From: Adhaeribacter arboris
GTDB taxonomy: Bacteria > Bacteroidota > Bacteroidia > Cytophagales > Hymenobacteraceae
Assembly: GCF_003023845.1 (NCBI RefSeq)
Contig: NZ_PYFT01000001.1
Location: 6,820,001-6,884,000 of the forward strand
Length of the DNA stretch: 64,000 bases
Direction: 5' to 3'
In this document: one piece after another, positions 1-64,000 of the stretch
Layout: every line of letters starts with the position of its first letter
How positions within the stretch are numbered: the stretch's first letter is position 1
Notes under the pieces: generated by a model
Told to the model about the DNA's origin: nothing
The model's input: only the letters and a program-made list of their open reading frames with translations
The model's database searches: none
Program-made: the position numbers and the translations under genes

Positions 1-1499
1 GCTCCTTTGGAACAACCGTAGGGACTATGAAAATCTAAAGGACGGGCTTCCCCGATACCGTGCTTTAGGATGGATTTATCCGAAGGATTATAACGGGAAC
101 CATCGGCAATAAACAATAAGTCTTCGAGGCCACCGTATACTTTATTCGTGGAAGTAAATACCAAAGGAGGCGGATTATCCTGGGCCCGGATAGCTTCCAG
201 GATATTTACTATGCCGCGGGCATTAATTTCAAAATCGTTAATGGGTAAATCCAGCGAAGTGGTTACGGCTACCTGGGCGGCAAAATGAAAAACCTGGTCG
301 GCATTTTTCATGAGCCTTTTAACCGTAAGCAAATCGCGAATATCGGCCACGTGAATTTCCAACCGCTCTTCGTAATTATCGTGCAGCCATTGTAAATTTC
401 TTTCTACCCCGGTACGCGATAAATTATCCAGGATTAAAACCCGTTTGCCTTCCTGGAGTAAGCGTTTAGCTAAGTTGGTACCCACAAAACCGGCGCCTCC
501 GGTAATTAATGAATATTTTTCGGCCGGATTAAAGCTGGTTTTGCGTTTGATGCAAGTAAGTTTGTTTAAACCGTTACTCCCATTTTCCGCCCACAAGCGG
601 TACAATAGTTTAGGACTACCATCCGCTCTTTTCAAACCGAAAAAATATTCCCGTTCATCCACGTGAAAACCACTTATAGAAGTAGCTTCTATATCCAGAT
701 CGTGGAGGCAGTTCCAATAAACTTTAGCAGCACTAGTATTTAAAATATTCCGGAACTCCTGTAATTGTTGGAATTCGTCGTGTTGCCACGTAGAAAAACC
801 AGCGGCCGTTATCCAGATTTGGGCAACTGAATTATTTTGATTTAATACAGTTTTTACTTTGGCAATATTTTCTTCCCAGCCTTCCCCGTTTAAATCAAAC
901 ACCCCCGGAAAACCGTGAATGCCCACCGCATCTATATAATGCATTACCCCACGATCGAACAGCAGTTGCAGCCAGTTAGGATCAATGGGCCGCATACCAC
1001 CTAATACTGTTTTTTTGCCGAGTTGATGTGCCAATTGGGCGGCAGCACTTACCATTTGAGTAAACGCTTGCCAGTTATGGTCTAAAGTATAATCGTATTG
1101 CAGGGTATTATTAGGCTCGTCCCAGAGTTCTACCCATTCAAAGTGCTCACCTAAATCTTGAATGAATGTAGCCAAGAAATCGGCAAAATCTTTCGGATTA
1201 GTTAAAGGGGCAGAAGTACGCGGCGTAACTCCTAAAGCCGGGGGAGTTGCGTGCAAACAAGGCAAAACGTTTACTTCTTTGGCTAAACGGGGGAGCAGCC
1301 ATTGGTACCATTCTTGACTTGCCGGGGTAGAATAATCATTCCAGGAAATACCGGTACGCAACTCGGTTACTCCTAATTCTTTCAAATCTGCCAGGGCTTT
1401 TTCAACCCGCGCCTGTTCACCGGGGCGGAACCATTCCACTAACCCGATTAAGGGTTGAAATTTATTCTCAGTATTTTTAGATAGTATATCCATTAACAT
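1..1499 (-). CDS. Glycoside-hydrolase-like / NAD-dependent epimerase fusion (3' end missing)
   Basis: Reading frame open from ATG at 1499 to the window edge (about 499 codons seen), so the C-terminus is absent. Residues about 1-300 resemble a TIM-barrel glycosidase (GH39/GH5-like): there is a WDEPNN acid/base-type motif, but the second catalytic segment reads WITAAGFSTW (codons at 801-806), with Ala where such barrels normally carry the nucleophile Glu. From about residue 328 a Rossmann SDR domain begins (ITGGAGFVGTNL, then FHFAAQVAVTTS), and the last codons give YGCSK, the YxxxK catalytic pair of extended SDR sugar-nucleotide epimerases. The gene starts 41 bp after the 1541-2659 epimerase on the same strand, so an operon is likely. 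Start chosen at 1499 because a GGAAG stretch precedes it; 1493 is an alternative. Inferred role: sugar-nucleotide conversion with a possibly non-hydrolytic sugar-binding N-domain. Confidence 0.8.
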   Translation of the reverse strand, partial: MLMDILSKNTENKFQPLIGLVEWFRPGEQARVEKALADLKELGVTELRTGISWNDYSTPASQEWYQWLLPRLAKEVNVLPCLHATPPALGVTPRTSAPLTNPKDFADFLATFIQDLGEHFEWVELWDEPNNTLQYDYTLDHNWQAFTQMVSAAAQLAHQLGKKTVLGGMRPIDPNWLQLLFDRGVMHYIDAVGIHGFPGVFDLNGEGWEENIAKVKTVLNQNNSVAQIWITAAGFSTWQHDEFQQLQEFRNILNTSAAKVYWNCLHDLDIEATSISGFHVDEREYFFGLKRADGSPKLLYRLWAENGSNGLNKLTCIKRKTSFNPAEKYSLITGGAGFVGTNLAKRLLQEGKRVLILDNLSRTGVERNLQWLHDNYEERLEIHVADIRDLLTVKRLMKNADQVFHFAAQVAVTTSLDLPINDFEINARGIVNILEAIRAQDNPPPLVFTSTNKVYGGLEDLLFIADGSRYNPSDKSILKHGIGEARPLDFHSPYGCSKG

Positions 1500-1540
1500 C
1501 TATTCTTCCGTTTTAATTAGAATAATTGCGGTGACCAGAT

Positions 1541-2659
1541 TTATACCGTTAAGCCCCGGGCAGCTAATTCCGCGCTCGCTTCGTTTACCCGGTCGTGGGC
1601 AATTTGTCCTTCGAGCCACTCCGCCAATTCTAATAAACCACTGTTGAATTCTACCTGCGGATAAAAACCTAATACCTCTTTCGCTAAGGAAATATCAGAA
1701 TAACAATGCCGAATATCGCCTACCCGGTACTTGCCGGTAATTTGGGCTTTCAGCTGATCTTTGCCTAAAACCTGGGCCAAGCGGGCCGCAATTTCTGAAA
1801 TGGCATAATTATTACCGCTTCCCACGTTAAATACTTTACCGTCGGCTTCCGGAGTTTCTAAGGCTAATCGGCAAGCCAAAGCCACATCCCGCACGTGCAC
1901 AAAATCGCGTTGCTGCTGACCATCCTCAAAAATCATGGGGGGATTATCGTTCAGGAACCGGGACGCAAAAATGGCTAAAACCCCAGTATAAGGGTTAGAT
2001 AAAGCCTGGCGGGTACCGTACACATTAAAGAAGCGCATGGCTACCGTTGGTATATTATAAGCACGACCCACAATTAAACTCATGCGTTCCTGGTCGTATT
2101 TAGACAAGGCATACACCGAAGAAAGGCAAGGAGTTTTCGTTTCGGGAGTTGGTATGGGAGTTAATTCTTCGCCGTTTTCGTTCAGCACTTCCCATTGGCC
2201 ATTTTTCAATTGTTCCAGCGGACGCTCCATCGCAGTTACTAATTCGCCGGCCGCATTTCTATACATCCCTTCGCCGTAAATACTCATGCTCGAAGCTACA
2301 ATAAGTTTTTCGACTGGCTTTTGGGATAAGCATTCGAGTAAAACAGCCGTGCCCGTATTGTTTACATCGGTATATTCCCGGATTTCGTACATGCTTTGGC
2401 CCACGCCAACCATTGCCGCGAGGTGAAATACAGCACTCACGCCTTCCAAGGCTTCCAGTACTACTTTCTTGTCCCGCACATCCCCGACCATTAATTCAAC
2501 TTCCGGATTTAAATACTCGGGGCGTTGGCAATCTTTGCCGTGAACTTGCTCCGAAAGATTATCCAATGCTCTTACTTCGTACCCAAAATTTAATAATTCA
2601 TCGGCTAGGTGCGATCCGATAAAACCGGCACCTCCTGTAATTAATACTTTCTTCGTCAT
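1541..2659 (-). CDS. Extended SDR sugar-nucleotide epimerase, dTDP-L-rhamnose 4-epimerase-like
   Basis: A 372-residue extended SDR. The N-terminal Rossmann motif is GGAGFIGSHL (residues 9-18), followed by the HLAAMVGVGQS segment, an S-S-M-S-I-Y-G strand and the catalytic SSVYALSK (Ser/Tyr/Lys). MRFFNVYGTRQ and the downstream QQRDFVHVRDVA are typical of substrate-binding regions of UDP/dTDP-sugar epimerases. The insert with TPIPTPETKTP before the Tyr motif is reminiscent of the WbiB-type dTDP-L-rhamnose 4-epimerase, but substrate cannot be fixed from sequence alone. It is the first gene of a likely two-gene operon with the epimerase fusion at 1-1499, and is separated from inositol-3-phosphate synthase by a terminator. 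Cytosolic; expected to feed glycan or glycolipid synthesis. Confidence 0.85.
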   Translation of the reverse strand: MTKKVLITGGAGFIGSHLADELLNFGYEVRALDNLSEQVHGKDCQRPEYLNPEVELMVGDVRDKKVVLEALEGVSAVFHLAAMVGVGQSMYEIREYTDVNNTGTAVLLECLSQKPVEKLIVASSMSIYGEGMYRNAAGELVTAMERPLEQLKNGQWEVLNENGEELTPIPTPETKTPCLSSVYALSKYDQERMSLIVGRAYNIPTVAMRFFNVYGTRQALSNPYTGVLAIFASRFLNDNPPMIFEDGQQQRDFVHVRDVALACRLALETPEADGKVFNVGSGNNYAISEIAARLAQVLGKDQLKAQITGKYRVGDIRHCYSDISLAKEVLGFYPQVEFNSGLLELAEWLEGQIAHDRVNEASAELAARGLTV

Positions 2660-3371
2660 AGGTTATGGTTGGTATTTTATAGATTTTAAATTTTAGAGCA
2701 TTGTTTTAATTATTCCGGAACAGAGGGGAATTTTCCCGGCAAGTATTAAACTGTATCCTACTTAAAAGCCGTACTGCCGTCTTGCTACCACCACTTGAAC
2801 GGCTAGATTTAATTAAACTCAATCCCCTAAAACGCACTGTTTTAACTTTAAACATCGGGGATTTTCGAGATTTTTTTGCAAAAGAAAAACGGCTGCCGGC
2901 TTTAATACCGGGTTTAAAAATTCTTTTACTGATTAAGGTATGTGAGATAAAATTCTTCAATAAGCTAATGGTATAGTTATATTCCTTTATTCGGATTTAT
3001 TGTCCTAAAACGTATTATAAAATAAATGGTTTGTAGATGATGCTGCTGTTTATAACCTTTATTTTAAGGCAAGTAGTAAAATTAAATTAATAATTATTTC
3101 TAAATACTATACAAAAGCCGTTAGTAAGTACTTACTAACGGCTTTATTTTCAAGGTTAAGAATTAAATGAATAATATAGAAATCCGTATTAATCCTATTT
3201 GTTTATCCGTATTTATTTGGCAACTTTTTAAGAAAGTTAAATAGAAAACTTTACTTACAATTTATTCAATTAATACTTAAAATTCATAATGCAATTGGAA
3301 AATGGTCGCCATAAACGGCCTTTATTAGGTTGCTATTAAATCATTACCAAATATTATAAATTACAATAGTA
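2660..3371. other. Intergenic region, no gene supported
   Basis: AT-rich stretch between the epimerase start and the end of inositol-3-phosphate synthase. Short overlapping open frames exist on both strands around 2700-2980 but have no recognisable family and no good start. It contains the hairpin at 3114-3145 and presumably the promoter of the 2659-1 operon; I could not pinpoint the latter. Confidence 0.5.
3114..3145 (-). terminator. Perfect 16-bp-stem palindrome, probable terminator of inositol-3-phosphate synthase
   Basis: Perfect self-complementary 32-mer centred at 3129/3130, with arms starting AAAGCCGTTAG. A T-tract follows on both strands (TTTATTTT to the right; TTTTG when read leftwards). 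It lies about 227 bp past the stop of the minus-strand gene ending at 3372 and upstream of the next minus-strand operon. It therefore fits a terminator for that gene and could act in both directions. Confidence 0.7.
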
Positions 3372-4697
3372 TTACATGGCTTCCATTAAGTCCTGGTAAT
3401 AGTCTAAGCCTAAATGCGTGATTAAATCTTCGCCCATCATGTGACGCAAAGTATTTTGCAGTTTAATTAATTGCTTGAAAATATCGTGTTCCGGACGCAG
3501 GTCCGGAAGAGTTTGCGGCGATTTAAAGTAAAAAGATAACCATTCCTGAATGCCCGACATACCCGCTCTTTTCGCCAAGTCGCTGAATAAAGCTAAATCT
3601 AATACAATAGGAGCGGCCAGAATGGAATCACGGCACAAGAAGTTTATCTTGATTTGCATGGCGTAACCCAGCCAGCCAAAAATATCAATGTTATCCCAGC
3701 TTTCTTTATTGTCGCCGTGCGGCGGATAATAATTGATTCGTACTTTATGGTAAATTTCGCCGTATAGTTCCGGGTTAATATCGGGCTGCAGAATATCTTC
3801 CAGAACGCTTAATTTAGAAACTTCTTTGGTTTTAAAATTATCCGGATGATCTAAAACATAGCCATCACGGTTACCTAAAATATTAGACGAAAACCAGCCT
3901 TTAATGCCTAAAGCGCGGGCTTGCAAACCGGGAGCCAGAATGGTTTTCATTAAAGTTTGGCCGGTTTTAAAATCCTTGCCGCCAATGGGAGTTTCGGTTT
4001 GTTTGGCTAACTGAATTAGGGCCGGAATATCACAAGTTAAATTAGGGGCTCCGTTCATGAAAGGTACTCCCAATTTAATTGCGGCGTACGCGTAAATCAT
4101 GGAAGGAGCAATGGCCGGGTGATTGTTCCGTAAACCTTCTTCAAAATTCTCAATGGTTTCGTGTACCGCTGAAGGCTCCAGGTAAATTTCGGTGGAACCG
4201 CACCATACAATAACTACGCGCGAACAATCATTGGCTTCTTTAAAGTTTTCAATGTCGTCCATTACCATTTTAGCCAGTTCCGCTTTGGTGGCCGCTTGTT
4301 TAATATGATCTCCATCCAGGTTAGAAATGTACGCCCGGTCAAAAACCGCTTTCATGGGCTGGATGGCTTCCAGTTCCGATTTTACGGCGTGTAAAAGCAT
4401 AGGCTCCAGTACTTTGGCATTCATGGCGGCCTCAAATACATTATCGCTGTACACGTCCCAACCACCAAAAACAATGTCGTTCAGGTCGGCCAATGGTACA
4501 AAATCTTTGATTTTGGGGAAACGGTTTTCCGTTCTTTTCCCTAACCGGATGTTGCCCATCTGGGTTAAGGAACCAACGGGCTGAGCCAGATTTTTTTTCA
4601 CGGCTTCTACTCCCGCAATAAGGGTGGTGGCTACCGCACCTAAACCCGGAGTTAGTATACCAAGCTTTCCTGTTGCTTTCTCTATGGTATTATGCAT
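3372..4697 (-). CDS. ino1: Inositol-3-phosphate synthase
   Basis: A 441-residue member of the myo-inositol-1-phosphate synthase family, which converts D-glucose 6-phosphate to 1D-myo-inositol 3-phosphate with NAD as catalytic cofactor. Visible family signatures are an N-terminal nucleotide-binding GxLGxL-like stretch (LGAVATTLIAG), GGWDVYSDNVFEAA, a CGSTE segment, and GGKDFKTGQTLMK with the catalytic lysines. SSNILGNRDGYVL and the following FKTKEVSK match the substrate-binding region. Length fits the bacterial/Bacteroidota type rather than the longer eukaryotic one. Bacteroidota are known to make inositol sphingolipids from this enzyme. The neighbours (two sugar epimerases, a phosphatase, a pyruvyl transferase) suggest an inositol-containing glycolipid or polysaccharide; that part is inference. 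Confidence 0.95.
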   Translation of the reverse strand: MHNTIEKATGKLGILTPGLGAVATTLIAGVEAVKKNLAQPVGSLTQMGNIRLGKRTENRFPKIKDFVPLADLNDIVFGGWDVYSDNVFEAAMNAKVLEPMLLHAVKSELEAIQPMKAVFDRAYISNLDGDHIKQAATKAELAKMVMDDIENFKEANDCSRVVIVWCGSTEIYLEPSAVHETIENFEEGLRNNHPAIAPSMIYAYAAIKLGVPFMNGAPNLTCDIPALIQLAKQTETPIGGKDFKTGQTLMKTILAPGLQARALGIKGWFSSNILGNRDGYVLDHPDNFKTKEVSKLSVLEDILQPDINPELYGEIYHKVRINYYPPHGDNKESWDNIDIFGWLGYAMQIKINFLCRDSILAAPIVLDLALFSDLAKRAGMSGIQEWLSFYFKSPQTLPDLRPEHDIFKQLIKLQNTLRHMMGEDLITHLGLDYYQDLMEAM

Positions 4698-5090
4698 GTG
4701 TTATGATTTTATAATAATGATAATCTTATATAATTTTTCGCCCAAATCCGGACAAAATAGGTAAATTATTTATTGACCGGTCGATTTAGCCGGAATAATT
4801 TCAAGTACCTAATTCCAGAATGACAACTTTCTGCTTTCAAACTTATCGCTTACAACTGCATTGAGTAGAAAAAGTTTTACCGGCTGTAATCCAACTCAGA
4901 TTGATTCCTGCCTGTTTTACTTATTGCCAATCAAGTCTTGTAAACTTTGCCATTCCGGAAAGTACTTTTAAGAAACGCCAAGATAAAAGCAAAAAAGAAA
5001 AAATGACGGAGCCGGGTATTTTCCGTAGTAAGCCTTTTAATTAGGTATGCTACAGGTGATATTTTGCTCGCCTAAATAAAATTAATAATT
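4698..5090. other. Intergenic region, no gene seen
   Basis: About 390 bases between the inositol-3-phosphate synthase start and a decayed TonB-receptor fragment. No open frame of convincing composition, no clear hairpin terminator. It should hold the ino1 promoter on the minus strand, which I could not place. Confidence 0.4.
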
Positions 5091-5488
5091 GTGTTTAAAA
5101 AAAGCCTGCTGCCATTTTTAACTTTCTTCCTTACCGCCGCAGTTTAGAGGCAAATAACCGATGGTATATCCGGACGCTAACTTTAACCGGCGTTACTATT
5201 ACGGCTCATAAAGAAAAATTAGTAAAGCAAACGGCCTTGCTTATTAATCCGCTTCTTATGGGTAGTTTATTTTCTTACGGCAATTCCTACTTAACAGATT
5301 TATTAGCCCGCACCCCTGCCATAACTAGGTGGAGCCCGGGAGTTGCCATTGCCAAGCCCGTTATCCGGGGATTGTACGGGAATCGGATTGTGGTGTTGCT
5401 ATCGGGTTTAAAATTTGATAAACAGTTATGGCAGGAAGAGCACGGATTGGGTTTGTCTGATCTGGGTTTGGTAATCAAGTGTCCGTGA
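5091..5488 (+). pseudogene. Remnant of a TonB-dependent outer-membrane receptor (signal peptide and plug only)
   Basis: From the GTG at 5091 one frame reads a signal-peptide-like VFKKSLLPFLTFF and stops at a TAG after about 18 codons. A second frame then reads TLTLTGVTITAHKEKLVKQT, a plug-domain beginning. It continues (about 5237-5488) with DLLARTPAI, SPGVAIAKPVIRGLYGNRIV and LWQEEHGLGLSDLGL, ending VIKCP then a stop. Intact receptors of this family continue from an equivalent VIKGP into LLYGS and a 22-strand barrel of several hundred residues, none of which follows. The fragment thus shows a frameshift, a short deletion near its end and loss of the barrel. Non-functional; a decay product rather than a gene. 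Confidence 0.6.
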
Positions 5489-5617
5489 AGGTAACTATTC
5501 AATAAGAATTATAATGCACTACTTGAAAAAAGAAAAACCTTCAGGCTTATTGGCTCAATAATTTTTTGAAAATTTAAGTTCCGGAAGCAGAAAGTAGATG
5601 GAGGTAAATTTAGAAAA

Positions 5618-6220
5618 TTAGATTTTAATCTCACCGGTATCATTCAAAAGTAAAATCCGGGCAGTTTCCTCGAAAATCTGGATAATACTCACCGAAGCCG
5701 GACTAATTTCAAGGCGTTGGAACATATCCAGGTGGATGCCGGCATAATACGCTACGGCGGCTTTAATTAAATCCGAATGACTTACAACGGCAATAGTTTG
5801 CTGCGGGTGCTGCCAACATAATTTCTGAAGGCCATTGATGACGCGGGCTTGGGCTTCCAACATTAACTCGCCCCCCGGAATGCGAGCCACACTGCGAAAA
5901 GAATTAAAAAGTTGAAATTGCTTTTGTTGTTGAAGTTCAGAAAAGGCAGCGTTGGTCCATTCGCCAAAGTTTAATTCAATAAAATCCTCGTTGATAATTG
6001 GGGTAAGTTGAAGTAAATCGGCTAAAGGTTCGGCGGTTTGAATGGCTCGTTCCAAAGAACTACTATAGATAGCTGTAATAGGTAAATTGGAGAGCCGCTG
6101 CGCCAGTTTTTGAGCTTGGTTAAGGCCTTCCTCGTTTAAGAATACGCCCGGGGCTCGACCGGAAAGATGTTTCCCGACGGCATTGGTAGTAGCGTGACGA
6201 ATCAATAAAATAGTAGTCAT
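5618..6220 (-). CDS. Histidine phosphatase family protein (phosphoglycerate-mutase-like)
   Basis: A 200-residue cytosolic protein of the histidine phosphatase superfamily. The catalytic His lies in the N-terminal LIRHATTN (canonical RHG, here RHA), a second conserved Arg/Glu set is in SSSLERAIQTAEPL and LNFGEWTN, and the second His is in VVSHSDLIKAA. The family removes phosphate from small molecules such as sugar phosphates or cobalamin precursors; substrate is not predictable. Because it sits next to inositol-3-phosphate synthase within a glycan gene group, dephosphorylation of inositol phosphate or of a sugar phosphate is a reasonable inference. It starts at ATG 6220; the divergent gene pair begins at about 6558. 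Confidence 0.85.
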   Translation of the reverse strand: MTTILLIRHATTNAVGKHLSGRAPGVFLNEEGLNQAQKLAQRLSNLPITAIYSSSLERAIQTAEPLADLLQLTPIINEDFIELNFGEWTNAAFSELQQQKQFQLFNSFRSVARIPGGELMLEAQARVINGLQKLCWQHPQQTIAVVSHSDLIKAAVAYYAGIHLDMFQRLEISPASVSIIQIFEETARILLLNDTGEIKI

Positions 6221-6520
6221 GAATGCAAATTTATTTTTTAATGAGCTTTTCTTTTCGGAATACCTGCCTTTCTTTACAAAAGAAAATACTTTAATTTACC
6301 GGTACGCACCTGTTTTTTGAAATTCATGCTTGTAACGATATGGTGAGGCGGGCCGTTTCTATTCCATTTGTAAAAGTAAAATTTCACAGATACCCCAAAG
6401 TGCCCGAAGTAGTTTCACCTTAATTCACCAAAACTTATAAATACCTGATTATGGACGGACTAGCTGATAAGTAAAGAGATTAAATAGGTAAGTCAGATAA
6501 GAGGATAAATTTCTTTTTCA

Positions 6521-6552
6521 TACTTTAGGTTAAAACAACATAACCTAAAGTA
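6521..6552. promoter_or_regulatory. 12-bp perfect inverted repeat just before the pyruvyl transferase gene
   Basis: TACTTTAGGTTA at 6521-6532 is exactly repeated in reverse complement at 6541-6552, separated by 8 bases. The repeat ends 5 bases before the ATG at 6558. It could be a repressor operator, or an RNA hairpin that covers the start region. No T-tract follows, so it is not a standard terminator. The remainder of 6221-6557 has no gene and must hold the divergent promoters. Confidence 0.5.
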
Positions 6553-6557
6553 GGTTT

Positions 6558-7793
6558 ATGGCGTTGGCAGTTTTCGACCTTGTACAAAATTTATTAATGT
6601 TTAAACCGGTAATCGGAAGGCAGCTTTTTGCCTCCTTTAACCGAGTATTAATTATAAAACTAAATAAACTTATTCAGCATACCTTGGAACACGCTACGAA
6701 TACACCTGTTTTAAAAGTTGGGGTTTTAACCTTTCATCGTTGTATTAATTACGGTAGTTATTGGCAGGCTCGTTGTTTGGCCGAAGGATTACAAGCCCGC
6801 GGGCACGACGTAGAAATTCTGGATCATGATTCGCACCGGGTAAACTTGCTGGAATGGACCTGCGCCTTTCAACCGGTTTTACCTACCTCAGTGCCGAAAT
6901 CAGATTACCCGCTGTACCGCGAGAAAATTCTTAAATTCTTCCGGATTTTTGATTCGCTGCCGCTTTCGCAACGGTTTCCACTAGAAAATCCGGCCCAAAT
7001 GGAAGAATACGATGTGGTAGTAGTGGGCAGCGATGAAGTCTGGAATTTATCGCATCCCTGGTTTGGGGGTTGCTCTTTGTTCTACGGCGATGGGGTTCGG
7101 GCGAAGCGGTTGGTTTCGTATGCGGCAAGTTTTGGTAATTACGATGCTACCTGGGGGCTGGAACCTGCCTGGGCCGAAAAGTTGCGTAATTTTGATAAAA
7201 TATCTGTACGCGATGCTAACTCGCAAGCGATCATAAAAAATTCTCTCGGGTTTGAGCCGGAAATGGTTTTGGATCCCTGTTTGCAGTTCCCGGTTTATCC
7301 GGAAGAAAAATTCCCGGACCAAGTGCAAAAGCCTTACGTGGCAGTTTACGGGCACAACTTCACCGCGTCTTTCATTCGCGAAATTCAAGCTTGGGCCAAG
7401 AAAAAAGACCTGCCTCTCCTTAGTTTTGGTTACCGGAACGATTGGGCGGATGAACAATGGCTAACGGCCGATCCGCACGATTTTGCTCACTTTATGGCTA
7501 AAGCCGAAGCGGTTGCCACTAACTTTTTCCACGGTTGTGTTTTTGCTTTGCGCAACGCTAAACCTTTTGTTTGCGAAACTACTCCTTACCGGCGGTACAA
7601 ATTGCAAGGGCTTATGGCCAAAATAGGCGGGGAACAACATCTAATTCCGGAAGGAACTCCGGCCGCGGTATACGATGCTCGATTAAGCGAACCTCTGAAT
7701 CCGGAAATTTTAAATAAAATGAATCAATTACGTCAAACTTCTAACGCCTACCTCGACCGGGCCTTAGGTACTAAACAATTACAATTGGCATGA
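6558..7793 (+). CDS. Polysaccharide pyruvyl transferase family protein
   Basis: About 411 residues. The body starts with VGVLTFHRCINYGSYWQA, a typical beginning of the polysaccharide pyruvyl transferase family (CsaB/WcaK-like). It continues with VVVGSDEVWNL, YAASFG, the NFDKISVRDANS segment and ATNFFHGCVFALRNAKPF, all family landmarks. Members transfer pyruvyl ketals from phosphoenolpyruvate to sugars, or act as related transferases in exopolysaccharide loci. Roughly the first 50 residues are not expected for the family, so the true start may be downstream of 6558, at the ATG near 6597 or a TTG further on. The inverted repeat at 6521-6552 would then be further into the leader. It overlaps the next gene by 4 bases (ATGA), indicating coupled translation. 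Confidence 0.85.
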   Translation: MALAVFDLVQNLLMFKPVIGRQLFASFNRVLIIKLNKLIQHTLEHATNTPVLKVGVLTFHRCINYGSYWQARCLAEGLQARGHDVEILDHDSHRVNLLEWTCAFQPVLPTSVPKSDYPLYREKILKFFRIFDSLPLSQRFPLENPAQMEEYDVVVVGSDEVWNLSHPWFGGCSLFYGDGVRAKRLVSYAASFGNYDATWGLEPAWAEKLRNFDKISVRDANSQAIIKNSLGFEPEMVLDPCLQFPVYPEEKFPDQVQKPYVAVYGHNFTASFIREIQAWAKKKDLPLLSFGYRNDWADEQWLTADPHDFAHFMAKAEAVATNFFHGCVFALRNAKPFVCETTPYRRYKLQGLMAKIGGEQHLIPEGTPAAVYDARLSEPLNPEILNKMNQLRQTSNAYLDRALGTKQLQLA

Positions 7794-9175
7794 GTAAGCT
7801 GCTAAGCCCGAAAGATATTGTGCACTCTGGTTTGTGTATTGGCTGCGGCAGTTGTGTCGCGCAAGCCAATAAGCCTGACGCCCAGATGAATTTTGATGAT
7901 TACGGACAATTAAAACCGCAAGGATCGCCCGCCTGGTTTAACCAAAAATCTTTAAGCTTTACCCAGACTTGCCCGTTCTCGCCGGGCGCCCGGAACGAAG
8001 ATTACCTGGCCAATAATCTTTACCCCAGTGCCCCGCAGCAAGATGTTGCGATTGGCCGCTTTCAAACGGCCTACGTGGGCCACGTGGGAGAAGAAGATTT
8101 TCGTTTACAAGGCAGTTCGGGTGGGATGGTAACCTGGGTGGCCACGGAATTATTACGGAAAGGATTAATTGACGGGGTAGCCCACGTAATTGCTACCGAA
8201 GACCCGCAAACCGAAGGGCGTTATTTTAAATACCGCATTGCCCGCACCGAAGCCGAAGTCCGCGCCGGCGCCAAATCGAGGTATTACCCGATAGAATTAT
8301 CTGCCATTCTCAAAACCATTCGTGAAGTTCCCGGCCATTACGCCGTAGTGGGCATTCCGTGTTTTATTAAGGCGGTGCAGCTTTTACGCCGGGAAGATCC
8401 GGTCATTCGGGAGCGCATCCGGTTTACACTAGGTTTGTTCTGTGGCCACATGAAAAGTGCCCGATTTGTGGAGAGTTTTGCCTGGCAAATGCAGGTTCCT
8501 ACCAACCAGATAGAAAAGGTGGAGTATCGCCTTAAAGACCCGAACCGGCCGGCCAATTGGTATAATGCCCAGCTTACTTTACGCGACGGACAAGTAGTAA
8601 ACCGGGATTGGTGGCATTTAGCCGATGGCGATTGGGGAGCCGGTTTTTATATGAACTCGGCCTGTAACTTCTGCGACGACGTAGTAGCCGAAACTGCCGA
8701 CATAGCCTTTGGTGATGCTTGGGTAGAGCCTTATTCGTCGGATGGAAAAGGAACAAACGTGGTAGTAGTACGTTCGCCTTTAATGCAAAACTTAGTCGAA
8801 AATGCCATCCAGGAGGGTAGGTTACAATTAGAAACCGTTGATGCCGCCTTTGTGCACCAAACCCAAGCAGCCGGCTTTCGCCAGCGCCGGGAAGGCCTCG
8901 CCTACCGGCTTACCTGGAACCGCCCCGGAGTACAGCCGCGCAAGCGGGTAAGCCCCGATTCTAAGACCCCTACCCGGCACCGTAAATTTATTTACCGGGT
9001 GCGTTATTATATTTCCGCCTGGAGCAACCGGGTTTTTAAATTAGCCCGGCAAATACAAAAGCCACCGCTCTATTATAGTTGGGCGCGTTTGGCGGCGGCT
9101 ATTTATCACGGACTGGCTTATCACCAAGGTAAAATGGCTGAAATGCGCAAGCGTTACAGTGAACTAAAAGGATAA
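7790..9175 (+). CDS. Coenzyme F420 hydrogenase/dehydrogenase beta-subunit family (FrhB-like) protein
   Basis: A 461-residue iron-sulfur flavoprotein-type protein. The N-terminus has CIGCGSC (residues about 17-23), a ferredoxin-like cysteine cluster, followed by an additional Cys in FTQTCPFSPG. The central QGSSGGMVTWVATELL and VVGIPCFIKAVQLLRR match the FrhB/FdhB N and C domains, as do GLFCGHMKS and the later SACNFCDD with AETADIAFGDAW. In organisms lacking F420 such proteins commonly sit next to pyruvyl transferases in exopolysaccharide clusters, where they probably act in redox or ketal chemistry on the glycan; the reaction is not established. Co-translated with the preceding gene and followed by a strong terminator at 9174-9206. 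Confidence 0.88.
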   Translation: MSKLLSPKDIVHSGLCIGCGSCVAQANKPDAQMNFDDYGQLKPQGSPAWFNQKSLSFTQTCPFSPGARNEDYLANNLYPSAPQQDVAIGRFQTAYVGHVGEEDFRLQGSSGGMVTWVATELLRKGLIDGVAHVIATEDPQTEGRYFKYRIARTEAEVRAGAKSRYYPIELSAILKTIREVPGHYAVVGIPCFIKAVQLLRREDPVIRERIRFTLGLFCGHMKSARFVESFAWQMQVPTNQIEKVEYRLKDPNRPANWYNAQLTLRDGQVVNRDWWHLADGDWGAGFYMNSACNFCDDVVAETADIAFGDAWVEPYSSDGKGTNVVVVRSPLMQNLVENAIQEGRLQLETVDAAFVHQTQAAGFRQRREGLAYRLTWNRPGVQPRKRVSPDSKTPTRHRKFIYRVRYYISAWSNRVFKLARQIQKPPLYYSWARLAAAIYHGLAYHQGKMAEMRKRYSELKG

Positions 9176-9206
9176 AGAAGCGGAGAAGTTTATTCTCCGC
9201 TTCTTT
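9174..9206 (+). terminator. Rho-independent terminator of the pyruvyl transferase/FrhB operon
   Basis: A 14-bp perfect stem (AAAGAAGCGGAGAA and its complement) with a 5-base loop begins at the stop codon and runs into TTTATTT. It ends the two-gene plus-strand operon. Confidence 0.85.
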
Positions 9207-9412
9207 ATTTCTGACATATGCCTATTCAGGTTATAATTAATGTTTCTCATTAATAAATATAATAAGTAACATTTAGCCTTAATTTCTAATCAGGTAAAGC
9301 ATAGATAAGTGGTTTAGTTAGCCGAGTCTAAGTTTTTAAATACAAATTTGGTCAAACAGAAAGCAAGGGAAATTGTTATACATAAAATTTGTTTCCCATA
9401 TTGTTGAAATAG

Positions 9413-9445
9413 AAAAGCTCTTGCTAATGGTGGGAGCTTTTTATT
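9413..9445 (+). terminator. Orphan terminator-like hairpin
   Basis: AAAAGCTC at 9413-9420 pairs perfectly with GAGCTTTT at 9434-9441, followed by a T-rich run. No coding frame lies between the previous terminator (9206) and this hairpin. A further small stem (GGGAAA 9367-9372 with TTTCCC 9392-9397) precedes it. This may mark the 3' end of a small untranslated RNA, but no family is recognised. Confidence 0.4.
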
Positions 9446-9500
9446 TTCCGTTATAATTTATATAAAAACTCTTCTTAGATAATACTAGATTAAATATAAA

Positions 9501-9782
9501 AAGACGTATTCCTACGAATATTGCTTTTTTGTCTTTGGAGCCTTTTCAAGTCTCCAGTTGGCGATGCTATCTTATTTGAGAAGTACCCTGTTTGCCTCGT
9601 GGCCGGCGGGCCTCGTTTGGCTCTTCCGGGCGGGTAGGAACGTGCGCAGCACGCCCCTACACATCGGAATGCCTGCGGGACCGAAACCTTGGAAGGCCCT
9701 CCACAGCCAAACTGACGTCAATTGCTCGTAGTTGAAGCCTTACTGTAAACTTGCACCATAAACATATGAGTAAATACGTCCT
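9501..9782 (+). mobile_element. MITE-like non-autonomous element, copy 1
   Basis: About 280 bp bounded by inverted ends (AAGACGTATT at 9501 and AATACGTCC ending at 9781). The inner GC-rich segment 9590-9659 matches the reverse complement of 33989-34058 with only three differences in 70 bases. The flanking parts of the two copies also align, for example a segment reading CAGTTTGGCTGTGGAGG in reverse. No coding capacity. The ends of copy 2 are perfect 11-bp inverted repeats, supporting a transposable element moved by a transposase encoded elsewhere. Confidence 0.7.
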
Positions 9783-9814
9783 ATTTTTTCAAAATGGTAT
9801 AAATGTATTATTCA

Positions 9815-10015
9815 TTAAGAAGGAGAAGCTGAACCTTTAGCAAGAGCTTTATGAAATAGGCTCTTTACTTTCCAAACCCTAACTATCTTATCCTGAATGT
9901 AATCTTTTTCACCTCCATAAATCATTAATCTAAAAGTATTCTTTTTCGGTAAAAACTGGTTTATATAGTTAAACGAGTATATCAGTTGGTTTGGCTTGTA
10001 AGAAGTCAGGTTTGT
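9815..10015 (-). pseudogene. Unrecognised open frame without a proper start, possible gene fragment
   Basis: An open frame of about 66 codons on the minus strand has protein-like composition (LIYSFNYINQFLPKKNTF, then LMIYGGEKDYIQDKIVRVWK). It ends at TAA 9815-9817 and its upstream end meets a TAG at 10016-10018; no good start codon lies near the beginning. It lies directly beside the MITE copy. The YGG...VRVW pattern recalls the C-terminal part of some AAA-ATPase-family proteins, but the resemblance is weak. Could also be chance. Confidence 0.2.
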
Positions 10016-10086
10016 CTAATTTGGGGCATATAGGCGAAGGATTAGCCTGATTTTAGATAAAGAGTATATATAAATATATAAATCTA

Positions 10087-10263
10087 ATGGAAGCAAAATT
10101 TTACTCTAATTTAAAAGAAGAACAATACCAAACCTTATCGCAGCAATTAAGCGTTTTAGCCGAGAGTTTAACAAATAAGCAACCACTGCCAAATTTGCCG
10201 AATTCAAATGAGTTTAGCCAAATTTCCCGGGAAGTGCTGCAATTTTTAAAGCAGCTGGTTTAA
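10087..10263 (+). CDS. Small hypothetical protein (58 aa)
   Basis: ATG at 10087, stop at 10261-10263. The product is hydrophilic and helical-looking, rich in Gln, Leu and Glu (KEEQYQTLSQQLSVLAESL), with a proline-containing central turn and a terminal EVLQFLKQLV helix. Codon use resembles neighbouring genes. No family recognised and no clear Shine-Dalgarno sequence, which is usual in this phylum. Plausible but unproven small gene. Confidence 0.45.
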   Translation: MEAKFYSNLKEEQYQTLSQQLSVLAESLTNKQPLPNLPNSNEFSQISREVLQFLKQLV

Positions 10264-10414
10264 GAAACCCAGCTTTATCTATTTTTATTTAAGCGGAATA
10301 ATTTGTTTCTATTACTATCTAGGAATCAAAAATATTTCCCGAGTGTCAGAGCAGCAATAGCCTCCCCAATCGAATAATTTATTTTTCTAAATTTAAACGC
10401 TTAATTCCTCTTTT

Positions 10415-10525
10415 ATGAATCCGTTAGCTGTACTTGCAATCTCAATTGGTGGTTTTATCATTTCTACTACCTGGTTGCTGCTCGCTTTAAAGTACCAGAA
10501 AGTCGCCGAAAAAAGAAGCCACTAA
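10415..10525 (+). CDS. Small single-pass membrane peptide (36 aa)
   Basis: ATG at 10415, TAA at 10523-10525. It encodes one hydrophobic span (LAVLAISIGGFIISTTW, LLLALKY) followed by a basic tail ending EKRSH. The pattern fits a small inner-membrane peptide with its C-terminus in the cytoplasm. No family is recognised. Bases 10526-10894 after it show no gene. Confidence 0.35.
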   Translation: MNPLAVLAISIGGFIISTTWLLLALKYQKVAEKRSH

Positions 10526-10894
10526 AATCTGGGCTCTTAAAAGGGTTATCCCAACTCGAGTTTTTCCGGACATAATTTTTCTTTCTGTTCGCTAAACAAC
10601 TGATTGGTTCCTGGTTTTGGCAAGTCCTTGTTAAAAGCTTCATCATCCTACCGTATTGCCAGTGAATTTGAGTTATGATTATAGCTGTATTTTTCTAAAT
10701 TATTTTTTAGAAGAACATAATCATATAACAGGTGAAAGTACCTAGACCTCGTTTCTAATCCCTAATTCATAATTTTTTAATTTGCCGAAGCACTAGAAGC
10801 GGACATTTTCTTAAATTACGCGGATACTTAAATCTGTTGGAGGCAGATGGCAGAGCACCACTTATTTGCCTGCCTCTAACCGCAACCACTTGCC

Positions 10895-12868
10895 ATGCAG
10901 AAAGTTTCCCTATTCTTCTTCCGGACCGGCCTTTGGTCTGGCCCTTTTGCTGCTTGTTTGTTCAGTTTGTTTTTGCTGCCGGTACTTTTAAAGGCGGAAA
11001 ACGCTGTGCGTCCGGGGCAATTTACGGTAGAACCTCCCACCTTGCTGAATCTGGGGTTTGATTGGTCCATTATAGGCGATGATAACCGAAATGCCACGGT
11101 TCGGGTAACTTATCGAAAAACCGGCACCCATACCTGGTTAGAAGCACTGCCGCTGCTCCGGATAGGAGGGGAGCGCGTTATCCGGGAAACGGAATTCCTG
11201 GATTATACGGTACCCCACGGGTTTGCCGGTAGCATTCTGGATCTGGAACCCGGTACCGAATATGAATGCCGCTTCACCATGACCGACCCTGATGGTGTGC
11301 AAGGAGAAGCTACCCAAGTGGTAAAAGTAAGAACTCGGACCGAGCCCAAAGCGGCTACCAACGGACGATTATTGCACGTGTACCCCGTCGATTGGAAAGG
11401 TCCCAAACAAGAACCCTCTTTTATGGGATTGAAAGCTGCCTATTATGGTTCCGGCTTAGGCGACTGGTCGGTGGTGAGTGAACGCAAAGTGCAACCCGGC
11501 GATATTATTTTGGTGCACGCCGGCTTGTATAAAGCCGACCGGTTAAATTACGTGGAGCCGCATGGAATTCCGTTTGATGGAACCTACGTGTTAACCGCCA
11601 AAGGAACCGCCGATAAACCCATCGTCATACGGGGAGCGGGGGATGGGGCGGCTATTTTCGACGGAGCGGGCGCGCACCGCCTCTTCGACGTAATGGCCAC
11701 TGCTCACCATATTTTTGAAAATTTAACCATTCGGAATACCGACGTGGCGTTTGCCGCGGGCCAGAAAGAAGTACTGGGCGCTACCGATCTTACCGTGCGG
11801 AATTGCCGGATAGAAGACGTAGGGATTGCTCTCACCACCGAATATGCCGGTTCCAAAAACTTTTACATTGCCGATAATAGTATTCTGGGGCGCGACGATC
11901 GGCATTATTTGGTCGGTTGGGCCAATCCGGGTTTGTACGCTCCAACGCCGCTAAAAAGTTATTTTGCGATTAAAGTGTATGGTGCTGGTCACGTTATTTG
12001 CCACAACGCCGTTGCCTACTTCCACGATGCTATTACGGTTTCCACCTACGGTACGCCCGATCCGGTGCAAAAAGCCGTGGCCATTGATATTTACAATAAT
12101 GATATTCACCTGATGGTGGATGATTTTATTGAAGCCGACGGGGGAGTTCATAATATCCGGGTGATGCGCAACCGGGGAGTAAACGCGGCGCAATGCGGGC
12201 TAAGCGCCCAACCTATTTTTGGTGGCCCGGCTTATTTTATCCGGAATGTACTGTATCATATTCCTACGGGCTGTGCGCTTAAATTTATGTCCAAACCTGC
12301 CGGGCTGATTGTTTACCATAACACCTTCATTTCGGAAAATGTAAATCCCCAGACTTTCTCGAACGCCCATTTCCGGAATAATTTGTTTCTGGGAACCGAT
12401 GCGCCGCAAAGGCCGATTGTTATTTTCCCGAACGCAACGGCTTATTCTACTTCTGATTACAACGGCTACCGATCTAACCGTAACAGCCCCGACTCTTACC
12501 GCTGGGTGTCGCCCACGCAGGAACAACTCCGCAACTATACCCTGACCATAAAGGATGCCCAATCTTTTTCCAACCTTACCAGCCTAACCAAAGTGAGCGG
12601 TCTGGAAGCGCACGGCGTGGAACTGGATTATTCTATCTTTCAAAATTTAAGAATGCCCGATGCCACCAAACCACACGGTATTTACCACGCTACTGATTTT
12701 TCTTTTCAGCTTAAACCAAAAAGCAAAGCAGTGGACGCCGGTCTGAAACTACCGAATGTAAATACTAATTATAAAGGCAAAGCACCCGATTTAGGAGCGA
12801 TAGAGGTTGGCGAGCCCGCCCCGGTATACGGGCCCCGAAACAACCAGGACCACCCATTCTATCGCTAA
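10895..12868 (+). CDS. Secreted right-handed beta-helix protein with N-terminal FnIII-like domain
   Basis: A 657-residue exported protein. Residues 1-35 form a hydrophobic signal peptide ending near LLKAENA. Residues about 40-150 look like a fibronectin-III/purple-acid-phosphatase-N type domain (VRVTYRKTGTHTW, LEPGTEYECRFTM). From about residue 190 the protein has the repeating turns of a parallel beta-helix, with PGDIILVHAGLYKADR, GTADKPIVIRGAGDG, IFENLTIRNTD, NFYIADNSILGRD and VYHNTFISEN. The C-terminus (SKAVDAGLKL, KAPDLGAIEVGE) is like the choice-of-anchor Q type end. Many such proteins are polysaccharide lyases or surface glycan-binding proteins, but I see no assignable active site. Monocistronic; convergent with the dehydrogenase at 13093-14085. 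Confidence 0.85.
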   Translation: MQKVSLFFFRTGLWSGPFAACLFSLFLLPVLLKAENAVRPGQFTVEPPTLLNLGFDWSIIGDDNRNATVRVTYRKTGTHTWLEALPLLRIGGERVIRETEFLDYTVPHGFAGSILDLEPGTEYECRFTMTDPDGVQGEATQVVKVRTRTEPKAATNGRLLHVYPVDWKGPKQEPSFMGLKAAYYGSGLGDWSVVSERKVQPGDIILVHAGLYKADRLNYVEPHGIPFDGTYVLTAKGTADKPIVIRGAGDGAAIFDGAGAHRLFDVMATAHHIFENLTIRNTDVAFAAGQKEVLGATDLTVRNCRIEDVGIALTTEYAGSKNFYIADNSILGRDDRHYLVGWANPGLYAPTPLKSYFAIKVYGAGHVICHNAVAYFHDAITVSTYGTPDPVQKAVAIDIYNNDIHLMVDDFIEADGGVHNIRVMRNRGVNAAQCGLSAQPIFGGPAYFIRNVLYHIPTGCALKFMSKPAGLIVYHNTFISENVNPQTFSNAHFRNNLFLGTDAPQRPIVIFPNATAYSTSDYNGYRSNRNSPDSYRWVSPTQEQLRNYTLTIKDAQSFSNLTSLTKVSGLEAHGVELDYSIFQNLRMPDATKPHGIYHATDFSFQLKPKSKAVDAGLKLPNVNTNYKGKAPDLGAIEVGEPAPVYGPRNNQDHPFYR

Positions 12869-12892
12869 TACTAATTTGATTTGCGGGAATGC

Positions 12893-13075
12893 CTAATTAA
12901 ATTAAAAATTAGAAATTATGAATTAGAAATGAGAATTAAACCTTTTCTTCATTTGGTTGCTCATGAAGGCTTGTTTTAAATCTATTTTGGTCGAACACTT
13001 GTGCCTCTCCAAATTTCTTTTCTCACTGGAAACCTTATTTTTAATCCTAAATTTTTAATTTTTAATTAGATGCAG
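12893..13075. repeat. AT-rich inverted-repeat spacer between convergent genes
   Basis: Segments of the type AATTAAAAATTAGAAATTAT at about 12897 and its approximate reverse complement at about 13040-13070 flank a short centre. A related string, TAATCCCTAATTCATAATTT, occurs near 10760. These look like a degenerate dispersed intergenic repeat; boundaries are approximate. Confidence 0.35.
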
Positions 13076-13092
13076 CACTAAAGTTCTTTCGC

Positions 13093-14085
13093 TTAATTAA
13101 TAACGTTGCGTAAAGGTTTATTTTCCAGGATAAGACGACAAGCCTGAGCACTTCTTACTCTAATTTCGGCAAGTCCTTCTTCGGAGTAAAAGGCCGCATG
13201 TGGATTAAGAATCAACCTATGATGAGCCGGGTGTTGCGGATTCTGCCAAGCCTGAGTAAGAGCATTATTAAGAGGAGGTTCCTGTTCCAATACATCCAGG
13301 GCCACGCCGGCTAATTGGCCACTGGCTAAGGCCTCCGGAATTAGGCTGGTATCCACCACTGCTCCGCGGGCGGTATTGATCAGGTAAGAACCAGGCCGCA
13401 TATACGCCAACGTACGGTTATTAATTAAATGATGCGTTTCTTCGGTTAAAGGGCAGTGCAAACTTACTACTTGGGCGTTCTGCAGCAAATCGGGCAACGT
13501 TTCTGCCCGTTTAATACCCAGAGCTTTGTCGTAACCATCCGGTTTATAAGGATCATAAAAACGCACCTCCATGCCAAAACTCTTGGCGCGTAAGGCCAGA
13601 GCCGTACCAATTCGCCCCAGACCTACAATCCCCAAAGTACAAGTACGCAAGCGGGTGAGAGGCTGCACCTGGGTATAACTCCACTCCCCTAAGCCGGCAC
13701 GCAAGCGGGAATTTAAAAAATGCACTCCGCACATTAGCGAAAGCAACATGCCCATGGCCGTATCCGCCACATCTTCGGAACCGTAATCCGGAATGTTTAC
13801 CACCGGAATCCCGCGGGTACGGGCATACCGGTAATCTACATTGTCGATTCCAACCCCGGCCCGAACGATTAAACGGCAGTTTTTAAGCCGAGCAATGGTG
13901 TTTTTAGACATAGTGAGCAAATGATACAAAATAATTGCATCCGCTTCTTCCACTTTTCCTATTAAATCTTCTTCTGAAAATGCATTCAATGCCACAACAT
14001 CGGCCAGAGCATTTAAAATTTTAGTTTCTGTTTCCAGAGAATCGCTCAGAAAGTCAGTAATAACTACCCGGTATTTTTTGCTCAT
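13093..14085 (-). CDS. D-isomer-specific 2-hydroxyacid dehydrogenase, CtBP-like
   Basis: 330 residues. Two-domain NAD-dependent dehydrogenase: N-terminal catalytic half with LIVRAGVGIDNVD, then the Rossmann motif GIVGLGRIGTALALRA. The catalytic Arg is in NTARGAVVD, the Glu in LDVLEQEPPL and the His in LNPHAAFYSEE. The GVHFLNSRLR stretch and overall pattern are of the C-terminal-binding-protein-like subgroup rather than phosphoglycerate dehydrogenase. Substrate unknown. It is transcribed away from the terminator at 14597-14646 and stands alone. Confidence 0.88.
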   Translation of the reverse strand: MSKKYRVVITDFLSDSLETETKILNALADVVALNAFSEEDLIGKVEEADAIILYHLLTMSKNTIARLKNCRLIVRAGVGIDNVDYRYARTRGIPVVNIPDYGSEDVADTAMGMLLSLMCGVHFLNSRLRAGLGEWSYTQVQPLTRLRTCTLGIVGLGRIGTALALRAKSFGMEVRFYDPYKPDGYDKALGIKRAETLPDLLQNAQVVSLHCPLTEETHHLINNRTLAYMRPGSYLINTARGAVVDTSLIPEALASGQLAGVALDVLEQEPPLNNALTQAWQNPQHPAHHRLILNPHAAFYSEEGLAEIRVRSAQACRLILENKPLRNVIN

Positions 14086-14596
14086 TAAAAGAAAGACTTG
14101 GTAAAGAATGACTGGAAAGAGCTTTTAATTTAGAAAGATATAAGATAACCTTTTTCCAAAATATACAATTATTTATACTGGTTCTCTTTTATTAGCTTCC
14201 ATAGAGTTAAACAAACCCGTTAGTTTTGCAAACAGTATTGCCCGAAACCCAGGTTCCTGTACTACATCACCCTCCTTCCTGTCCTCCTGAAAGGATCTAA
14301 CTGGATAAGAGCAACTGCCAGAGCACTAGCAATAAAGTATTTTATTCCTTCTGGGAGGTAATAACCAGTTTTAGTTCGCTGCTGTTCTTCTTTTGTGCCG
14401 GTTAGTTCCTTCCAGGATGACTAGAAAGAAATTGCAGGGCTCGTTTCGGACAATACTGTTTGCAAAACCTACCGAGTGTAATCCTTCAACCTTATGGTAG
14501 CTAGTTCATGTTATTTGGTATTAATTCTTTCCTGAGGATTAACGGCGAAATACTTGGTTGGTGTTTAGTTTAAAATTATTAAGGTGGCAAAAACTT
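14086..14596. other. Intergenic region, no gene seen
   Basis: Leader and upstream region of the CtBP-like dehydrogenase. No open frame of convincing composition and no repeat recognised. Confidence 0.4.
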
Positions 14597-14646
14597 AAAA
14601 GCAAAAAGCTACCCCGTTGCATGCAGCGGGGTAGCTTTTTGCTTTT
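14597..14646 (-). terminator. Strong 20-bp-stem terminator
   Basis: Arms at 14597-14616 and 14627-14646 are perfectly complementary (core AAGCTACCCCG) and end in runs of A/T on both sides, so it could work in both directions. It lies 13 bases beyond the stop of the minus-strand gene 14660-15037. Confidence 0.85.
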
Positions 14647-14659
14647 TTGAAAAAAGATA

Positions 14660-15037
14660 TTAATTCATTTTTTCGGTAATGTATAGAATCAATTTATCAT
14701 CGGCCATTTGGTGGGACGTGCTTTCGTTGGCGACGGTGTTTTTAAACTGGGCCGTATTGGCTAAAAAGTGAATAAATTGCTCCTGCGTAATACCGGTACC
14801 CGTAACATGTATTTCTTCGGCATTGGGCATGTGCGTAGTTATTTCTTTAAAAAATTTCTGCTGCAGCGATTGCTCGGCATTGTTGCTTGCATTTTCGTTG
14901 GAGTTGCTGCCTTGGCCCGTGTTTTTAGCCTCGCCCAGAATAACAAAGTCTCCCGTATCCACCGGATCTCTACCTACTATGGTGGCATGGGTAGAATCGA
15001 GCCACACGCCGAATTGTTTTTTGTTTTTTCCTGACAT
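14660..15037 (-). CDS. Small conserved-looking protein, possibly eRF1-like fold
   Basis: 125 residues, hydrophilic, no signal peptide. It starts KKQFGVWLDSTHATIVGR, has an Asn/Ser/Gln-rich linker at about 40-60, then FFKEITTHMPNAEEIHVTG and a C-terminal ADDKLILYITEKM. The order VWLD...A..IV / EEIHVTGTG / ADDKLI parallels small bacterial proteins annotated as translational-machinery or eRF1-domain-like (VWLDHREARI ... ILVTGPG ... TDGQLV). That link is my inference from pattern only. Single gene with its own terminator. Confidence 0.6.
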   Translation of the reverse strand: MSGKNKKQFGVWLDSTHATIVGRDPVDTGDFVILGEAKNTGQGSNSNENASNNAEQSLQQKFFKEITTHMPNAEEIHVTGTGITQEQFIHFLANTAQFKNTVANESTSHQMADDKLILYITEKMN

Positions 15038-15195
15038 TTATTTTTGGTGTAAGTATTATAACTGTAACGTTGAAACAGCGGAAACAACCGGAATGTAAGG
15101 TTTTATTTATAATAACTGAAATAAGCTCAGAGGATGAGGTAAGTAATAAAACAAATTAGAAGATAAAACAATGAGAAAAGGATGAGGTACTTTAA

Positions 15196-15229
15196 GTTCC
15201 CCTCCTGTTTTAAGAGGGGCAGGGGTGGT
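15196..15229. repeat. Palindromic dispersed repeat unit, CCCCTC-GAGGGG type
   Basis: A hairpin-forming string (CCCCTCCTGTTTTAAGAGGGG) is followed by CAGGGGTGG. It has the same layout as the two units inside hsdR at 22487-22647: a C-run/G-run hairpin followed by a second G-run. It lies in the leader region of the hsd operon. Just after it, AAATTACTCTT occurs twice within about 26 bases. Confidence 0.5.
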
Positions 15230-15429
15230 AAAATTACTCTTAGTTAAATTACTCTTGGCTTATGTTCCGGTACTTCCCCCAATAATTAGTTTTAAGCTTC
15301 TATTTTGTTACATATATCTTATTTGTAAGCCACAACATAATTTATGTTAAGCCATACTGGTAGATAAAATTTGTCAAAAACCTACTAAAAATACCCATTT
15401 TTAAGTATAGCTGCTTATGGTAAAAAAGG

Positions 15430-15437
15430 TATATTTG
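15430..15437 (+). promoter_or_regulatory. Possible Bacteroidota -7 element for hsdM
   Basis: TATATTTG fits the TAnnTTTG -7 consensus of Bacteroidota sigma factor promoters and lies 17 bases before the hsdM ATG. That would give a very short leader. No convincing -33 TTTG/TTG partner was found, so confidence is low. Apart from the repeat at 15196-15229, the rest of 15038-15454 shows nothing recognisable. Confidence 0.25.
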
Positions 15438-15454
15438 GAGATAAACTTTTCCGA

Positions 15455-17074
15455 ATGGCCAAACAGAATACCGCTACTACTACCAAACCCAAAGCCGACA
15501 TAGATTTTGAAAATGAGTTGTGGAACGCCGCCAACGAGCTGCGCGGGGCCGTAGCCGAAAACCAGTATAAAGATTACGTCCTGTCCCTGCTGTTCGGGAA
15601 GCATTTATCCGAACGCTACGAAATCCGGAAAACAGAAATACAAATCTCCTTTCAGGACCCCGAAAGCGACTATTACAACATAGACGCCCAAGAACAAAGC
15701 TACGTGCTGGACGATGAACTGGAATACCAGGTAAAAAATGTGTACCGGTTGCCCTACGAAGCTACCTGGACCTACCTGCGCGAAAACGCCGAACAGGACG
15801 ATATAAAAGTAAAGGTAGATAAAGCCTTTGTCACCATCAACGACATCCTGAGCGCCCGTAACCCCGATTTTGCCGGCGTGCTGGAACCTATTTTTGTCAA
15901 AAGCCAGTTAACGCCTACCCAGGTGGCAGGCCTGATTAATTTGTTTTCGCAGGATAAGTTCTCAGAGGTAAACAACCCCGAAAGCGATATTTACGGCCGG
16001 GTGTACGAATATTACATTGGCAAATTTGCCATGGCCGAAGGCTCCGGTGCCGGGCAGTTTTTTACGCCGGGCTCGGTGGTGCGCCTGCTCGTTGAAATGA
16101 TTGAACCCCTGCGCGGCCGCATCCTGGATTTGGCTTGCGGCAGCGGCGGTATGTTTGTACAAAGCTTAAAATTCGGGCTGGCTCACGGCGGTAATAAAAA
16201 CGATATTTCTATTTACGGCCAGGAACGCTACGAAGGCACCCTGCGCCTCTGCAAAATGAACTTGCTTTTGCGCAACCTCTCCTTTGAGGTAAAGCTCGGC
16301 GACTCGCTCTTGAACGACAGGTTCCCCGACCTGAAGGCCGATTACGCCCTCATGAACCCGCCGTTTAATATTTCTAACTGGCACCCCGAACTGCTGCCCG
16401 AAAACGACCCGCGTTTGTTTGGAGCCAAAGAACTGTTTACCACCCCCGGCAATGCCAACTACATGTGGTTCCAGACCATCTGGCACCATTTAAGCCCACG
16501 CGGTACAGGTGGTGTGGTAATGGCCAACGGTGCCATGACCTCCGGTAGTGCCGGCGAAAAAAACGTGCGCGAATACATGCTCCGCCACCACATGGTAGAT
16601 TGCATTGTGCAAATGCCCGATAAATTATTCCTGACCACCGGCATACCCGCCTGCCTGTTTATATTAAGCAAAAACCGCGACGGCCGCGACGGCGAACACC
16701 GCCAACGCCAGCAGGAAGTATTGTTTATAGATGCCCGCAAACTGGGCCAGATGGCCAGCCGCCGCCTGCGCGTCTTCCACGACGAAGATATTTCCAAAGT
16801 AGCCGATACCTACCACCAGTGGCGCAACCGGGACGGCAACTATACAGATATAGATGGCTTCTGCAAAGCCGCTACCCTCCCGGAAATAGAAGCCAATAAT
16901 TTTGTGCTTTCGCCAGGCCGTTACGTGGGTTCCGAAGCCGAAGAAACCGATGGCGTTCCTTTTGAAGAAAAGATGCAGTTGTTAACAGCGGAGTTAATAG
17001 CTCAATTTGAGGAAGGCGCAGCTTTGGAGAAGATGATACGAAAAAATCTGCAAGAGATTGGGTTTGGGGCTTAA
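15455..17074 (+). CDS. hsdM: Type I restriction-modification DNA methyltransferase subunit
   Basis: 539 residues. An N-terminal helical HsdM_N domain (ENELWNAANELRGAVAENQY, VLSLLFGKHLSERYE) is followed by the N6-adenine methyltransferase domain. GAGQFFTPGSVVRLLVEM and the AdoMet-binding DLACGSGGMF (D225-F234) precede the catalytic NPPF (N301-F304). The C-terminal YVGSEAEETDGVPFEEKM is typical of HsdM. It methylates adenine in the site specified by HsdS and forms the M2S1 core with it. Codons are GC-rich like hsdR and unlike the two genes that follow. Only 26 bases separate it from the GHKL gene. Confidence 0.95.
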   Translation: MAKQNTATTTKPKADIDFENELWNAANELRGAVAENQYKDYVLSLLFGKHLSERYEIRKTEIQISFQDPESDYYNIDAQEQSYVLDDELEYQVKNVYRLPYEATWTYLRENAEQDDIKVKVDKAFVTINDILSARNPDFAGVLEPIFVKSQLTPTQVAGLINLFSQDKFSEVNNPESDIYGRVYEYYIGKFAMAEGSGAGQFFTPGSVVRLLVEMIEPLRGRILDLACGSGGMFVQSLKFGLAHGGNKNDISIYGQERYEGTLRLCKMNLLLRNLSFEVKLGDSLLNDRFPDLKADYALMNPPFNISNWHPELLPENDPRLFGAKELFTTPGNANYMWFQTIWHHLSPRGTGGVVMANGAMTSGSAGEKNVREYMLRHHMVDCIVQMPDKLFLTTGIPACLFILSKNRDGRDGEHRQRQQEVLFIDARKLGQMASRRLRVFHDEDISKVADTYHQWRNRDGNYTDIDGFCKAATLPEIEANNFVLSPGRYVGSEAEETDGVPFEEKMQLLTAELIAQFEEGAALEKMIRKNLQEIGFGA

Positions 17075-17100
17075 TACAGAATAGAGTAAACATTTAGATT

Positions 17101-19161
17101 ATGTCAAAGATGAATGCAGATGTTGTTGGCAAGGTCAATAACACAAAATTGAGTGAGAAGAATGGGATTATGGCCTTGTTTGAGGCAATAAACAATTCCT
17201 TGCAAAGTATTGAAGATGCTGGAAGGGCTGATGGGGAGGTTTTAGTTGAACTACAAAGAGCTAAAGACTTATATGATGATGGAAAAGGAACATATTTACC
17301 TTTTCAAAATTTTTCAATAACGGATAATGGTATAGGATTTAATGAGGAAAATTATAATTCTTTTCTTAATGCTGATTCTACTTATAAAATTAACCGAGGA
17401 GGTAAAGGTGTTGGCAGATTCACTTGGCTTAAAGTTTTTCAATATGCAGAGGTTGATAGTATATTTAAAACAAAAGAATCAATTGTTCGAAGGCAATTTA
17501 CTTTTTTAAACAATAAAGAAGCAATTGCTGATGAAAAGTTCTCTGCTGCTCCAAATAGTGAGCTAAGGACAATTATTCGATTGAAAAACGTTAGGCCAGA
17601 GTATGCTAGAAAATTACCAAGAACATTAGAAGCTATATGTGATGAAATAATTGAACATCTTGTAATAAAGCTAATCTCTCCTCATTGCCCAAAAATTATT
17701 GTAAGAGACACAAGGGCGGGCGAAACTTATGAGATTAATTTAAATAATAGGTTCAATCATGATTTTTTGCTTGACAAGGATGCAGATTCATTTACGATAA
17801 ATAAAGTTGATTTCACTATTGCTTTGCTGAAAGTAAAAAATGATGAAAACAATTTTAATCATTCAATTTTATTGAGTTCTGATGAGAGAGTTGTTACTTC
17901 AACTAATTTAAATCAATTTATTCCCAATCTTAACTCTTCTTTAATAGAAATAGAAAACGGTCAAAGCTTTGTAATTAAAGCTCTTGTATCAAGTAGCTAT
18001 CTGGATAATTCATCGAACCCTGAAAGAACAAAATTTGGATTACCGCAAACTAAAAAGTCAATAGATTCAATCCATGAAATAAGTATAGAAGATATTGAAA
18101 CAGCCGCAGCGGAAAAGGTTGAGGAACACTTTGATAGCTATTTAGCTCTTTTAAGAGAAAAGAAAAAAAACACAATGCTTACGAGTATTCAAGAATTTTT
18201 CCCGCACTTTGCTCCTTTGTTGCAATACGAGAAAATAATTGATAAAATTTCGCCTAGCGTTGTTTCAGATAAAAACAAGTTAAATCTGGCTCTTTCAAAG
18301 GCCAAGTATGATATTTTACTCGATGCAAAAAAAGATGTTTTGTCTATTGAACGGACAATGGACTTAATTTCTAAAGAGAATGCAAGTGAAGAAACTATAA
18401 ATTTATACAAGGAAAATTTTGAGAAAGTTGTAAACACATTATCGGATATAACGAAGTCGGAACTATCAGAATACGTTGTACATAGAAGAATCCTTATTGA
18501 TATATTTGGTAAACTACTTTCAAAAAAAGACGATGGTACATATCATTGGGAAGAGGAAATTCATAATTTGATTTTCCCCAAAGGCCACACAAATGAGGAC
18601 CTATTAGGAGCGCAGAACCTCTGGCTTGTTGATGAAAGACTTTCGTATCACAGATTTGTTGCATCGGACTTACCTTTCGAAAATAAAAAAGACTCTGGAA
18701 AACCTGATATATTAATTGGAAAATCAAATCAAGACTTTAATATACCACTTGCATATTCTGAAAAAAATCGACAGTCTGCTTACGATTCAATGGTAATTAT
18801 TGAATTCAAGCGGCCAATGCGAAAAGGTTATGCTCAAGATAAAGACCCAATTGACCAAGTAAAGAATTATATAAGAACAATTCGTAATGGGACAGCTGAA
18901 GACCCAAACGGGAGGCCTATAGAAGTTTCGGCGAATTGCAGGTTCTTTGCCTATCTTATTTGTGATTTACCACCAAAATTAAAGAGTGATATAATTGAAA
19001 TGCACGAATTTACGCCAATGATGGAAGGTGAAGGTTTGTTTGCTTCTCTGAAAAATCTTAACACTTATATGGAAGTTATATCATATAATAAAATCTTAAG
19101 TGATTCAAAGCAAAGAAATCGAGTATTATTTGAAAAACTTGGAATAGATTATAATGACTAA
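17101..19161 (+). CDS. GHKL (Hsp90/MORC-type) ATPase with C-terminal PD-(D/E)XK-like nuclease domain
   Basis: 686 residues. GHKL ATP-binding motifs are clear: FEAINNSLQS (Glu28, Asn31), DNGIGF (75-80) and GGKGVGRF (100-107), as in MORC and Hsp90 ATPases. A mid-region of long helices (about 340-490) is coiled-coil-like. The C-terminal part shows NLWLVDERLSYH, then KPDILIG (D536), IEFKRP (E568, K570) and DQVKNYI (Q586), the spacing of a PD-(D/E)XK nuclease core. Its ATG is 26 bases past hsdM and its last 8 bases overlap hsdS, so it is part of the hsd operon. Base composition is clearly AT-richer than hsdM and hsdR, pointing to separate acquisition. GHKL ATPases linked to restriction-modification loci are described (prokaryotic MORC relatives), but I know no characterised member of this arrangement. 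Role in defence is inferred. Confidence 0.85.
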   Translation: MSKMNADVVGKVNNTKLSEKNGIMALFEAINNSLQSIEDAGRADGEVLVELQRAKDLYDDGKGTYLPFQNFSITDNGIGFNEENYNSFLNADSTYKINRGGKGVGRFTWLKVFQYAEVDSIFKTKESIVRRQFTFLNNKEAIADEKFSAAPNSELRTIIRLKNVRPEYARKLPRTLEAICDEIIEHLVIKLISPHCPKIIVRDTRAGETYEINLNNRFNHDFLLDKDADSFTINKVDFTIALLKVKNDENNFNHSILLSSDERVVTSTNLNQFIPNLNSSLIEIENGQSFVIKALVSSSYLDNSSNPERTKFGLPQTKKSIDSIHEISIEDIETAAAEKVEEHFDSYLALLREKKKNTMLTSIQEFFPHFAPLLQYEKIIDKISPSVVSDKNKLNLALSKAKYDILLDAKKDVLSIERTMDLISKENASEETINLYKENFEKVVNTLSDITKSELSEYVVHRRILIDIFGKLLSKKDDGTYHWEEEIHNLIFPKGHTNEDLLGAQNLWLVDERLSYHRFVASDLPFENKKDSGKPDILIGKSNQDFNIPLAYSEKNRQSAYDSMVIIEFKRPMRKGYAQDKDPIDQVKNYIRTIRNGTAEDPNGRPIEVSANCRFFAYLICDLPPKLKSDIIEMHEFTPMMEGEGLFASLKNLNTYMEVISYNKILSDSKQRNRVLFEKLGIDYND

Positions 19162-20365
19162 TTGGCAACCCTACACCTTCTCCGATTTTGTTGAAATAAA
19201 CCCAACCATCTCTCTTAAAGGAAAAGGCACATTCTCTTTTATTGAAATGAAGGATTTATACGATGGGCAGAGATATGTTTATCCTGCGCAAGAAAGGACT
19301 ATTACGGGTGGAGCTCGATTTGGAGAAGGTGATACACTTTTTGCTCGCATAACACCCTGTTTAGAAAATGGAAAAATTTGCCAAGCTAAAGGATTAAAAA
19401 ATGGTGTAGGTTTTGGCTCTACTGAATTTCTTGTTTTTCGTGAAAGGGAAAATGTATCAGATACTAATTTTATTTATTATTTATCTAGATGGGAAGAAGT
19501 ACGCCGATATGCCGAATTACATTTAGTTGGCACATCCGGAAGGCAACGTGTTCCTAAAGATATTTTTGATAAGCTTGAATTAACCTTACCAGACTTAGAA
19601 ACACAAAAAAAAATAGCCGAAATATTATCTGCCCTAGATTATAAAATAGAACTCAACCGCCGGATGAACCAAACACTGGAACAAATGGCACAAACACTTT
19701 TTCAGCAATATTTTGTAAATAATATTGATAATTTATCTGATGGATGGAGATTTGGTAAAATTGGCGAAATTCTAGAAGTAAAAGGAGGAACAACTCCCAG
19801 CACCAAACAAAGAGAATTTTGGGATGGAGAATTTCATTGGACTTCTCCAAAAGATTTATCTGGGTTAAGGTTTCCGGTACTTTTAGATACAGAGAAAAAA
19901 CTAACACCGCAAGGATTAAAAAAAGTAAGTTCTGGGCTTCTTCCAATAGGAACCTTACTTTTATCATCAAGAGCGCCAATTGGATATTTAGCAATAACTC
20001 AAATTGCCGTTGCAATCAATCAGGGTTATATTGCCATTCTTTGTAATAAAGGATATTCTAATTTATTCATGTTAAATTGGTTAAAAGAAAACATGAATAT
20101 AATAATTCAAAATGCTAACGGCTCAACCTTTTTGGAGATAAGTAAATCAGTTTTTAAAAATATTGATTTAAAAATTCCACCCGTTGAGCTTGTGAATAAG
20201 TTTGATAATTTGGTTAGGCCTTTGTTCGAAAAAATAGTTTTAAACGAAAAAGAAAATATAAAATTAACAGAAATAAGAGACTCCCTTCTCCCCAAACTCA
20301 TGTCCGGGGAAATAGATGTAATGCAAACCAAAGCCGAAGAACTGTATGAGCCGGTACCTAGCTGA
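19154..20365 (+). CDS. hsdS: Type I restriction-modification specificity subunit
   Basis: 403 residues with two target-recognition domains, each followed by a helical spacer. TRD1 covers about 1-150, ending LPDLETQKKIAEILSALDYKI with a helix LNRRMNQTLEQMAQTLF. TRD2 begins at about 190 (GWRFGKIGEILEVKGGTTPS) and ends with LVRPLFEKIVLNEKENIKL and LLPKLMSGEIDV. It decides which bipartite sequence is methylated or cut. The start overlaps the GHKL gene by 8 bases and the end overlaps hsdR by 20 bases. Most of the gene is AT-rich; the last ~30 codons return to the GC-richer style of hsdR, consistent with recombination at the conserved 3' end. Confidence 0.95.
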   Translation: MTNWQPYTFSDFVEINPTISLKGKGTFSFIEMKDLYDGQRYVYPAQERTITGGARFGEGDTLFARITPCLENGKICQAKGLKNGVGFGSTEFLVFRERENVSDTNFIYYLSRWEEVRRYAELHLVGTSGRQRVPKDIFDKLELTLPDLETQKKIAEILSALDYKIELNRRMNQTLEQMAQTLFQQYFVNNIDNLSDGWRFGKIGEILEVKGGTTPSTKQREFWDGEFHWTSPKDLSGLRFPVLLDTEKKLTPQGLKKVSSGLLPIGTLLLSSRAPIGYLAITQIAVAINQGYIAILCNKGYSNLFMLNWLKENMNIIIQNANGSTFLEISKSVFKNIDLKIPPVELVNKFDNLVRPLFEKIVLNEKENIKLTEIRDSLLPKLMSGEIDVMQTKAEELYEPVPS

Positions 20366-23300
20366 AAGCGATATTGAAACCGCAGCCATCGATTGGCTTA
20401 AAGAAAGCAAACAGTACCAATACCAGTACGGGCCGGATATTCCGCGGCCACTAAATAAAGCCGTGCTGGAAGATAAGTTCGGGCTATATTTAGCGCAACG
20501 CTACCGCCACGTGCCGGCCAAAGTGCTGGAAGAAGTAAAGCAGGAATTTTTGTTTAACCCCGGCGCCGATATTTACAGCCAAAACCACGCGTTTCATTTA
20601 AAGCTCAGCAAAGGCCTTAGCAAAACCTGGAAAAACGAAAAAGGCCAGCCCCAGTTCGAGCATTTCTACGCCCTTAACTACGAAGACGTCGCGCAAAACA
20701 GCTTCTTGGTCGTAAACCAGTTTACAGTACAAGGCAAAAATACCCGCCGCCCCGATTTAATCATTTTCATCAACGGCCTGCCCCTGGTGCTGTTCGAGTT
20801 TAAAAACCCTTTCGACCAGGACACCACCGTAGAAGCCGCTTTTAACCAGGTGCAGCATTACATCCAGGATATTCCGCGGGTATTCGAAACCAATGCCCTC
20901 ACCATTATCAGCGATGGCTTTACCACGCTGCACGGCATGTTCAGCAGCGGCCTGGAGTGGTTTGCCGCCTGGAAAAGCACCAATGGCCGCGAAGTAGTAA
21001 CCGACGATTTTGCCCTCGAAACCCTGATAAAAGGTTTACTGGTACCAGAGCGTTTGCTGGCCTACATCCGGTTTTATATTTTTCACGAACTGGATAAAGG
21101 CCAGCTCATAAAAAAAGGCGCCAAATACCATCAGTTTTTCGGCATCCAGTACGCCCTCGCCGAAACCAAGAAATCCATCCGTCCGCTCGGCGATGGCCGC
21201 ATTGGCGTAATCTGGCATACCACCCGTTCGGGCAAAAGCATTACCATGGCTATTTATGCCGGTATTCTGCGCCAGCTACCCGAACTTAAAAACCCCACCA
21301 TTGTGGTGCAGGTAGACCGCTTCGATTTAAACAAGCAGCTCTACGAAGATTTTGTAGGCGCCAAAGATTTGGTCGGCGATGTAGCCCTGGCCCAAACCAC
21401 CGACGATTTACGCCAATTGCTTAGCGGCGAAGGTGGCGGCGTGGTGTTCAGTACCATCGAGAAGTTCCGGCTAAAAGATACCCTCGATGGTCTGCGGGAA
21501 GCCGAACACCCCATTCTGAGCCAGCGCGAAAATATTATCGTCATTGCCGATGAGTGCCACCGCACCCAGTACGGCTTAATAACCGGCTTTGCCAACAACC
21601 TGCGCAAAGCTTTGCCCCAGGCCTCGTTTATTGGTTTCACCGGCACCCCCGTCGATAGCAAAGACGCCGACACGGTAGCCGTTTTCGGGGAAATTATTCA
21701 TACCTACGACATTAAACAAGCCACCGCCGATAAAGCTGTAGTGCCCATTTACTACGAGCCGCGCCTGGCTAAACTTCATCTGGGTAACGAGCAGATAGAA
21801 GAAGAAGCCGAAGAAATAACCACCGGCCTGGAAGAAAGCGATAAAAACAAAATAATGTGGGCGGCCATGGAAGATGCCGCCGGGGCCAAAGAACGCGTAG
21901 AAGCCATTGCCCGCGATATTCTAAGCCACTACCTGAACCGCACCGCCAACCTGCCCGGCAAAGCCATGGTGGTGTGCATGAGCCGCCGCAATTGCGTGAA
22001 AATGTACGATGCCCTCACGGCCCTGCCCAACTGCCCCGAAGTAGCCGTGATTATGACCACCAACATTGCCAAAGACCCGAAGGAGTGGAACCCACACGTG
22101 CGCACCAAGGAGGCCATGGAAGAAGTAAAAACCCGCTTCAAAAACCCCGATGATAATTTGCAAATTGTTATTGTGCGGGATATGTGGCTCACCGGCTTCG
22201 ATAACCCCGCCCTGCACACGCTGTACGTCGATAAAGTCATGAGCGGCCACAACCTCATCCAGGCCGTAAACCGCGTCGCCACCGTTTTCCGCGATAAACC
22301 CAGCGGCCTGATAGTAGACTACATCGGCATCGGCGACAAACTCCGCGACGCTACCAAAAAATACACCGGTGGTGGTGGACAAGGGGCTGTTACCATTGAT
22401 TTGGAAGAAGCCTTTGAACTGACCAAAGAAGTTATCCAGGACTTACAAAATCAATTACCAGAATATTTTTACCAAGCATTAGAAAAGTCCCCCTTCGGAG
22501 GGGGTAGGGGGAGGACAAATACTCCCGAAGAAATTACTACTTTGTCTACGGCAGCAGAACCGTTGGCCCATTATAATTCTTCCTTAGATTCTGGTAATAC
22601 AGGTGCTAAAGGAGAAAATCCTCCACCAACCCCCTCCAAAGGGGGACGACCGACAGCACCAGCCTTTGCGGTTTTGAACGGCGAATCAATTTTGGAGCGG
22701 TTTGGGTGGAGTTATTATAGCTGGCCGTATTTAAAAGAAGGGGATAAATTTAAGTTAGTGATGCGCGCGGTTAATCTGCTGGTAGCCGATGAGGAAGTTT
22801 GTAAGGCGTTTTTGGTAAACGAGAAAAAGTTAAGCGAGCTGGTTCCAATTGTGAAAAATCATGCGGCCATTAGCGATATAGCTGTAGATATTCTGTTCTT
22901 TCAGCACGTAGGGGCGGCGGTTCGTAAAATTAAATACCCGCCAACCAACATCCGCAAAAAAGAAAGCCAGATAAAAGAACTTATTCACCGCAGCATCGAA
23001 AGCGAAGAAGTAATAGATGTTTTCCAGATGGCCGGCATCGACCGTTTTGATATTTCCATTATCAACGACGATTTCCTGGCTACCGCCAAAGAAGAGAAAA
23101 GCGGCAATGAACTAAAACTAGAACTGCTCCGGCAAATTTTAAACGACGAAATAAAAGTTCGATCGAGCAAGAACCTGGTTAAATATCGCAAGCTGAAAGA
23201 CGAATTGGAGCGGATAATCCGGGATTACCACGACCACTTTTTTGATAGTTTAATTGCCCTGCAAAAAGTACGCGAGGTAGCCAAAGAAATGCAGGAAGAA

Positions 23301-23612
23301 GATCAACGCCGGAGACAATTAGGCTTAACCGAAGATGAAGAAGCTTTTTACGAAATTCTGGCCAAGCACCCCAACGCTGTTCAGGATTTTGATTTGATTA
23401 AAGAAGTGGTGAAAGAGGTAACCAAAGTTATCCAGAAAAACACCCAACAGCCGGATTGGTACAAAAAAACCGATACCAAAGCTCAGATCCAATTATCGGT
23501 AAAAAGCATCCTCCGCCGCAAAGGCATAACCGATGAACTCCAGGAAATTCTGGCTGAGATTATGGAGCAGGCGGAGTCGCGGTATAAAGAGTGGCGTTTT
23601 GAGGTGGCTTAA
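20346..23612 (+). CDS. hsdR: Type I restriction endonuclease subunit, with repeat insertion and altered helicase motifs
   Basis: 1088 residues. N-terminal nuclease: RPDLIIFINGLP (D137) with LFEFKNP (E151, K153). SF2 translocase: motif I reads HTTRSGKS (291-298) where most relatives have HTQGSGKS, motif II is DECH (402-405), and motif III is FTGTP. Motif VI reads QAVNRVATVF (639-648) where relatives usually have QAIARVNRVF, so the second Arg is Thr. Residues about 714-768 are a Gly/Pro-rich insert encoded by inverted repeats (22487-22647). The C-terminal helical region (IKELIHRSIESEEVIDVFQ) binds the methylase core. The reading frame is intact, but activity may be altered; the protein cuts or translocates DNA only together with HsdM and HsdS. 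Confidence 0.93.
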   Translation: MSRYLAESDIETAAIDWLKESKQYQYQYGPDIPRPLNKAVLEDKFGLYLAQRYRHVPAKVLEEVKQEFLFNPGADIYSQNHAFHLKLSKGLSKTWKNEKGQPQFEHFYALNYEDVAQNSFLVVNQFTVQGKNTRRPDLIIFINGLPLVLFEFKNPFDQDTTVEAAFNQVQHYIQDIPRVFETNALTIISDGFTTLHGMFSSGLEWFAAWKSTNGREVVTDDFALETLIKGLLVPERLLAYIRFYIFHELDKGQLIKKGAKYHQFFGIQYALAETKKSIRPLGDGRIGVIWHTTRSGKSITMAIYAGILRQLPELKNPTIVVQVDRFDLNKQLYEDFVGAKDLVGDVALAQTTDDLRQLLSGEGGGVVFSTIEKFRLKDTLDGLREAEHPILSQRENIIVIADECHRTQYGLITGFANNLRKALPQASFIGFTGTPVDSKDADTVAVFGEIIHTYDIKQATADKAVVPIYYEPRLAKLHLGNEQIEEEAEEITTGLEESDKNKIMWAAMEDAAGAKERVEAIARDILSHYLNRTANLPGKAMVVCMSRRNCVKMYDALTALPNCPEVAVIMTTNIAKDPKEWNPHVRTKEAMEEVKTRFKNPDDNLQIVIVRDMWLTGFDNPALHTLYVDKVMSGHNLIQAVNRVATVFRDKPSGLIVDYIGIGDKLRDATKKYTGGGGQGAVTIDLEEAFELTKEVIQDLQNQLPEYFYQALEKSPFGGGRGRTNTPEEITTLSTAAEPLAHYNSSLDSGNTGAKGENPPPTPSKGGRPTAPAFAVLNGESILERFGWSYYSWPYLKEGDKFKLVMRAVNLLVADEEVCKAFLVNEKKLSELVPIVKNHAAISDIAVDILFFQHVGAAVRKIKYPPTNIRKKESQIKELIHRSIESEEVIDVFQMAGIDRFDISIINDDFLATAKEEKSGNELKLELLRQILNDEIKVRSSKNLVKYRKLKDELERIIRDYHDHFFDSLIALQKVREVAKEMQEEDQRRRQLGLTEDEEAFYEILAKHPNAVQDFDLIKEVVKEVTKVIQKNTQQPDWYKKTDTKAQIQLSVKSILRRKGITDELQEILAEIMEQAESRYKEWRFEVA
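22487..22647. repeat. Inverted palindromic repeat pair inserted in frame in hsdR
   Basis: GTCCCCCTTCGGAGGGGG at 22487 begins a 30-base unit (to 22516). Its near-identical reverse complement, containing CCCCCTCCAAAGGGGGAC, occupies 22618-22647. About 100 bases lie between. The translation is SPFGGGRGRTN ... NPPPTPSKGGRP, low-complexity and unlike normal HsdR sequence. A related unit lies at 15196-15229, so this is a dispersed element tolerated inside the gene. Exact insertion ends are uncertain. Confidence 0.75.
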
Positions 23613-23693
23613 AAGCAATTAAACTCTATTTACTTCCTTATTTTATAACGGACAGCAGAAATAATTTAAGTACAAAAATTAAAGCAGCCATAA

Positions 23694-24920
23694 TTACCTA
23701 TTAATTCGCGCTACAATATCCGATACATTATCCATCTCACCTAGAGTATTAAAATAATGCGGGGAAAAGCGGATGGCCCAATCTACTCCTTTTTTGGTAA
23801 AATCAATGAGCGCGAAGTTTTTATAGCTCACGGTATAGACTACCTGGTTACTTTTGAGAGTGTTTACGATGGTCTCCAGGGCTACGCCGGGCAGCCGGAA
23901 AGTTACTAGATTACTTAAGCGCGAGCCTTTGTCCAGTAATTCCAGCCCTTGCTGCGCGGATAGGTTCTCCCGTAGTCTTTCCCGCAGAGTTTGGTTATAC
24001 GCCGCAATGTTCGCTATTCCTATTTTATTGGCGTACCGTATTGCTTCGGTTAGCCCTGCCAGGGAACCCGAAATTTCCTGGTATTCAAATCTTTTACCGT
24101 TATCTTGAATTTGGTAGCCATCAAACGTAGTCCATTCGGCCCCGCGGCGGTCAATAAATAAGGGTTCCAAACCGGCTTGCAGTACCCGGTCCGAGACGTA
24201 TAAAAACCCGGTGTTGCGCGGGCCTCGCAAAAATTTCCGGCCGGAAGCCGTTAAAAAATCACAACCAATTTCTTCGGGGTAAACCTCCATTTGCCCCACC
24301 GATTGGCAAGCGTCCAGCAAATACCAAATACCATAGTGCCGGCAAATTTTGCCCACTTCTTCTACCTGCTGCACCAGTCCGGAGTTGGTGGGAATATGCG
24401 TAATGGCTACCAAAGCGGGTTGGTGCTGTTGCACTAATTGCTCGAAGTGGTTAAGGTCAATATCGCCGTTTTCCAGATTATCTGCCCGCCAAATCTGCAA
24501 GCCCAATCTTTTCTGCAGTGCTAAAAAAGCAATTTGATTCGAAATATAATCGTCGTTGGTCGTAACGATGCAATTGTTACTTTTAAAAGGAATGGCAGAT
24601 AAAGCTTTGGCAAAACTTTCGGTAGAACTGTTGGTATAAGCAATATTACGCGGTTGGCAGCGGAGTAATTGGGCTAATTCGGTATACAAATCCTGGATAT
24701 CGTTGGTCCGCAATTGTTCCACCGCATAGCCGCCCAGTTGTTCTTCCTGGTTAAGGTAATCGCGCATTATTTGCACCACCGGCTGCGGCATGAGCGAGGC
24801 ACCGGCGCTGTTCAGGTAAATCTTGTCGTGGCAACCAAGGGTATCCTGCCGGATACTATCGAGGTTTATTCCGGGTTGTTGCTCGGTGTATGTTGGGGAG
24901 GAGGAAGAAAGCATGGCCAT
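23694..24920 (-). CDS. Aminotransferase class V-fold PLP-dependent enzyme
   Basis: About 408 residues from the ATG at 24920. Class V features are KIYLNSAGASLMPQPV at the start, TNSSTESFAKAL, the PLP-aspartate segment WYLLDACQSVGQM and the Schiff-base lysine in TASGRKFLRGPRNTGFLYV. The pattern is close to cysteine-desulfurase/selenocysteine-lyase-like proteins, but specificity is not predictable. The frame is open back to 25064, yet those extra 48 codons run antisense to an hsdR remnant and have no family similarity, so 24920 (or 24914) is the better start. It is transcribed towards hsdR and lies between hsdR and that remnant. Confidence 0.88.
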   Translation of the reverse strand: MAMLSSSSPTYTEQQPGINLDSIRQDTLGCHDKIYLNSAGASLMPQPVVQIMRDYLNQEEQLGGYAVEQLRTNDIQDLYTELAQLLRCQPRNIAYTNSSTESFAKALSAIPFKSNNCIVTTNDDYISNQIAFLALQKRLGLQIWRADNLENGDIDLNHFEQLVQQHQPALVAITHIPTNSGLVQQVEEVGKICRHYGIWYLLDACQSVGQMEVYPEEIGCDFLTASGRKFLRGPRNTGFLYVSDRVLQAGLEPLFIDRRGAEWTTFDGYQIQDNGKRFEYQEISGSLAGLTEAIRYANKIGIANIAAYNQTLRERLRENLSAQQGLELLDKGSRLSNLVTFRLPGVALETIVNTLKSNQVVYTVSYKNFALIDFTKKGVDWAIRFSPHYFNTLGEMDNVSDIVARINR

Positions 24921-24986
24921 AAACGAGTAAAATAAGATTCTGGTCGAATTTACTACTATCCGGTGGCTTAACAAGTGGAATTTTCT

Positions 24987-25085
24987 AATCGCCGCAAAGG
25001 AACAGCCGGAGAACTTCAGGAAATTTTGGCCGAAATTAGGAAGCAGGCCGAGTGGCGGTATCAAAAATGGTCGTTTTCGGTGGCT
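24987..25085 (+). pseudogene. Remnant of the 3' end of a second hsdR
   Basis: Translation gives RRKGTAGELQEILAEI, KQAEWRYQKWSFSVA, matching the end of HsdR at 23520-23609 (RRKGITDELQEILAEI, EQAESRYKEWRFEVA). DNA identity is high but not perfect, so it is a paralogue rather than a fresh copy. Upstream of it no further hsdR sequence remains. It suggests that an older type I locus ended here, or that a second hsdR was lost when the aminotransferase segment came in. Confidence 0.7.
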
Positions 25086-25258
25086 TTGAAAGTATACTAT
25101 AAACCATTAAAACGTCTATCTAACTTATAGTCATTGTACCCGCCAATATTTATTGGGAAAACTTCCCTTTAAATCCGAAGTTTTGTTAGCCATACTTTAT
25201 TCCCAAATTGTATATTTAAGTAAACAATAAATCAGGTTACTTCTAAACCCATACCAGT

Positions 25259-26398
25259 ATGAAAGCCAGGATTTCCGTTTTTCGAGTATTGTTCCTTGGA
25301 ATACTTATTAGCTTAACCGTAGCCTGGAAACCCTTACCTTCCCCTGGTGCAAAATCAGAGAAAAAGGCACCTGCCACGGGGCGGTTTTTATACGTGGCCG
25401 TGCCGGGCATCCGGGATTATTTGGGGTATGGCGGGCACGGAATTCTGGTTTTTGATATCGATAATAACCACCAATTTGTCAAGCGGATTAAAACCCAGGG
25501 ATTACGGCCGAATGGCAAACCCATGAATGTAAAAGGAGTGGCCGTGAGTGTGCCGCTCAACAGCATTTACGTGAGTACTTTACAAACCCTGCAGCGAATA
25601 GACTTAACCACCGAAAAAGTTTTGTGGGAGAAATCCTACGAAGGGGGTGCCGACCGCATGGCTATTTCGCCGGATGGTAAAACCATGTACCTGCCTTCAC
25701 TGGAAAATACTTTCTGGAATGTAGTGGATTGCGAAACGGGTAAGGTAATTAAGAAAATTCCGGTTGTGGCCCGGGCGCATAATACTATTTACGGTCCATC
25801 GGGTAAGTACGTGTACATGGGCGATATTGGCTCGCCTTTGCTGCACGTAGCCGATACCCGCAGCCATACCGTAGTAAAAAAAGTAGGCCCCTTTGGCAAG
25901 GGTATTCGTCCGTTTACGATTAACAGTGCTGAAACTTTGGTGTTTGCTACCGTAGATAGCTTATTAGGTTTTGAAGTAGGCGATCTGCAAACCGGGAAGC
26001 TGCTGGACCGCATTGAGGTAGAAGGTTGGACGAAAGGGCCAGTCCGGCGGCACGGCAACCCCAGCCACGGCATTGGTCTTACTCCCGACGAAAAAGAACT
26101 TTGGGTAGCCGATGGCCATAATATGCGAATGCACGTTTTTAGCGCCAGTAAACCTTATCAACAATTAACCACTATTCCCTTGCAAGATATGCCCGGCTGG
26201 GTAACTTTTAGTATGGACGGGAAATTCGCCTATCCTTCGAGCGGAGAAGTAATTGACGTAAAAACGCGCAAAATTCTAACCACCCTCCAAGACGAGTTTT
26301 ATAACAACGTGGCAAGTGAGAAAATGGTAGAAGTACACTTGCTCGATCACAAAGCCGTAAAAGCCGGCGACCAGTTCGGTATCGGGCGAGCCTTGTAA
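25259..26398 (+). CDS. Secreted YncE-like beta-propeller protein
   Basis: 379 residues with a signal peptide (KARISVFRVLFLGILISLTV). The mature part has propeller-blade repeats typical of YncE/lactonase-like seven-bladed proteins: ADRMAISPDGKTMYLPS, VYMGDIGSPLLHVADT, HGIGLTPDEKELWVADG and WVTFSMDGKFAYPSS. Each carries the PDGK-type turn. No catalytic residues are evident; such proteins usually bind ligands or proteins in the periplasm or outside the cell. No partner gene adjoins it. Confidence 0.82.
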   Translation: MKARISVFRVLFLGILISLTVAWKPLPSPGAKSEKKAPATGRFLYVAVPGIRDYLGYGGHGILVFDIDNNHQFVKRIKTQGLRPNGKPMNVKGVAVSVPLNSIYVSTLQTLQRIDLTTEKVLWEKSYEGGADRMAISPDGKTMYLPSLENTFWNVVDCETGKVIKKIPVVARAHNTIYGPSGKYVYMGDIGSPLLHVADTRSHTVVKKVGPFGKGIRPFTINSAETLVFATVDSLLGFEVGDLQTGKLLDRIEVEGWTKGPVRRHGNPSHGIGLTPDEKELWVADGHNMRMHVFSASKPYQQLTTIPLQDMPGWVTFSMDGKFAYPSSGEVIDVKTRKILTTLQDEFYNNVASEKMVEVHLLDHKAVKAGDQFGIGRAL

Positions 26399-26687
26399 AG
26401 GTTTTTTATTTATTTCAGAAAATTCAGAATTAGAATTTTGTTTTACTCTAAATAGCCGGGCTGATAGGTGAAAAGTTTAAAATATGTTAAATAACAAACT
26501 ATTACCCTAATTTCCACCTTTTAAAAGAGCTATCTTGTAAATGGGATAGTATGAAAAGAGTACGTAACCAGTCAAAATTAATTAAAATTGTAATCCAAAT
26601 AAATACTTGGTAGAGCACATGCTGGAAACGGTTAACGTACAACTGTATACTTACTACCTAATTAGCTAGGTTTAGCTGGAAGTTAAA

Positions 26688-27766
26688 ATGGAAAACAAAG
26701 GATTGGTCTTTATTCCGGACATAAGTGGCTTTACCCGGTTTATTAACGAAACCGAACTGGAACACAGCCGGTTGATTATTCAGGAACTGCTCGAAATTCT
26801 GATAAACGCGAACCAGATCGGGCTGGAAATTTCGGAGATTGAAGGCGATGCTATTTTGTTTTACAAATTTGGTCCTTCCCCGGATATAAACGAATTGTAC
26901 CGGCAGGTCGAAAACATGTTTTGTGCCTTTCACCGCCATTTGTTGGCCTACGACCACCGTAAATTTTGCCAGTGCCGGGCTTGTACCTCGGCCATAACGC
27001 TTTCCTTAAAAATAATAACCCATTACGGCGAATTTGCCAGCTACCAGGTAAAAATTTTAGTAAGTTAATTGGTAAAGATATTATTGTCGCGCATCAACTT
27101 TTAAAAAATGATATTGAGCAGCACGAATACTGGTTAATTACCAAAAACCTGGTGCCCGCTAGCTCGCCGGCAAGTTTAGGTAAAGAAATGCAATGGAACG
27201 AAAGCGTTAAAACCACCGAAAACGGGGAAATACCTTTTCACTATACCCAATTAAGTGGGTTAAAAGCGGCCATTGAACCGGAGCCCTTCGAGTCGCCCCA
27301 GCTCACAGAAAAAAGGAAAGTAATTTCCTTGTCGCGGGAGTACGCCTCAGATATTTTGCCTTTGTTTCACGCTGTCGGCGATTTTCATTACCGGAGCCAT
27401 TGGCAGGAAGGCGTAAAAACCGTAGAAGAAATTAGTCATTTTCTGCCCCGCGTGGGCATGCGTTGCCGTTGCGTAATGCAAAACGGGGAAACTAGTATTT
27501 ACACGACTAGCTACCGGTACCAGCCCGAAAGAATAGAATTTAGTGAAACCGACGAGAAGAAAAAAAGCTCCACTTGCTTTTTGCTGGAGAAAACCGGCCC
27601 TAATAAGACCAGGTTTACTCTAAATTTTTACCTGGAGCAAGATTTTTTAGCGGTTGTATTTTTTAAGCTCTTCCGGAAAAAGAAGCTGGAAGAAAATTTT
27701 CAGAAATCACTTACTAATTTGGAAGGTTTGGTAAAAGAAATCCGGGTAAACCCAGCAATTCCTTAA
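26688..27766 (+). pseudogene. DUF2652 protein with C-terminal START-like part, split by a frameshift
   Basis: The first frame (26688-27068) begins ENKGLVFIPDISGFTRFINE and contains EGDAILFYKFG and FCQCRACTSA, the DUF2652 domain (related to adenylate-cyclase catalytic folds). It stops early at TAA 27066-27068. The sequence resumes in another frame with NFSKLIGKDIIVAHQLLKND and continues to 27766 with a polyketide-cyclase/START-like half (YRSHWQEGVKTVEEISHFLPR). One extra A in the run of five at 27050-27054 would rejoin the frames exactly (QVKNFSKLIGKD). So this is a one-base deletion in a homopolymer, a sequencing error, or a slippery site. Both halves otherwise look well preserved. Confidence 0.8.
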
Positions 27767-27942
27767 TCCAATCAGGCAATTTTTTACTCTGCCACCGGGC
27801 CTAGGGTGAAGCGAAGATCAGAACGAACAGCAGGTAAAAAATAGAATTAGTTATTCTTATTCGGAGAAGAGCACCCGAGAAAAAGCCGGACTTTAATAAA
27901 TGAACAGATGTTCGTTACTATCTAACTTCCTTAATCTAGTCA
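27767..27942. other. Short intergenic stretch, nothing recognised
   Basis: No gene, repeat or hairpin supported here. Confidence 0.4.
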
Positions 27943-28209
27943 TTAACTCAAATTTGAAGTACAGTACCGAACAATCTCGAAACTATCGGACTTCTCTTTC
28001 AGATGGGTGTCAATACCAAGAATAACAGCTTCTACCTGGTTTCCACTTTGATTTTCGAGAGAGTTCGCCAATGAATACTCCTCTACCGGTTGCATAATCT
28101 TCTTGTTTGGGGCAAGTAAAATTAAATAGTCAACGTATTTATTGATGGGAGAGAAATACTTAGTTGTAAAGGGGAAATGCTGATTTATACTGAGCCGGAA
28201 TCGGGTGGC
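27943..28209 (-). pseudogene. Protein-like open frame lacking a start, possible gene fragment
   Basis: An 88-codon open frame on the minus strand reads FRLSINQHFPFTTKYFSPIN and continues KYVDYLILLAPNKKIMQPVE, ending IVRYCTSNLS. The composition is that of a real protein, but there is no start codon before the ATG deep inside it (IMQPVEEY). A stop at 28210-28212 cuts it off upstream. No family recognised. It may be the 3' end of a deleted gene. Confidence 0.3.
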
Positions 28210-28215
28210 CTAAGT

Positions 28216-28497
28216 TTAAAAGTAATAAAGACCTTCATAACGTTTTTTCCGGTTCACCTTAACTAACTGCCAAAAAAGTCGGGCCTGCCAATGCCGGTAT
28301 TGTAAAACGCGTTTTTTACTTCGTTCCAGGGGAATAATTTCGTGTAAATAAGAAAGGTGCCGGTGTAATTCTTTTTTACTTAAGCTATTCACTCTACCCG
28401 TACTAAAAATTGAATCTAATAAACCGGCCATTTTTTGTAAGACTTTTATAATGCCAAAGGTAGGATTTGCCAAAAATCGGGTAAATAGTAAAAACAC
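28216..28497 (-). CDS. Small basic hypothetical protein
   Basis: 93 codons from ATG 28497; a more natural start may be the ATG at 28431 (AGLLDSIFSTGRVNSLSKKE). The C-terminal half is rich in Lys, Arg, His and Trp (KKRVLQYRHWQARLFWQLVK). No family recognised and no partner. Plausible composition, but unsupported by anything beyond the open frame. Confidence 0.35.
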   Translation of the reverse strand: MFLLFTRFLANPTFGIIKVLQKMAGLLDSIFSTGRVNSLSKKELHRHLSYLHEIIPLERSKKRVLQYRHWQARLFWQLVKVNRKKRYEGLYYF

Positions 28498-29078
28498 CCA
28501 TCCTGATCTGTAATTTTACTTATTTTAGTAGGGCCGGTTAATTATTTTTAATACAGTGGATAGAATGTTTGCCTTTTACCTTATCCTGCTTTCAAGCGCT
28601 AAATACGCTAAGGAAGAGCAGGTAATGACAGAGACAGAAATTATGCGGTTATTATTGAGTGTTACGGTAAATTAGTGTATATTAGTGTCTTATTTTACGG
28701 CTTACCCCTTACTCTTTCGTTTTAAACGAGTTTCTTAACGGCTTTCCGGGTAGTAATTACCGGGAATTTACTTTTTAAAGACGCCTCTTCCCGCTTAAAG
28801 TATTTAGTACGTTTTACTGTTTGCTTTTCCGTTTGCTACTAATTTATAAGTTTTAAAATTTGCTTCTGCCGGAGAAAGGTTACTCTGGCTTTGGCAATCT
28901 GTTAAAAGGCGAGGTAATTTCCTTTCAGCCGAATAAACTTCCCACCTGGACAGCAGCCTAAGTAATCTGCTGAAATTCATTCTGGGCTCACTTCTCTGAA
29001 GTCAGAATCGACCTCCTTGGCTCATCCTGCATTGCTTTCTAATTAAGTGCCTGCAAAAACATTTAAATGTAAATTGTT
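28498..29078. other. Intergenic region, no gene supported
   Basis: A 36-codon open frame starts at an ATG near 28567 (FAFYLILLSSAKYAKEEQ), but nothing else supports it. The region must hold the promoter of the S74/T9SS gene at 29079. No repeat or strong hairpin seen. Confidence 0.35.
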
Positions 29079-30764
29079 ATGAAAAAGTATTTCTTTTTTC
29101 TGTTTTTAAGTATTGTACTTTTCTACCACCTACCCTTACTGGCTCAATCTCCTTGGCTGGTAACCGGAAACGCTACGGGCGGCGTTCGTCGTTTTGGTTC
29201 AACTACTCCGTTCGGGGTACTATTTATTACCAATGATCAGGAACGCGGGGTAATGACCGCCAATGGTTTATGGGGTTTTGGTACTTCAACGCCTAATGCT
29301 CGGGTAAATATAAACAGCACTGCCGGCCAGAATGCTCTGCGGGTAGATGTTAATAATTTAACCAAGCTTTTGGTGCATAGTGGCGGGGGAGTGGCTATCG
29401 GGGCTAATGTTGCACCACCCGCCAACGGCTTACATGTAAACGGATTAATGGGAGTTGGTACCAGTACCCCGGCTGCCAAACTCCACGTAACCGAAGGCTC
29501 GGATGTGGCGCTAAGTGGCGGTGGTTTTATAGTAGCCGGTTCCATTACCGCCAACAACGTGGCGCTGGATAACAACGAAATAATGGCGAGAAGTAATGGA
29601 GCTAGCGCCGACTTATTTTTAAATCAAAATGGGGGCAATCTAATTTATAACGGTACCAATGGAACGGGAAATATGGGCATTGGTAATACCCAGCCAGCAG
29701 GTCGGTTGCACATTACCGGTGGAACCGATGCCGCCCAGGGCGGAGGCGGATTTATTATTACCGGTGGCCTTACCGGTGAGAACATAGCCATTGATAATAA
29801 CGAGATTATGGCCAGATTAAATGGAGTAGCTTCGCCGCTGTTTTTAAATCATAACGGGGGAAACGTAATTTTACAAGCCGGACCGAACTCAACGGCCGGA
29901 AAATTAGGCATTCATACGGATAACCCGGTGGTGGAAGCTCATTTGGTGCACGGTGTGGGAACAGGGTCCAACCATGGCTTACGACTGGCCAATTCGGGAG
30001 CCAATAATCAAAACTGGACTTTGTATGTTTCTAATGCCAACGGAAATTTAGATTTATACGCGAATAATGCTTTTTTAGGCCGATTTAACGATGCAACAGG
30101 GGCTTATTCTACGGTTTCGGATTTAAGATTTAAAAAAGACATTGAAAAGGCGGAGGCGGTATTGCCCAAAGTCTTACAGCTCGACGTGAAAAAATACCAT
30201 TTCTTAAAGAATAAAGTTGAAGACCAAAAAAATTATGGTTTGATTGCGCAGGAAGTAGAAAAGATATTTCCAGAAGTCGTTTTTAAAGAGAAAGGAGATG
30301 ATGGAGCGGAAACCTACACCATGGATTACAGTGCGTTCGGGGTATTAGCTATTAAAGCTATTCAGGAATTGCAGCAGACGGTAACGGCCCAGCAACAACA
30401 AAATATACTCTTGCAACAACAACTTACTACTTTCCAGGAACGATTTACGCAATTAGAAGCCGCTCTTAAAACAGGAAATAATTTTAATTTAAACAACAAC
30501 GATTTACTTGGGGTTACTTTGGAGCAAAACCATCCTAATCCGGTAAATGAAATAACTACTTTCCGGTATACCATACCGGCCGGTACTTCGGCTCAAATTC
30601 AATTATTTGAAGTGGCTACGGGTAAGCTGATTAAAACTTTGCGCGCCCCTGAAAATGGTCAGGTACAACTGAATGGCTCCGATTTACTGGCGGGTACTTA
30701 TATTTATACCCTTGTCGTAAACGGAAGAGTAGCTGCCGCCAAACAATTACTTTTATCTAAATAA
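29079..30764 (+). CDS. Surface protein with S74 (endosialidase-chaperone) domain and T9SS sorting domain
   Basis: 561 residues. Signal peptide at 1-23 (FFFLFLSIVLFYHLPLLAQ). Residues 25-340 contain Gly/Asn-rich repeated turns (MGVGTSTPAAKLHVTEG, GNMGIGNTQPAGRLHITGG), as in tail-fibre-like adhesins. The intramolecular chaperone starts at about 345 (SDLRFKKDIEKAEAVLPKV) with YGLIAQEVEKIFPEVV. A Gln-rich coiled coil follows (about 425-465). The last 75 residues form a type A C-terminal sorting domain (NHPNPVNEITTFRYTIPAG ... LAGTYIYTLVVNG), which directs export through the type IX system. The chaperone normally autocleaves in phage tailspikes; whether it does here is unknown. Confidence 0.9.
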   Translation: MKKYFFFLFLSIVLFYHLPLLAQSPWLVTGNATGGVRRFGSTTPFGVLFITNDQERGVMTANGLWGFGTSTPNARVNINSTAGQNALRVDVNNLTKLLVHSGGGVAIGANVAPPANGLHVNGLMGVGTSTPAAKLHVTEGSDVALSGGGFIVAGSITANNVALDNNEIMARSNGASADLFLNQNGGNLIYNGTNGTGNMGIGNTQPAGRLHITGGTDAAQGGGGFIITGGLTGENIAIDNNEIMARLNGVASPLFLNHNGGNVILQAGPNSTAGKLGIHTDNPVVEAHLVHGVGTGSNHGLRLANSGANNQNWTLYVSNANGNLDLYANNAFLGRFNDATGAYSTVSDLRFKKDIEKAEAVLPKVLQLDVKKYHFLKNKVEDQKNYGLIAQEVEKIFPEVVFKEKGDDGAETYTMDYSAFGVLAIKAIQELQQTVTAQQQQNILLQQQLTTFQERFTQLEAALKTGNNFNLNNNDLLGVTLEQNHPNPVNEITTFRYTIPAGTSAQIQLFEVATGKLIKTLRAPENGQVQLNGSDLLAGTYIYTLVVNGRVAAAKQLLLSK

Positions 30765-30813
30765 GTATCACTAATACCATTGATTTTGTGCGTACTCTAA
30801 AATGCGTCTTTTT

Positions 30814-30843
30814 AAGGCCACTCCGTTAGAGTGGCTTTTTTTC
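30814..30843 (+). terminator. Rho-independent terminator
   Basis: GCCACTC (30817-30823) pairs with GAGTGGC (30829-30835) around a 5-base loop and is followed by eight T. It is about 50 bases past the stop of the S74/T9SS gene. Confidence 0.85.
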
Positions 30844-31226
30844 TATCCGATTCTGTAAATCAAAATAAAGCTAATATAAATGAAAGAGCCATGCCGGGAA
30901 AAACTAGCCGCCTTAACGAAGTCGTTAAATGCAATAAAATTTAGTGTTCAAAATAAAATCGAATAAGTAAAGTTTGAGTACCCAGTGTTATACTCAAAAT
31001 TAGTGCGGGCGAAATGATGCCGGAAGCGGGCTTGACTAGTAACCACGAGTAAAAGCCGGAGGCTGGAAGTCTAATTAAATTGTTACTGGTTGCGCCCGGG
31101 TACGTTCCATCGCCTGATTGTTATTGGCGCCATCGGCTAGGGAAAAGCTGGTTAAAAAAAAGATATATTTGTTTTATTTATATATATTATTTACTATATT
31201 ATGGCTCGATAAATAAAGTTTGTTTT
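30844..31226. other. Intergenic region, nothing recognised
   Basis: No gene or repeat supported. A TTG-started open frame from 31080 runs into the small ORF at 31227 but its first part has no credible composition. Confidence 0.35.
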
Positions 31227-31319
31227 ATGCCTAAGCCCGTTATTGCTTCTAAAACTATCTGGGTAGCCCTGTTAATGATGGCCCCACTTGCCCTCTTAAT
31301 ATTTCATTCTTGTAGTTAA
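31227..31319 (+). CDS. Very small hydrophobic peptide (30 aa)
   Basis: ATG at 31227; product PKPVIASKTIWVALLMMAPL then ALLIFHSCS. A basic N-terminus and one membrane span. Similar tiny membrane peptides are common in this phylum, but function is unknown. Bases 31320-31629 after it hold no gene. Confidence 0.3.
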   Translation: MPKPVIASKTIWVALLMMAPLALLIFHSCS

Positions 31320-31629
31320 TGAGTTTACTTCCACGTAGCCTACTTTTCGGAAGGGTCAGTTGGGCAAGATTAAAATAGAATCTGTCTTTTTCCGGAAACT
31401 GGCTACAAGTTTAGTAAGATTAATTCCCGGTTTATGCGTACTAGCTTCGTATAGTTTAGGTACTCATTCGTAAGCAGAAGATGTCACGTAATACCTGTTC
31501 GGTGTATTTTCTCATTATAATAGCCTGAATATGGTTAAATAAGCTTTTTATATAAAGATTAGCTACTAATAGGTCTGTTTTAGAAATTTCGAAGATTTTC
31601 TTCTTCTATTTCTATTTTTTCAACCCAAT

Positions 31630-33543
31630 TTACTTTTCTAAAACTTTCACCACTAACTTCGAGGGGTGTTGGGCATCGTGGTACAAGCGAACAGTGGATT
31701 TAATGTAATCTTCGGGTTTAGCCTGGTAAATATTAATAAACTGTTGTGGGTTGCGGTCGGAGAGCGGAAACCAGGAACTCTGGATTTGCACCATCATCCG
31801 GTGGCCCGGTTTAAAAGTATGCATAAGATCCGGCACCGTAAAACGGACCGGAGTGGGTTGATTAGGTATAAATGCTTCGGGTTTTTCGAAGCTGTTGCGG
31901 TAACGGCCCCGTAAAATTTCGGCTCGTACTAATTGCTGGTAGCCACTCATAACGGCTTTGCTGCCTTCGGCGGCAACCGCGTCGGATGTATCTTCCGGGT
32001 AAACGTCAATTATTTTCACCACAAAATCAACATCGGTGGTAGAAATACTGGCAATTAAATCGGCCAGCACGGGTCCGGCCAAAGTTACATCGGTCGTTAA
32101 AGGTTCCGAAACAAAAGAAACTACATCGGGCCGGGCAGCGGCAAATCGCTGGTCATCGAGCATGTAATCGGTGGTGCGTTGGCGGTGCGTACGGCTTTGA
32201 TAAGGTACCGGATGCGCAGGATCAGAAACATACTCATCGAAAGAATTGGTAACCGTAGAAGCCGTGTTTCCTAATTTTCCTTCGGGCAGTAAATACAATA
32301 CTTGTTCTTTAGCCGCCGGTGGCCAGGTGTTAAATTTCCGCCATTGATTAGTACCGGTTTCAAAAACGGTAGCTTCGGCTAATTTTGTGGCCGAGCCTTG
32401 TTCTTTTAAATGGTAATTGATGAAAGGTAAAAACAAACTATCGAGGTAAAATGCCCCAGTGGCACTACCAAAGGCAACATCGCCCAAAGATTTGGCCTCC
32501 TGCCACCAGCAACCATGGCACCAGGGACCCATGACTAATTTATTATTTGTTTTCGGATTTTGTTTTTCGATTTGCTCGTAGGTTTTAAGCGCCCCGTATA
32601 AATCTTCCGCATCGAACCAGCCCCCAACGGTTAAAATGGCCGGTTTTAAATTGCGGGCGTGCGACAAAGGATTCCGGCTTTTCCAGTATTCATCGTAATC
32701 CGGGTGGGCCAGAATATCGTTCCAAAACGGAATGCTGTCTTTAAAAAATCCGGTATTGGCTAGTTTGGGGGTTTTTATGGTATGCAGGAAGTAATCGTAA
32801 TTGTCCTGGTTTTTGCTTTGCGTTACGCCAAAAGTCCGGGTGGCTGGTTTATCGGGGGTATGCTGATCAAAGCGGGGTAAGAAATCAAAGAAATCCATCC
32901 AGAAAAAAGCGCCTTTGTGGTGCACGTCGTCGCCAATAAACCAATCGGTAACGGGTGCTTGCGGCGAAACTGCTTTTAAAGCCGGGTGATTGCTAATAGC
33001 GGCGGCCGTACTGTAAAAACCCGGGTACGATACCCCGTGAATTCCCACCCGACCGTTATTGTTCTTGACATTTTTAACTAGCCAGTCGATAGCGTCGTAG
33101 GTGTCGGTGCTTTCGTCGGGTTGCTTTTGTTTTTTCTTATCGGGGTTATTTACCAATGGGCGTTCGTGCGAAAATTTCCCTTCCGAGTGCCACCTGCCCC
33201 GTACATCCTGCTCTACCAGAATAAAACCTTCGCGGGCTAATTGGGCAAAAGAAGCATTGGTATACAGCCGATTATGCAGGTGGGTCGCGTTGTACGGGGT
33301 ACGGGTCATCAGGAAAGGATACTTTTTTGGCTTACCCGCATCCTTCGGAACGAACATTTCGGTGTAAAGCTTTACCCCGTCCCGCATAGGAATCATTGCT
33401 TGGCGAAACTGGTAATGCTCTGCCAGATACAAACTGTCTTGTTTCTGCTGGGGCGTTAATTTAACCGGAGCAGTACTTTGAGCCAAGGTATTTAAATTAG
33501 AAGCAATTAGGAGCAGAATAAATAGAAGGCGACTAAAATTCAT
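31630..33543 (-). CDS. CocE/NonD family hydrolase (X-Pro dipeptidyl-peptidase S15-like), secreted
   Basis: About 637 residues from ATG 33543, giving a good signal peptide (NFSRLLFILLLIASNLNTLA). The frame is open back to 33633, but that would add 30 unlikely residues. The alpha/beta-hydrolase domain has RDGVKLYTEMFVPKD, VEQDVRGRWHSEGKF and the nucleophile elbow GVSYPGFYS. The Asp is expected in GGWFDAEDLYGAL and the His in GPWCHGCWWQEAKS. The C-terminal jelly-roll (LAGPVLADLIASIS, MVQIQSSWFPLSDRNP) completes the family fold. Such enzymes cleave acyl esters or peptides with N-terminal acyl groups; substrate unknown. Monocistronic. Confidence 0.88.
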   Translation of the reverse strand: MNFSRLLFILLLIASNLNTLAQSTAPVKLTPQQKQDSLYLAEHYQFRQAMIPMRDGVKLYTEMFVPKDAGKPKKYPFLMTRTPYNATHLHNRLYTNASFAQLAREGFILVEQDVRGRWHSEGKFSHERPLVNNPDKKKQKQPDESTDTYDAIDWLVKNVKNNNGRVGIHGVSYPGFYSTAAAISNHPALKAVSPQAPVTDWFIGDDVHHKGAFFWMDFFDFLPRFDQHTPDKPATRTFGVTQSKNQDNYDYFLHTIKTPKLANTGFFKDSIPFWNDILAHPDYDEYWKSRNPLSHARNLKPAILTVGGWFDAEDLYGALKTYEQIEKQNPKTNNKLVMGPWCHGCWWQEAKSLGDVAFGSATGAFYLDSLFLPFINYHLKEQGSATKLAEATVFETGTNQWRKFNTWPPAAKEQVLYLLPEGKLGNTASTVTNSFDEYVSDPAHPVPYQSRTHRQRTTDYMLDDQRFAAARPDVVSFVSEPLTTDVTLAGPVLADLIASISTTDVDFVVKIIDVYPEDTSDAVAAEGSKAVMSGYQQLVRAEILRGRYRNSFEKPEAFIPNQPTPVRFTVPDLMHTFKPGHRMMVQIQSSWFPLSDRNPQQFINIYQAKPEDYIKSTVRLYHDAQHPSKLVVKVLEK

Positions 33544-33880
33544 AAACGGCAGGATAGATTTATTTACCCGGGCAATATACCAGAAATGAATCAGGAAAAA
33601 TAAAAAAGGCAATAGACAACTCTTTAAAAACACCGGATCAAAAGTTCAGTAATCAAGATCTGTTGCCCGCATACTTTCCGGAATCTAACCGGAAATTGAA
33701 ATTTATTGATTAGTTATAAAATCCGGAGAGTCATTCTATTTACTTACCATTCTTTTGTCCGGAATTAGAAATCTCATGTCAATAAACTCCGCTACCACCA
33801 GCCAGAGTACGGCTTTAGTTTTCGAATGATCTTATGCATACCGTCTGAATGTATATAATCTTATACCCAATGGAAAGGAA

Positions 33881-34150
33881 TAAGACGTATTAACTGATTA
33901 TAATTAAAATCAAGTAGCCAAGAAAAGTTGACACCAGTTTGGCTATGGAGGACCTTCTAAGGTTGTGGTGCTTGAGCATTCTGACGGTTAGGGGCGTGCT
34001 GCGCACGTTCCCACCCGTCCGGAAGAGTCAAACGAGGCCCGCCGGCCACGAGGCAAACTTGAAGCCTCAAACTAGATAGCACTATTCCTTGGATACGGGA
34101 ACCAACTCCAACGACAAACAGCTACTAGTACTTTTAACAAATACGTCTTA
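33881..34150 (-). mobile_element. MITE-like non-autonomous element, copy 2
   Basis: A 270-bp non-coding element with perfect 11-bp terminal inverted repeats (TAAGACGTATT at 33881-33891, complement at 34140-34150). The outer TA on both sides may be a target duplication. It is in the opposite orientation to copy 1 (9501-9782). The 70-base core 33989-34058 matches copy 1 with three differences and contains a GTGCTGCGCAC hairpin. It lies about 150 bp upstream of blaI-like gene 34302. The rest of 33544-34224 has no gene. Confidence 0.75.
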
Positions 34151-34224
34151 TACGTTTCCAGCCAGAATAATAATTTGATTTACTTCCCTTATCAGCTTCA
34201 AAGGCATTATTTTGTTACATACTC

Positions 34225-34276
34225 CTAATGTATTAGTTTTTCTACTAATAAATTAGGATTACTCCTAATTTATTAG
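34225..34276. promoter_or_regulatory. Three tandem BlaI-type operators with 20-bp spacing
   Basis: The dyad CTAATNNATTAG occurs at 34225-34236, 34245-34256 and 34265-34276, exactly 20 bases apart, i.e. on the same face of the helix. The last two also form a larger perfect 17-bp inverted repeat (34242-34258 and 34263-34279). They end 26 bases before the start of the BlaI-family repressor, so autoregulation of the repressor/BlaR1 operon is the likely function. Confidence 0.8.
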
Positions 34277-34301
34277 TAGTATTGGTGAAACAATTAAGAT
34301 T

Positions 34302-34667
34302 ATGCAGAAATTAGGAAAACGCGAAGAGCAGATCATGCAAATTGTTTGGCAACTCCAAAACGCTTTTGTCAAAGACATTATCGATGCCCTGCCGGAGCCC
34401 AAACCCCACTACAATACCGTTGCAACCATGGTAAAAATCCTGACGGATAAGGGATTTTTGAACGCGGAAAAAATTGGGAATACCTTCCGGTATACGCCCT
34501 TAATTTCTTTGGGGGAGTACCGCCAACAAGATGTGGCCACCATAAAACGGAAATATTTCAATAATTCTTTCTCTAAAATGATCACGCATTTTGCCCAGGA
34601 AGAAAACTTGTCGAACGAAGAGTTGGATGAACTGATTCGCATTATAAAATCGCAAAAAACAAATTAA
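34302..34667 (+). CDS. BlaI/MecI/CopY family transcriptional repressor
   Basis: 121 residues, the usual length. A winged-helix domain begins KLGKREEQIMQIVWQLQNAF and continues with PHYNTVATMVKILTDKGFL, the recognition helix and wing. The C-terminal half (VATIKRKYFNNSFSKMITHF) is the dimerisation helix and proteolysis region. It should bind the operators just upstream and be inactivated when the co-transcribed membrane peptidase senses its signal. The next gene starts 12 bases after its stop. Confidence 0.93.
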   Translation: MQKLGKREEQIMQIVWQLQNAFVKDIIDALPEPKPHYNTVATMVKILTDKGFLNAEKIGNTFRYTPLISLGEYRQQDVATIKRKYFNNSFSKMITHFAQEENLSNEELDELIRIIKSQKTN

Positions 34668-34679
34668 ATTTCTAAAGCC

Positions 34680-36947
34680 ATGATGGAGTTACTACTTAAA
34701 GCTTCGTTTGCCCTAGTGGTAGTTTTCTTGTTTTACAAACTTTTGCTGCAGCAGGAAAGCTTTTTTACTATTAATCGCTTTTACTTGCTGGCCGGTTTAC
34801 TTTTGGCCTTTGTTCTGCCATTTGTTACGTTGCCCAAATTAATGAATCACCAGGGTTATTTAACTACCGTTTGGCAACCAGCTAATAATTACCCGAGCAA
34901 CAGCATTCATCCGAAGGCGCCAGTGAATGAAATAAATCTTTCTCCTGAACCGGCCCGGTCCTCCTCGGTTAGTACTTCTACGCCGGTACAAAACGAAGCT
35001 TCTACTCCTAAAAAGCTTTCTAATAGCGCTACTTTTAGCGGACTGTTTTGGTTGGGCGGGCTTTATTTATTCGGGGTAATGGTTTTTTCGATAAGTCTGC
35101 TTTTTCAGGTCGGCAGCCTTTTTTATAAAATTCTCCGGACCGAAGACAAAATATACGATGGGGAAGTGGTAATTGTGAATACCACGCACCGGCAAGCTCC
35201 CTGCTCCTTTTTTAAGTACATTTTTATTTATCCCGACGATTATGACTTTGAAACTTACGAGCAAATACTCGCGCACGAAAAAATTCACGTTCGGTTAAGG
35301 CACAGTGTTGATTTGCTGCTCGCCGAACTTGCGGTGATTGTACTTTGGTTTAACCCTATTATTTGGCTGTTGAAACGCGAAATAGAGAAAAATAACGAAT
35401 ACCAAACCGATGCCTTGCTCCTGGCGAAAGAACCGGTAAGCCCCGAACATTACCAATTAAATTTATTGCAGATTGCGGTTCCGAATAAACCTCTCTCTAT
35501 TACCACTAACTACAATCAATCCTTACTAAAACAAAGAATTATGATGATGAACGCAAAAAAGTCTACGCCGCACGCTTACTGGAAGTACAGTTTTCTGGTG
35601 CCATTGTTTTTCGGAACGATACTCATGATGAACGAGCCGGCTACCAGTCAGGAATTACCCATAAGCGACATTTTGCTGCCGATGAAACCCATTAGCCAAG
35701 CTAAACCAATAAAAGAAAACGTTTTTACTACCAAAGTTGCGGTTAATTTGGCGCGAAAGCCACCAAAGCCCAGCAAACCCAAAGGGAAGTCCCTGCCCAT
35801 CCAAAGCAACGACTCCGATATGTCGGCGGGTTATTGGTACAGCCACCAGGAGGGCAATGAATATTGCCTGGAATTAAAAGGTAGCCGGAATAATACCACC
35901 TGGAACATGTCGCAGTGCTTTGATAAAAAGCTTTTTCAAAAAACCGGTAATGAGGTGTACAAAATGAACAACGAAGTAGGTACGCTGCAATTAACCGGTA
36001 ACCTGGAAGCCGAAGTTGGCCAGGGAAAATATACCTTTACCGAGAAACCTGCCTTTAAACAATATTTAGCCTCTAACAATTTAGTAGCCAAAGATAAAAA
36101 CCTGCTATTTCATTTATTCTTTGCCGGCGTAAACCGGGCATACGTTGATTTCTTAAAGAAGAACTACGCCGAGGTAACCGGCGACCGTTTGCTGGAAGTA
36201 GCTATTCACGACGTCTCCCTAGCCGATCACCAAAGTTATATTACTATGTTCCAGGAACATAGCCATAAGAAACCAAGCTTGCAAGAAGTATTAGAAGCTA
36301 AAATCCACGGCATTGATAAAGAATACGTTCAGGAATTAGGGAAAATGGGCTTTAAAGATCTTAGCATGAAGAAAATGATAGAAGCTAAAATTCATGATGT
36401 AGATCCGGCCTACGTAGCGAATTTAAAAAAAGCCGGCTTCCCCAATTTAACTATGGATAAAATTATCCAAGCCAACATTCATGATATTAATCCAGAGTCG
36501 GTTAAAGAGTTGCGCGCCCTCGGTTTCGGGGATCTTAGCCTGGATAAAATGATAGAATTAAATATTCACAACGTTAACGCGGGCTATATTCAGGAACTGC
36601 AATCCGCCGGTCTTAAGAATCTTGCCTTAGAACAAGTTCTCGAAGCCCGGATTCATGATTTAAATCCGGCGTCGATAAAAGCAATCCGGGATTTAGGTTT
36701 TAAAGATTTAGATTTTAGCGAACTAGTAAAGGCTCAGATTCATGACGTGGATGCTGCTTATATCGCTGAATTAAAAGAAGCCGGGTTCCCGAATCTGAGT
36801 ATGGATAAAGTAGTAGAAGCTAAAATTCATGACGTGGATGGTACCTTCATTAAACAAGCCCGCCAAAAGGGTTATAACTTTAACAAACTCGATAAATATA
36901 TTGCTCTCAAGATTCATAACTCGGCCATTGAAGCTTTAAAAGAGTAA
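34680..36947 (+). CDS. BlaR1-type M56 membrane peptidase with C-terminal 29-residue repeats
   Basis: 755 residues. The N-terminal part has membrane spans (about 5-25, 35-55, 118-145) and a cytoplasmic zinc protease site HEKIH (199-203) followed by ELAVIVLWFNPIIWLLKREI and the conserved EYQTDA. A further span lies near 300-320 (YSFLVPLFFGTILMMN). Residues about 330-500 are a Pro-rich linker and small beta domain. From about 505 to the end there are seven to eight tandem units of 29 residues with the pattern IEAKIHDVDPAYVANLKKAG. These replace the penicillin-binding sensor domain of classical BlaR1, so the signal is not obviously a beta-lactam. Operon with the repressor; terminator at 36978-37019. 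Confidence 0.88.
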   Translation: MMELLLKASFALVVVFLFYKLLLQQESFFTINRFYLLAGLLLAFVLPFVTLPKLMNHQGYLTTVWQPANNYPSNSIHPKAPVNEINLSPEPARSSSVSTSTPVQNEASTPKKLSNSATFSGLFWLGGLYLFGVMVFSISLLFQVGSLFYKILRTEDKIYDGEVVIVNTTHRQAPCSFFKYIFIYPDDYDFETYEQILAHEKIHVRLRHSVDLLLAELAVIVLWFNPIIWLLKREIEKNNEYQTDALLLAKEPVSPEHYQLNLLQIAVPNKPLSITTNYNQSLLKQRIMMMNAKKSTPHAYWKYSFLVPLFFGTILMMNEPATSQELPISDILLPMKPISQAKPIKENVFTTKVAVNLARKPPKPSKPKGKSLPIQSNDSDMSAGYWYSHQEGNEYCLELKGSRNNTTWNMSQCFDKKLFQKTGNEVYKMNNEVGTLQLTGNLEAEVGQGKYTFTEKPAFKQYLASNNLVAKDKNLLFHLFFAGVNRAYVDFLKKNYAEVTGDRLLEVAIHDVSLADHQSYITMFQEHSHKKPSLQEVLEAKIHGIDKEYVQELGKMGFKDLSMKKMIEAKIHDVDPAYVANLKKAGFPNLTMDKIIQANIHDINPESVKELRALGFGDLSLDKMIELNIHNVNAGYIQELQSAGLKNLALEQVLEARIHDLNPASIKAIRDLGFKDLDFSELVKAQIHDVDAAYIAELKEAGFPNLSMDKVVEAKIHDVDGTFIKQARQKGYNFNKLDKYIALKIHNSAIEALKE

Positions 36948-36977
36948 GGAAAACATAGAATTAAGTAAGCTAAATAG

Positions 36978-37019
36978 ATAAGGAGAGCAATTACTCATCT
37001 GACTGCTCTCCTTATTTTT
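36978..37019 (+). terminator. Terminator of the BlaI/BlaR1-like operon
   Basis: ATAAGGAGAGCA (36978-36989) pairs perfectly with 37004-37015, and a T-rich tail follows. About 30 bases past the stop codon. Confidence 0.85.
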
Positions 37020-37648
37020 AATATTTAAAACTGTATTATTGAGGAAGTAAAGGAAATTTATTCCATTTATTTTTTTGGCCTGATTTGCTTAGTTTCAATC
37101 AAATAAGTCTCTTGGCGGCGGTTTTTAAAGTAACATAAAGCCAAGCGGCAGCAGATTTATTTGGGCTTTTGCGGATTTTGCTCTCTAAAAGTGGAGAATT
37201 GTTTTGGCCAATTCCGGAAAAAATTCGCTGGATTATAGGTATTTCTTTAAAATTTTAGGCAACCATCCATTTTTGTTTTCTGCTTGGGTAACCAGATTCT
37301 ACTTTTCCTGGCTTTTCTCCTGAACACCACTTTTCTCTTCGTTTATTTCCTTCCTATTACTAATTGAGCAAGCAGAGCATAATTTAATCTCGAAAGCTCT
37401 AAAGGTTCAGAAAACTACTTGCATCTGGCTGAAATTGGTTCAGGAAACCTTAAAAAATGAAGCCTTCAAAATTAAGTAATAAGATAAAACTCGGTATAGC
37501 TGCTCCGAATGAGCCTCTTTTTTAGTTGGGGTATTAATCCGTGAGAGATACAAGGTCGAGTTTTAAGGGCATGCTAGGTTTAAACGGCTAAAAGCTACTA
37601 TTATGGCTTACGTTTCTCCGGGCCTAAGGTGAACAATAAAAATTAAGA
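37020..37648. other. Intergenic region, no gene seen
   Basis: AT-rich, stop-rich in all frames; no repeat recognised. The two flanking genes converge on it. Confidence 0.5.
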
Positions 37649-38500
37649 TTAAGCAACAACTTGCGGGAATTGAGTAAAATAAGTTTCGAGGGAGAATGGC
37701 TTTAGACCGGTTATCTGTTCCACGGCGTTGCTTACCGGGGCAACTTCTCCGGCGGCAATGGCCAGGTAAGAGCCAATCCAGGTAGCTACTTCCCAGGCAG
37801 GAGCGCCTAAATCGTTCCGCCATCGGATGCCTTGCGTGATGGTTTCTTCTTGGTAAATATATTCTTTGCCTTGCAGTTGCGTGAACCGTTCGGCGGTTTG
37901 CGCTAGGGTTAAGGCTTCCGGGCCGGTAAGGTCGAAAGTTCCTTGGTAGGGAAGCGGGTCCAATAGTACATGGGCAATGGTTCGGGCTACATCTTCCCGG
38001 GCTACCCAGGCCACCTGACCGCGTCCGCCCGGTCCTTTCATTAACCGGTTTTCACCGAACATCTCGGGGATCAGATCCATGTAAAAGCTATCCCGGAGCA
38101 GGGTAAAAGATAAACCGCTTTGCCGGATAAATTCTTCGGTCTGGAAATGATCCTGGGACATAGGAAATTTACTGCGGGGAGAAGCTCCCTGAAACGACAG
38201 ATAAACAATATGCTTTACTCCGGCCATAACCGCGGCCGCAATGGCATTTTTATGTAACAAGGCTCTCTGGCCCGGAGCGGCATACCCAGAAACAATAAAG
38301 GCAGTATCTATGTCACTAAAAGCATTCCCCAAGCTAGTACTATCCTTGTAGTCTCCTTTTACTTTTTCGGCTTTAGTGAAACCGGCTAATTTTTCCGGTT
38401 CCCGGCACATTAACCGCAGCGAATCATAATCTTTTAAGATTTCGGCTACCCGGTTACCAATGTGGCCGGTAGCGCCCGTAATAAGTATTTTATCCGCCAT
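37649..38500 (-). CDS. NmrA-like atypical SDR NAD(P)-binding oxidoreductase
   Basis: 283 residues. N-terminal nucleotide-binding ILITGATGHIGNRVAEIL, then RLMCREPEKL where the Arg suggests NADP preference. IVYLSFQGASPRSKFPMSQD takes the place of the classical Tyr/Lys region, and FTLLRDSFYMDLIPEMF is typical of NmrA/quinone-oxidoreductase-2-like members. These act as quinone or small-molecule reductases, or as redox sensors. No linked partner gene. Confidence 0.88.
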   Translation of the reverse strand: MADKILITGATGHIGNRVAEILKDYDSLRLMCREPEKLAGFTKAEKVKGDYKDSTSLGNAFSDIDTAFIVSGYAAPGQRALLHKNAIAAAVMAGVKHIVYLSFQGASPRSKFPMSQDHFQTEEFIRQSGLSFTLLRDSFYMDLIPEMFGENRLMKGPGGRGQVAWVAREDVARTIAHVLLDPLPYQGTFDLTGPEALTLAQTAERFTQLQGKEYIYQEETITQGIRWRNDLGAPAWEVATWIGSYLAIAAGEVAPVSNAVEQITGLKPFSLETYFTQFPQVVA

Positions 38501-38874
38501 TATTCTTTAACTTAATTTTTTATTCTATCTACGGCTACTGGCCGCTTTTAAGCCGAAAAGTATTTTTTTTTACCCGTTTATACCTTTCCATTCCACATAA
38601 GCATCTTTTAGCCTTTCTATCCTTGACCAATAACGGATAGTTAAACGTGCCTGCTAGCGCGAATTTGCAATCCATCAAAATGACCGTACCGTTTAAAGGT
38701 AAAGAAAGCTGTAAGGTGGTTTTCCTTCGAGAATACCAATAAAAGCAATTAGAATAAACTTGTTCAGGATGCCGAAAAGGTATTTTCTGGAAAACCCCTG
38801 ATAAGGTAAATAAAGGCACCTTTCTACATCGCTACTTTTGGAAAGCCTACCAGGATAGGACTTCTAATGATAGC
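38501..38874. other. Intergenic region, no gene supported
   Basis: A 94-codon minus-strand frame (38535-38819) starts PLFTLSGVFQKIPFRHPEQV but matches no family and has poor composition, so I do not call it. Confidence 0.35.
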
Positions 38875-38904
38875 ACAAAAAAAGCCAGCCTTTTACTGGC
38901 TGAC
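38875..38904 (-). terminator. Terminator of the small secreted-protein gene
   Basis: AGCCAG (38883-38888) pairs with CTGGCT (38896-38901). On the minus strand the hairpin is followed by eight T. It lies about 30 bases past the stop of the gene at 38935-39345; the duplicated locus has a similar hairpin at 45183-45213. Confidence 0.75.
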
Positions 38905-38934
38905 TTTTTAAATTATATTGGGCTTTCGTCTACT

Positions 38935-39345
38935 CTACCCAAGGGAGAGTTGCTGAGAAGCTGCTTGCGAAGGCACTGTTTTCAGTTCAAATTGCTGCTG
39001 CTGAATAACTTTGCCATCCGTTACTTTCACCTGGTACACGCCATCTGCTAAGGCTTTCAGGTCAAAGCGGACGAGGGTTCCTTGGTCTTTTTTAGTCAGG
39101 TTTTTGGTAGCAATGGTTCTACCGGAGGCATCAAATAAAAGTATGGTAATCCGGCCATTGGGTATGGAGGCAACCATAACATCTAACTTCGATTTTTGCA
39201 GGTTCCCAAAGGTGACGCCTAAGTCCGGGGCAGTCGCCGTTTGTTCTGGCGGGGTGATCTTCTTAGTCGAAGCAAAACTGACATTTGAAGCGCCGATAAT
39301 TAAGGTAACAAGAAGGGCGGCAACTAAATTTTTTAAGTTTTTCAT
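38935..39345 (-). CDS. Small secreted protein with sorting-domain-like fold, intact paralogue
   Basis: 136 residues. Signal peptide NLVAALLVTLIIGASNVSFA. The mature part resembles the beta-sandwich of C-terminal sorting domains (ITILLFDASGRTIATKNL, GVYQVKVTDGKVIQQQQFEL) but makes up nearly the whole protein. It ends PSQAASQQLSLG. A paralogue with a premature stop lies at 45239-45649, and about 260 bases upstream of both genes are also similar. No function known; envelope or extracellular. Confidence 0.75.
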   Translation of the reverse strand: MKNLKNLVAALLVTLIIGASNVSFASTKKITPPEQTATAPDLGVTFGNLQKSKLDVMVASIPNGRITILLFDASGRTIATKNLTKKDQGTLVRFDLKALADGVYQVKVTDGKVIQQQQFELKTVPSQAASQQLSLG

Positions 39346-39612
39346 ATTGGTAAATACTTTAGAATAAATTGGTTAAGAATTTTCGCGGCTCACTATCGGC
39401 CGGTTTGATGATTCAAAGGAAGAGCTTTCTTGGTCGCGTAAAAAATAGAATAGACCATTGGGGCGGGAACCTAGACTAATAGGAGATAGTAGTCTATGAA
39501 TGCTCATTTAGGCGCTCTAAAAAAGTGCCAGAGCCTTTCATCGAGGGAAAAAGGTGCTTTCATCGGTAAATTCTGGCTTTTGATAGATGGATGGAGCCGG
39601 ATAGAAGAAATA
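39346..39612. repeat. Upstream part of a duplicated locus, copy A
   Basis: Non-coding DNA upstream of 39345 that aligns with 45650-45917. Shared strings include ATATTGGTAAATA, CGGCCGGTTT, ATTCAAAGGAAG, AATAGACCA and AGTCTATGAATG. The conservation of untranslated DNA alongside the gene suggests either a recent segmental duplication or retained regulatory sequence. Confidence 0.7.
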
Positions 39613-39783
39613 AATAATTCTTTAGGAGCTAGTATAAAATGGTTAAAAGAATAACACTGCGAAAAGTTCTTTTTAAAACCTGTTTCCTCTGGCAGTAGTA
39701 ATATGCCAATTTTTAAGTTTGTTTAATCTTATTCCTGAATTTTTCCAGAATTAACGCTTTACTTGTAGCCAAATGAAAGCACC

Positions 39784-40302
39784 ATGAAAATACTGGTTAT
39801 TGAAGATGATCCGGACATGTTGGATACCATTACCCAATCGCTCCAAAAAGAAAAATACGTGGTAGAGGTGGCCACCACCTACGATGGCGCCCTGGAAAAA
39901 ATTGGGGTATATGCCTACGATTGCATCTTATTGGATATTACTCTACCCGGTGGCAGTGGGCTCGACCTTTTACAGGAACTCAAGAAACAGCAAAAAGCCG
40001 AAGGCGTGATTATTATTTCGGCTAAAAATTCCTTGGATGATAAAGTAACGGGCTTAGAGTTAGGCGCGGATGATTACTTAGCGAAACCCTTTCACCTGGC
40101 CGAATTGCACGCCCGGGTCAAATCCGTACTCCGCCGCAGAAAATTTGAAGGCAATGCGAATCTTACCCTGGAAAATGTAGTGATCGACCCGGACAAACAC
40201 CTGGTGTGGGTGGCGGTAGAAGAATTAATTTTAAACCGGAAACAATTTGACGTCTTACTTTATTTCTGTAATCGATCCGAGTCGTTAAACGTTACTTTTT
40301 GA
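39784..40302 (+). pseudogene. OmpR-type response regulator truncated in its DNA-binding domain
   Basis: 172 codons. The receiver domain is complete: KILVIEDDPDMLDTITQSL with the acidic pair, phospho-Asp in CILLDITLPGGSGLDLL, and Lys in DDYLAKPFHLAELHARV. The winged-helix domain begins (LTLENVVIDPDKHLVWVAVE, LNRKQFDVLLYF) but stops after about 35 residues instead of about 90, so the recognition helix is missing. No sensor kinase follows, although the relatives usually have one. Most likely a truncated gene; a receiver-only role is possible. Confidence 0.7.
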
Positions 40303-41129
40303 ATGTAATGTTTTCCATGCTTTCTTAAAGAGTATCCTTATTAAGTTGCTGTCTACGGTTGGTGGCTGAACGATGCCCGGATAGTGGGAAAACTAAAATC
40401 CATTAGTTGTTTTAAGGCTTAATAGAGGTACAAATGGCGGCTAGATAAATTTCTGCCTCACTCTCGCCAAATCCATGCGGACAGTAGTTTTATTCTGTCA
40501 AAGGCGTTCACCAAGGTATTCTCGCAGGAAAGCTTATGGGGTACCATTTTACCGCTAAAAATCTAGTGGGTAATGGCATCAATTTGATAAAGATTATTTT
40601 TCATTGTATCACTCTCAAAAATTACAGCCAACGAGGATTTAAGTATGATGTATATACCACCAACGTAGGTGAAATATACTTAACTACGTTAACGAATATA
40701 CAACAAACAATGGCAGAAAAAGTAACTTTTACTCTTAACTTATAAATTACCACAAGAAAGGTCAACCGACACCCAGCCTGCAATGCTGGAAAGGGATTGG
40801 TTCTTACCCGATTGTTACGGTAAACCAGCAACAGTAAAAAAGTAGGACGGCATAAAAAGTGCCAGTGCGATGCTTAAAATGGGAAATGTTCGAAAATATC
40901 CTCGCCATAAACTTTCCTTATTGCCAAAGCAGCAAGGTAGTAAAAACGGGAAGAAAAGTGCCGCGTCCAGAACTTGCTGAGTTGCTTTAAACAAACGTAT
41001 TTTCCGGCGGAGTATCTGCGTTTAACGGCAATAAACTTAATGTAGTTGAATTTTTATTCATGAAATGCCATTGCTAATAACTCTTATTAAAGGTTCAACG
41101 TTAATGGCATTTCGCTCTTACCAGAATTA
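40303..41129. other. Intergenic region, probable decay zone
   Basis: Short open frames only. One at about 40435-40550 reads YKWRLDKFLPHSRQIHADSS in a protein-like way but has no start and no recognised family. It is probably left over from deletion of the response-regulator 3' end and its expected kinase; this is inference. Confidence 0.35.
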
Positions 41130-42251
41130 ATGAATAAGCTCCAACTAAACCCCGGCCATCCTGAAGCCAACGCCAACCTGGGCATTCTACAGACTAAGCA
41201 GCATTTTATAGTTCTCGATGGGTTAAGGGGGATAGCAGCTTTAGCGGTCGTGATTTTTCATTTTATGGAGTGGGTTTACCCAGACTCCAGTAGAAATTTT
41301 ATCGGGCATGGTTTCTTAGCCGTAGATTTTTTTTTCTGCTTGTCCGGGTTTGTCATCGGGTACGCTTATGACGACCGCATAGGAAAGATAGGAGTGATGG
41401 AGTTTTTAAAATCCAGGCTGATAAGGTTGCATCCTTTGGTTATTTTAGGTTCGGTATTGGGCCTGTTAGCTTTTCTCTTGGATCCCTACGCAGTTTATAA
41501 AGGAGTGTATGGCACCGGTAAACTTATTTTAATTTTTCTTTGCTCCGTCTTACATATTCCCTTTCCGGTGATGGAAGACCGTGCCTTTAACTTGTACGGC
41601 CTCAATGCCCCTTCGTGGTCATTATTCTGGGAATACCTTGCTAATATTGTTTATGGCCTAATTCTCTACAAGCTTTCAAGCCGCTATTTAACTATACTTA
41701 CCTTGCTGGCAGGGGCTATTCTTTGTCTGGTTGGTTATCGGGCCGGAAACTTGCTGGGGGGCTGGTCAGGAGGGACCTTCTGGGATGGCGGGGCTCGTAT
41801 TGCTTACTCCTTCTCCGCCGGGCTGTTCATCTATCGTTCTAAATGGGTTATTAAAAATAAACTCGGGTTCATCGGCCTGGCTTTCTTGCTGTTACTGGCC
41901 TTCGTTATGCCCCATTTTAAATGGAACTGGGTGGTAGAAGTTCTGGTGGTTCTATTTTATTTTCCATTACTTGTTGCCTTAGGAGCCGGCGCCAGCTTGT
42001 CAACGAGAGTGGAAAAAATATGTGTATTCTCCGGAAATATCTCGTACCCCCTCTACATGACCCATTACGCCGCTATCTGGGTGTTTGGCAACTATTACAC
42101 GAGCCACAAGCCCGGAACAACCGAGTTATTTGTGATAGTTTCCATTGGAACGGTTTTACTGGTCGGTGTAGCCTATTTAGTAATGGTGGGTTATGATATC
42201 CCCGTAAGGAGGTACCTCAACAGCAAAAGGCAACAACGGACTGGACAATAA
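41130..42251 (+). CDS. Acyltransferase 3 family membrane protein
   Basis: 373 residues with about ten membrane spans. It starts with the family motif FIVLDGLRGIAALAVVIFHF, where the His is catalytic, then GHGFLAVDFFFCLSGFVIGY. FLKSRLIRLHPLVILGSVLG and APSWSLFWEYLANIVYGLI complete the OafA/NodX-type pattern. These enzymes O-acylate surface polysaccharides or small molecules in the inner membrane; the acceptor is unknown. It stands alone. Confidence 0.9.
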   Translation: MNKLQLNPGHPEANANLGILQTKQHFIVLDGLRGIAALAVVIFHFMEWVYPDSSRNFIGHGFLAVDFFFCLSGFVIGYAYDDRIGKIGVMEFLKSRLIRLHPLVILGSVLGLLAFLLDPYAVYKGVYGTGKLILIFLCSVLHIPFPVMEDRAFNLYGLNAPSWSLFWEYLANIVYGLILYKLSSRYLTILTLLAGAILCLVGYRAGNLLGGWSGGTFWDGGARIAYSFSAGLFIYRSKWVIKNKLGFIGLAFLLLLAFVMPHFKWNWVVEVLVVLFYFPLLVALGAGASLSTRVEKICVFSGNISYPLYMTHYAAIWVFGNYYTSHKPGTTELFVIVSIGTVLLVGVAYLVMVGYDIPVRRYLNSKRQQRTGQ

Positions 42252-42398
42252 TTCCTGTTTATCGTGTACTGTAATTGAACAGTATTGTATCAAAAACGAA
42301 CAAATTAGTTTAAACCTACTTCTTATAACTTATTGATTTACATGGATTAAGTGGCATGGCTATTTTTTTGCTTCGGAATGAAAGTTAATTCAAGGGCT

Positions 42399-44861
42399 AT
42401 GCTTAAAAATTATTTTAAGACCGCATTCAGAAGGTTGATCCGCAACCGGAATTATACGGTTATCAACATTGCCGGCTTGGCGGTGGGTATTGCCGTTTGT
42501 ATGATGATCTTTATCATTATACAATTTCATACCAGCTTCGATAATTTTCACGCCCAGAAAAAGCGCATCTATCGGGTGTTAACCGAATACCATCGGGCAG
42601 ATGCAGCAGGTATTTCTTACGGGAAAAACGTTCCTTTTCCCCTGCCCACCAGCTTAAAAACGGCTTTTCCCCAAATAGAACAAGTAGTTCCGGTTTATGC
42701 CAGCCACAACGATGAGTTTCAGGTATTGGATGATAATGGAACCCCGGTAAAAAATTTTAAAGAGCAGAACGGTGTATTTTATACCGAACCTTCCTTTTTC
42801 AGCTTGTTTGATTTTCCGCTGCTCGCCGGTACCTATGCTTCCTTAAAAGATCCGAATAATGTATTGCTTACAAAAGAAATAGCGGAAACCTATTTCGGCG
42901 ACTGGAAAACAGCCATGGGTAAAACCATTAAACTAACCGGAACCTATCGGATAGGCGCCGGATTGTTTCAATTTCCGCCCATCGTGCTGAGAGTTTCGGG
43001 TGTTCTCGCCACCATACCGGCCAATACCGACTTTCCGCTAAAAATGGTGGTGGCGTACGGAACAGATTTTACCGGAGATAAACAATACGGTTTTGCCCAA
43101 CCCGGTTGGAACGGAACAGCACCCGATTTTGGTTGCTATGTTTTGTTGCCGCCAACTATTTCGGCTAATAATTTCAATCAACAATTAAGAGCCTACGCAC
43201 GCAAGGTACAATCTCCCGACAATAAGGATAATTATATTGTCCAGCCATTACATGCCGTGCATTATGATACCCAAACAGGCAATTACAGCAACAAAACCAT
43301 CAGTCAGGAACTGCTCAACGTATTGTGGCTGATTGCCGCATTCATTTTGTTAATTGCCTGCGTCAACTTTATTAATCTCTCCACGGCACAGGCGGTTAAC
43401 CGGGCCAAAGAGGTGGGCGTAAGAAAAGTTTTGGGAAGTAATAAATCGCAATTGCAAATCCAATTCATCACGGAAACATTTTTAATCGTTATTAGTGCGG
43501 TACTGCTGGCCGCCGTTATTACTCTGCTTGCCTTGCCGGCTGTGAATCAATTTTTAGAACTTTCGCTTTCATTCAACCTCGGGAACAATCCGGCCATTAT
43601 TTTATTCCTTTTGGCGGTAACAATGGTGGTAACCGCCCTTGCCGGTTTTTATCCATCTATTGTTTTATCTCATTTCAATCCGGTGAATGCTTTAAAAAGT
43701 AAGCTCACCGTAAATACAACAAAAGGAGTTTCATTGAGAAGAGGATTGGTGGTGTTTCAATTCATCATTGCCCAGGCGCTGATTATCGGAACCCTCATCA
43801 TTGTACAGCAGATGAAATATTTTATGAATCAACCCTTAGGCTTTGATAAAGATGCCATTGTAAATGTTCCTTTCCGGCCGAACAATTCGGGCGGCAAGCT
43901 GACGGATTATTTAAAACAACAGTTATTGTCGGTAAACGGCGTGCAGGCAGTAAGCTTCAGTTCCAACACTCCCGTGGAGGATGATAATGAAATGTGGACC
44001 ACCTTAAAATTTAATCATGCCGTAAAAGAAACCGGCTTTCAGGCTATTACCAAATTCGCCGATACGGGGTATGTGTCAACTTATACATTACAACTGGTAG
44101 CCGGAAGAAATTTGCAACCCTCCGGGATGACAAGAGAATTTTTAGTGAATGAATCGCTGGTGAAAAGTTTGGGTTTTAAAAACCCGGAAGATATATTAAA
44201 TAAAGAAATAAGCATAATGGGTGGGGTAATAACATGCCCGGTAGTTGGGGTATTGAAAGATTTTCATAACCGATCTTTCCGCCATAACCTGGCGCCTTTG
44301 ATTATTACGACCAATAACACCATGTACCGCCAGGTTGCCATAAAATTAGCCACCACCCACCTGGCTTCTACCATGCAATCAGTTAAAAAAATATGGGAGC
44401 AGACCTTTCCCGATTATGTTTACGAATACAAGTTTTTGGATGATAAAATAGCCAGTTTTTACAAACAGGAAAACCAGTTGTCAACTTTGTATACAATTTT
44501 TGCCGCCATCGCGATATTTCTTAGCTGTCTTGGTTTGTATGGTTTAGCCTCCTTCATGGCGGTGCAGCGGATAAAAGAAGTGGGTATTCGTAAAGTATTG
44601 GGTGCTACTGTCGGCAATATTGTTTATTTGTTTTCAAAAGAATTTATCCTCCTCATTGTTATTGCCTTTGTAATTGCGGCACCCCTCACCTGGTATTTCA
44701 TGCACCAATGGCTGCAAGATTATGTTTATCGCATCCACATCAGTTGGTGGTTGTTTGCGGTAGGCGGACTGGCGGCCCTAATTATTGCCTTGTTTACGAT
44801 AAGTTTCCAAGCCATAAAGGTAGCCATTGCCAACCCGGCGCAGAGTTTGCGAACGGAATAG
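42399..44861 (+). CDS. MacB/FtsX-type ABC transporter permease
   Basis: About 820 residues from ATG 42399 (LKNYFKTAFRRLIRNRNYTV); the frame is open to an ATG at 42351 but the extra 16 residues do not fit the family. Architecture: first span at about 20-42, periplasmic MacB_PCD domain (about 45-280), FtsX domain 1 (LWLIAAFILLIACVNFINLS, EVGVRKVLGSNKSQL), second span plus periplasmic domain (about 460-680), and FtsX domain 2 (FLSCLGLYGLASFMAVQRIK, EVGIRKVLGATVGNIVYLFS). Such double-unit permeases pair with an ATPase and export or extract envelope substrates; no ATPase lies beside it. Confidence 0.92.
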   Translation: MLKNYFKTAFRRLIRNRNYTVINIAGLAVGIAVCMMIFIIIQFHTSFDNFHAQKKRIYRVLTEYHRADAAGISYGKNVPFPLPTSLKTAFPQIEQVVPVYASHNDEFQVLDDNGTPVKNFKEQNGVFYTEPSFFSLFDFPLLAGTYASLKDPNNVLLTKEIAETYFGDWKTAMGKTIKLTGTYRIGAGLFQFPPIVLRVSGVLATIPANTDFPLKMVVAYGTDFTGDKQYGFAQPGWNGTAPDFGCYVLLPPTISANNFNQQLRAYARKVQSPDNKDNYIVQPLHAVHYDTQTGNYSNKTISQELLNVLWLIAAFILLIACVNFINLSTAQAVNRAKEVGVRKVLGSNKSQLQIQFITETFLIVISAVLLAAVITLLALPAVNQFLELSLSFNLGNNPAIILFLLAVTMVVTALAGFYPSIVLSHFNPVNALKSKLTVNTTKGVSLRRGLVVFQFIIAQALIIGTLIIVQQMKYFMNQPLGFDKDAIVNVPFRPNNSGGKLTDYLKQQLLSVNGVQAVSFSSNTPVEDDNEMWTTLKFNHAVKETGFQAITKFADTGYVSTYTLQLVAGRNLQPSGMTREFLVNESLVKSLGFKNPEDILNKEISIMGGVITCPVVGVLKDFHNRSFRHNLAPLIITTNNTMYRQVAIKLATTHLASTMQSVKKIWEQTFPDYVYEYKFLDDKIASFYKQENQLSTLYTIFAAIAIFLSCLGLYGLASFMAVQRIKEVGIRKVLGATVGNIVYLFSKEFILLIVIAFVIAAPLTWYFMHQWLQDYVYRIHISWWLFAVGGLAALIIALFTISFQAIKVAIANPAQSLRTE

Positions 44862-44929
44862 TTTTGAAAGGTTAACTGCCAGACTTAATTAAAAACGTTC
44901 CTTTCAAAAGGCTTAGCTGAATTTATAAG

Positions 44930-44963
44930 CGTGCAATATCCGTTTAAAAACGGCTATTGCACG
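44930..44963. other. Two-part strong hairpin downstream of the permease gene
   Basis: CGTGCAATA (44930-44938) pairs with TATTGCACG (44955-44963), and inside it CCGTTT (44940-44945) pairs with AAACGG (44948-44953), with a single mismatch between. No T-tract follows, so it is not a typical terminator. It may stabilise the mRNA end or be a protein-binding site. The remaining 44862-45182 has no gene. Confidence 0.5.
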
Positions 44964-45182
44964 ACTAAGCAGCCTTTAAAAGAAGGGATTTAGGAAGTTG
45001 AAGAGCAGTACTGAACTAAGATTAATGCCAAACAAGGGCTCTCGTTGAAATGGAATCATCCTCCAGAGGCGACATTTAAAAAGGTGTTTGCTTGTATACA
45101 GCGATGGGGAAGAAAAAGGCGGCATATTTTAGCTTTAGTGCCAGTCTTAACTTTAGATAAATAGTTTCTTAAGAACAGTATT

Positions 45183-45213
45183 AAAAAGCCAGCCCGTAAA
45201 CGGCTGGCTTCTT
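45183..45213 (-). terminator. Terminator of the duplicated secreted-protein locus
   Basis: AAGCCAGCC (45186-45194) pairs perfectly with 45202-45210 around CGTAAAC. A run of T follows on the minus strand. Counterpart of 38875-38904. Confidence 0.8.
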
Positions 45214-45238
45214 TTATTATTTCGGGTTCCTGCCTATG

Positions 45239-45649
45239 CTAACTAATCGTGAGCTGCTTAGAAGCCTTTTGGGAGGGCACCGTTTTAAGTTCAAATTGCT
45301 ATTGCTGTGTGGTCTTACCATCCGTAACTTTTACCTGGTACACCCCATTAGCCAAAACTGTCAGGTCAAAGCGGACGAGGGTTCCCTTATCGTTTTTTGC
45401 CAATGTTTTGGTAGCAATGTTTTTTTCGGTGGCATCATACAGGCGAATCGTCATCCGGGCATTTATTACGGAGGCAACCATGACATCTAAATTCGATTTT
45501 TGCAAGTGGCCAAAGGTGACGGCCAAATCAGTAGCAGGTGCTGGTTGTTCTTGCAGAGTGGTCCGGTTAGGTAAAGCAAAACTAACACTAGAAATGCCGA
45601 CAATTAAAGTAAAAAGCAGGGCGGTAACTAAATTTTTCATGTTTTTCAT
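45239..45649 (-). pseudogene. Paralogue of the small secreted protein with premature stop
   Basis: Signal peptide NLVTALLFTLIVGISSVSFA, then the same domain as 38935-39345 (VYQVKVTDGKTTQQ). The frame stops at TAG 45299-45301 after 116 residues. Reading through gives QFELKTVPSQKASKQLTIS and a second stop at 45239-45241, matching the C-terminus of the intact copy (QFELKTVPSQAASQQLSLG). So a single CAG-to-TAG change cut off about 20 residues. The remaining protein may still fold; gene status is uncertain. Confidence 0.8.
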
Positions 45650-45917
45650 ATTGGTAAATAGTTTAAAGTAAAGTGGTTAAAATAAGGGCGGCTAACTAGC
45701 GGCCGGTTTAATAATTCAAAGGAAGCCCTTTTACTACTAGGTAAAAAATGGAATAGACCACAGGCCCGGGAACTTAGACCAGTAGTAAATACGAGTCTAT
45801 GAATGTCCTTTTATGAGCTTTATAAAGGCGCTAGCGCCTTTCTATAGGGAGAAAAGTTCTTTTCATCTTTAAATTCGGGGCACTGATAAATCTAAAAAGC
45901 CGGAGGAAAGAGATTTA
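45650..45917. repeat. Upstream part of a duplicated locus, copy B
   Basis: Aligns with 39346-39612; see shared strings there. The centre of copy B contains an additional short hairpin, AAAGGCGCTAGCGCCTTT, at about 45825-45841, where copy A has a diverged version. Confidence 0.7.
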
Positions 45918-46576
45918 ATAAGTTTGTTCGTGAACAAAAATTGGAACTGCTTTAGAGTGGAAGGGAAAATTTTTAAATGGCCGTCTCGCAATTAGAGATA
46001 AGAAGATGTAAAGGAACAATGCTTTTATGATGTCAATTAATTCGGTTTTTATTACAAAATCATCCTGGGTAATCGCTTTTTTACACGCAGAAAACACTTT
46101 TTTATAAGCTCAAAAATTCTAAATCCGGAAACTCCGCTTAAGTAGATTTTATTTTTCTAATTTTTTCGTATTGTATTCATACTGTTCTCTAATTAATATC
46201 GAGTTTCTTATTTATTGATAGTAAATTTCTTAGAATAATTATATTGTACAGCTGAGCTAATGTAACTAATAGATTTATATAATTTATTAATACTTGAATT
46301 ATACCTTAATGATAAGCGGTTTTATTAAATTGAAATAAACCGATTTTACCATCTACCTTCATTGGATTCAAACCCATGCTTTTAGTTTAGTAACCAGATA
46401 TTTACCAATGAGAACCGCCAGTTTGTAAATTGCCATCATCCAGAATTAGGTAATACTATTAATTAACGCTATCTTCCTAAAAAGTCATAAGCAGCTGATT
46501 CTTTTATTCTTACAGAATTAATTATTGCAAGCCCGCTCTCCTACGGCTCTATGGCGGTTACTTAACCTTACGAAGC
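45918..46576. other. Intergenic region, no gene supported
   Basis: AT-rich leader region of the glycosyltransferase operon. A 60-codon minus-strand frame (45915-46097, FSACKKAITQDDFVIKTELI) has protein-like composition but no family and no neighbours, so it is left uncalled. Confidence 0.4.
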
Positions 46577-48856
46577 ATGAAAATAGCCTATATATCTACT
46601 TTTTTACCCCGCGAATGTGGTATAGCCACTTTTAATAATAATGTTGTCAGGGCAATATTGGCAAACCTGAAATTGCAGAGACAAACCTGGCAGGCAAGCG
46701 TATTTGGAATGGCAATGAATGATTCGGAAAGTTTGTCTGAATACGAATACCCGGAAGAAGTTAAGTTTGTAATCCGCCAGAATAGTCAAAAGGATTATAT
46801 CTTAGCAGCAACTTATATAAACACCAGCGATGCAGATGTTTGCATACTGGAGCATGAATTTGGAATTTTCGGGGGAGAAAGTGGTATTTATATATTACCC
46901 TTGCTGCATCGCTTAGAGAAACCTCTGATTACTGTACTTCACACTATTTTAAAGGAACCTTCCTATACCCAAAAAATCATTATCCAGGAAATAGCCCAGC
47001 GCTCCGCCAAATTAATGGTTATGAGTCGGCGGGGAATTGAATTCCTGATTGATATATATGGCATTGCACCCGAGAAAATTCAATTTATTCAACACGGAGC
47101 GCCCGATTTGGAGGCTCCTCAGGTTAATCCCTTGCATGCTATATCTCCCTTCCGGAACCGGCGGGTACTTTTTACCTTCGGGCTGCTAAGCCGCAACAAA
47201 GGACTAGAAACGGTAATTCGGGCTTTGCCCGCTATTGTGGCGCAACACCCGGATGTTACCTATGTAGTGTTAGGAAATACCCACCCGGGCGTGCTGCGTA
47301 GTTCGGGCGAAGAGTACCGGGAACAATTAAAACTGCTGGCAATAAAATTGAAAGTAGACAAGCACTTGGTTTTCATTAATAAATTTGTTTCCGAAGAAGA
47401 GCTGATTAATTATCTGAAAGCGGCTACCATTTACATTACCCCTTATAACAACGAGGCCCAGATTACCAGTGGCACTTTATCTTATGCAATCGGTGCGGGT
47501 GCCGCAGTAGTATCTACTCCCTATTGGCATGCTCTGGAACTGCTCGCCGAAGACCGGGGTCGTTTATTTGGATTTAAAGATTCGGAAGCTCTCGCAGAAA
47601 TTGTAAATGAATTACTAAACAATCCCGAAGAATTAAAAGCACTGCAACAAAATGCGTACGAGTATGGGCTGCAACTACGCTGGCCTAAGATTGGGGCGGA
47701 GTATATTCAGGCGATAGAGCTAGCCCTTACCCAAGCGGAAGTAGGCGAACCCAAACTTCTTCATATTGTAGACCCGGAAATTATTCCCGAGTTTAGTTTA
47801 GCGCATGTACGCCGGCTTACCGACGATACCGGCATTGTGCAACATGCCAAGTACGGCATACCCAATTTAAAAGAAGGCTACTGCCTGGATGATAATGCCC
47901 GAGCCTTAATTATGGCCCTGATGGCCTATCAGCAGAATAAAAGTCAGGAGGCTCTTGCCTTATTGCCTATTTACCTCAGTTACATTCATTATATGCAGCG
48001 CGAGGACGGTAATTTCCGTAATTTTCTGAGTTTCACCCGCCAGTATCTCGACGAAATTGGTTCTGAAGATTCTTTTGGCCGTACGGTTTGGGCTTTAGGT
48101 TACCTGATAAGTTGTGCGCCCAACAATTCTTACCGGGAATTTGCCGGAGAATTATTTTCCAGGTCAGTTATTCACTTTAAACAACTTCACCATTTACGCG
48201 GCATTGGTAATACCATTATTGGCGTTGCCTATTATTTAAAAACCCACCCGGATGATGAAGGAATGGTGCGGGAACTGATTAATTTAACCGCTTCTTTAAT
48301 GCATGCCTACGAAACTCATCGGGAAGATACCTGGCACTGGTTTGAAGATAAGCTTACCTATGATAATGCTATTTTGCCGCTAGCGTTACTACACTCCTGC
48401 GAAATTACCGGTGATGAACAAGTAAAGCGGGTAGCCATGGAGTCTATGTCTTTTCTGGATATTTTAAGTTTTAAAAATGGGTTCCTTAGCCCTATTGGTA
48501 ACCAAGGATGGTATAGCCAAGGCAATGAGATGCCCTTATTTGACCAACAGGCAATTGAAACTATGGCCATGGTTTTAATGTATCTACAGGCTTACCAAAC
48601 CACGCGTGAACCGGAATTTATTCAGAAAATGTTTGTCAGTTACCAATGGTTTCTGGGGGAAAATATTTTACGTGTGCCCTTGTACGACCAGGAAACAAAG
48701 GGGTGTTGTGATGGCCTGCAGCAAACGGCTATTAACCGGAACCAAGGAGCCGAGAGTACCCTGGCATATCTAATTTCTCATCTTACCGTTTTAAAAGCTC
48801 TGGAATTAGAATACCAATACGACCTGGCTGATAAAGAATTAGCACCCACAGTATGA
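46577..48856 (+). CDS. GT4 glycosyltransferase fused to an (alpha/alpha)6 toroid domain
   Basis: 759 residues. Residues 1-385 are a GT-B fold glycosyltransferase of family 4: KIAYISTFLPRECGIATF, ILEHEFGIFGGESG, FTFGLLSRNKGLETVIRALP and an EAQITSGTLSYAIGAGAAV donor-binding region. Residues about 410-750 are helical with DNARALIMALMAYQ, EDSFGRTVWALGYLI, WHWFEDKLTYDNAILPLALL and RNQGAESTLAYLISHL. This resembles an (alpha/alpha)6 barrel as in mannosidase-like or phosphorylase-like domains. It overlaps the next GT4 gene by 4 bases, and GH130 follows convergently. The group is probably for synthesis and turnover of a mannose-containing oligosaccharide; substrate is inferred from GH130 only. Confidence 0.85.
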   Translation: MKIAYISTFLPRECGIATFNNNVVRAILANLKLQRQTWQASVFGMAMNDSESLSEYEYPEEVKFVIRQNSQKDYILAATYINTSDADVCILEHEFGIFGGESGIYILPLLHRLEKPLITVLHTILKEPSYTQKIIIQEIAQRSAKLMVMSRRGIEFLIDIYGIAPEKIQFIQHGAPDLEAPQVNPLHAISPFRNRRVLFTFGLLSRNKGLETVIRALPAIVAQHPDVTYVVLGNTHPGVLRSSGEEYREQLKLLAIKLKVDKHLVFINKFVSEEELINYLKAATIYITPYNNEAQITSGTLSYAIGAGAAVVSTPYWHALELLAEDRGRLFGFKDSEALAEIVNELLNNPEELKALQQNAYEYGLQLRWPKIGAEYIQAIELALTQAEVGEPKLLHIVDPEIIPEFSLAHVRRLTDDTGIVQHAKYGIPNLKEGYCLDDNARALIMALMAYQQNKSQEALALLPIYLSYIHYMQREDGNFRNFLSFTRQYLDEIGSEDSFGRTVWALGYLISCAPNNSYREFAGELFSRSVIHFKQLHHLRGIGNTIIGVAYYLKTHPDDEGMVRELINLTASLMHAYETHREDTWHWFEDKLTYDNAILPLALLHSCEITGDEQVKRVAMESMSFLDILSFKNGFLSPIGNQGWYSQGNEMPLFDQQAIETMAMVLMYLQAYQTTREPEFIQKMFVSYQWFLGENILRVPLYDQETKGCCDGLQQTAINRNQGAESTLAYLISHLTVLKALELEYQYDLADKELAPTV

Positions 48857-49860
48857 GGGTAGCTGTACTAGCACCCATTGCCTGGCGAACGCCGCCCCGA
48901 CACTATGGCCCCTGGGAACAAATGGCATCTAACGTGGCGGAAGGTTTAGTAGCCACTGGTATGGAAGTTACCCTGTTTGCTACTGCCGATTCCATTACGC
49001 AGGGCAAACTGGACGCGGTAGTTCAAAAAGGTTATGAGGAAGACCGTGAGCAGGATGCTAAGGTGGTAGAGTGTCTGCATATCAGTAACCTGATGGAAAA
49101 AGCAAGTCAATTTGATATTATCCATAATCATTTTGATTTTTTACCGCTTAGCTATTCCAAATTGATTTCTACGCCTATGGTGACGACTATTCACGGATTT
49201 TCGTCTTCTAGAATTATTCCGGTGTATCAAAAATATGCAGCTAATACAAGTTATGTTGCCATTAGCCACGCTGACCGCAGCCCTCAGTTGCCATATATAG
49301 CCACTGTGTATAATGGACTACGCACGGAGGATTTTACCTTTATCGAGCAACCAGAGGATTATTTATTATTTTTAGGTCGCATCCATCCGGATAAAGGCAC
49401 GGCGGAAGCTATTCAAATTGCCCAGCAATGCGAAAAAAAATTACTTATAGCCGGTATTATTCAGGACCAGACTTACTTCCAGGAGAAAGTACAACCTTTT
49501 TTAAAGGACTCCATTATCTTTCTGGGTCACGTGGGTCCGGAACAAAGAAATAAATTGCTGGGAAATGCCGCGGCATTATTGCATCCCATTCACTTCAACG
49601 AACCATTTGGCTTAAGTGTGGCAGAAGCAATGCTTTGCGGAACACCGGTTATTGCCTTCAACAAAGGCTCCATGCCCGAGTTAATTCAAGCTAACCAGAC
49701 GGGTTTTTTAGTGGACAATGTTTCTGAGGCCGTGGAAGCAGTTCAGCAACTCGGAAAAATAAACCGGTTAGACTGCCGGGAATGGGCTACCACAAACTTT
49801 TCGCAGCAAAAAATGACAAGTGACTACCTTACCGTTTACCATCAGATATTAAACCGCTGA
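48853..49860 (+). CDS. GT4 family glycosyltransferase
   Basis: 335 residues. GT-B fold: VAVLAPIAWRTPPRHYGPWE at the start, FDIIHNHFDFLPLSY in the N-domain, then YLLFLGRIHPDKGTAEAI and FNEPFGLSVAEAMLCGTPVI with the EX7E nucleotide-sugar motif. Starts inside the end of the fusion glycosyltransferase (4-base overlap), so translation is coupled. Its 3' end overlaps the GH130 gene by 12 bases in convergent orientation. Confidence 0.9.
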   Translation: MRVAVLAPIAWRTPPRHYGPWEQMASNVAEGLVATGMEVTLFATADSITQGKLDAVVQKGYEEDREQDAKVVECLHISNLMEKASQFDIIHNHFDFLPLSYSKLISTPMVTTIHGFSSSRIIPVYQKYAANTSYVAISHADRSPQLPYIATVYNGLRTEDFTFIEQPEDYLLFLGRIHPDKGTAEAIQIAQQCEKKLLIAGIIQDQTYFQEKVQPFLKDSIIFLGHVGPEQRNKLLGNAAALLHPIHFNEPFGLSVAEAMLCGTPVIAFNKGSMPELIQANQTGFLVDNVSEAVEAVQQLGKINRLDCREWATTNFSQQKMTSDYLTVYHQILNR

Positions 49861-51321
49861 AGACTTATCCAGAAGCTTATTGAGCAAAGAGGTTACATCA
49901 ACGGTTACAAACGAAGAACTGTAATCAGATAAACCATAAGGAATAACCAGTTTGCCATTATGAATTAGAGAGCCGCAGGAATACAGTACATTGGGTACGT
50001 AACCTTCTCTTTCTTCCTTGTTAGGGATAAGCAAAGGCTCACTTAAATGACCTATTTCTATTGCCGGATTATCCAGGCTAAGCAAACTTACGCCCAGGCA
50101 GTATCTTCGCATCGGACCAACCCCATGCGTAATTACCAGCCAGCCCTGTTCCGTTTCTATGGGCGAACCGCAGTTACCAATTTGAATAAATTCCCAGGGA
50201 TATTTGGGTTCCTGGATTCTCACTGGGTTTTCCCATACATTAATGTTATCCGAAAACATAATATAATTGCTCCAGCCATCAATTCGGGATATCATGGCAA
50301 ACTTGCCGTTGATTTTACGGGGAAATAAAGCCAGATTCTTGTTATGCGCTCCGGCTCCGTAAAGGGGCATTACCCGGAAGTGGTAAAAATCGCGGGTTTT
50401 AATTAATTTAGGCATAATAGCCGAACCATCGTAGGCCGTATAGGTGGCATAGTAAACCGTACGCCCGTCTTCTTCGGTAAAGTTCACAAATCTAGCGTCT
50501 TCTATACCTTTGCGTTCAAAGTCTGAAATAGGGAAAATGACCCTATCTGATATATCCGTATCTAATGAAAAGGCTAAATCGTAATGCGCATCGGCCAGCC
50601 AGAGCACCTTTTCGTATTCTCTTTTCTGGGCACTATCTGGCTGTAATTCCTGCGCAGCCATTACCAGTTTTCTAAGCGAAGTAAAATCAAACTCTTCGTT
50701 TAATTGTTCTTCTACTTCCTGTAATACTTGCGGGTTTATTTGGGTGGTAAAGGCATTGTCGAAGAATGTTTTTTTGTTAAACATGGCTCCGCTCACTAGT
50801 TCTGCTTCATCGATGTAATTACCGGCAGGCAACACCACTATATTCGCATCTTTGTCCAGCAAGGCCCGCCGAAAAACAATAGAAGAGATATGGCCTTCAC
50901 CTACTGCCCTGAAACTAATAATAATTCTTTTTTCTCCTGCTTCCAGTTCGGACTGGTCCGGGTCTTCTACAATAGATGGATTAAAAAAAGCAGCTGATTC
51001 AATGGAATATTCATGGGTGAAGTAGGACCCCAGTAATAATTTCCGGTAAGGTTCCATTTTTCCATAATCCAAACCTAACTCGGGGAACAGATATTGTAAC
51101 TTGGCGCAGTGCCGGTTTAATACCTTGGTAATGTTTCGGTGCCTTTTGGAGTATTCCTGTAAAATGGGGGAGATGGTACTAAATACTTGTTCTTCACTGA
51201 GGCGCATCACCCGGCTTATAACATGTCGGGCACGTTCATCGCCATTAAAAAAGAAACGGGCAATTACCCGTTTCATATCCGGATTCACTTTTACAGATTT
51301 TCTTTCAATGGAAAGTCTCAT
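49849..51321 (-). CDS. Glycoside hydrolase family 130 protein (mannoside phosphorylase/mannosidase)
   Basis: About 490 residues from ATG 51321 (RLSIERKSVKVNPDMKRVIA); the frame is open to 51357 but the family begins near the later start. The five-bladed propeller includes AAFFNPSIVEDPDQ, IEDARFVNFTEEDGRTVYYA with the catalytic Asp, LFPRKINGKFAMISRIDGWS and GNCGSPIETEQGWLVITHGV. GH130 enzymes cleave beta-mannosides with phosphate or water. Family assignment is solid, but phosphorylase versus hydrolase cannot be decided by eye. Convergent with two glycosyltransferase genes. Confidence 0.9.
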   Translation of the reverse strand: MRLSIERKSVKVNPDMKRVIARFFFNGDERARHVISRVMRLSEEQVFSTISPILQEYSKRHRNITKVLNRHCAKLQYLFPELGLDYGKMEPYRKLLLGSYFTHEYSIESAAFFNPSIVEDPDQSELEAGEKRIIISFRAVGEGHISSIVFRRALLDKDANIVVLPAGNYIDEAELVSGAMFNKKTFFDNAFTTQINPQVLQEVEEQLNEEFDFTSLRKLVMAAQELQPDSAQKREYEKVLWLADAHYDLAFSLDTDISDRVIFPISDFERKGIEDARFVNFTEEDGRTVYYATYTAYDGSAIMPKLIKTRDFYHFRVMPLYGAGAHNKNLALFPRKINGKFAMISRIDGWSNYIMFSDNINVWENPVRIQEPKYPWEFIQIGNCGSPIETEQGWLVITHGVGPMRRYCLGVSLLSLDNPAIEIGHLSEPLLIPNKEEREGYVPNVLYSCGSLIHNGKLVIPYGLSDYSSSFVTVDVTSLLNKLLDKSSAV

Positions 51322-51521
51322 GGTATTTGGGTATAAAGAAAAAAGACGATCCACCAATGAAAGCCTTAACTAGGTAGTTAGGTACGTGATTGATTTTCAA
51401 TACCCAAATTCACTATATTTCTTAAAGATAGACTAAATTTAGGTGGACAGACTCTTTTATTTTTAAAGGATAGTTTACCAGAATTTAGAATTATTGCATT
51501 TTCTTAGATTTCCTAAATTAA

Positions 51522-51695
51522 TCACTTGATTGCCTCATTGCTTCGCGTTGCATGTTGGTCAATTTTATTTAAGTCCCATTTTTGCAAGCAGGAAGCAATT
51601 GAGGCTTCTGATAAATCGGCCTTTAAATTAGTATCTAAAATTGAGGCCAATTCTGCTAAAGTTTTATTGTAAACGGCACTTTTAGTTTTACTCAT
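51522..51695 (-). CDS. Small hypothetical protein (57 aa)
   Basis: ATG at 51695 (SKTKSAVYNKTLAELASILD), stop at 51522-51524. Helical, hydrophilic, with one Cys and one Trp (IASCLQKWDLNKIDQHAT). The composition is protein-like in this frame and poor in others. No family recognised. It lies between the divergent starts of GH130 and the end-to-start neighbour at 51763. Confidence 0.5.
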   Translation of the reverse strand: MSKTKSAVYNKTLAELASILDTNLKADLSEASIASCLQKWDLNKIDQHATRSNEAIK

Positions 51696-51762
51696 TATTT
51701 ATTTTGATTAGCTTCAATTTAAAGATAGAGAAAGGCCTCGCTTATTATCTATAGTTGTTAAT

Positions 51763-52857
51763 TTAATCAAGGTATTTGCTGTTATATTCTAGCTTGATGA
51801 GTTTGAAAGTTCCATAACATAAATCTCTATCTGGATAACTGTAAATGGTTTCTGCATTTCCAAACAGTTTGTAATTATTTATTTCATGGTAATCTTTTAA
51901 GGGAGTTGACCAAGGTAACTGCTTGCCAGCATCAGCAGAATAGCGGTCTTCCGAAACAAAATTTATGAGTTCGCCGCTGTCATTAAAGAACAGCCACGCA
52001 GAAACCGTGATATTGTTATTCGTAAAAGATGCTTTCACTTTATTATTTTCTACCTCTAACCACTTTATTCGCTTGTCAATAAGGGTAGGTGGAGCCAAAC
52101 AACACATGTCATTGAAAAAGGTAACCGTTTCTGACAAATCCATTTCTGCTCCGTCTTGGTATTGCACTTTGAACAAGGAGAACAGCCGGATATCCATATA
52201 AGCCGCTCCATTTTTAAAGCAGTGATAACCTGCCACAGGTAATTTTTTCATTACTGCTTTCATAAAAAATAACCGCGTTGGCGTTTCCATAAAATTATAC
52301 TGCTCGGAAGTAAAGGACATCCATTCGGATTGCTCGTCTTTTCTGATTTTGCCAGTAAATTCTACTTTAAAAGTATTCACCTTGGGTTTACCAAGAGAAC
52401 CTGTAAAACGAAGGTATTTTTTAACAGGCTCGGGTAAGTGCTGGATGTCGGTTTCTGTTAGTTCAGAATTTTGGAAATATTCTGGCTGCTGCAATCCGGT
52501 TTTAACAGCTTGTTGATATTGATTATAAAAATGGGATGTTGCATAGCCAATTATTGCGGCAATAAGAATAATTACATTGGCAATTGTTCCAAATTTAGCA
52601 TCGTGCCAAAAGAAACTAATCAAGACTTGTGAGGTCACTAAGGCTATCAATCCAAACAGCCACCAATAATTATTTTTTAAAGCAAATAATAGTGCGGCTA
52701 TTACAAAAAAGATACAAGCAAGCAGCCAAATCACCCCAAAAGGTTTTGAAATAGTTTGTGTTAATTGTTTTATCTCTGATAGTCTAAAAGCTTTCACAAA
52801 GCCAAGTAAATGGATTAACCCATGAACTATCATGAGTATAAAAAAGGCTATTCGCAT
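51763..52857 (-). CDS. Membrane protein with DUF6544-type soluble domain
   Basis: 364 residues. Four membrane spans in the first 110 residues (IAFFILMIVHGLIHLLGF, VIWLLACIFFVIAALLFAL, then two more). A soluble part starts at LPEPVKKYLRFTGSLGKPKV, followed by WMSFTSEQYNFMETPTRLFF, LSETVTFFNDMCCLAPPTLI and YHEINNYKLFGNAETIYSYP. The order of these motifs is that of the DUF6544 family, to the best of my recollection. Function unknown. Confidence 0.75.
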   Translation of the reverse strand: MRIAFFILMIVHGLIHLLGFVKAFRLSEIKQLTQTISKPFGVIWLLACIFFVIAALLFALKNNYWWLFGLIALVTSQVLISFFWHDAKFGTIANVIILIAAIIGYATSHFYNQYQQAVKTGLQQPEYFQNSELTETDIQHLPEPVKKYLRFTGSLGKPKVNTFKVEFTGKIRKDEQSEWMSFTSEQYNFMETPTRLFFMKAVMKKLPVAGYHCFKNGAAYMDIRLFSLFKVQYQDGAEMDLSETVTFFNDMCCLAPPTLIDKRIKWLEVENNKVKASFTNNNITVSAWLFFNDSGELINFVSEDRYSADAGKQLPWSTPLKDYHEINNYKLFGNAETIYSYPDRDLCYGTFKLIKLEYNSKYLD

Positions 52858-53216
52858 ACTTGACTATTCTATACTGTTGGCTCTTTGATGCTGGCTTCAA
52901 CTCATTGGTAGCATTCATGCATTTACTATAAAAACACATTCCTATAGGCCTCAGAATAGCTTTATAAGATTAGTTTATCACTTTTTATTTTACCCGTACT
53001 AATTTTTGTTTTTTCGGTTTTGCCTTCATAAATGGCTTCTCGGGTAAGGTGAGCAAAGGCCGGGTAGCGTGGTAAATTAGTTGCTTAGAGATACTTTTAT
53101 AAAATAGATAAACTTTTAAATAAATAGTAAATGTTGCTAGATAATTTGCCGATCAATTAAATACAAAATATCCATAAGTTTTAGGTTTTCATTCCTGTTA
53201 AATATTCTAAGTTGCG
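52858..53216. other. Intergenic region, no gene seen
   Basis: AT-rich; no credible open frame or strong hairpin. Holds the promoter of 51763-52857. Confidence 0.4.
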
Positions 53217-53570
53217 CTAATTCAGAAGTTGATAAATAGTTAGAATAAAAATAATTATCATGATGGCTGAATATATCAACTTATTGTATTTAGCTATAAA
53301 AGTAGGAAGATAAATATCAAAGTTGTCTTTCCTGGAATTGGAGTATTTACTGGCAATAAGAGTTAAGGGGCACCTGCCCTTAAAAATTAGTAAGGTAACG
53401 ACTTCTGCCATTATGAAACCGTAATCTATCCATAGCCATTTATCGAGTTTATTTACTATTGTTGCATAAAGCATATAGAAAATAATAGAACTGAAAAACA
53501 GCCATATTAAGGTGTGAATGATTTTAATCATTGTTAATTTTGCTCCGTACTCCATGTTATAATAGCGCAT
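53217..53570 (-). CDS. Small conserved-looking membrane protein
   Basis: 117 codons; the better start is the ATG at 53531 (IKIIHTLIWLFFSSIIFYML), giving 104 residues. Three membrane spans, with CPLTLIASKYSNSRKDNFDI between the second and third. The pattern occurs in uncharacterised proteins of this phylum. AT-rich, like the surrounding DNA. Function unknown. Confidence 0.65.
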   Translation of the reverse strand: MRYYNMEYGAKLTMIKIIHTLIWLFFSSIIFYMLYATIVNKLDKWLWIDYGFIMAEVVTLLIFKGRCPLTLIASKYSNSRKDNFDIYLPTFIAKYNKLIYSAIMIIIFILTIYQLLN

Positions 53571-53777
53571 CGCGGTTATTTATCAAATAACTACAAATCT
53601 TTTTAAGTGGGTTATTGCTTCGACAGTTATAATGCCTATTAAAACAATAGCACCGGCAAGAAAATATATTAGTCCAGAGAGCTTTACATTATTCGTAATA
53701 GATTAACTCTAATTAACCTCTAGCTATTTAGTTTTAAACCTGTAAAAGAAAGAAGGTTATTTTTTATTTTAGAAGTG

Positions 53778-55431
53778 TTATTGATAAACACCTTCACCCG
53801 AAATAATTGTAGCTGCAAGCCGTTCATCGAGGTTGTAAATATCTTTTCGGAAGTTCAGCCGGCCATTTCGGTCTATAAAGGCAGTAAAATAGGCAATAAA
53901 TACCGGTACCTTATTTTTTATGGTTACATAATGTTCTTTACCAGAGTGCATAGCACTATCAATTTTGGCGGAATTCCATTTCTGGTTGTCTTTAAGCAGA
54001 AAGCCGGCGAGCTTTGCCGGTTCGGCAATCCGGATGCAACCATGACTAAAGGCTCTGGCTGATTCATTAAACAACGATTTTGCTGGGGTATCGTGCAGGT
54101 AAATATTATAGCTGTTTGGAAATAGAAATTTAACTAGCCCCAAGGAGTTTGACGGTCCCGGTTTTTGTCTGACTACCGGCAAACCTGCTCGGTAGCCGGT
54201 AATTTCCATGTTATGATTTTTAAGGTAATTAGCATTCTTTTTCATGCCCGGAATTACCTCCTTCCGCAAAATTCCCGGAGGTATGTTCCAATAAGGACTA
54301 AATACTACATATTTAATTTCGCCGTAGAACAGGGTAGTGGCGTGATCGGTTTGGCCAACTACCGCATTACAACTCCATAGTAAGCTGTCGGCCCGGTACA
54401 CATCGGTACACATGCAATTTATATTCAGGAATATTAACTGCTACATACTCTCTGTTTAGGGTTACCGGTAGCCAACGACTGCGTTCCATATTTACCAGAA
54501 TTTGTTTAATCCGGCTTTTTAAAGGAATATTCAGTTCAGCTATGGTTGCTTTGTTAGGTAAACCATTCTTTATCAAACCATTTCGTTCCTGGAAATTCTT
54601 TATAGCCGAAGATAAATCGCTGTTAAACACTTGGCTTAAGGTATCCCCTTGGTAATCTTCCAGCTTAAATAAGCGTTTCTTTATTTGAAGTATCGTTGAA
54701 GAAGTATCTCCCGGTTTAAGTGGTTTTATAGTAATTGCTATAGGCAACCAGGTTTCCCGGGCTTCTAAGGCCCGGTACTTTTTTAAATATGTTTTTAGTA
54801 ATTCATATTGGCGATAAACAGGCTCATTAGCAGACAATTCTTTAATTGGTGTGGTTAATAGACTATCCAAATATTGATCATAAGCAACTTTTTTTCTGGG
54901 TAAATACCATTTGTTAGATTTGCTTACTGCTGGTGTCATGCCTTCCCAGGCAAGTTTTGAAAATACAAAATATTCAGATGTGAGCATTAGCTCCAGCCGG
55001 ATATCGGGCTTTCCTAAAGAATCTGTATTATTACTTCCGTACAATAAAGAATCAAGTGCTTTTAGATAGGAAAGTTGCTTGTAAACCCCATCATTTTCTA
55101 GATTCATTAACCTGTTTCCTAGATTCCCGGCTTGTTCGATTAATACACCATTATCAAACCAAGCATACGAAAAATTTCTTTTATGATAAAAACTCCTGAT
55201 ATCCTGTTCATAGCCTTTAACATCAGGATAACTCTTAAAAAAATCAGTAAGCTGCGTACTATCAAAAACAAGATTTGATTTTTCGCTAAAATTTCCCGAT
55301 ATAGTCTGATCCCAGTCTTTCTTTAAAGAATTAGTCACCTCCGTTTTCTTAGATGGCTGGCTGCAACTTATTACTGAAAAACTAATGATAAAAATAATTA
55401 GGAAGGAATATCTTAGATAACATAAATGCAT
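53778..55431 (-). pseudogene. L,D-transpeptidase (YcbB-like lipoprotein) broken by a 10-bp duplication
   Basis: The first frame (55431-54367) begins with a lipoprotein signal (LIIFIISFSVISC), then a scaffold domain, a peptidoglycan-binding repeat (LKPGDTSSTILQIKKRLFKL) and the start of the YkuD domain (VNMERSRWLPVTLNREYVAV, then NIPEYKLHVY). It then runs out of frame and stops. The second frame (54413-53778) continues ADSLLWSCNAVVGQ and keeps the catalytic SHGCIRI. The two join perfectly if one copy of the 10-base direct repeat at 54394-54413 is removed. The enzyme normally makes 3-3 cross-links in peptidoglycan. As read, the catalytic half is not translated with the rest. Confidence 0.88.
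54394..54413. repeat. 10-bp tandem duplication causing a frameshift
   Basis: CGGTACACAT occurs twice in direct contact (54394-54403 and 54404-54413). It changes the frame of the L,D-transpeptidase gene by one base relative to the expected sequence. Confidence 0.95.
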
Positions 55432-55582
55432 AGGAATAAGGGAAAATGAGAATGAATACCATAGGCTGGCAACGGATTTTATGCATTTAGTAAATACTTG
55501 CTATTTTCTACTGTTTACCTGTTACCTGACAAAGATCGGCAACCGGCATCAGAATTACCATGATCTTAAACAGATGATTTTA

Positions 55583-55594
55583 TGATTCTTATCA
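55583..55594. promoter_or_regulatory. Candidate FNR/Crp-type binding site upstream of the L,D-transpeptidase
   Basis: TGATTCTTATCA has the TGAT-N4-ATCA core of FNR/Crp-family sites. It lies about 150 bases upstream of the gene starting at 55431 and beside the response-regulator/Crp gene. Assignment is by pattern only. Confidence 0.35.
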
Positions 55595-55695
55595 CAAATT
55601 TATTTAAGTAGGAATTAGGGGATATATAGACAAACTACCAAGTTTAATTAAATGGGTTTAATTTTTCTTGATTGGGAAAATGAACTTGGAGCTTC

Positions 55696-56763
55696 TTACT
55701 GTTTTATTCGTCGGAGTTTTTCTACTGATAAGATTTTAATGGTGCTGCCTTCTTTTAGAATCATTTTTTCGTCTTTAAAATCGGTAAGGGTACGACTAAT
55801 AGTTTCATTGGCCGTACCTACCATAGCCGCCAGATCATCGCGGGAAATTTTTATTTCACAAGTTTCAACTGCGGCGCCCTCAAACTTTTCTGCCAAGTTA
55901 ATTAAGGCATCTGCTACTCTTTTTCGAACGGAATCATAAGCCAGTTTTAATAGTTGTTCTTGCTTTTCCTGGACATTGCCGGATAATAACTGAATAAATT
56001 TCTTCGCAATACTGCGATCTTTAAACAAAAGGGTATTAAACTCATCTTTTGGAATAAGAAAAAGTTCTGTGGCTTCCATGGCTTCCGCATTTTCTGGATA
56101 AGGCGTGTTTAACAGAACAGACTCATAACCTAGAAAATCGCCGGTATTAAATATGCCGGAAATTATTTCCCGGCCATCCTGGTAAAGCATATACGACCGG
56201 ATTTTCCCACTTTTAACCAGATAAACATTCAGTGGTTGGTCGCCGCCCATGTAAATATTTTGCTTTTTTTTGTAGCTGCGAAGGCGGCTATTTCCGGAAA
56301 TATCGTTTAAGAGTTTGGCCGACCGGGCTTCATCCAGTAAGCCCGTAAAAGAAACCGTGTTATTAGCCTGATGGATGGCCCGCTCGCGCTTTTGTAGCCT
56401 GCTTTCGATAGCCGTTAGCAATTCCATATCATTAAAAGGCTTCGTGAGATAATCATCTGCCCCCATTTCCATGCCTTTGCGCATATCCGCCCGTTCTGCT
56501 TTAGCCGTTAAAAAGATAAAAGGAATATCGGTGGTGTTTTCATTCTTATGAAGCAGGTACAAAACACTATAGCCATCCATTTCCGGCATCATAATATCAC
56601 ACAAAATAATATCAGGCAGGTTCGCCTGCGCTAGTTCAATACCTTTTTTTCCATTTTCTGCGGTAAAAACCGTAAAGTCGGCCAGAGTTAGAATTTCAGC
56701 GGTACTTTCCCGGATATCCTGGTTGTCTTCTATGAGCAGGACTGTTTTTTTTAGTGCGTTCAT
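55696..56763 (-). CDS. Response regulator fused to a Crp/FNR-type transcription factor
   Basis: 355 residues. Receiver domain 1-125: LLIEDNQDIRESTAEILTLA, phospho-Asp in DIILCDIMMPEMDGYSVL, Lys in DYLTKPFNDMELL. Residues about 160-270 are a cyclic-nucleotide-binding-type barrel (SYKKKQNIYMGGDQPLNVYL). Residues about 275-350 are a Crp-type winged helix (ISRDDLAAMVGTANETISRT), the recognition helix. It overlaps the kinase gene by 4 bases, so both are made together. It probably controls targets with GTGA-N6-TCAC sites; a perfect one is at 58941-58960. Confidence 0.92.
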   Translation of the reverse strand: MNALKKTVLLIEDNQDIRESTAEILTLADFTVFTAENGKKGIELAQANLPDIILCDIMMPEMDGYSVLYLLHKNENTTDIPFIFLTAKAERADMRKGMEMGADDYLTKPFNDMELLTAIESRLQKRERAIHQANNTVSFTGLLDEARSAKLLNDISGNSRLRSYKKKQNIYMGGDQPLNVYLVKSGKIRSYMLYQDGREIISGIFNTGDFLGYESVLLNTPYPENAEAMEATELFLIPKDEFNTLLFKDRSIAKKFIQLLSGNVQEKQEQLLKLAYDSVRKRVADALINLAEKFEGAAVETCEIKISRDDLAAMVGTANETISRTLTDFKDEKMILKEGSTIKILSVEKLRRIKQ

Positions 56764-57947
56764 CTGTTCTTAAATATTAACGAAACAGAAGTTCCTTCGT
56801 GTTGGGCACTGTGGTAAATAACTTTTCCCCCCATTAATTCCACGTAGCGCTTTACAATATTTAAACCCAGGCCGGTTCCGGGAATATTGCCCGTATTATG
56901 CGCCCGGAAAAAAGGCTGAAATAAGTGTTTCTGTTCCTCTTCCGGGATACCAATGCCATTATCTTTTACCGTAATGCAAACTTCGGCCTCGTCTACTTCA
57001 GAATTAAATTCAATAAACGTGTTTTCGCCGGAGTATTTAATGGCATTAGATACGAGGTTAATGGCGGCATTTTTTAATAAGGCTGGATCTAGGTAAACAT
57101 GACTAATGGCCCCGGTATGTTGGTAGACAATATTTTGATTTTGTTTGGCAATTAATTGCATTTCTTCGATGAGTTCTTCCGAAAATTTTACCAAATCAAA
57201 GGATTGTAAGAGTGCTTTTGTTTTACCGGCTTCTAATTTTTCCAATGACAAAAAATCGTTCAGAATCCCGGTTAAGTGTGCAACGGAGTTTTTAATTTTT
57301 GCCGTGTGTTTCAGAATGTTTTCCGGCTCTAATTTTTCCAAGTATTTGTCGATTAATAAAGCGGAAAGTTGAATAGAACTTAAGGGGGTCCGGAATTCGT
57401 GCGAAGCCATTGAAACAAACCGGGTTTTGAGCAGGTTTAATTCTTTTTGCTTTTCCATGGAGCGATCCGCTTCATCCCGTGCTTTCTCCAAATCATTAAT
57501 CAAATGCTCTAAATTCTGGGTGCGTTCTTTAATCTTTGCTTCCAGTTCGCTGGTATATTTTTTTAAATTTTCTTCTGCTTCTTTTTCCTTAGAAAGGTCG
57601 TGAATAAAACCAGTGTATATTTTGCGGTTTTCGTATTCCACTTCACTCACAGCCAACCGAAACGGGAAAGTAGTGCCATCTTTTTTTAAACCTAACACTT
57701 CCCGGCCAGTCCCAATTATTCGTTTTTTTCCGGTATCCTGGTGCCGATGCAGGTAACCATTATGTGCTCCTTTATCCGGTTTGGGTATCAGCACACTTAT
57801 GTTTTCACCACTCACTTCCTCTTCTTCATAGCCAAAGAGCCTCAGGGCCGCGGGGTTCATTGTTTCAATTAAGCCCTGCGAATCAATGGTAATAATGCCG
57901 TCGATGGCGGTATTAAAAATAGCGTGCAGTAATTTTAAATTATCCAT
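56760..57947 (-). CDS. PAS-domain sensor histidine kinase
   Basis: 395 residues. PAS domain 1-115 (LLHAIFNTAIDGIITIDSQG, MNPAALRLFGYEEEEVSGEN), then a coiled coil (about 130-180). The HisKA phospho-His is in SMASHEFRTPLSSIQL. The ATPase domain has N-box NLVSNAIKYS, DNGIGIPEEEQ and GTGLGLNIVKRYVELMGG. No membrane span, so it senses a cytoplasmic signal, as in FixL-like proteins. I see no obvious haem-ligand evidence. The partner regulator follows with a 4-base overlap. Confidence 0.93.
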   Translation of the reverse strand: MDNLKLLHAIFNTAIDGIITIDSQGLIETMNPAALRLFGYEEEEVSGENISVLIPKPDKGAHNGYLHRHQDTGKKRIIGTGREVLGLKKDGTTFPFRLAVSEVEYENRKIYTGFIHDLSKEKEAEENLKKYTSELEAKIKERTQNLEHLINDLEKARDEADRSMEKQKELNLLKTRFVSMASHEFRTPLSSIQLSALLIDKYLEKLEPENILKHTAKIKNSVAHLTGILNDFLSLEKLEAGKTKALLQSFDLVKFSEELIEEMQLIAKQNQNIVYQHTGAISHVYLDPALLKNAAINLVSNAIKYSGENTFIEFNSEVDEAEVCITVKDNGIGIPEEEQKHLFQPFFRAHNTGNIPGTGLGLNIVKRYVELMGGKVIYHSAQHEGTSVSLIFKNR

Positions 57948-58127
57948 TTAGAGCAGTTAACACAAGTAGTGACTTATTTTACGTTGCTTTAAAAAAATCG
58001 TGTATGAGTTGCAAGCAGAACAAAGAATAAGGCTTAGCCGGTAAGGGTGAGAACACACGCTTGACGTTAGTTCAGGTCTTAAAGGCACTGTTTCTGTTTG
58101 GAGGATATCTTCCCGTAGAGCCTATTA

Positions 58128-58141
58128 GTATTGAGAATCAC
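58128..58141. promoter_or_regulatory. Weak Crp-type half-conserved site upstream of the YceI-like gene
   Basis: GTATTGAGAATCAC keeps the right half ATCAC and part of the left half of the palindrome at 58941-58960. It is about 86 bases before the YceI-like start at 58228. Low confidence; 57948-58227 otherwise holds only the divergent promoters. Confidence 0.2.
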
Positions 58142-58227
58142 TTTTTTACAGCCTCTATATCATTCTTTACCCCTTAAGTGCACGCTACCTTTGACTTATT
58201 AATAATCTAAAATTTAAGCCAAAGGAA

Positions 58228-58850
58228 ATGAACGTTTCATACATCCATACCGCCCAAAACAAGAGATTTTTAAAAGGCCTACTCGTCTTGATTATCATAT
58301 TAGGCCTAATGTCTATTACCCTTTTATCGGTACAAGGGCAAACACCTTACAAACTGGTAACTGGCTCTCTAGTACAAGTCACCGGTACCTCCAACCTGCA
58401 CGATTGGGACATACTGGCCAGCACCTTTACCTGCGAAGGAAATTTCACAATAAAGGTGCAAGAAATAAATTCGCTCTATTTCTCGCTGCCAGTAACGCAC
58501 CTTAAAAGTAAGGATAGATTGATGGATACTAGGTCTTATAAAGTATTAAAAGCGAATGAATACAATAAAATTACTTTTAAACTAATTAATGCTACCATTT
58601 ATCCATTCAAAAAAAGTAATAAAACATCTTAACCATAAGAGGGGTTTCTAATCAAGTAAATCTCCGGACGAGCTATGTTTTAAACCAGGATGAAAGCATT
58701 TCCTGCGAAGGATCGCAAAAGATCAAAATGAGTGATTATAAAATAAAGGCGCCAACTTATATGATGGGTGCTCTTAAAACGGGCGACGATGTCACCATCA
58801 ACATCCTCTTAAAACTCCAAAAAACAGATAATTTATCCGCAAGTAATTAA
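58228..58850 (+). pseudogene. YceI-like secreted protein, frameshifted
   Basis: First frame (58228-58632): an N-terminal hydrophobic segment (FLKGLLVLIIILGLMSITLL), then a YceI-like lipocalin beginning (LVQVTGTSNLHDWDILAS). It stops at 58630-58632. Another frame resumes at about 58628 with ILTIRGVSNQVNL, then SYVLNQDESISCEGSQKIKM and SDYKIKAPTYMMGALKTGDD, ending at TAA 58848-58850. The two parts together have the order and length of YceI proteins, which bind isoprenoid-type ligands in the periplasm. A one-base change near 58600-58628 explains the break. Confidence 0.75.
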
Positions 58851-58940
58851 TATCACTAAAAAAGGGTTTTATGAAAAAAGATATATATACCTTATTTAAA
58901 GCCTTAGTGTCATTTTTTAGGCCAGAGTTAAAGATTATTT

Positions 58941-58960
58941 AAAGTGATGAACATCACTTT
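58941..58960. promoter_or_regulatory. Perfect Crp-type palindrome upstream of the D-lactate-dehydrogenase-like gene
   Basis: AAAGTGATGAACATCACTTT: 9-base arms with a 2-base centre, containing GTGA-N6-TCAC as in Crp-family sites. It ends 74 bases before the ATG at 59035, a usual position for an activator. The response-regulator/Crp protein encoded at 55696-56763 is an obvious candidate to bind it, by inference. Confidence 0.65.
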
Positions 58961-59034
58961 TTCGCTTGATCTGGCGCACAGCATAAGCGGGTGTTAGAAG
59001 GTAAATTTGTACAGAATCTAATATACCCCGACCT

Positions 59035-60009
59035 ATGAAAGTTGTAGCTTACAGTATAAAGCCTTTTGAAAAAGAAGTTTTGGTGAAAGCTAACAAAAAG
59101 AAGCATGATATAACGCTTATTTCTAACGCTCTAAGCCTAGAAACCGCCGATTATGCCGAAGGTAAAGATGCCGTGGTAGTATTTACCAATGATGATGTTT
59201 CGGCACTTGTAATAAATAGACTAGCTGATTTGGGAATTAAATACATCGCTACCCGCTCGGTTGGTACCGATCATATTGATATAGAAGCCGCCTATAAAAC
59301 AGGTATTAGCCTCGCCAATGTACCTACTTATTCTCCCCAAGCTATTGCCGAACATGCCATTGCTCTGGCCTTATCGCTTAACCGCCATCTTATTCAGGCC
59401 GATGAACATAGCCATAATTTTGACTTTAAATTAGATGGACTAACTGGATTTAATTTTTATGGTAAAACGGTAGGCTTAATTGGATTAGGCAATATAGGTC
59501 AAGCCATTGCCGCCATATTTAATGGTTTTGGGTGCCGGGTAATTGGCTATGATGTGGCCAATCTGGTTAATTTGGCGGAAATTGAGTTACTATCATTCGA
59601 CGAAGTACTTCGCCAGGCAGATATTCTTTCGCTGCACGTTCCATTAACCCCCGCCACTAAATATATGATTAATGCCGCCAGCATGGCTATCATGAAGAAA
59701 GGTGTCATGTTGATTAACACTTCCAGAGGAGGTTTATTAAAAACAATTGATATAATAGAAGCTTTAGAACAAGGAAAAATTGGATACTTGGGAATTGATG
59801 TTTATGAGCATGAAAAAAACTTGTTTTTTGAAGATCACCAAAATGACCGGAACAAAGATTTATTACTTCAAAGATTAATGACTTATCCGAATGTACTGGT
59901 TACGCCGCATCAGTCATTTCTTACCCATGAAGCTTTACAGCAAATTGCCGATCGAACTATCAAAAACCTGGATTTATGGCAAAAGGATAAAGTAGTTGCA
60001 TCTACTTAG
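59035..60009 (+). CDS. D-lactate dehydrogenase-like 2-hydroxyacid dehydrogenase
   Basis: 324 residues. N-terminal VVAYSIKPFEKEVLVKANKK and KYIATRSVGTDHIDIEAAYK, Rossmann motif VGLIGLGNIGQAIAAIFNGF, catalytic Arg in INTSRGGLLKT, Glu in GIDVYEHEKN and His in VLVTPHQSFLT. The FFEDHQNDRNKDLLLQRL region before the His is characteristic of fermentative LdhA-type enzymes that reduce pyruvate to D-lactate with NADH. The palindrome at 58941-58960 suggests redox- or oxygen-linked control. Separate from the downstream porin-like gene. Confidence 0.9.
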   Translation: MKVVAYSIKPFEKEVLVKANKKKHDITLISNALSLETADYAEGKDAVVVFTNDDVSALVINRLADLGIKYIATRSVGTDHIDIEAAYKTGISLANVPTYSPQAIAEHAIALALSLNRHLIQADEHSHNFDFKLDGLTGFNFYGKTVGLIGLGNIGQAIAAIFNGFGCRVIGYDVANLVNLAEIELLSFDEVLRQADILSLHVPLTPATKYMINAASMAIMKKGVMLINTSRGGLLKTIDIIEALEQGKIGYLGIDVYEHEKNLFFEDHQNDRNKDLLLQRLMTYPNVLVTPHQSFLTHEALQQIADRTIKNLDLWQKDKVVAST

Positions 60010-60087
60010 ATATGCTTTCAAAAAGCTAGAGCTAAAAATAATGAATTTTTAACATATAGTAATAATAGTGAATCATTTAAGATAAAC

Positions 60088-60153
60088 CAGTGCAAATAGT
60101 GAAATAGAATTAAAATAAATCAGTGCAAATAGTAAAATAGAATTTAATAATAT
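60088..60153. repeat. Two tandem 33-bp repeats upstream of a barrel gene
   Basis: CAGTGCAAATAGTGAAATAG at 60088 is repeated from 60121 with one change, at a 33-base period. The second unit ends about 19 bases before the ATG at 60172, so the repeats lie in its promoter/leader. Confidence 0.75.
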
Positions 60154-60171
60154 TTATAAACCTTAGAAATC

Positions 60172-60849
60172 ATGTTACACAATAATTGTTTTAAAAAATT
60201 AGCAGGAGTAAGCTTCGCCTTTTTAATGCTAATGGGTATCAATCAAGTGAAAGCACAAAATAGCAATCCGGGACCTAAATTCGGGGTAAAAGCAGGACTA
60301 AACTTTTCCCAACTCTACGTAGATCAGGCAAATGCCGAAGACGAAAATATGAAAGTGGGCTATCACTTCGGGGTGTTCGGGAAAGTTCCGATTACGGATT
60401 TTCTGGCCATTCAGCCAGAAGTACTCTATACCAATGTAGGTTCTAAAATAACTTACGGCGGTTCTGATTTGTCGAACCTTCTGGGTATTGAGCCAGGAGA
60501 GGTACGTTTTAATTTAAATTACGTGCAAGTACCGGTTGCTCTGGCGGTTAATATTGGTCCGCTTAATGTTCACGCCGGTCCATATTTTTCTTACCTGGTA
60601 TCTGCCAACGTGAAAGATTTAAAATCATCGGACTTGAACTCTTCGGATATTACGGACTTAAAAACCGACAACTTTAATCGGTTTGATTATGGTGTGATGG
60701 GGGGTGTAGGCTTTGATGTGAAAGGAGTAACCGTAGGAGCCCGCTATAACTATGGCCTGCGGGAAGTAGGAAACAGTGGTCTGGCAGGTGAATTAACCGA
60801 TAATTCTAAGAACTCCGTTGCGCAAATTTACCTTGGATTTGGTTTGTAG
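60172..60849 (+). CDS. PorT-family outer-membrane beta-barrel protein
   Basis: 225 residues. Signal peptide LAGVSFAFLMLMGINQVKAQ. Then KFGVKAGLNFSQLYVDQA, VGYHFGVFGKVPITDFLAIQ, PEVLYTNVGSKITYG and LNYVQVPVALAVNIGPLNVH, the alternating strands of an eight-stranded barrel of the outer-membrane PorT/OMP_b-brl_2 type. It ends with SVAQIYLGFGL, a C-terminal aromatic/hydrophobic strand. Function is structural or unknown. Confidence 0.9.
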   Translation: MLHNNCFKKLAGVSFAFLMLMGINQVKAQNSNPGPKFGVKAGLNFSQLYVDQANAEDENMKVGYHFGVFGKVPITDFLAIQPEVLYTNVGSKITYGGSDLSNLLGIEPGEVRFNLNYVQVPVALAVNIGPLNVHAGPYFSYLVSANVKDLKSSDLNSSDITDLKTDNFNRFDYGVMGGVGFDVKGVTVGARYNYGLREVGNSGLAGELTDNSKNSVAQIYLGFGL

Positions 60850-60923
60850 GGTTTATTTTTCAATTGCTGCTTATTTATCCTTTTTTAAGGAAGTTCCAGA
60901 AAATTCCTCCTTCAAATTTAAAT

Positions 60924-61196
60924 ATGATGGCTAGCCTTAACCGGATAATCGTGCTGAAAACACTCATTAAACACGAAACGCTCCTTTTCAGCGATATCGC
61001 GAAAGAAGAAAATCTAGGCATGATACCCAACGAAATCCACCTGCAATTCTTGTTGGATGAGTTAGTGGAAAGTGATCATATCCATATACTAAGTGGGGTT
61101 ACTCCTTGTACGTATACCATCACAGTGAAAGGCATTAACGAAGGCAAAAGACTAGCCCGGGAAGGTGAAAATTTAGATCCCAGCAGAGCAAAGTAG
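60924..61196 (+). CDS. Small helix-turn-helix-like hypothetical protein
   Basis: About 90 residues from ATG 60924 (the next Met codon is also possible); the frame is open back to a TTG at 60864. The product is helical (LNRIIVLKTLIKHETLLFSD, EIHLQFLLDELVESDHIHIL) and ends with a wing-like strand pair (TPCTYTITVKGINEGKRLAR). This resembles a winged-helix domain, but I do not recognise a family. It follows the barrel gene by 75 bases and ends just before a terminator. Confidence 0.65.
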   Translation: MMASLNRIIVLKTLIKHETLLFSDIAKEENLGMIPNEIHLQFLLDELVESDHIHILSGVTPCTYTITVKGINEGKRLAREGENLDPSRAK

Positions 61197-61219
61197 CTGA
61201 ACCACCAAATAATGGACCT

Positions 61220-61254
61220 AAAAGCCTTGCTACCTTTCAGGGAGTAAGGCTTTT
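61220..61254 (+). terminator. Rho-independent terminator
   Basis: AAAAGCCTT (61220-61228) pairs with AAGGCTTTT (61246-61254) and the stem extends inward; eight T follow. It separates the winged-helix-like gene from the envelope operon starting at 61293. Confidence 0.85.
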
Positions 61255-61292
61255 TTTTGCTTTTAAAAATTCAATACCATACCTGCAAGATT

Positions 61293-62477
61293 ATGAAAAC
61301 TAAATTCTACATATCGCTTTTTCTCTTAATAGTGAGCTTGCCGGTTGTGGCCCAGTATAAAACAGTGGTCTTTAATTATGAGCGCGCTTATTTTGATGAT
61401 GGCCAGCCCCTGCCCGCCGAAAATAAATTCATTATTTCGGGAGAAGCCAGTGCCAACGTGGAAATAGTAGAAGTAAAGATCTACCATTCTCCCAACATTA
61501 AAAAATCTCCATTTTACCAGAACACCTGGGAGAAAAGGGCTACGAGCCCTCCCGCTACTTTCACCCTGCCGGTAAACCAGCCTTTGCGCGGAAACCAGGA
61601 ATATACTTTAGTACTGAACTATTATTCTAAAGCTTCGGAGGAGCAGCAGCAACAATTAATAGCCCAGATCAATTCTGCTTTAGGAGCCTACATCGACCAG
61701 TCGTATCAGATGGAGCGATCCAGCATAACCATGCTGCAACATCCTAAGACCATGCGCAGCGACCTGAACGCTATTGTTCAACAGGGGCTTTCGTTACATC
61801 GTAATCAAATTAACTACTCTTTTGAAGGGTTTTCTGACTTGGTGTATCAAAAGTTAAAACAGTTGGGAGAACTAAATCTACGAAAAGCCAGCTTTAATAT
61901 TTTTGCAAAAAAAGATGAAAATACTCGAACCGTAAAGTTACGGTATGCGCAGGATCAGATAGCAGCCTTGAAATTAATGATAAACCAGGAAGTAGCGCAA
62001 TATGCCGGAGTACAGCTATATGCGCTTACGGATAGTAAAAAAATTACCGACTATGTAACCGAGAAAACTAAAAATGCCTTAGCCCTTAATGTTGGTTATG
62101 GCGGTGCTTATTATTCGGGTACCTTCGATAATTTATCTTACGATGCGGCGCCGTACGCAGGTATCTCTCTTCCATTTGGTAAGGCACCCTTCGTATCTCC
62201 TTTCTGGGCAAAAACCAGTATTTCTACAGGGGTATTTTTGCAAAATTTAAAGTTTGGCCCCGGTAATGTGGCTACCGGACCTTTAGTGCATCGTCCGGTT
62301 TACGTTGCTCTGGGTTACCGGGTACTGCCATTTATCCGCCTGAACGCGGGGGCAACGGTTTTACAAAACAAACTTACGAGTAGTACCAGCACCGATTTAA
62401 ACCTGGATAAGGTATACATCCGGCCCTTTGTAGGTTTAAGCATGGAAATCAATTTGTGGCTGAACTTAAACCGCTAA
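61293..62477 (+). CDS. Secreted/envelope protein of unknown function
   Basis: 394 residues from ATG 61293 (KTKFYISLFLLIVSLPVVAQ is a clear signal peptide ending at AQ); the frame is open to 61257 but that start would bury the signal. Residues about 25-110 form an immunoglobulin-like beta domain (KFIISGEASANVEIVEVKIY). A helical middle follows (SEEQQQQLIAQINSALGAYI). The C-terminal 130 residues are strand-rich (ALNVGYGGAYYSGTFDNLSY, YVALGYRVLPFIRLNAGATV) and look like a barrel. No family recognised. Only 2 bases separate it from the OmpA-like gene. Confidence 0.75.
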   Translation: MKTKFYISLFLLIVSLPVVAQYKTVVFNYERAYFDDGQPLPAENKFIISGEASANVEIVEVKIYHSPNIKKSPFYQNTWEKRATSPPATFTLPVNQPLRGNQEYTLVLNYYSKASEEQQQQLIAQINSALGAYIDQSYQMERSSITMLQHPKTMRSDLNAIVQQGLSLHRNQINYSFEGFSDLVYQKLKQLGELNLRKASFNIFAKKDENTRTVKLRYAQDQIAALKLMINQEVAQYAGVQLYALTDSKKITDYVTEKTKNALALNVGYGGAYYSGTFDNLSYDAAPYAGISLPFGKAPFVSPFWAKTSISTGVFLQNLKFGPGNVATGPLVHRPVYVALGYRVLPFIRLNAGATVLQNKLTSSTSTDLNLDKVYIRPFVGLSMEINLWLNLNR

Positions 62478-62479
62478 TC

Positions 62480-64000
62480 ATGAAACTTTTTTTATTCATA
62501 TTACTAGCTGGTCTTAGCTGCCTAAATGCTGTAGCGCAGCACAACTTGTATAAATGGCAGTTAAAAGGCTATACGGGTGTTGCTAATTATTACAACCCAA
62601 ATAAGAAAACCATTGATTATTTTAAATTAGGAGATAATTTATGGCACCGACTGGAAATAGGTCGGAGTTTAAGCAAAACTTTCGGCCTTTCGGCCAGCGC
62701 TTCTTTTGGTAAAGTGAGAGGTCTGGCACCGCAGGACCGCAGCTTTCTTACGGATGTTCGTATGACCTCGGTACGACTTTATTTCTATACCGATAATGGC
62801 TGGCTGTTAAAATCCTCTTCCTTAATTTCACCTTTCTTTTTTGGTGGTTACGGCTTAAGTACTTTTAACCAAGGCAGTAATAGTGTTTCTAGCGAAAGTA
62901 AATACAGGCAGGTACTTCCGTTTGGTTTGGGGCTCAAGTTCCGGATAACCGAAAGGTGGCAACTCGATCTGCAAACCGAAACAGTGTATAATACCCACCC
63001 TTCCTCAAATGAAATAGCAAACGAGCAAAACAAGTATAATAATGGTTTTCTGCACACAGGTCTGGCGCTTGCCTATAATTTTGGATTTAAGCCATCTTCG
63101 TTTAAAGCGTCGCGGTTTTACGCGAGCTTCCAAGACCCACTTGCACAGGCTGATTCTACTCAAACGACAAAGACCGCTAACCTCTCTAAATTAACTGCCC
63201 GGCCCACTTTGCTGGCTACTCGGACCGATCGCCTGGTAAATCCACGATTAATTATGGTTAGAGATACCGTTTTAATATCCGAAAAAAACACTCCGCAGAA
63301 ACCCGATACCCTAAACCGCCAAATGTTTATTACGCAAAAACGAGATACTGTGTATTCGGCGGATAGAAATCGGGGTATTACCCGAACAAACCTTATTAGT
63401 TCGCATACTATTCGTACTACAGCAAGAGAAAAAGCATTAAATGATAGAGAAAGAGCAATAGCCGAAAATGACCTTAGAACAAGTCGGGCGGCAACTTTTA
63501 GGCAAGCAGAAGCGGCCCGGGTACAAGAATTGTTAAGAACAACTGTACCTTACCGGGTAACACCCAGCACCACTACTCGGGTATACCAACCTGGGTATCA
63601 GCTCAACCGTAATAGCCGTACCCCTTTATATCCGGCCAGTCAAAGTTCCTTAATGCTACTTCAAAAAGATAAAAGCGACCTGGCGGAAGCAAACCGGAAA
63701 AATAACGAACTACAATACGCCTACGACTCATTAAATGCATTAAATAACAAAGACAGCGTTCTAACAACACAACTAAGACAGCAAAAATCCTCTTTCAAAG
63801 CTTTAGATAATAGAGTGGTGGGTTATATGCAGGACCAGGCCGTTTTGAATGAAATCATGAAACAACGTTTGGCAGCTTACGAAAACGAATTAGCTCGTTT
63901 ACCCCAGGCGGCAACATCAACTCTTAATGACACACCAGAAGCAATAAGCGGCTTTGACACGAACGTATTCTTCACAATAAATAGTTACGTAATACCTTCC
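62480..64000 (+). CDS. OmpA-family-like outer-membrane protein with long coiled coil (3' end missing)
   Basis: Open from ATG 62480 to the window edge (507 codons). Signal peptide KLFLFILLAGLSCLNAVAQ, then strands of an N-terminal barrel (HRLEIGRSLSKTFGLSASAS, VRLYFYTDNGWLLKSSSLIS, QVLPFGLGLKFRITERW). Residues about 230-350 are a Thr/Arg-rich linker, and about 390-485 a coiled coil (DLAEANRKNNELQYAYDSLN, LRQQKSSFKALDNRVV). The last visible residues, NVFFTINSYVIPS, look like the first strand of an OmpA-type peptidoglycan-binding domain; the rest lies outside. Two bases after the preceding gene, so they form one operon. Confidence 0.78.
   Translation, partial: MKLFLFILLAGLSCLNAVAQHNLYKWQLKGYTGVANYYNPNKKTIDYFKLGDNLWHRLEIGRSLSKTFGLSASASFGKVRGLAPQDRSFLTDVRMTSVRLYFYTDNGWLLKSSSLISPFFFGGYGLSTFNQGSNSVSSESKYRQVLPFGLGLKFRITERWQLDLQTETVYNTHPSSNEIANEQNKYNNGFLHTGLALAYNFGFKPSSFKASRFYASFQDPLAQADSTQTTKTANLSKLTARPTLLATRTDRLVNPRLIMVRDTVLISEKNTPQKPDTLNRQMFITQKRDTVYSADRNRGITRTNLISSHTIRTTAREKALNDRERAIAENDLRTSRAATFRQAEAARVQELLRTTVPYRVTPSTTTRVYQPGYQLNRNSRTPLYPASQSSLMLLQKDKSDLAEANRKNNELQYAYDSLNALNNKDSVLTTQLRQQKSSFKALDNRVVGYMQDQAVLNEIMKQRLAAYENELARLPQAATSTLNDTPEAISGFDTNVFFTINSYVIPS

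Follow-up and report, generated by a model that had tools for sequence, protein, structure and literature searches.

A GHKL-Shedu (paraMORC3) ATPase-nuclease gene within a type I restriction-modification operon of Adhaeribacter arboris

The operon and its genes

We consider a type I restriction-modification (RM) operon of Adhaeribacter arboris that carries a fourth gene, called X here, among its hsd genes. All coordinates refer to the window, the whole stretch of 64,000 nucleotides that was analysed. The features of the locus are as follows.

15455..17074, + strand: hsdM, type I methyltransferase subunit, 539 aa (Pfam HsdM_N and N6_Mtase; motifs DLACGSG and NPPF)
17101..19161, + strand: X, GHKL-Shedu (paraMORC3/VcSduA-like) ATPase-nuclease, 686 aa (ORF, Pfam, alignment, models, hhalign)
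17107..18159, + strand: X residues 3-353, GHKL ATPase with S5/middle domain (aligns best with MORC2, MORC3 and Hsp90 at Z about 20; invariant E28, N32, D75, G79, G105 and R309)
18439..19158, + strand: X residues 447-686, PD-(D/E)XK nuclease domain with E484, D536, E568-x-K570 and Q586 (lone model of pLDDT 88; VIA-align; hhalign)
19154..20365, + strand: hsdS, specificity subunit, 403 aa (Pfam Methylase_S, two stretches)
20346..23612, + strand: hsdR, restriction subunit, 1088 aa (Pfam HSDR_N, SWI2_SNF2 and T1RH-like_C; nuclease and helicase motifs intact)
17101..20365, + strand: X-S block of low GC (0.32-0.34) between hsdM (0.515) and hsdR (0.49), from the GC of each gene

The genes follow one another on one strand in the order hsdM, X, hsdS, hsdR. 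In the list of open reading frames, hsdM and X are separated by a gap of 26 bp, X overlaps hsdS by 8 bases, and hsdS overlaps hsdR by 20 bases. These coordinates bear out the order and the two overlaps given in a first-pass annotation, and the common strand, the short gap and the overlaps place X inside the operon, as that annotation had held. The Pfam matches of HsdM, HsdS and HsdR are well over cut-off, the C-terminus of HsdR is HindI-like (T1RH-like_C), and a motif check finds PD...EFKN, RSGKS, DECHR and TGTP in HsdR. With hsdM, hsdS and hsdR adjacent and their catalytic motifs intact, the locus is a type I RM operon, and X, a non-hsd gene within it on the same strand, has the placement that defines a type I-embedded defence gene of the kind of TgvAB, PrrC and RloF. 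The 7.25-Mb genome contains one full-length copy of X.

Two side observations concern other genes in the window. HsdR has an in-frame insert of about 75-80 aa (residues ~708-787; window 22480-22660) that is missing from the nearest HsdRs; it is flanked by inverted G/C-rich repeats (CCCCCTTCGGAGGGGGTAGGGGGAGG ... CCTCCACCAACCCCCTCCAAAGGGGG) and looks like a small palindromic repeat element. The 15-mer GGGGGTAGGGGGAGG has 7 copies in the genome, and its reversed control has 0. Further along (34680-36947), a BlaR1/M56-like membrane protein has a C-terminal half in which, by eye, an IHDV-like unit recurs every 25 residues or so.

Domains, active sites and family of X

The protein X is an Hsp90/MORC-type GHKL and S5 ATPase fused to a PD-(D/E)XK nuclease. 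The first-pass annotation had read an ATPase of the GHKL class and a nuclease of this fold from the letters, and the models, VIA-align, hhalign and the invariant motifs uphold both. The full-length AlphaFold2 model, built from a 76-row alignment, has a mean pLDDT of 89 and displays a third part between ATPase and nuclease, namely the S5/middle domain and a long helical linker (about residues 200-470). The motifs of X are E28-AIN-N32, D75-NGIGF, GGKGVGRF, P535-D536, E568-F-K570 and Q586. The alignment has 34 invariant columns, and the residues that are the same in all 76 homologues include E28, N32, D75, G79, G105 and the basic R309 in the ATPase part, and E484, D536, E568, K570 and Q586 in the nuclease. 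Sequence libraries see little of this: the Pfam matches to HATPase_c and HATPase_c_3 are weak and below cut-off (E 0.004-0.005), there is no Pfam match to AAA_13, a feature of PrrC-type guards, the window X goes unrecognised by PADLOC, NCBIfam and PHROGs, and a sequence search of the PDB gives chance or histidine-kinase matches only.

Fold searches with the full-length model are dominated by the ATPase part and are uninformative on the nuclease. The C-terminal 240 residues were modelled separately (pLDDT 88), and the first four ranks in VIA-align all belong to the Shedu protein SduA (8ps4 with Z 10.1, 8ps5 with 9.7, 8ti9 with 9.5 and 8ti8 with 9.2), followed by other PD-(D/E)XK nucleases; a Z near 10 is moderate. 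Foldseek without re-alignment finds nothing significant for this domain, and a PDB search with its profile finds no match. When the nuclease profile is compared by hhalign with the collected SduA domains, the probability is 94.8% with an E of 5e-8 (for a single comparison), and the D, E-x-K and Q of the two line up, a profile result that supports the nuclease fold proposed for the C-terminal part. The Pfam family SduA_C (DUF4263) scores 14 bits against the domain alone (E 0.058), where the curated cut-off is 27. Among 60 members of the X family SduA_C is the commonest Pfam match, mostly sub-threshold, being found in 12 of them at E up to 1 with a best value of 1.9e-4.

The family had been missed in the first pass and is already described, as paraMORC3 and as Shedu type I-D. 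Iyer, Abhiman and Aravind (2008) defined paraMORC3 as a GHKL and S5 module with a C-terminal restriction-endonuclease-fold domain that carries E-D-ExK (PMC2292703). In X, a GHKL ATPase with intact nucleotide-binding motifs is followed by an S5 domain and then by such a C-terminal domain, in which E484, D536 and E568-x-K570 are invariant. Because motifs, fold and profile fit, X is a paraMORC3 protein as defined in that paper. Its nuclease is homologous to SduA by profile and fold (hhalign and VIA-align; Foldseek alone is not significant), and X has the fusion of a GHKL ATPase to a Shedu nuclease by which type I-D is defined (PMC12137116). Judged from its sequence and models, X belongs with paraMORC3 and shares the architecture of VcSduA; architecture and motifs make homology to VcSduA along the whole protein probable.

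Neighbourhoods of X and the slots of related operons

We collected homologues of X from Bacteroidota genomes, from plasmids and from a scan of 84,980 species genomes, in which 422 stretches encode relatives. The neighbourhoods of 86 loci (genome scan and plasmids) were surveyed with HsdM, HsdS and HsdR profiles built from the window genes. In 10 of the 86 (L020, L029, L034, L069, L071, L086, L088, L092, L095 and L096), X immediately follows hsdS and is read from the same strand; several of these hsdS-X junctions have ATGA-type overlaps, and L088 has the complete order M-S-X-R with every junction overlapping. Three further cases (L169, L231 and L232) come from context-blind genome draws, by our count 3 of about 36 full-length copies, and bring the total to 13 loci in several phyla. 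Among the 79 genome-scan loci, X is found directly behind hsdS 9 times, against 2.0 expected when X is placed randomly within its own locus, an expectation that controls for defence-gene clustering and ignores relatedness.

Most copies of X have neither an hsd gene nor another RM gene beside them, and this includes the nearest relatives, the closest being a stand-alone Hymenobacter copy of 40% identity. The proposal that X never occurs apart from type I RM is therefore rejected. On the tree, the hsdS-adjacent state requires at least 4 changes on well-supported branches, and hsd operons have captured X several times independently. The window X is sister to the stand-alone Hymenobacter copies (SH-aLRT 99) and apart from the main hsd-linked clades, and so it represents a separate capture. 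A survey of neighbourhoods had been proposed in the first pass with consistent placement between hsdM and hsdS in mind; recurrent placement in type I operons is what emerges, normally as S-X(-R), with M-X-S only in the window. Since no second case of M-X-S occurs among about 120 X loci examined, it is rejected as a conserved arrangement. Two seeming M-X arrangements, L043 and L230, are likewise rejected, the neighbour being of the Eco57I type and not hsdM: X comes right after an Eco57I-type restriction-methylase pair in L043 (3320-9990) and L230 (9186-16062), which are from unrelated Lachnospiraceae and Bacteroidota genomes.

Three of the loci are of interest in their own right. The Vibrio fluvialis plasmid pIDH5335-1 (L180, 4401-9013) has a type I operon of the order R-AAA-M-S-SduA-X, in which a classical SduA gene is followed by the GHKL-Shedu gene with a 4-base overlap, so that two Shedu-type nucleases stand in tandem. 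In L231 (7679-9784; S-X-R), a member of a divergent X subfamily has a nuclease that matches Pfam HSDR_N just over cut-off (E 1.6e-5), and thus the cargo nuclease resembles HsdR's own. The phage vB_RanS_PJN03 (L246, 2485-4509) has an X homologue with 26% identity over 99% that adjoins an integrase and is annotated as an amidase; it is probably a misnamed prophage-borne defence gene.

We turn to the operons related to that of the window, chosen by their most similar HsdR. Their hsd genes are recognisable while the intervening genes vary. The closest of them, L150, is broken; its M is 80% and its R up to 83% identical to those of the window, and its cargo is an nSTAND protein. The cargo of L151 is an AAA_14/DUF4143 protein with an ApeA-like protein, M and S are separated by a PrrC-like AAA_13 gene in L158 and by a YhcG nuclease gene in L178, and others carry OLD, Tmn, SIR2, GmrSD (HEC-05) or Gabija. 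As a side observation, nearly all type I operons examined in this order (L150-L179) have at least one extra gene between hsdM, hsdS and hsdR, and the extra genes comprise several known defence genes and many of no assigned family.

The GC content of the window operon shifts at both ends of the X-S block, from 0.515 in hsdM to 0.32 in X and 0.34 in hsdS, and back to 0.49 in hsdR. This suggests that the X-S block was exchanged between a resident M and R. The low GC of hsdS alone is rejected as proof of import, because in almost every operon examined hsdS has a lower GC than M and R; the difference is largest in the window.

Possible roles of X and comparison with known systems

We consider it likely that X is exchangeable defence cargo of the type I operon, a self-sufficient VcSduA-like nuclease that acts as an independent second layer. 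What is observed is the domain make-up, the conserved active sites, the operon position, the repeated capture and the variable cargo of related operons. An anti-phage activity of X is predicted from its invariant E28 and K570, which match the motifs of VcSduA. Following VcSduA and general GHKL biochemistry, X would form a dimer, and ATP binding may shut the GHKL/S5 clamp around the DNA of an invading phage or around a replication intermediate of that DNA. Closure of the clamp would then license the C-terminal PD-(D/E)XK domains to cut that DNA. Such a layer would be independent of HsdMSR and would cover phages that escape methylation-based restriction, and the operon would be shared for co-expression and joint transfer. 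TgvAB is a studied precedent for embedded defence that acts independently in this way (PMC11411939).

The main rival, in line with the first-pass suggestion of an effector that comes into play once restriction fails, is a guard of the PrrC type, in which HsdMS(R) holds X inactive and a phage that inhibits or evades the type I enzyme releases it for back-up cutting of phage or host DNA. PrrC is itself a proven guard encoded within a type I locus, the PrrC-like AAA_13 gene of L158 sits in the same slot of a related operon, and X and hsdS are coupled in translation by their overlaps, with X first here and hsdS first in many loci. However, most copies of X, the nearest included, are without adjacent hsd genes, in two loci X comes after Eco57I-type RM genes, VcSduA works alone (PMC12137116), and the slot is occupied by many unrelated effectors. 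Weakened by the many relatives of X that stand alone, this account is possible for the embedded copies but has a small chance of being right. We regard as unlikely the related proposal that X and hsdS form a coupled cassette of effector and specificity, in which X is tuned to or held by HsdMS and is set off once restriction has been blocked or circumvented. If true, the low-GC X and hsdS would swap as one block between a conserved hsdM and hsdR and exchange target specificity and effector in a single recombination step.

It is quite improbable that X arrived recently between hsdM and hsdS by chance, with a position of no functional meaning. The M-X-S order seen nowhere else in the sample, the low GC of the X-S block and the broken state of L150 would fit such an insertion, but X has an unbroken reading frame that keeps every invariant residue, it adjoins its neighbours tightly or with an overlap, and other hsd operons have captured X repeatedly. 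Least probable is a role within the type I enzyme itself, with X as an accessory motor or loader that works with HsdM/HsdS in restriction or modification: gene overlaps with co-transcription and the recurring S-X-R order with ATGA-type overlaps (e.g. L088) speak for it, but related type I operons have other genes in place of X, X has a complete nuclease active site of its own and is widespread without hsd genes, and the loader/clamp role floated in the first-pass annotation finds no support, because most homologues have no hsd neighbours and VcSduA protects without them (PMC12137116).

The locus connects the GHKL-Shedu (paraMORC3) nucleases, mostly known as stand-alone, with type I operons, which have captured them repeatedly and independently. 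In related operons a changing set of known defence effectors occupies the hsdM-hsdS and hsdS-hsdR slots, and therefore a gene of unknown kind found there is a good candidate for a new defence gene. Such operons are open to testing as two-layer systems; the coupled-cassette or guard reading would be the more interesting one if true. Both the X family and the embedding of defence genes in type I operons are already known. The literature searched describes neither the combination of GHKL-Shedu with a type I operon nor its recurrence, though Gu et al. 2025, the main Shedu classification, lies outside that search and may note it. Within the same literature the M-X-S-R order has no studied example, in agreement with the first pass.

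Among known systems, PrrC at the EcoprrI type I locus is like X an effector gene embedded in a type I operon, and its role as a guard there is proven (PMC12707154). It differs in being an anticodon nuclease with an AAA_13-type ATPase that is silenced by the type I enzyme, a coupling of which no counterpart is known for X. TgvAB, in a type I operon of V. cholerae VPI-2, is likewise a case of embedded defence genes, but it is a GmrSD-type two-protein system between hsdS and hsdR whose proteins are unrelated to X. It protects by itself against modified phages, independently of HsdR, and protection was stronger from the whole operon than from the embedded pair by itself (PMC11411939), which leaves room for some cooperation.

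The paraMORC3 proteins have the same GHKL, S5 and E-D-ExK nuclease make-up as X. They are widely distributed, common among proteobacteria and bacteroidetes, and move laterally, and the text of the paper describes them as a stand-alone subset without conserved neighbours, with hsdM, hsdS and type I embedding unmentioned (PMC2292703), whereas X lies inside such an operon. Shedu SduA (B. cereus 8ti8, E. coli 8ps4) shares with X the nuclease fold and the D, E-x-K, Q motif but has a different N-terminal part, without a GHKL ATPase.

The closest comparison is with VcSduA of the V. cholerae WASA lineage, which joins a GHKL ATPase at its N-terminus to a DUF4263 nuclease at its C-terminus (PMC12137116). 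VcSduA alone protects E. coli from Drexlerviridae, the activity is lost in E27A or K557A, and protection holds at every MOI, which fits direct restriction (PMC12137116). The authors (2025) assign VcSduA to Shedu type I-D and suggest that its nuclease is under the control of the GHKL part (PMC12137116). As judged from this description, X is alike in its GHKL ATPase, clamp-like middle domain and Shedu-type PD-(D/E)XK nuclease, while VcSduA is a separate gene on VSP-II, outside a type I operon. The essential E27 and K557 fall in the motifs of E28 and K570 of X, both invariant, and the nearest Vibrio-family relatives compared (Salinivibrio and V. fluvialis plasmids) give alignments that span the whole of X.
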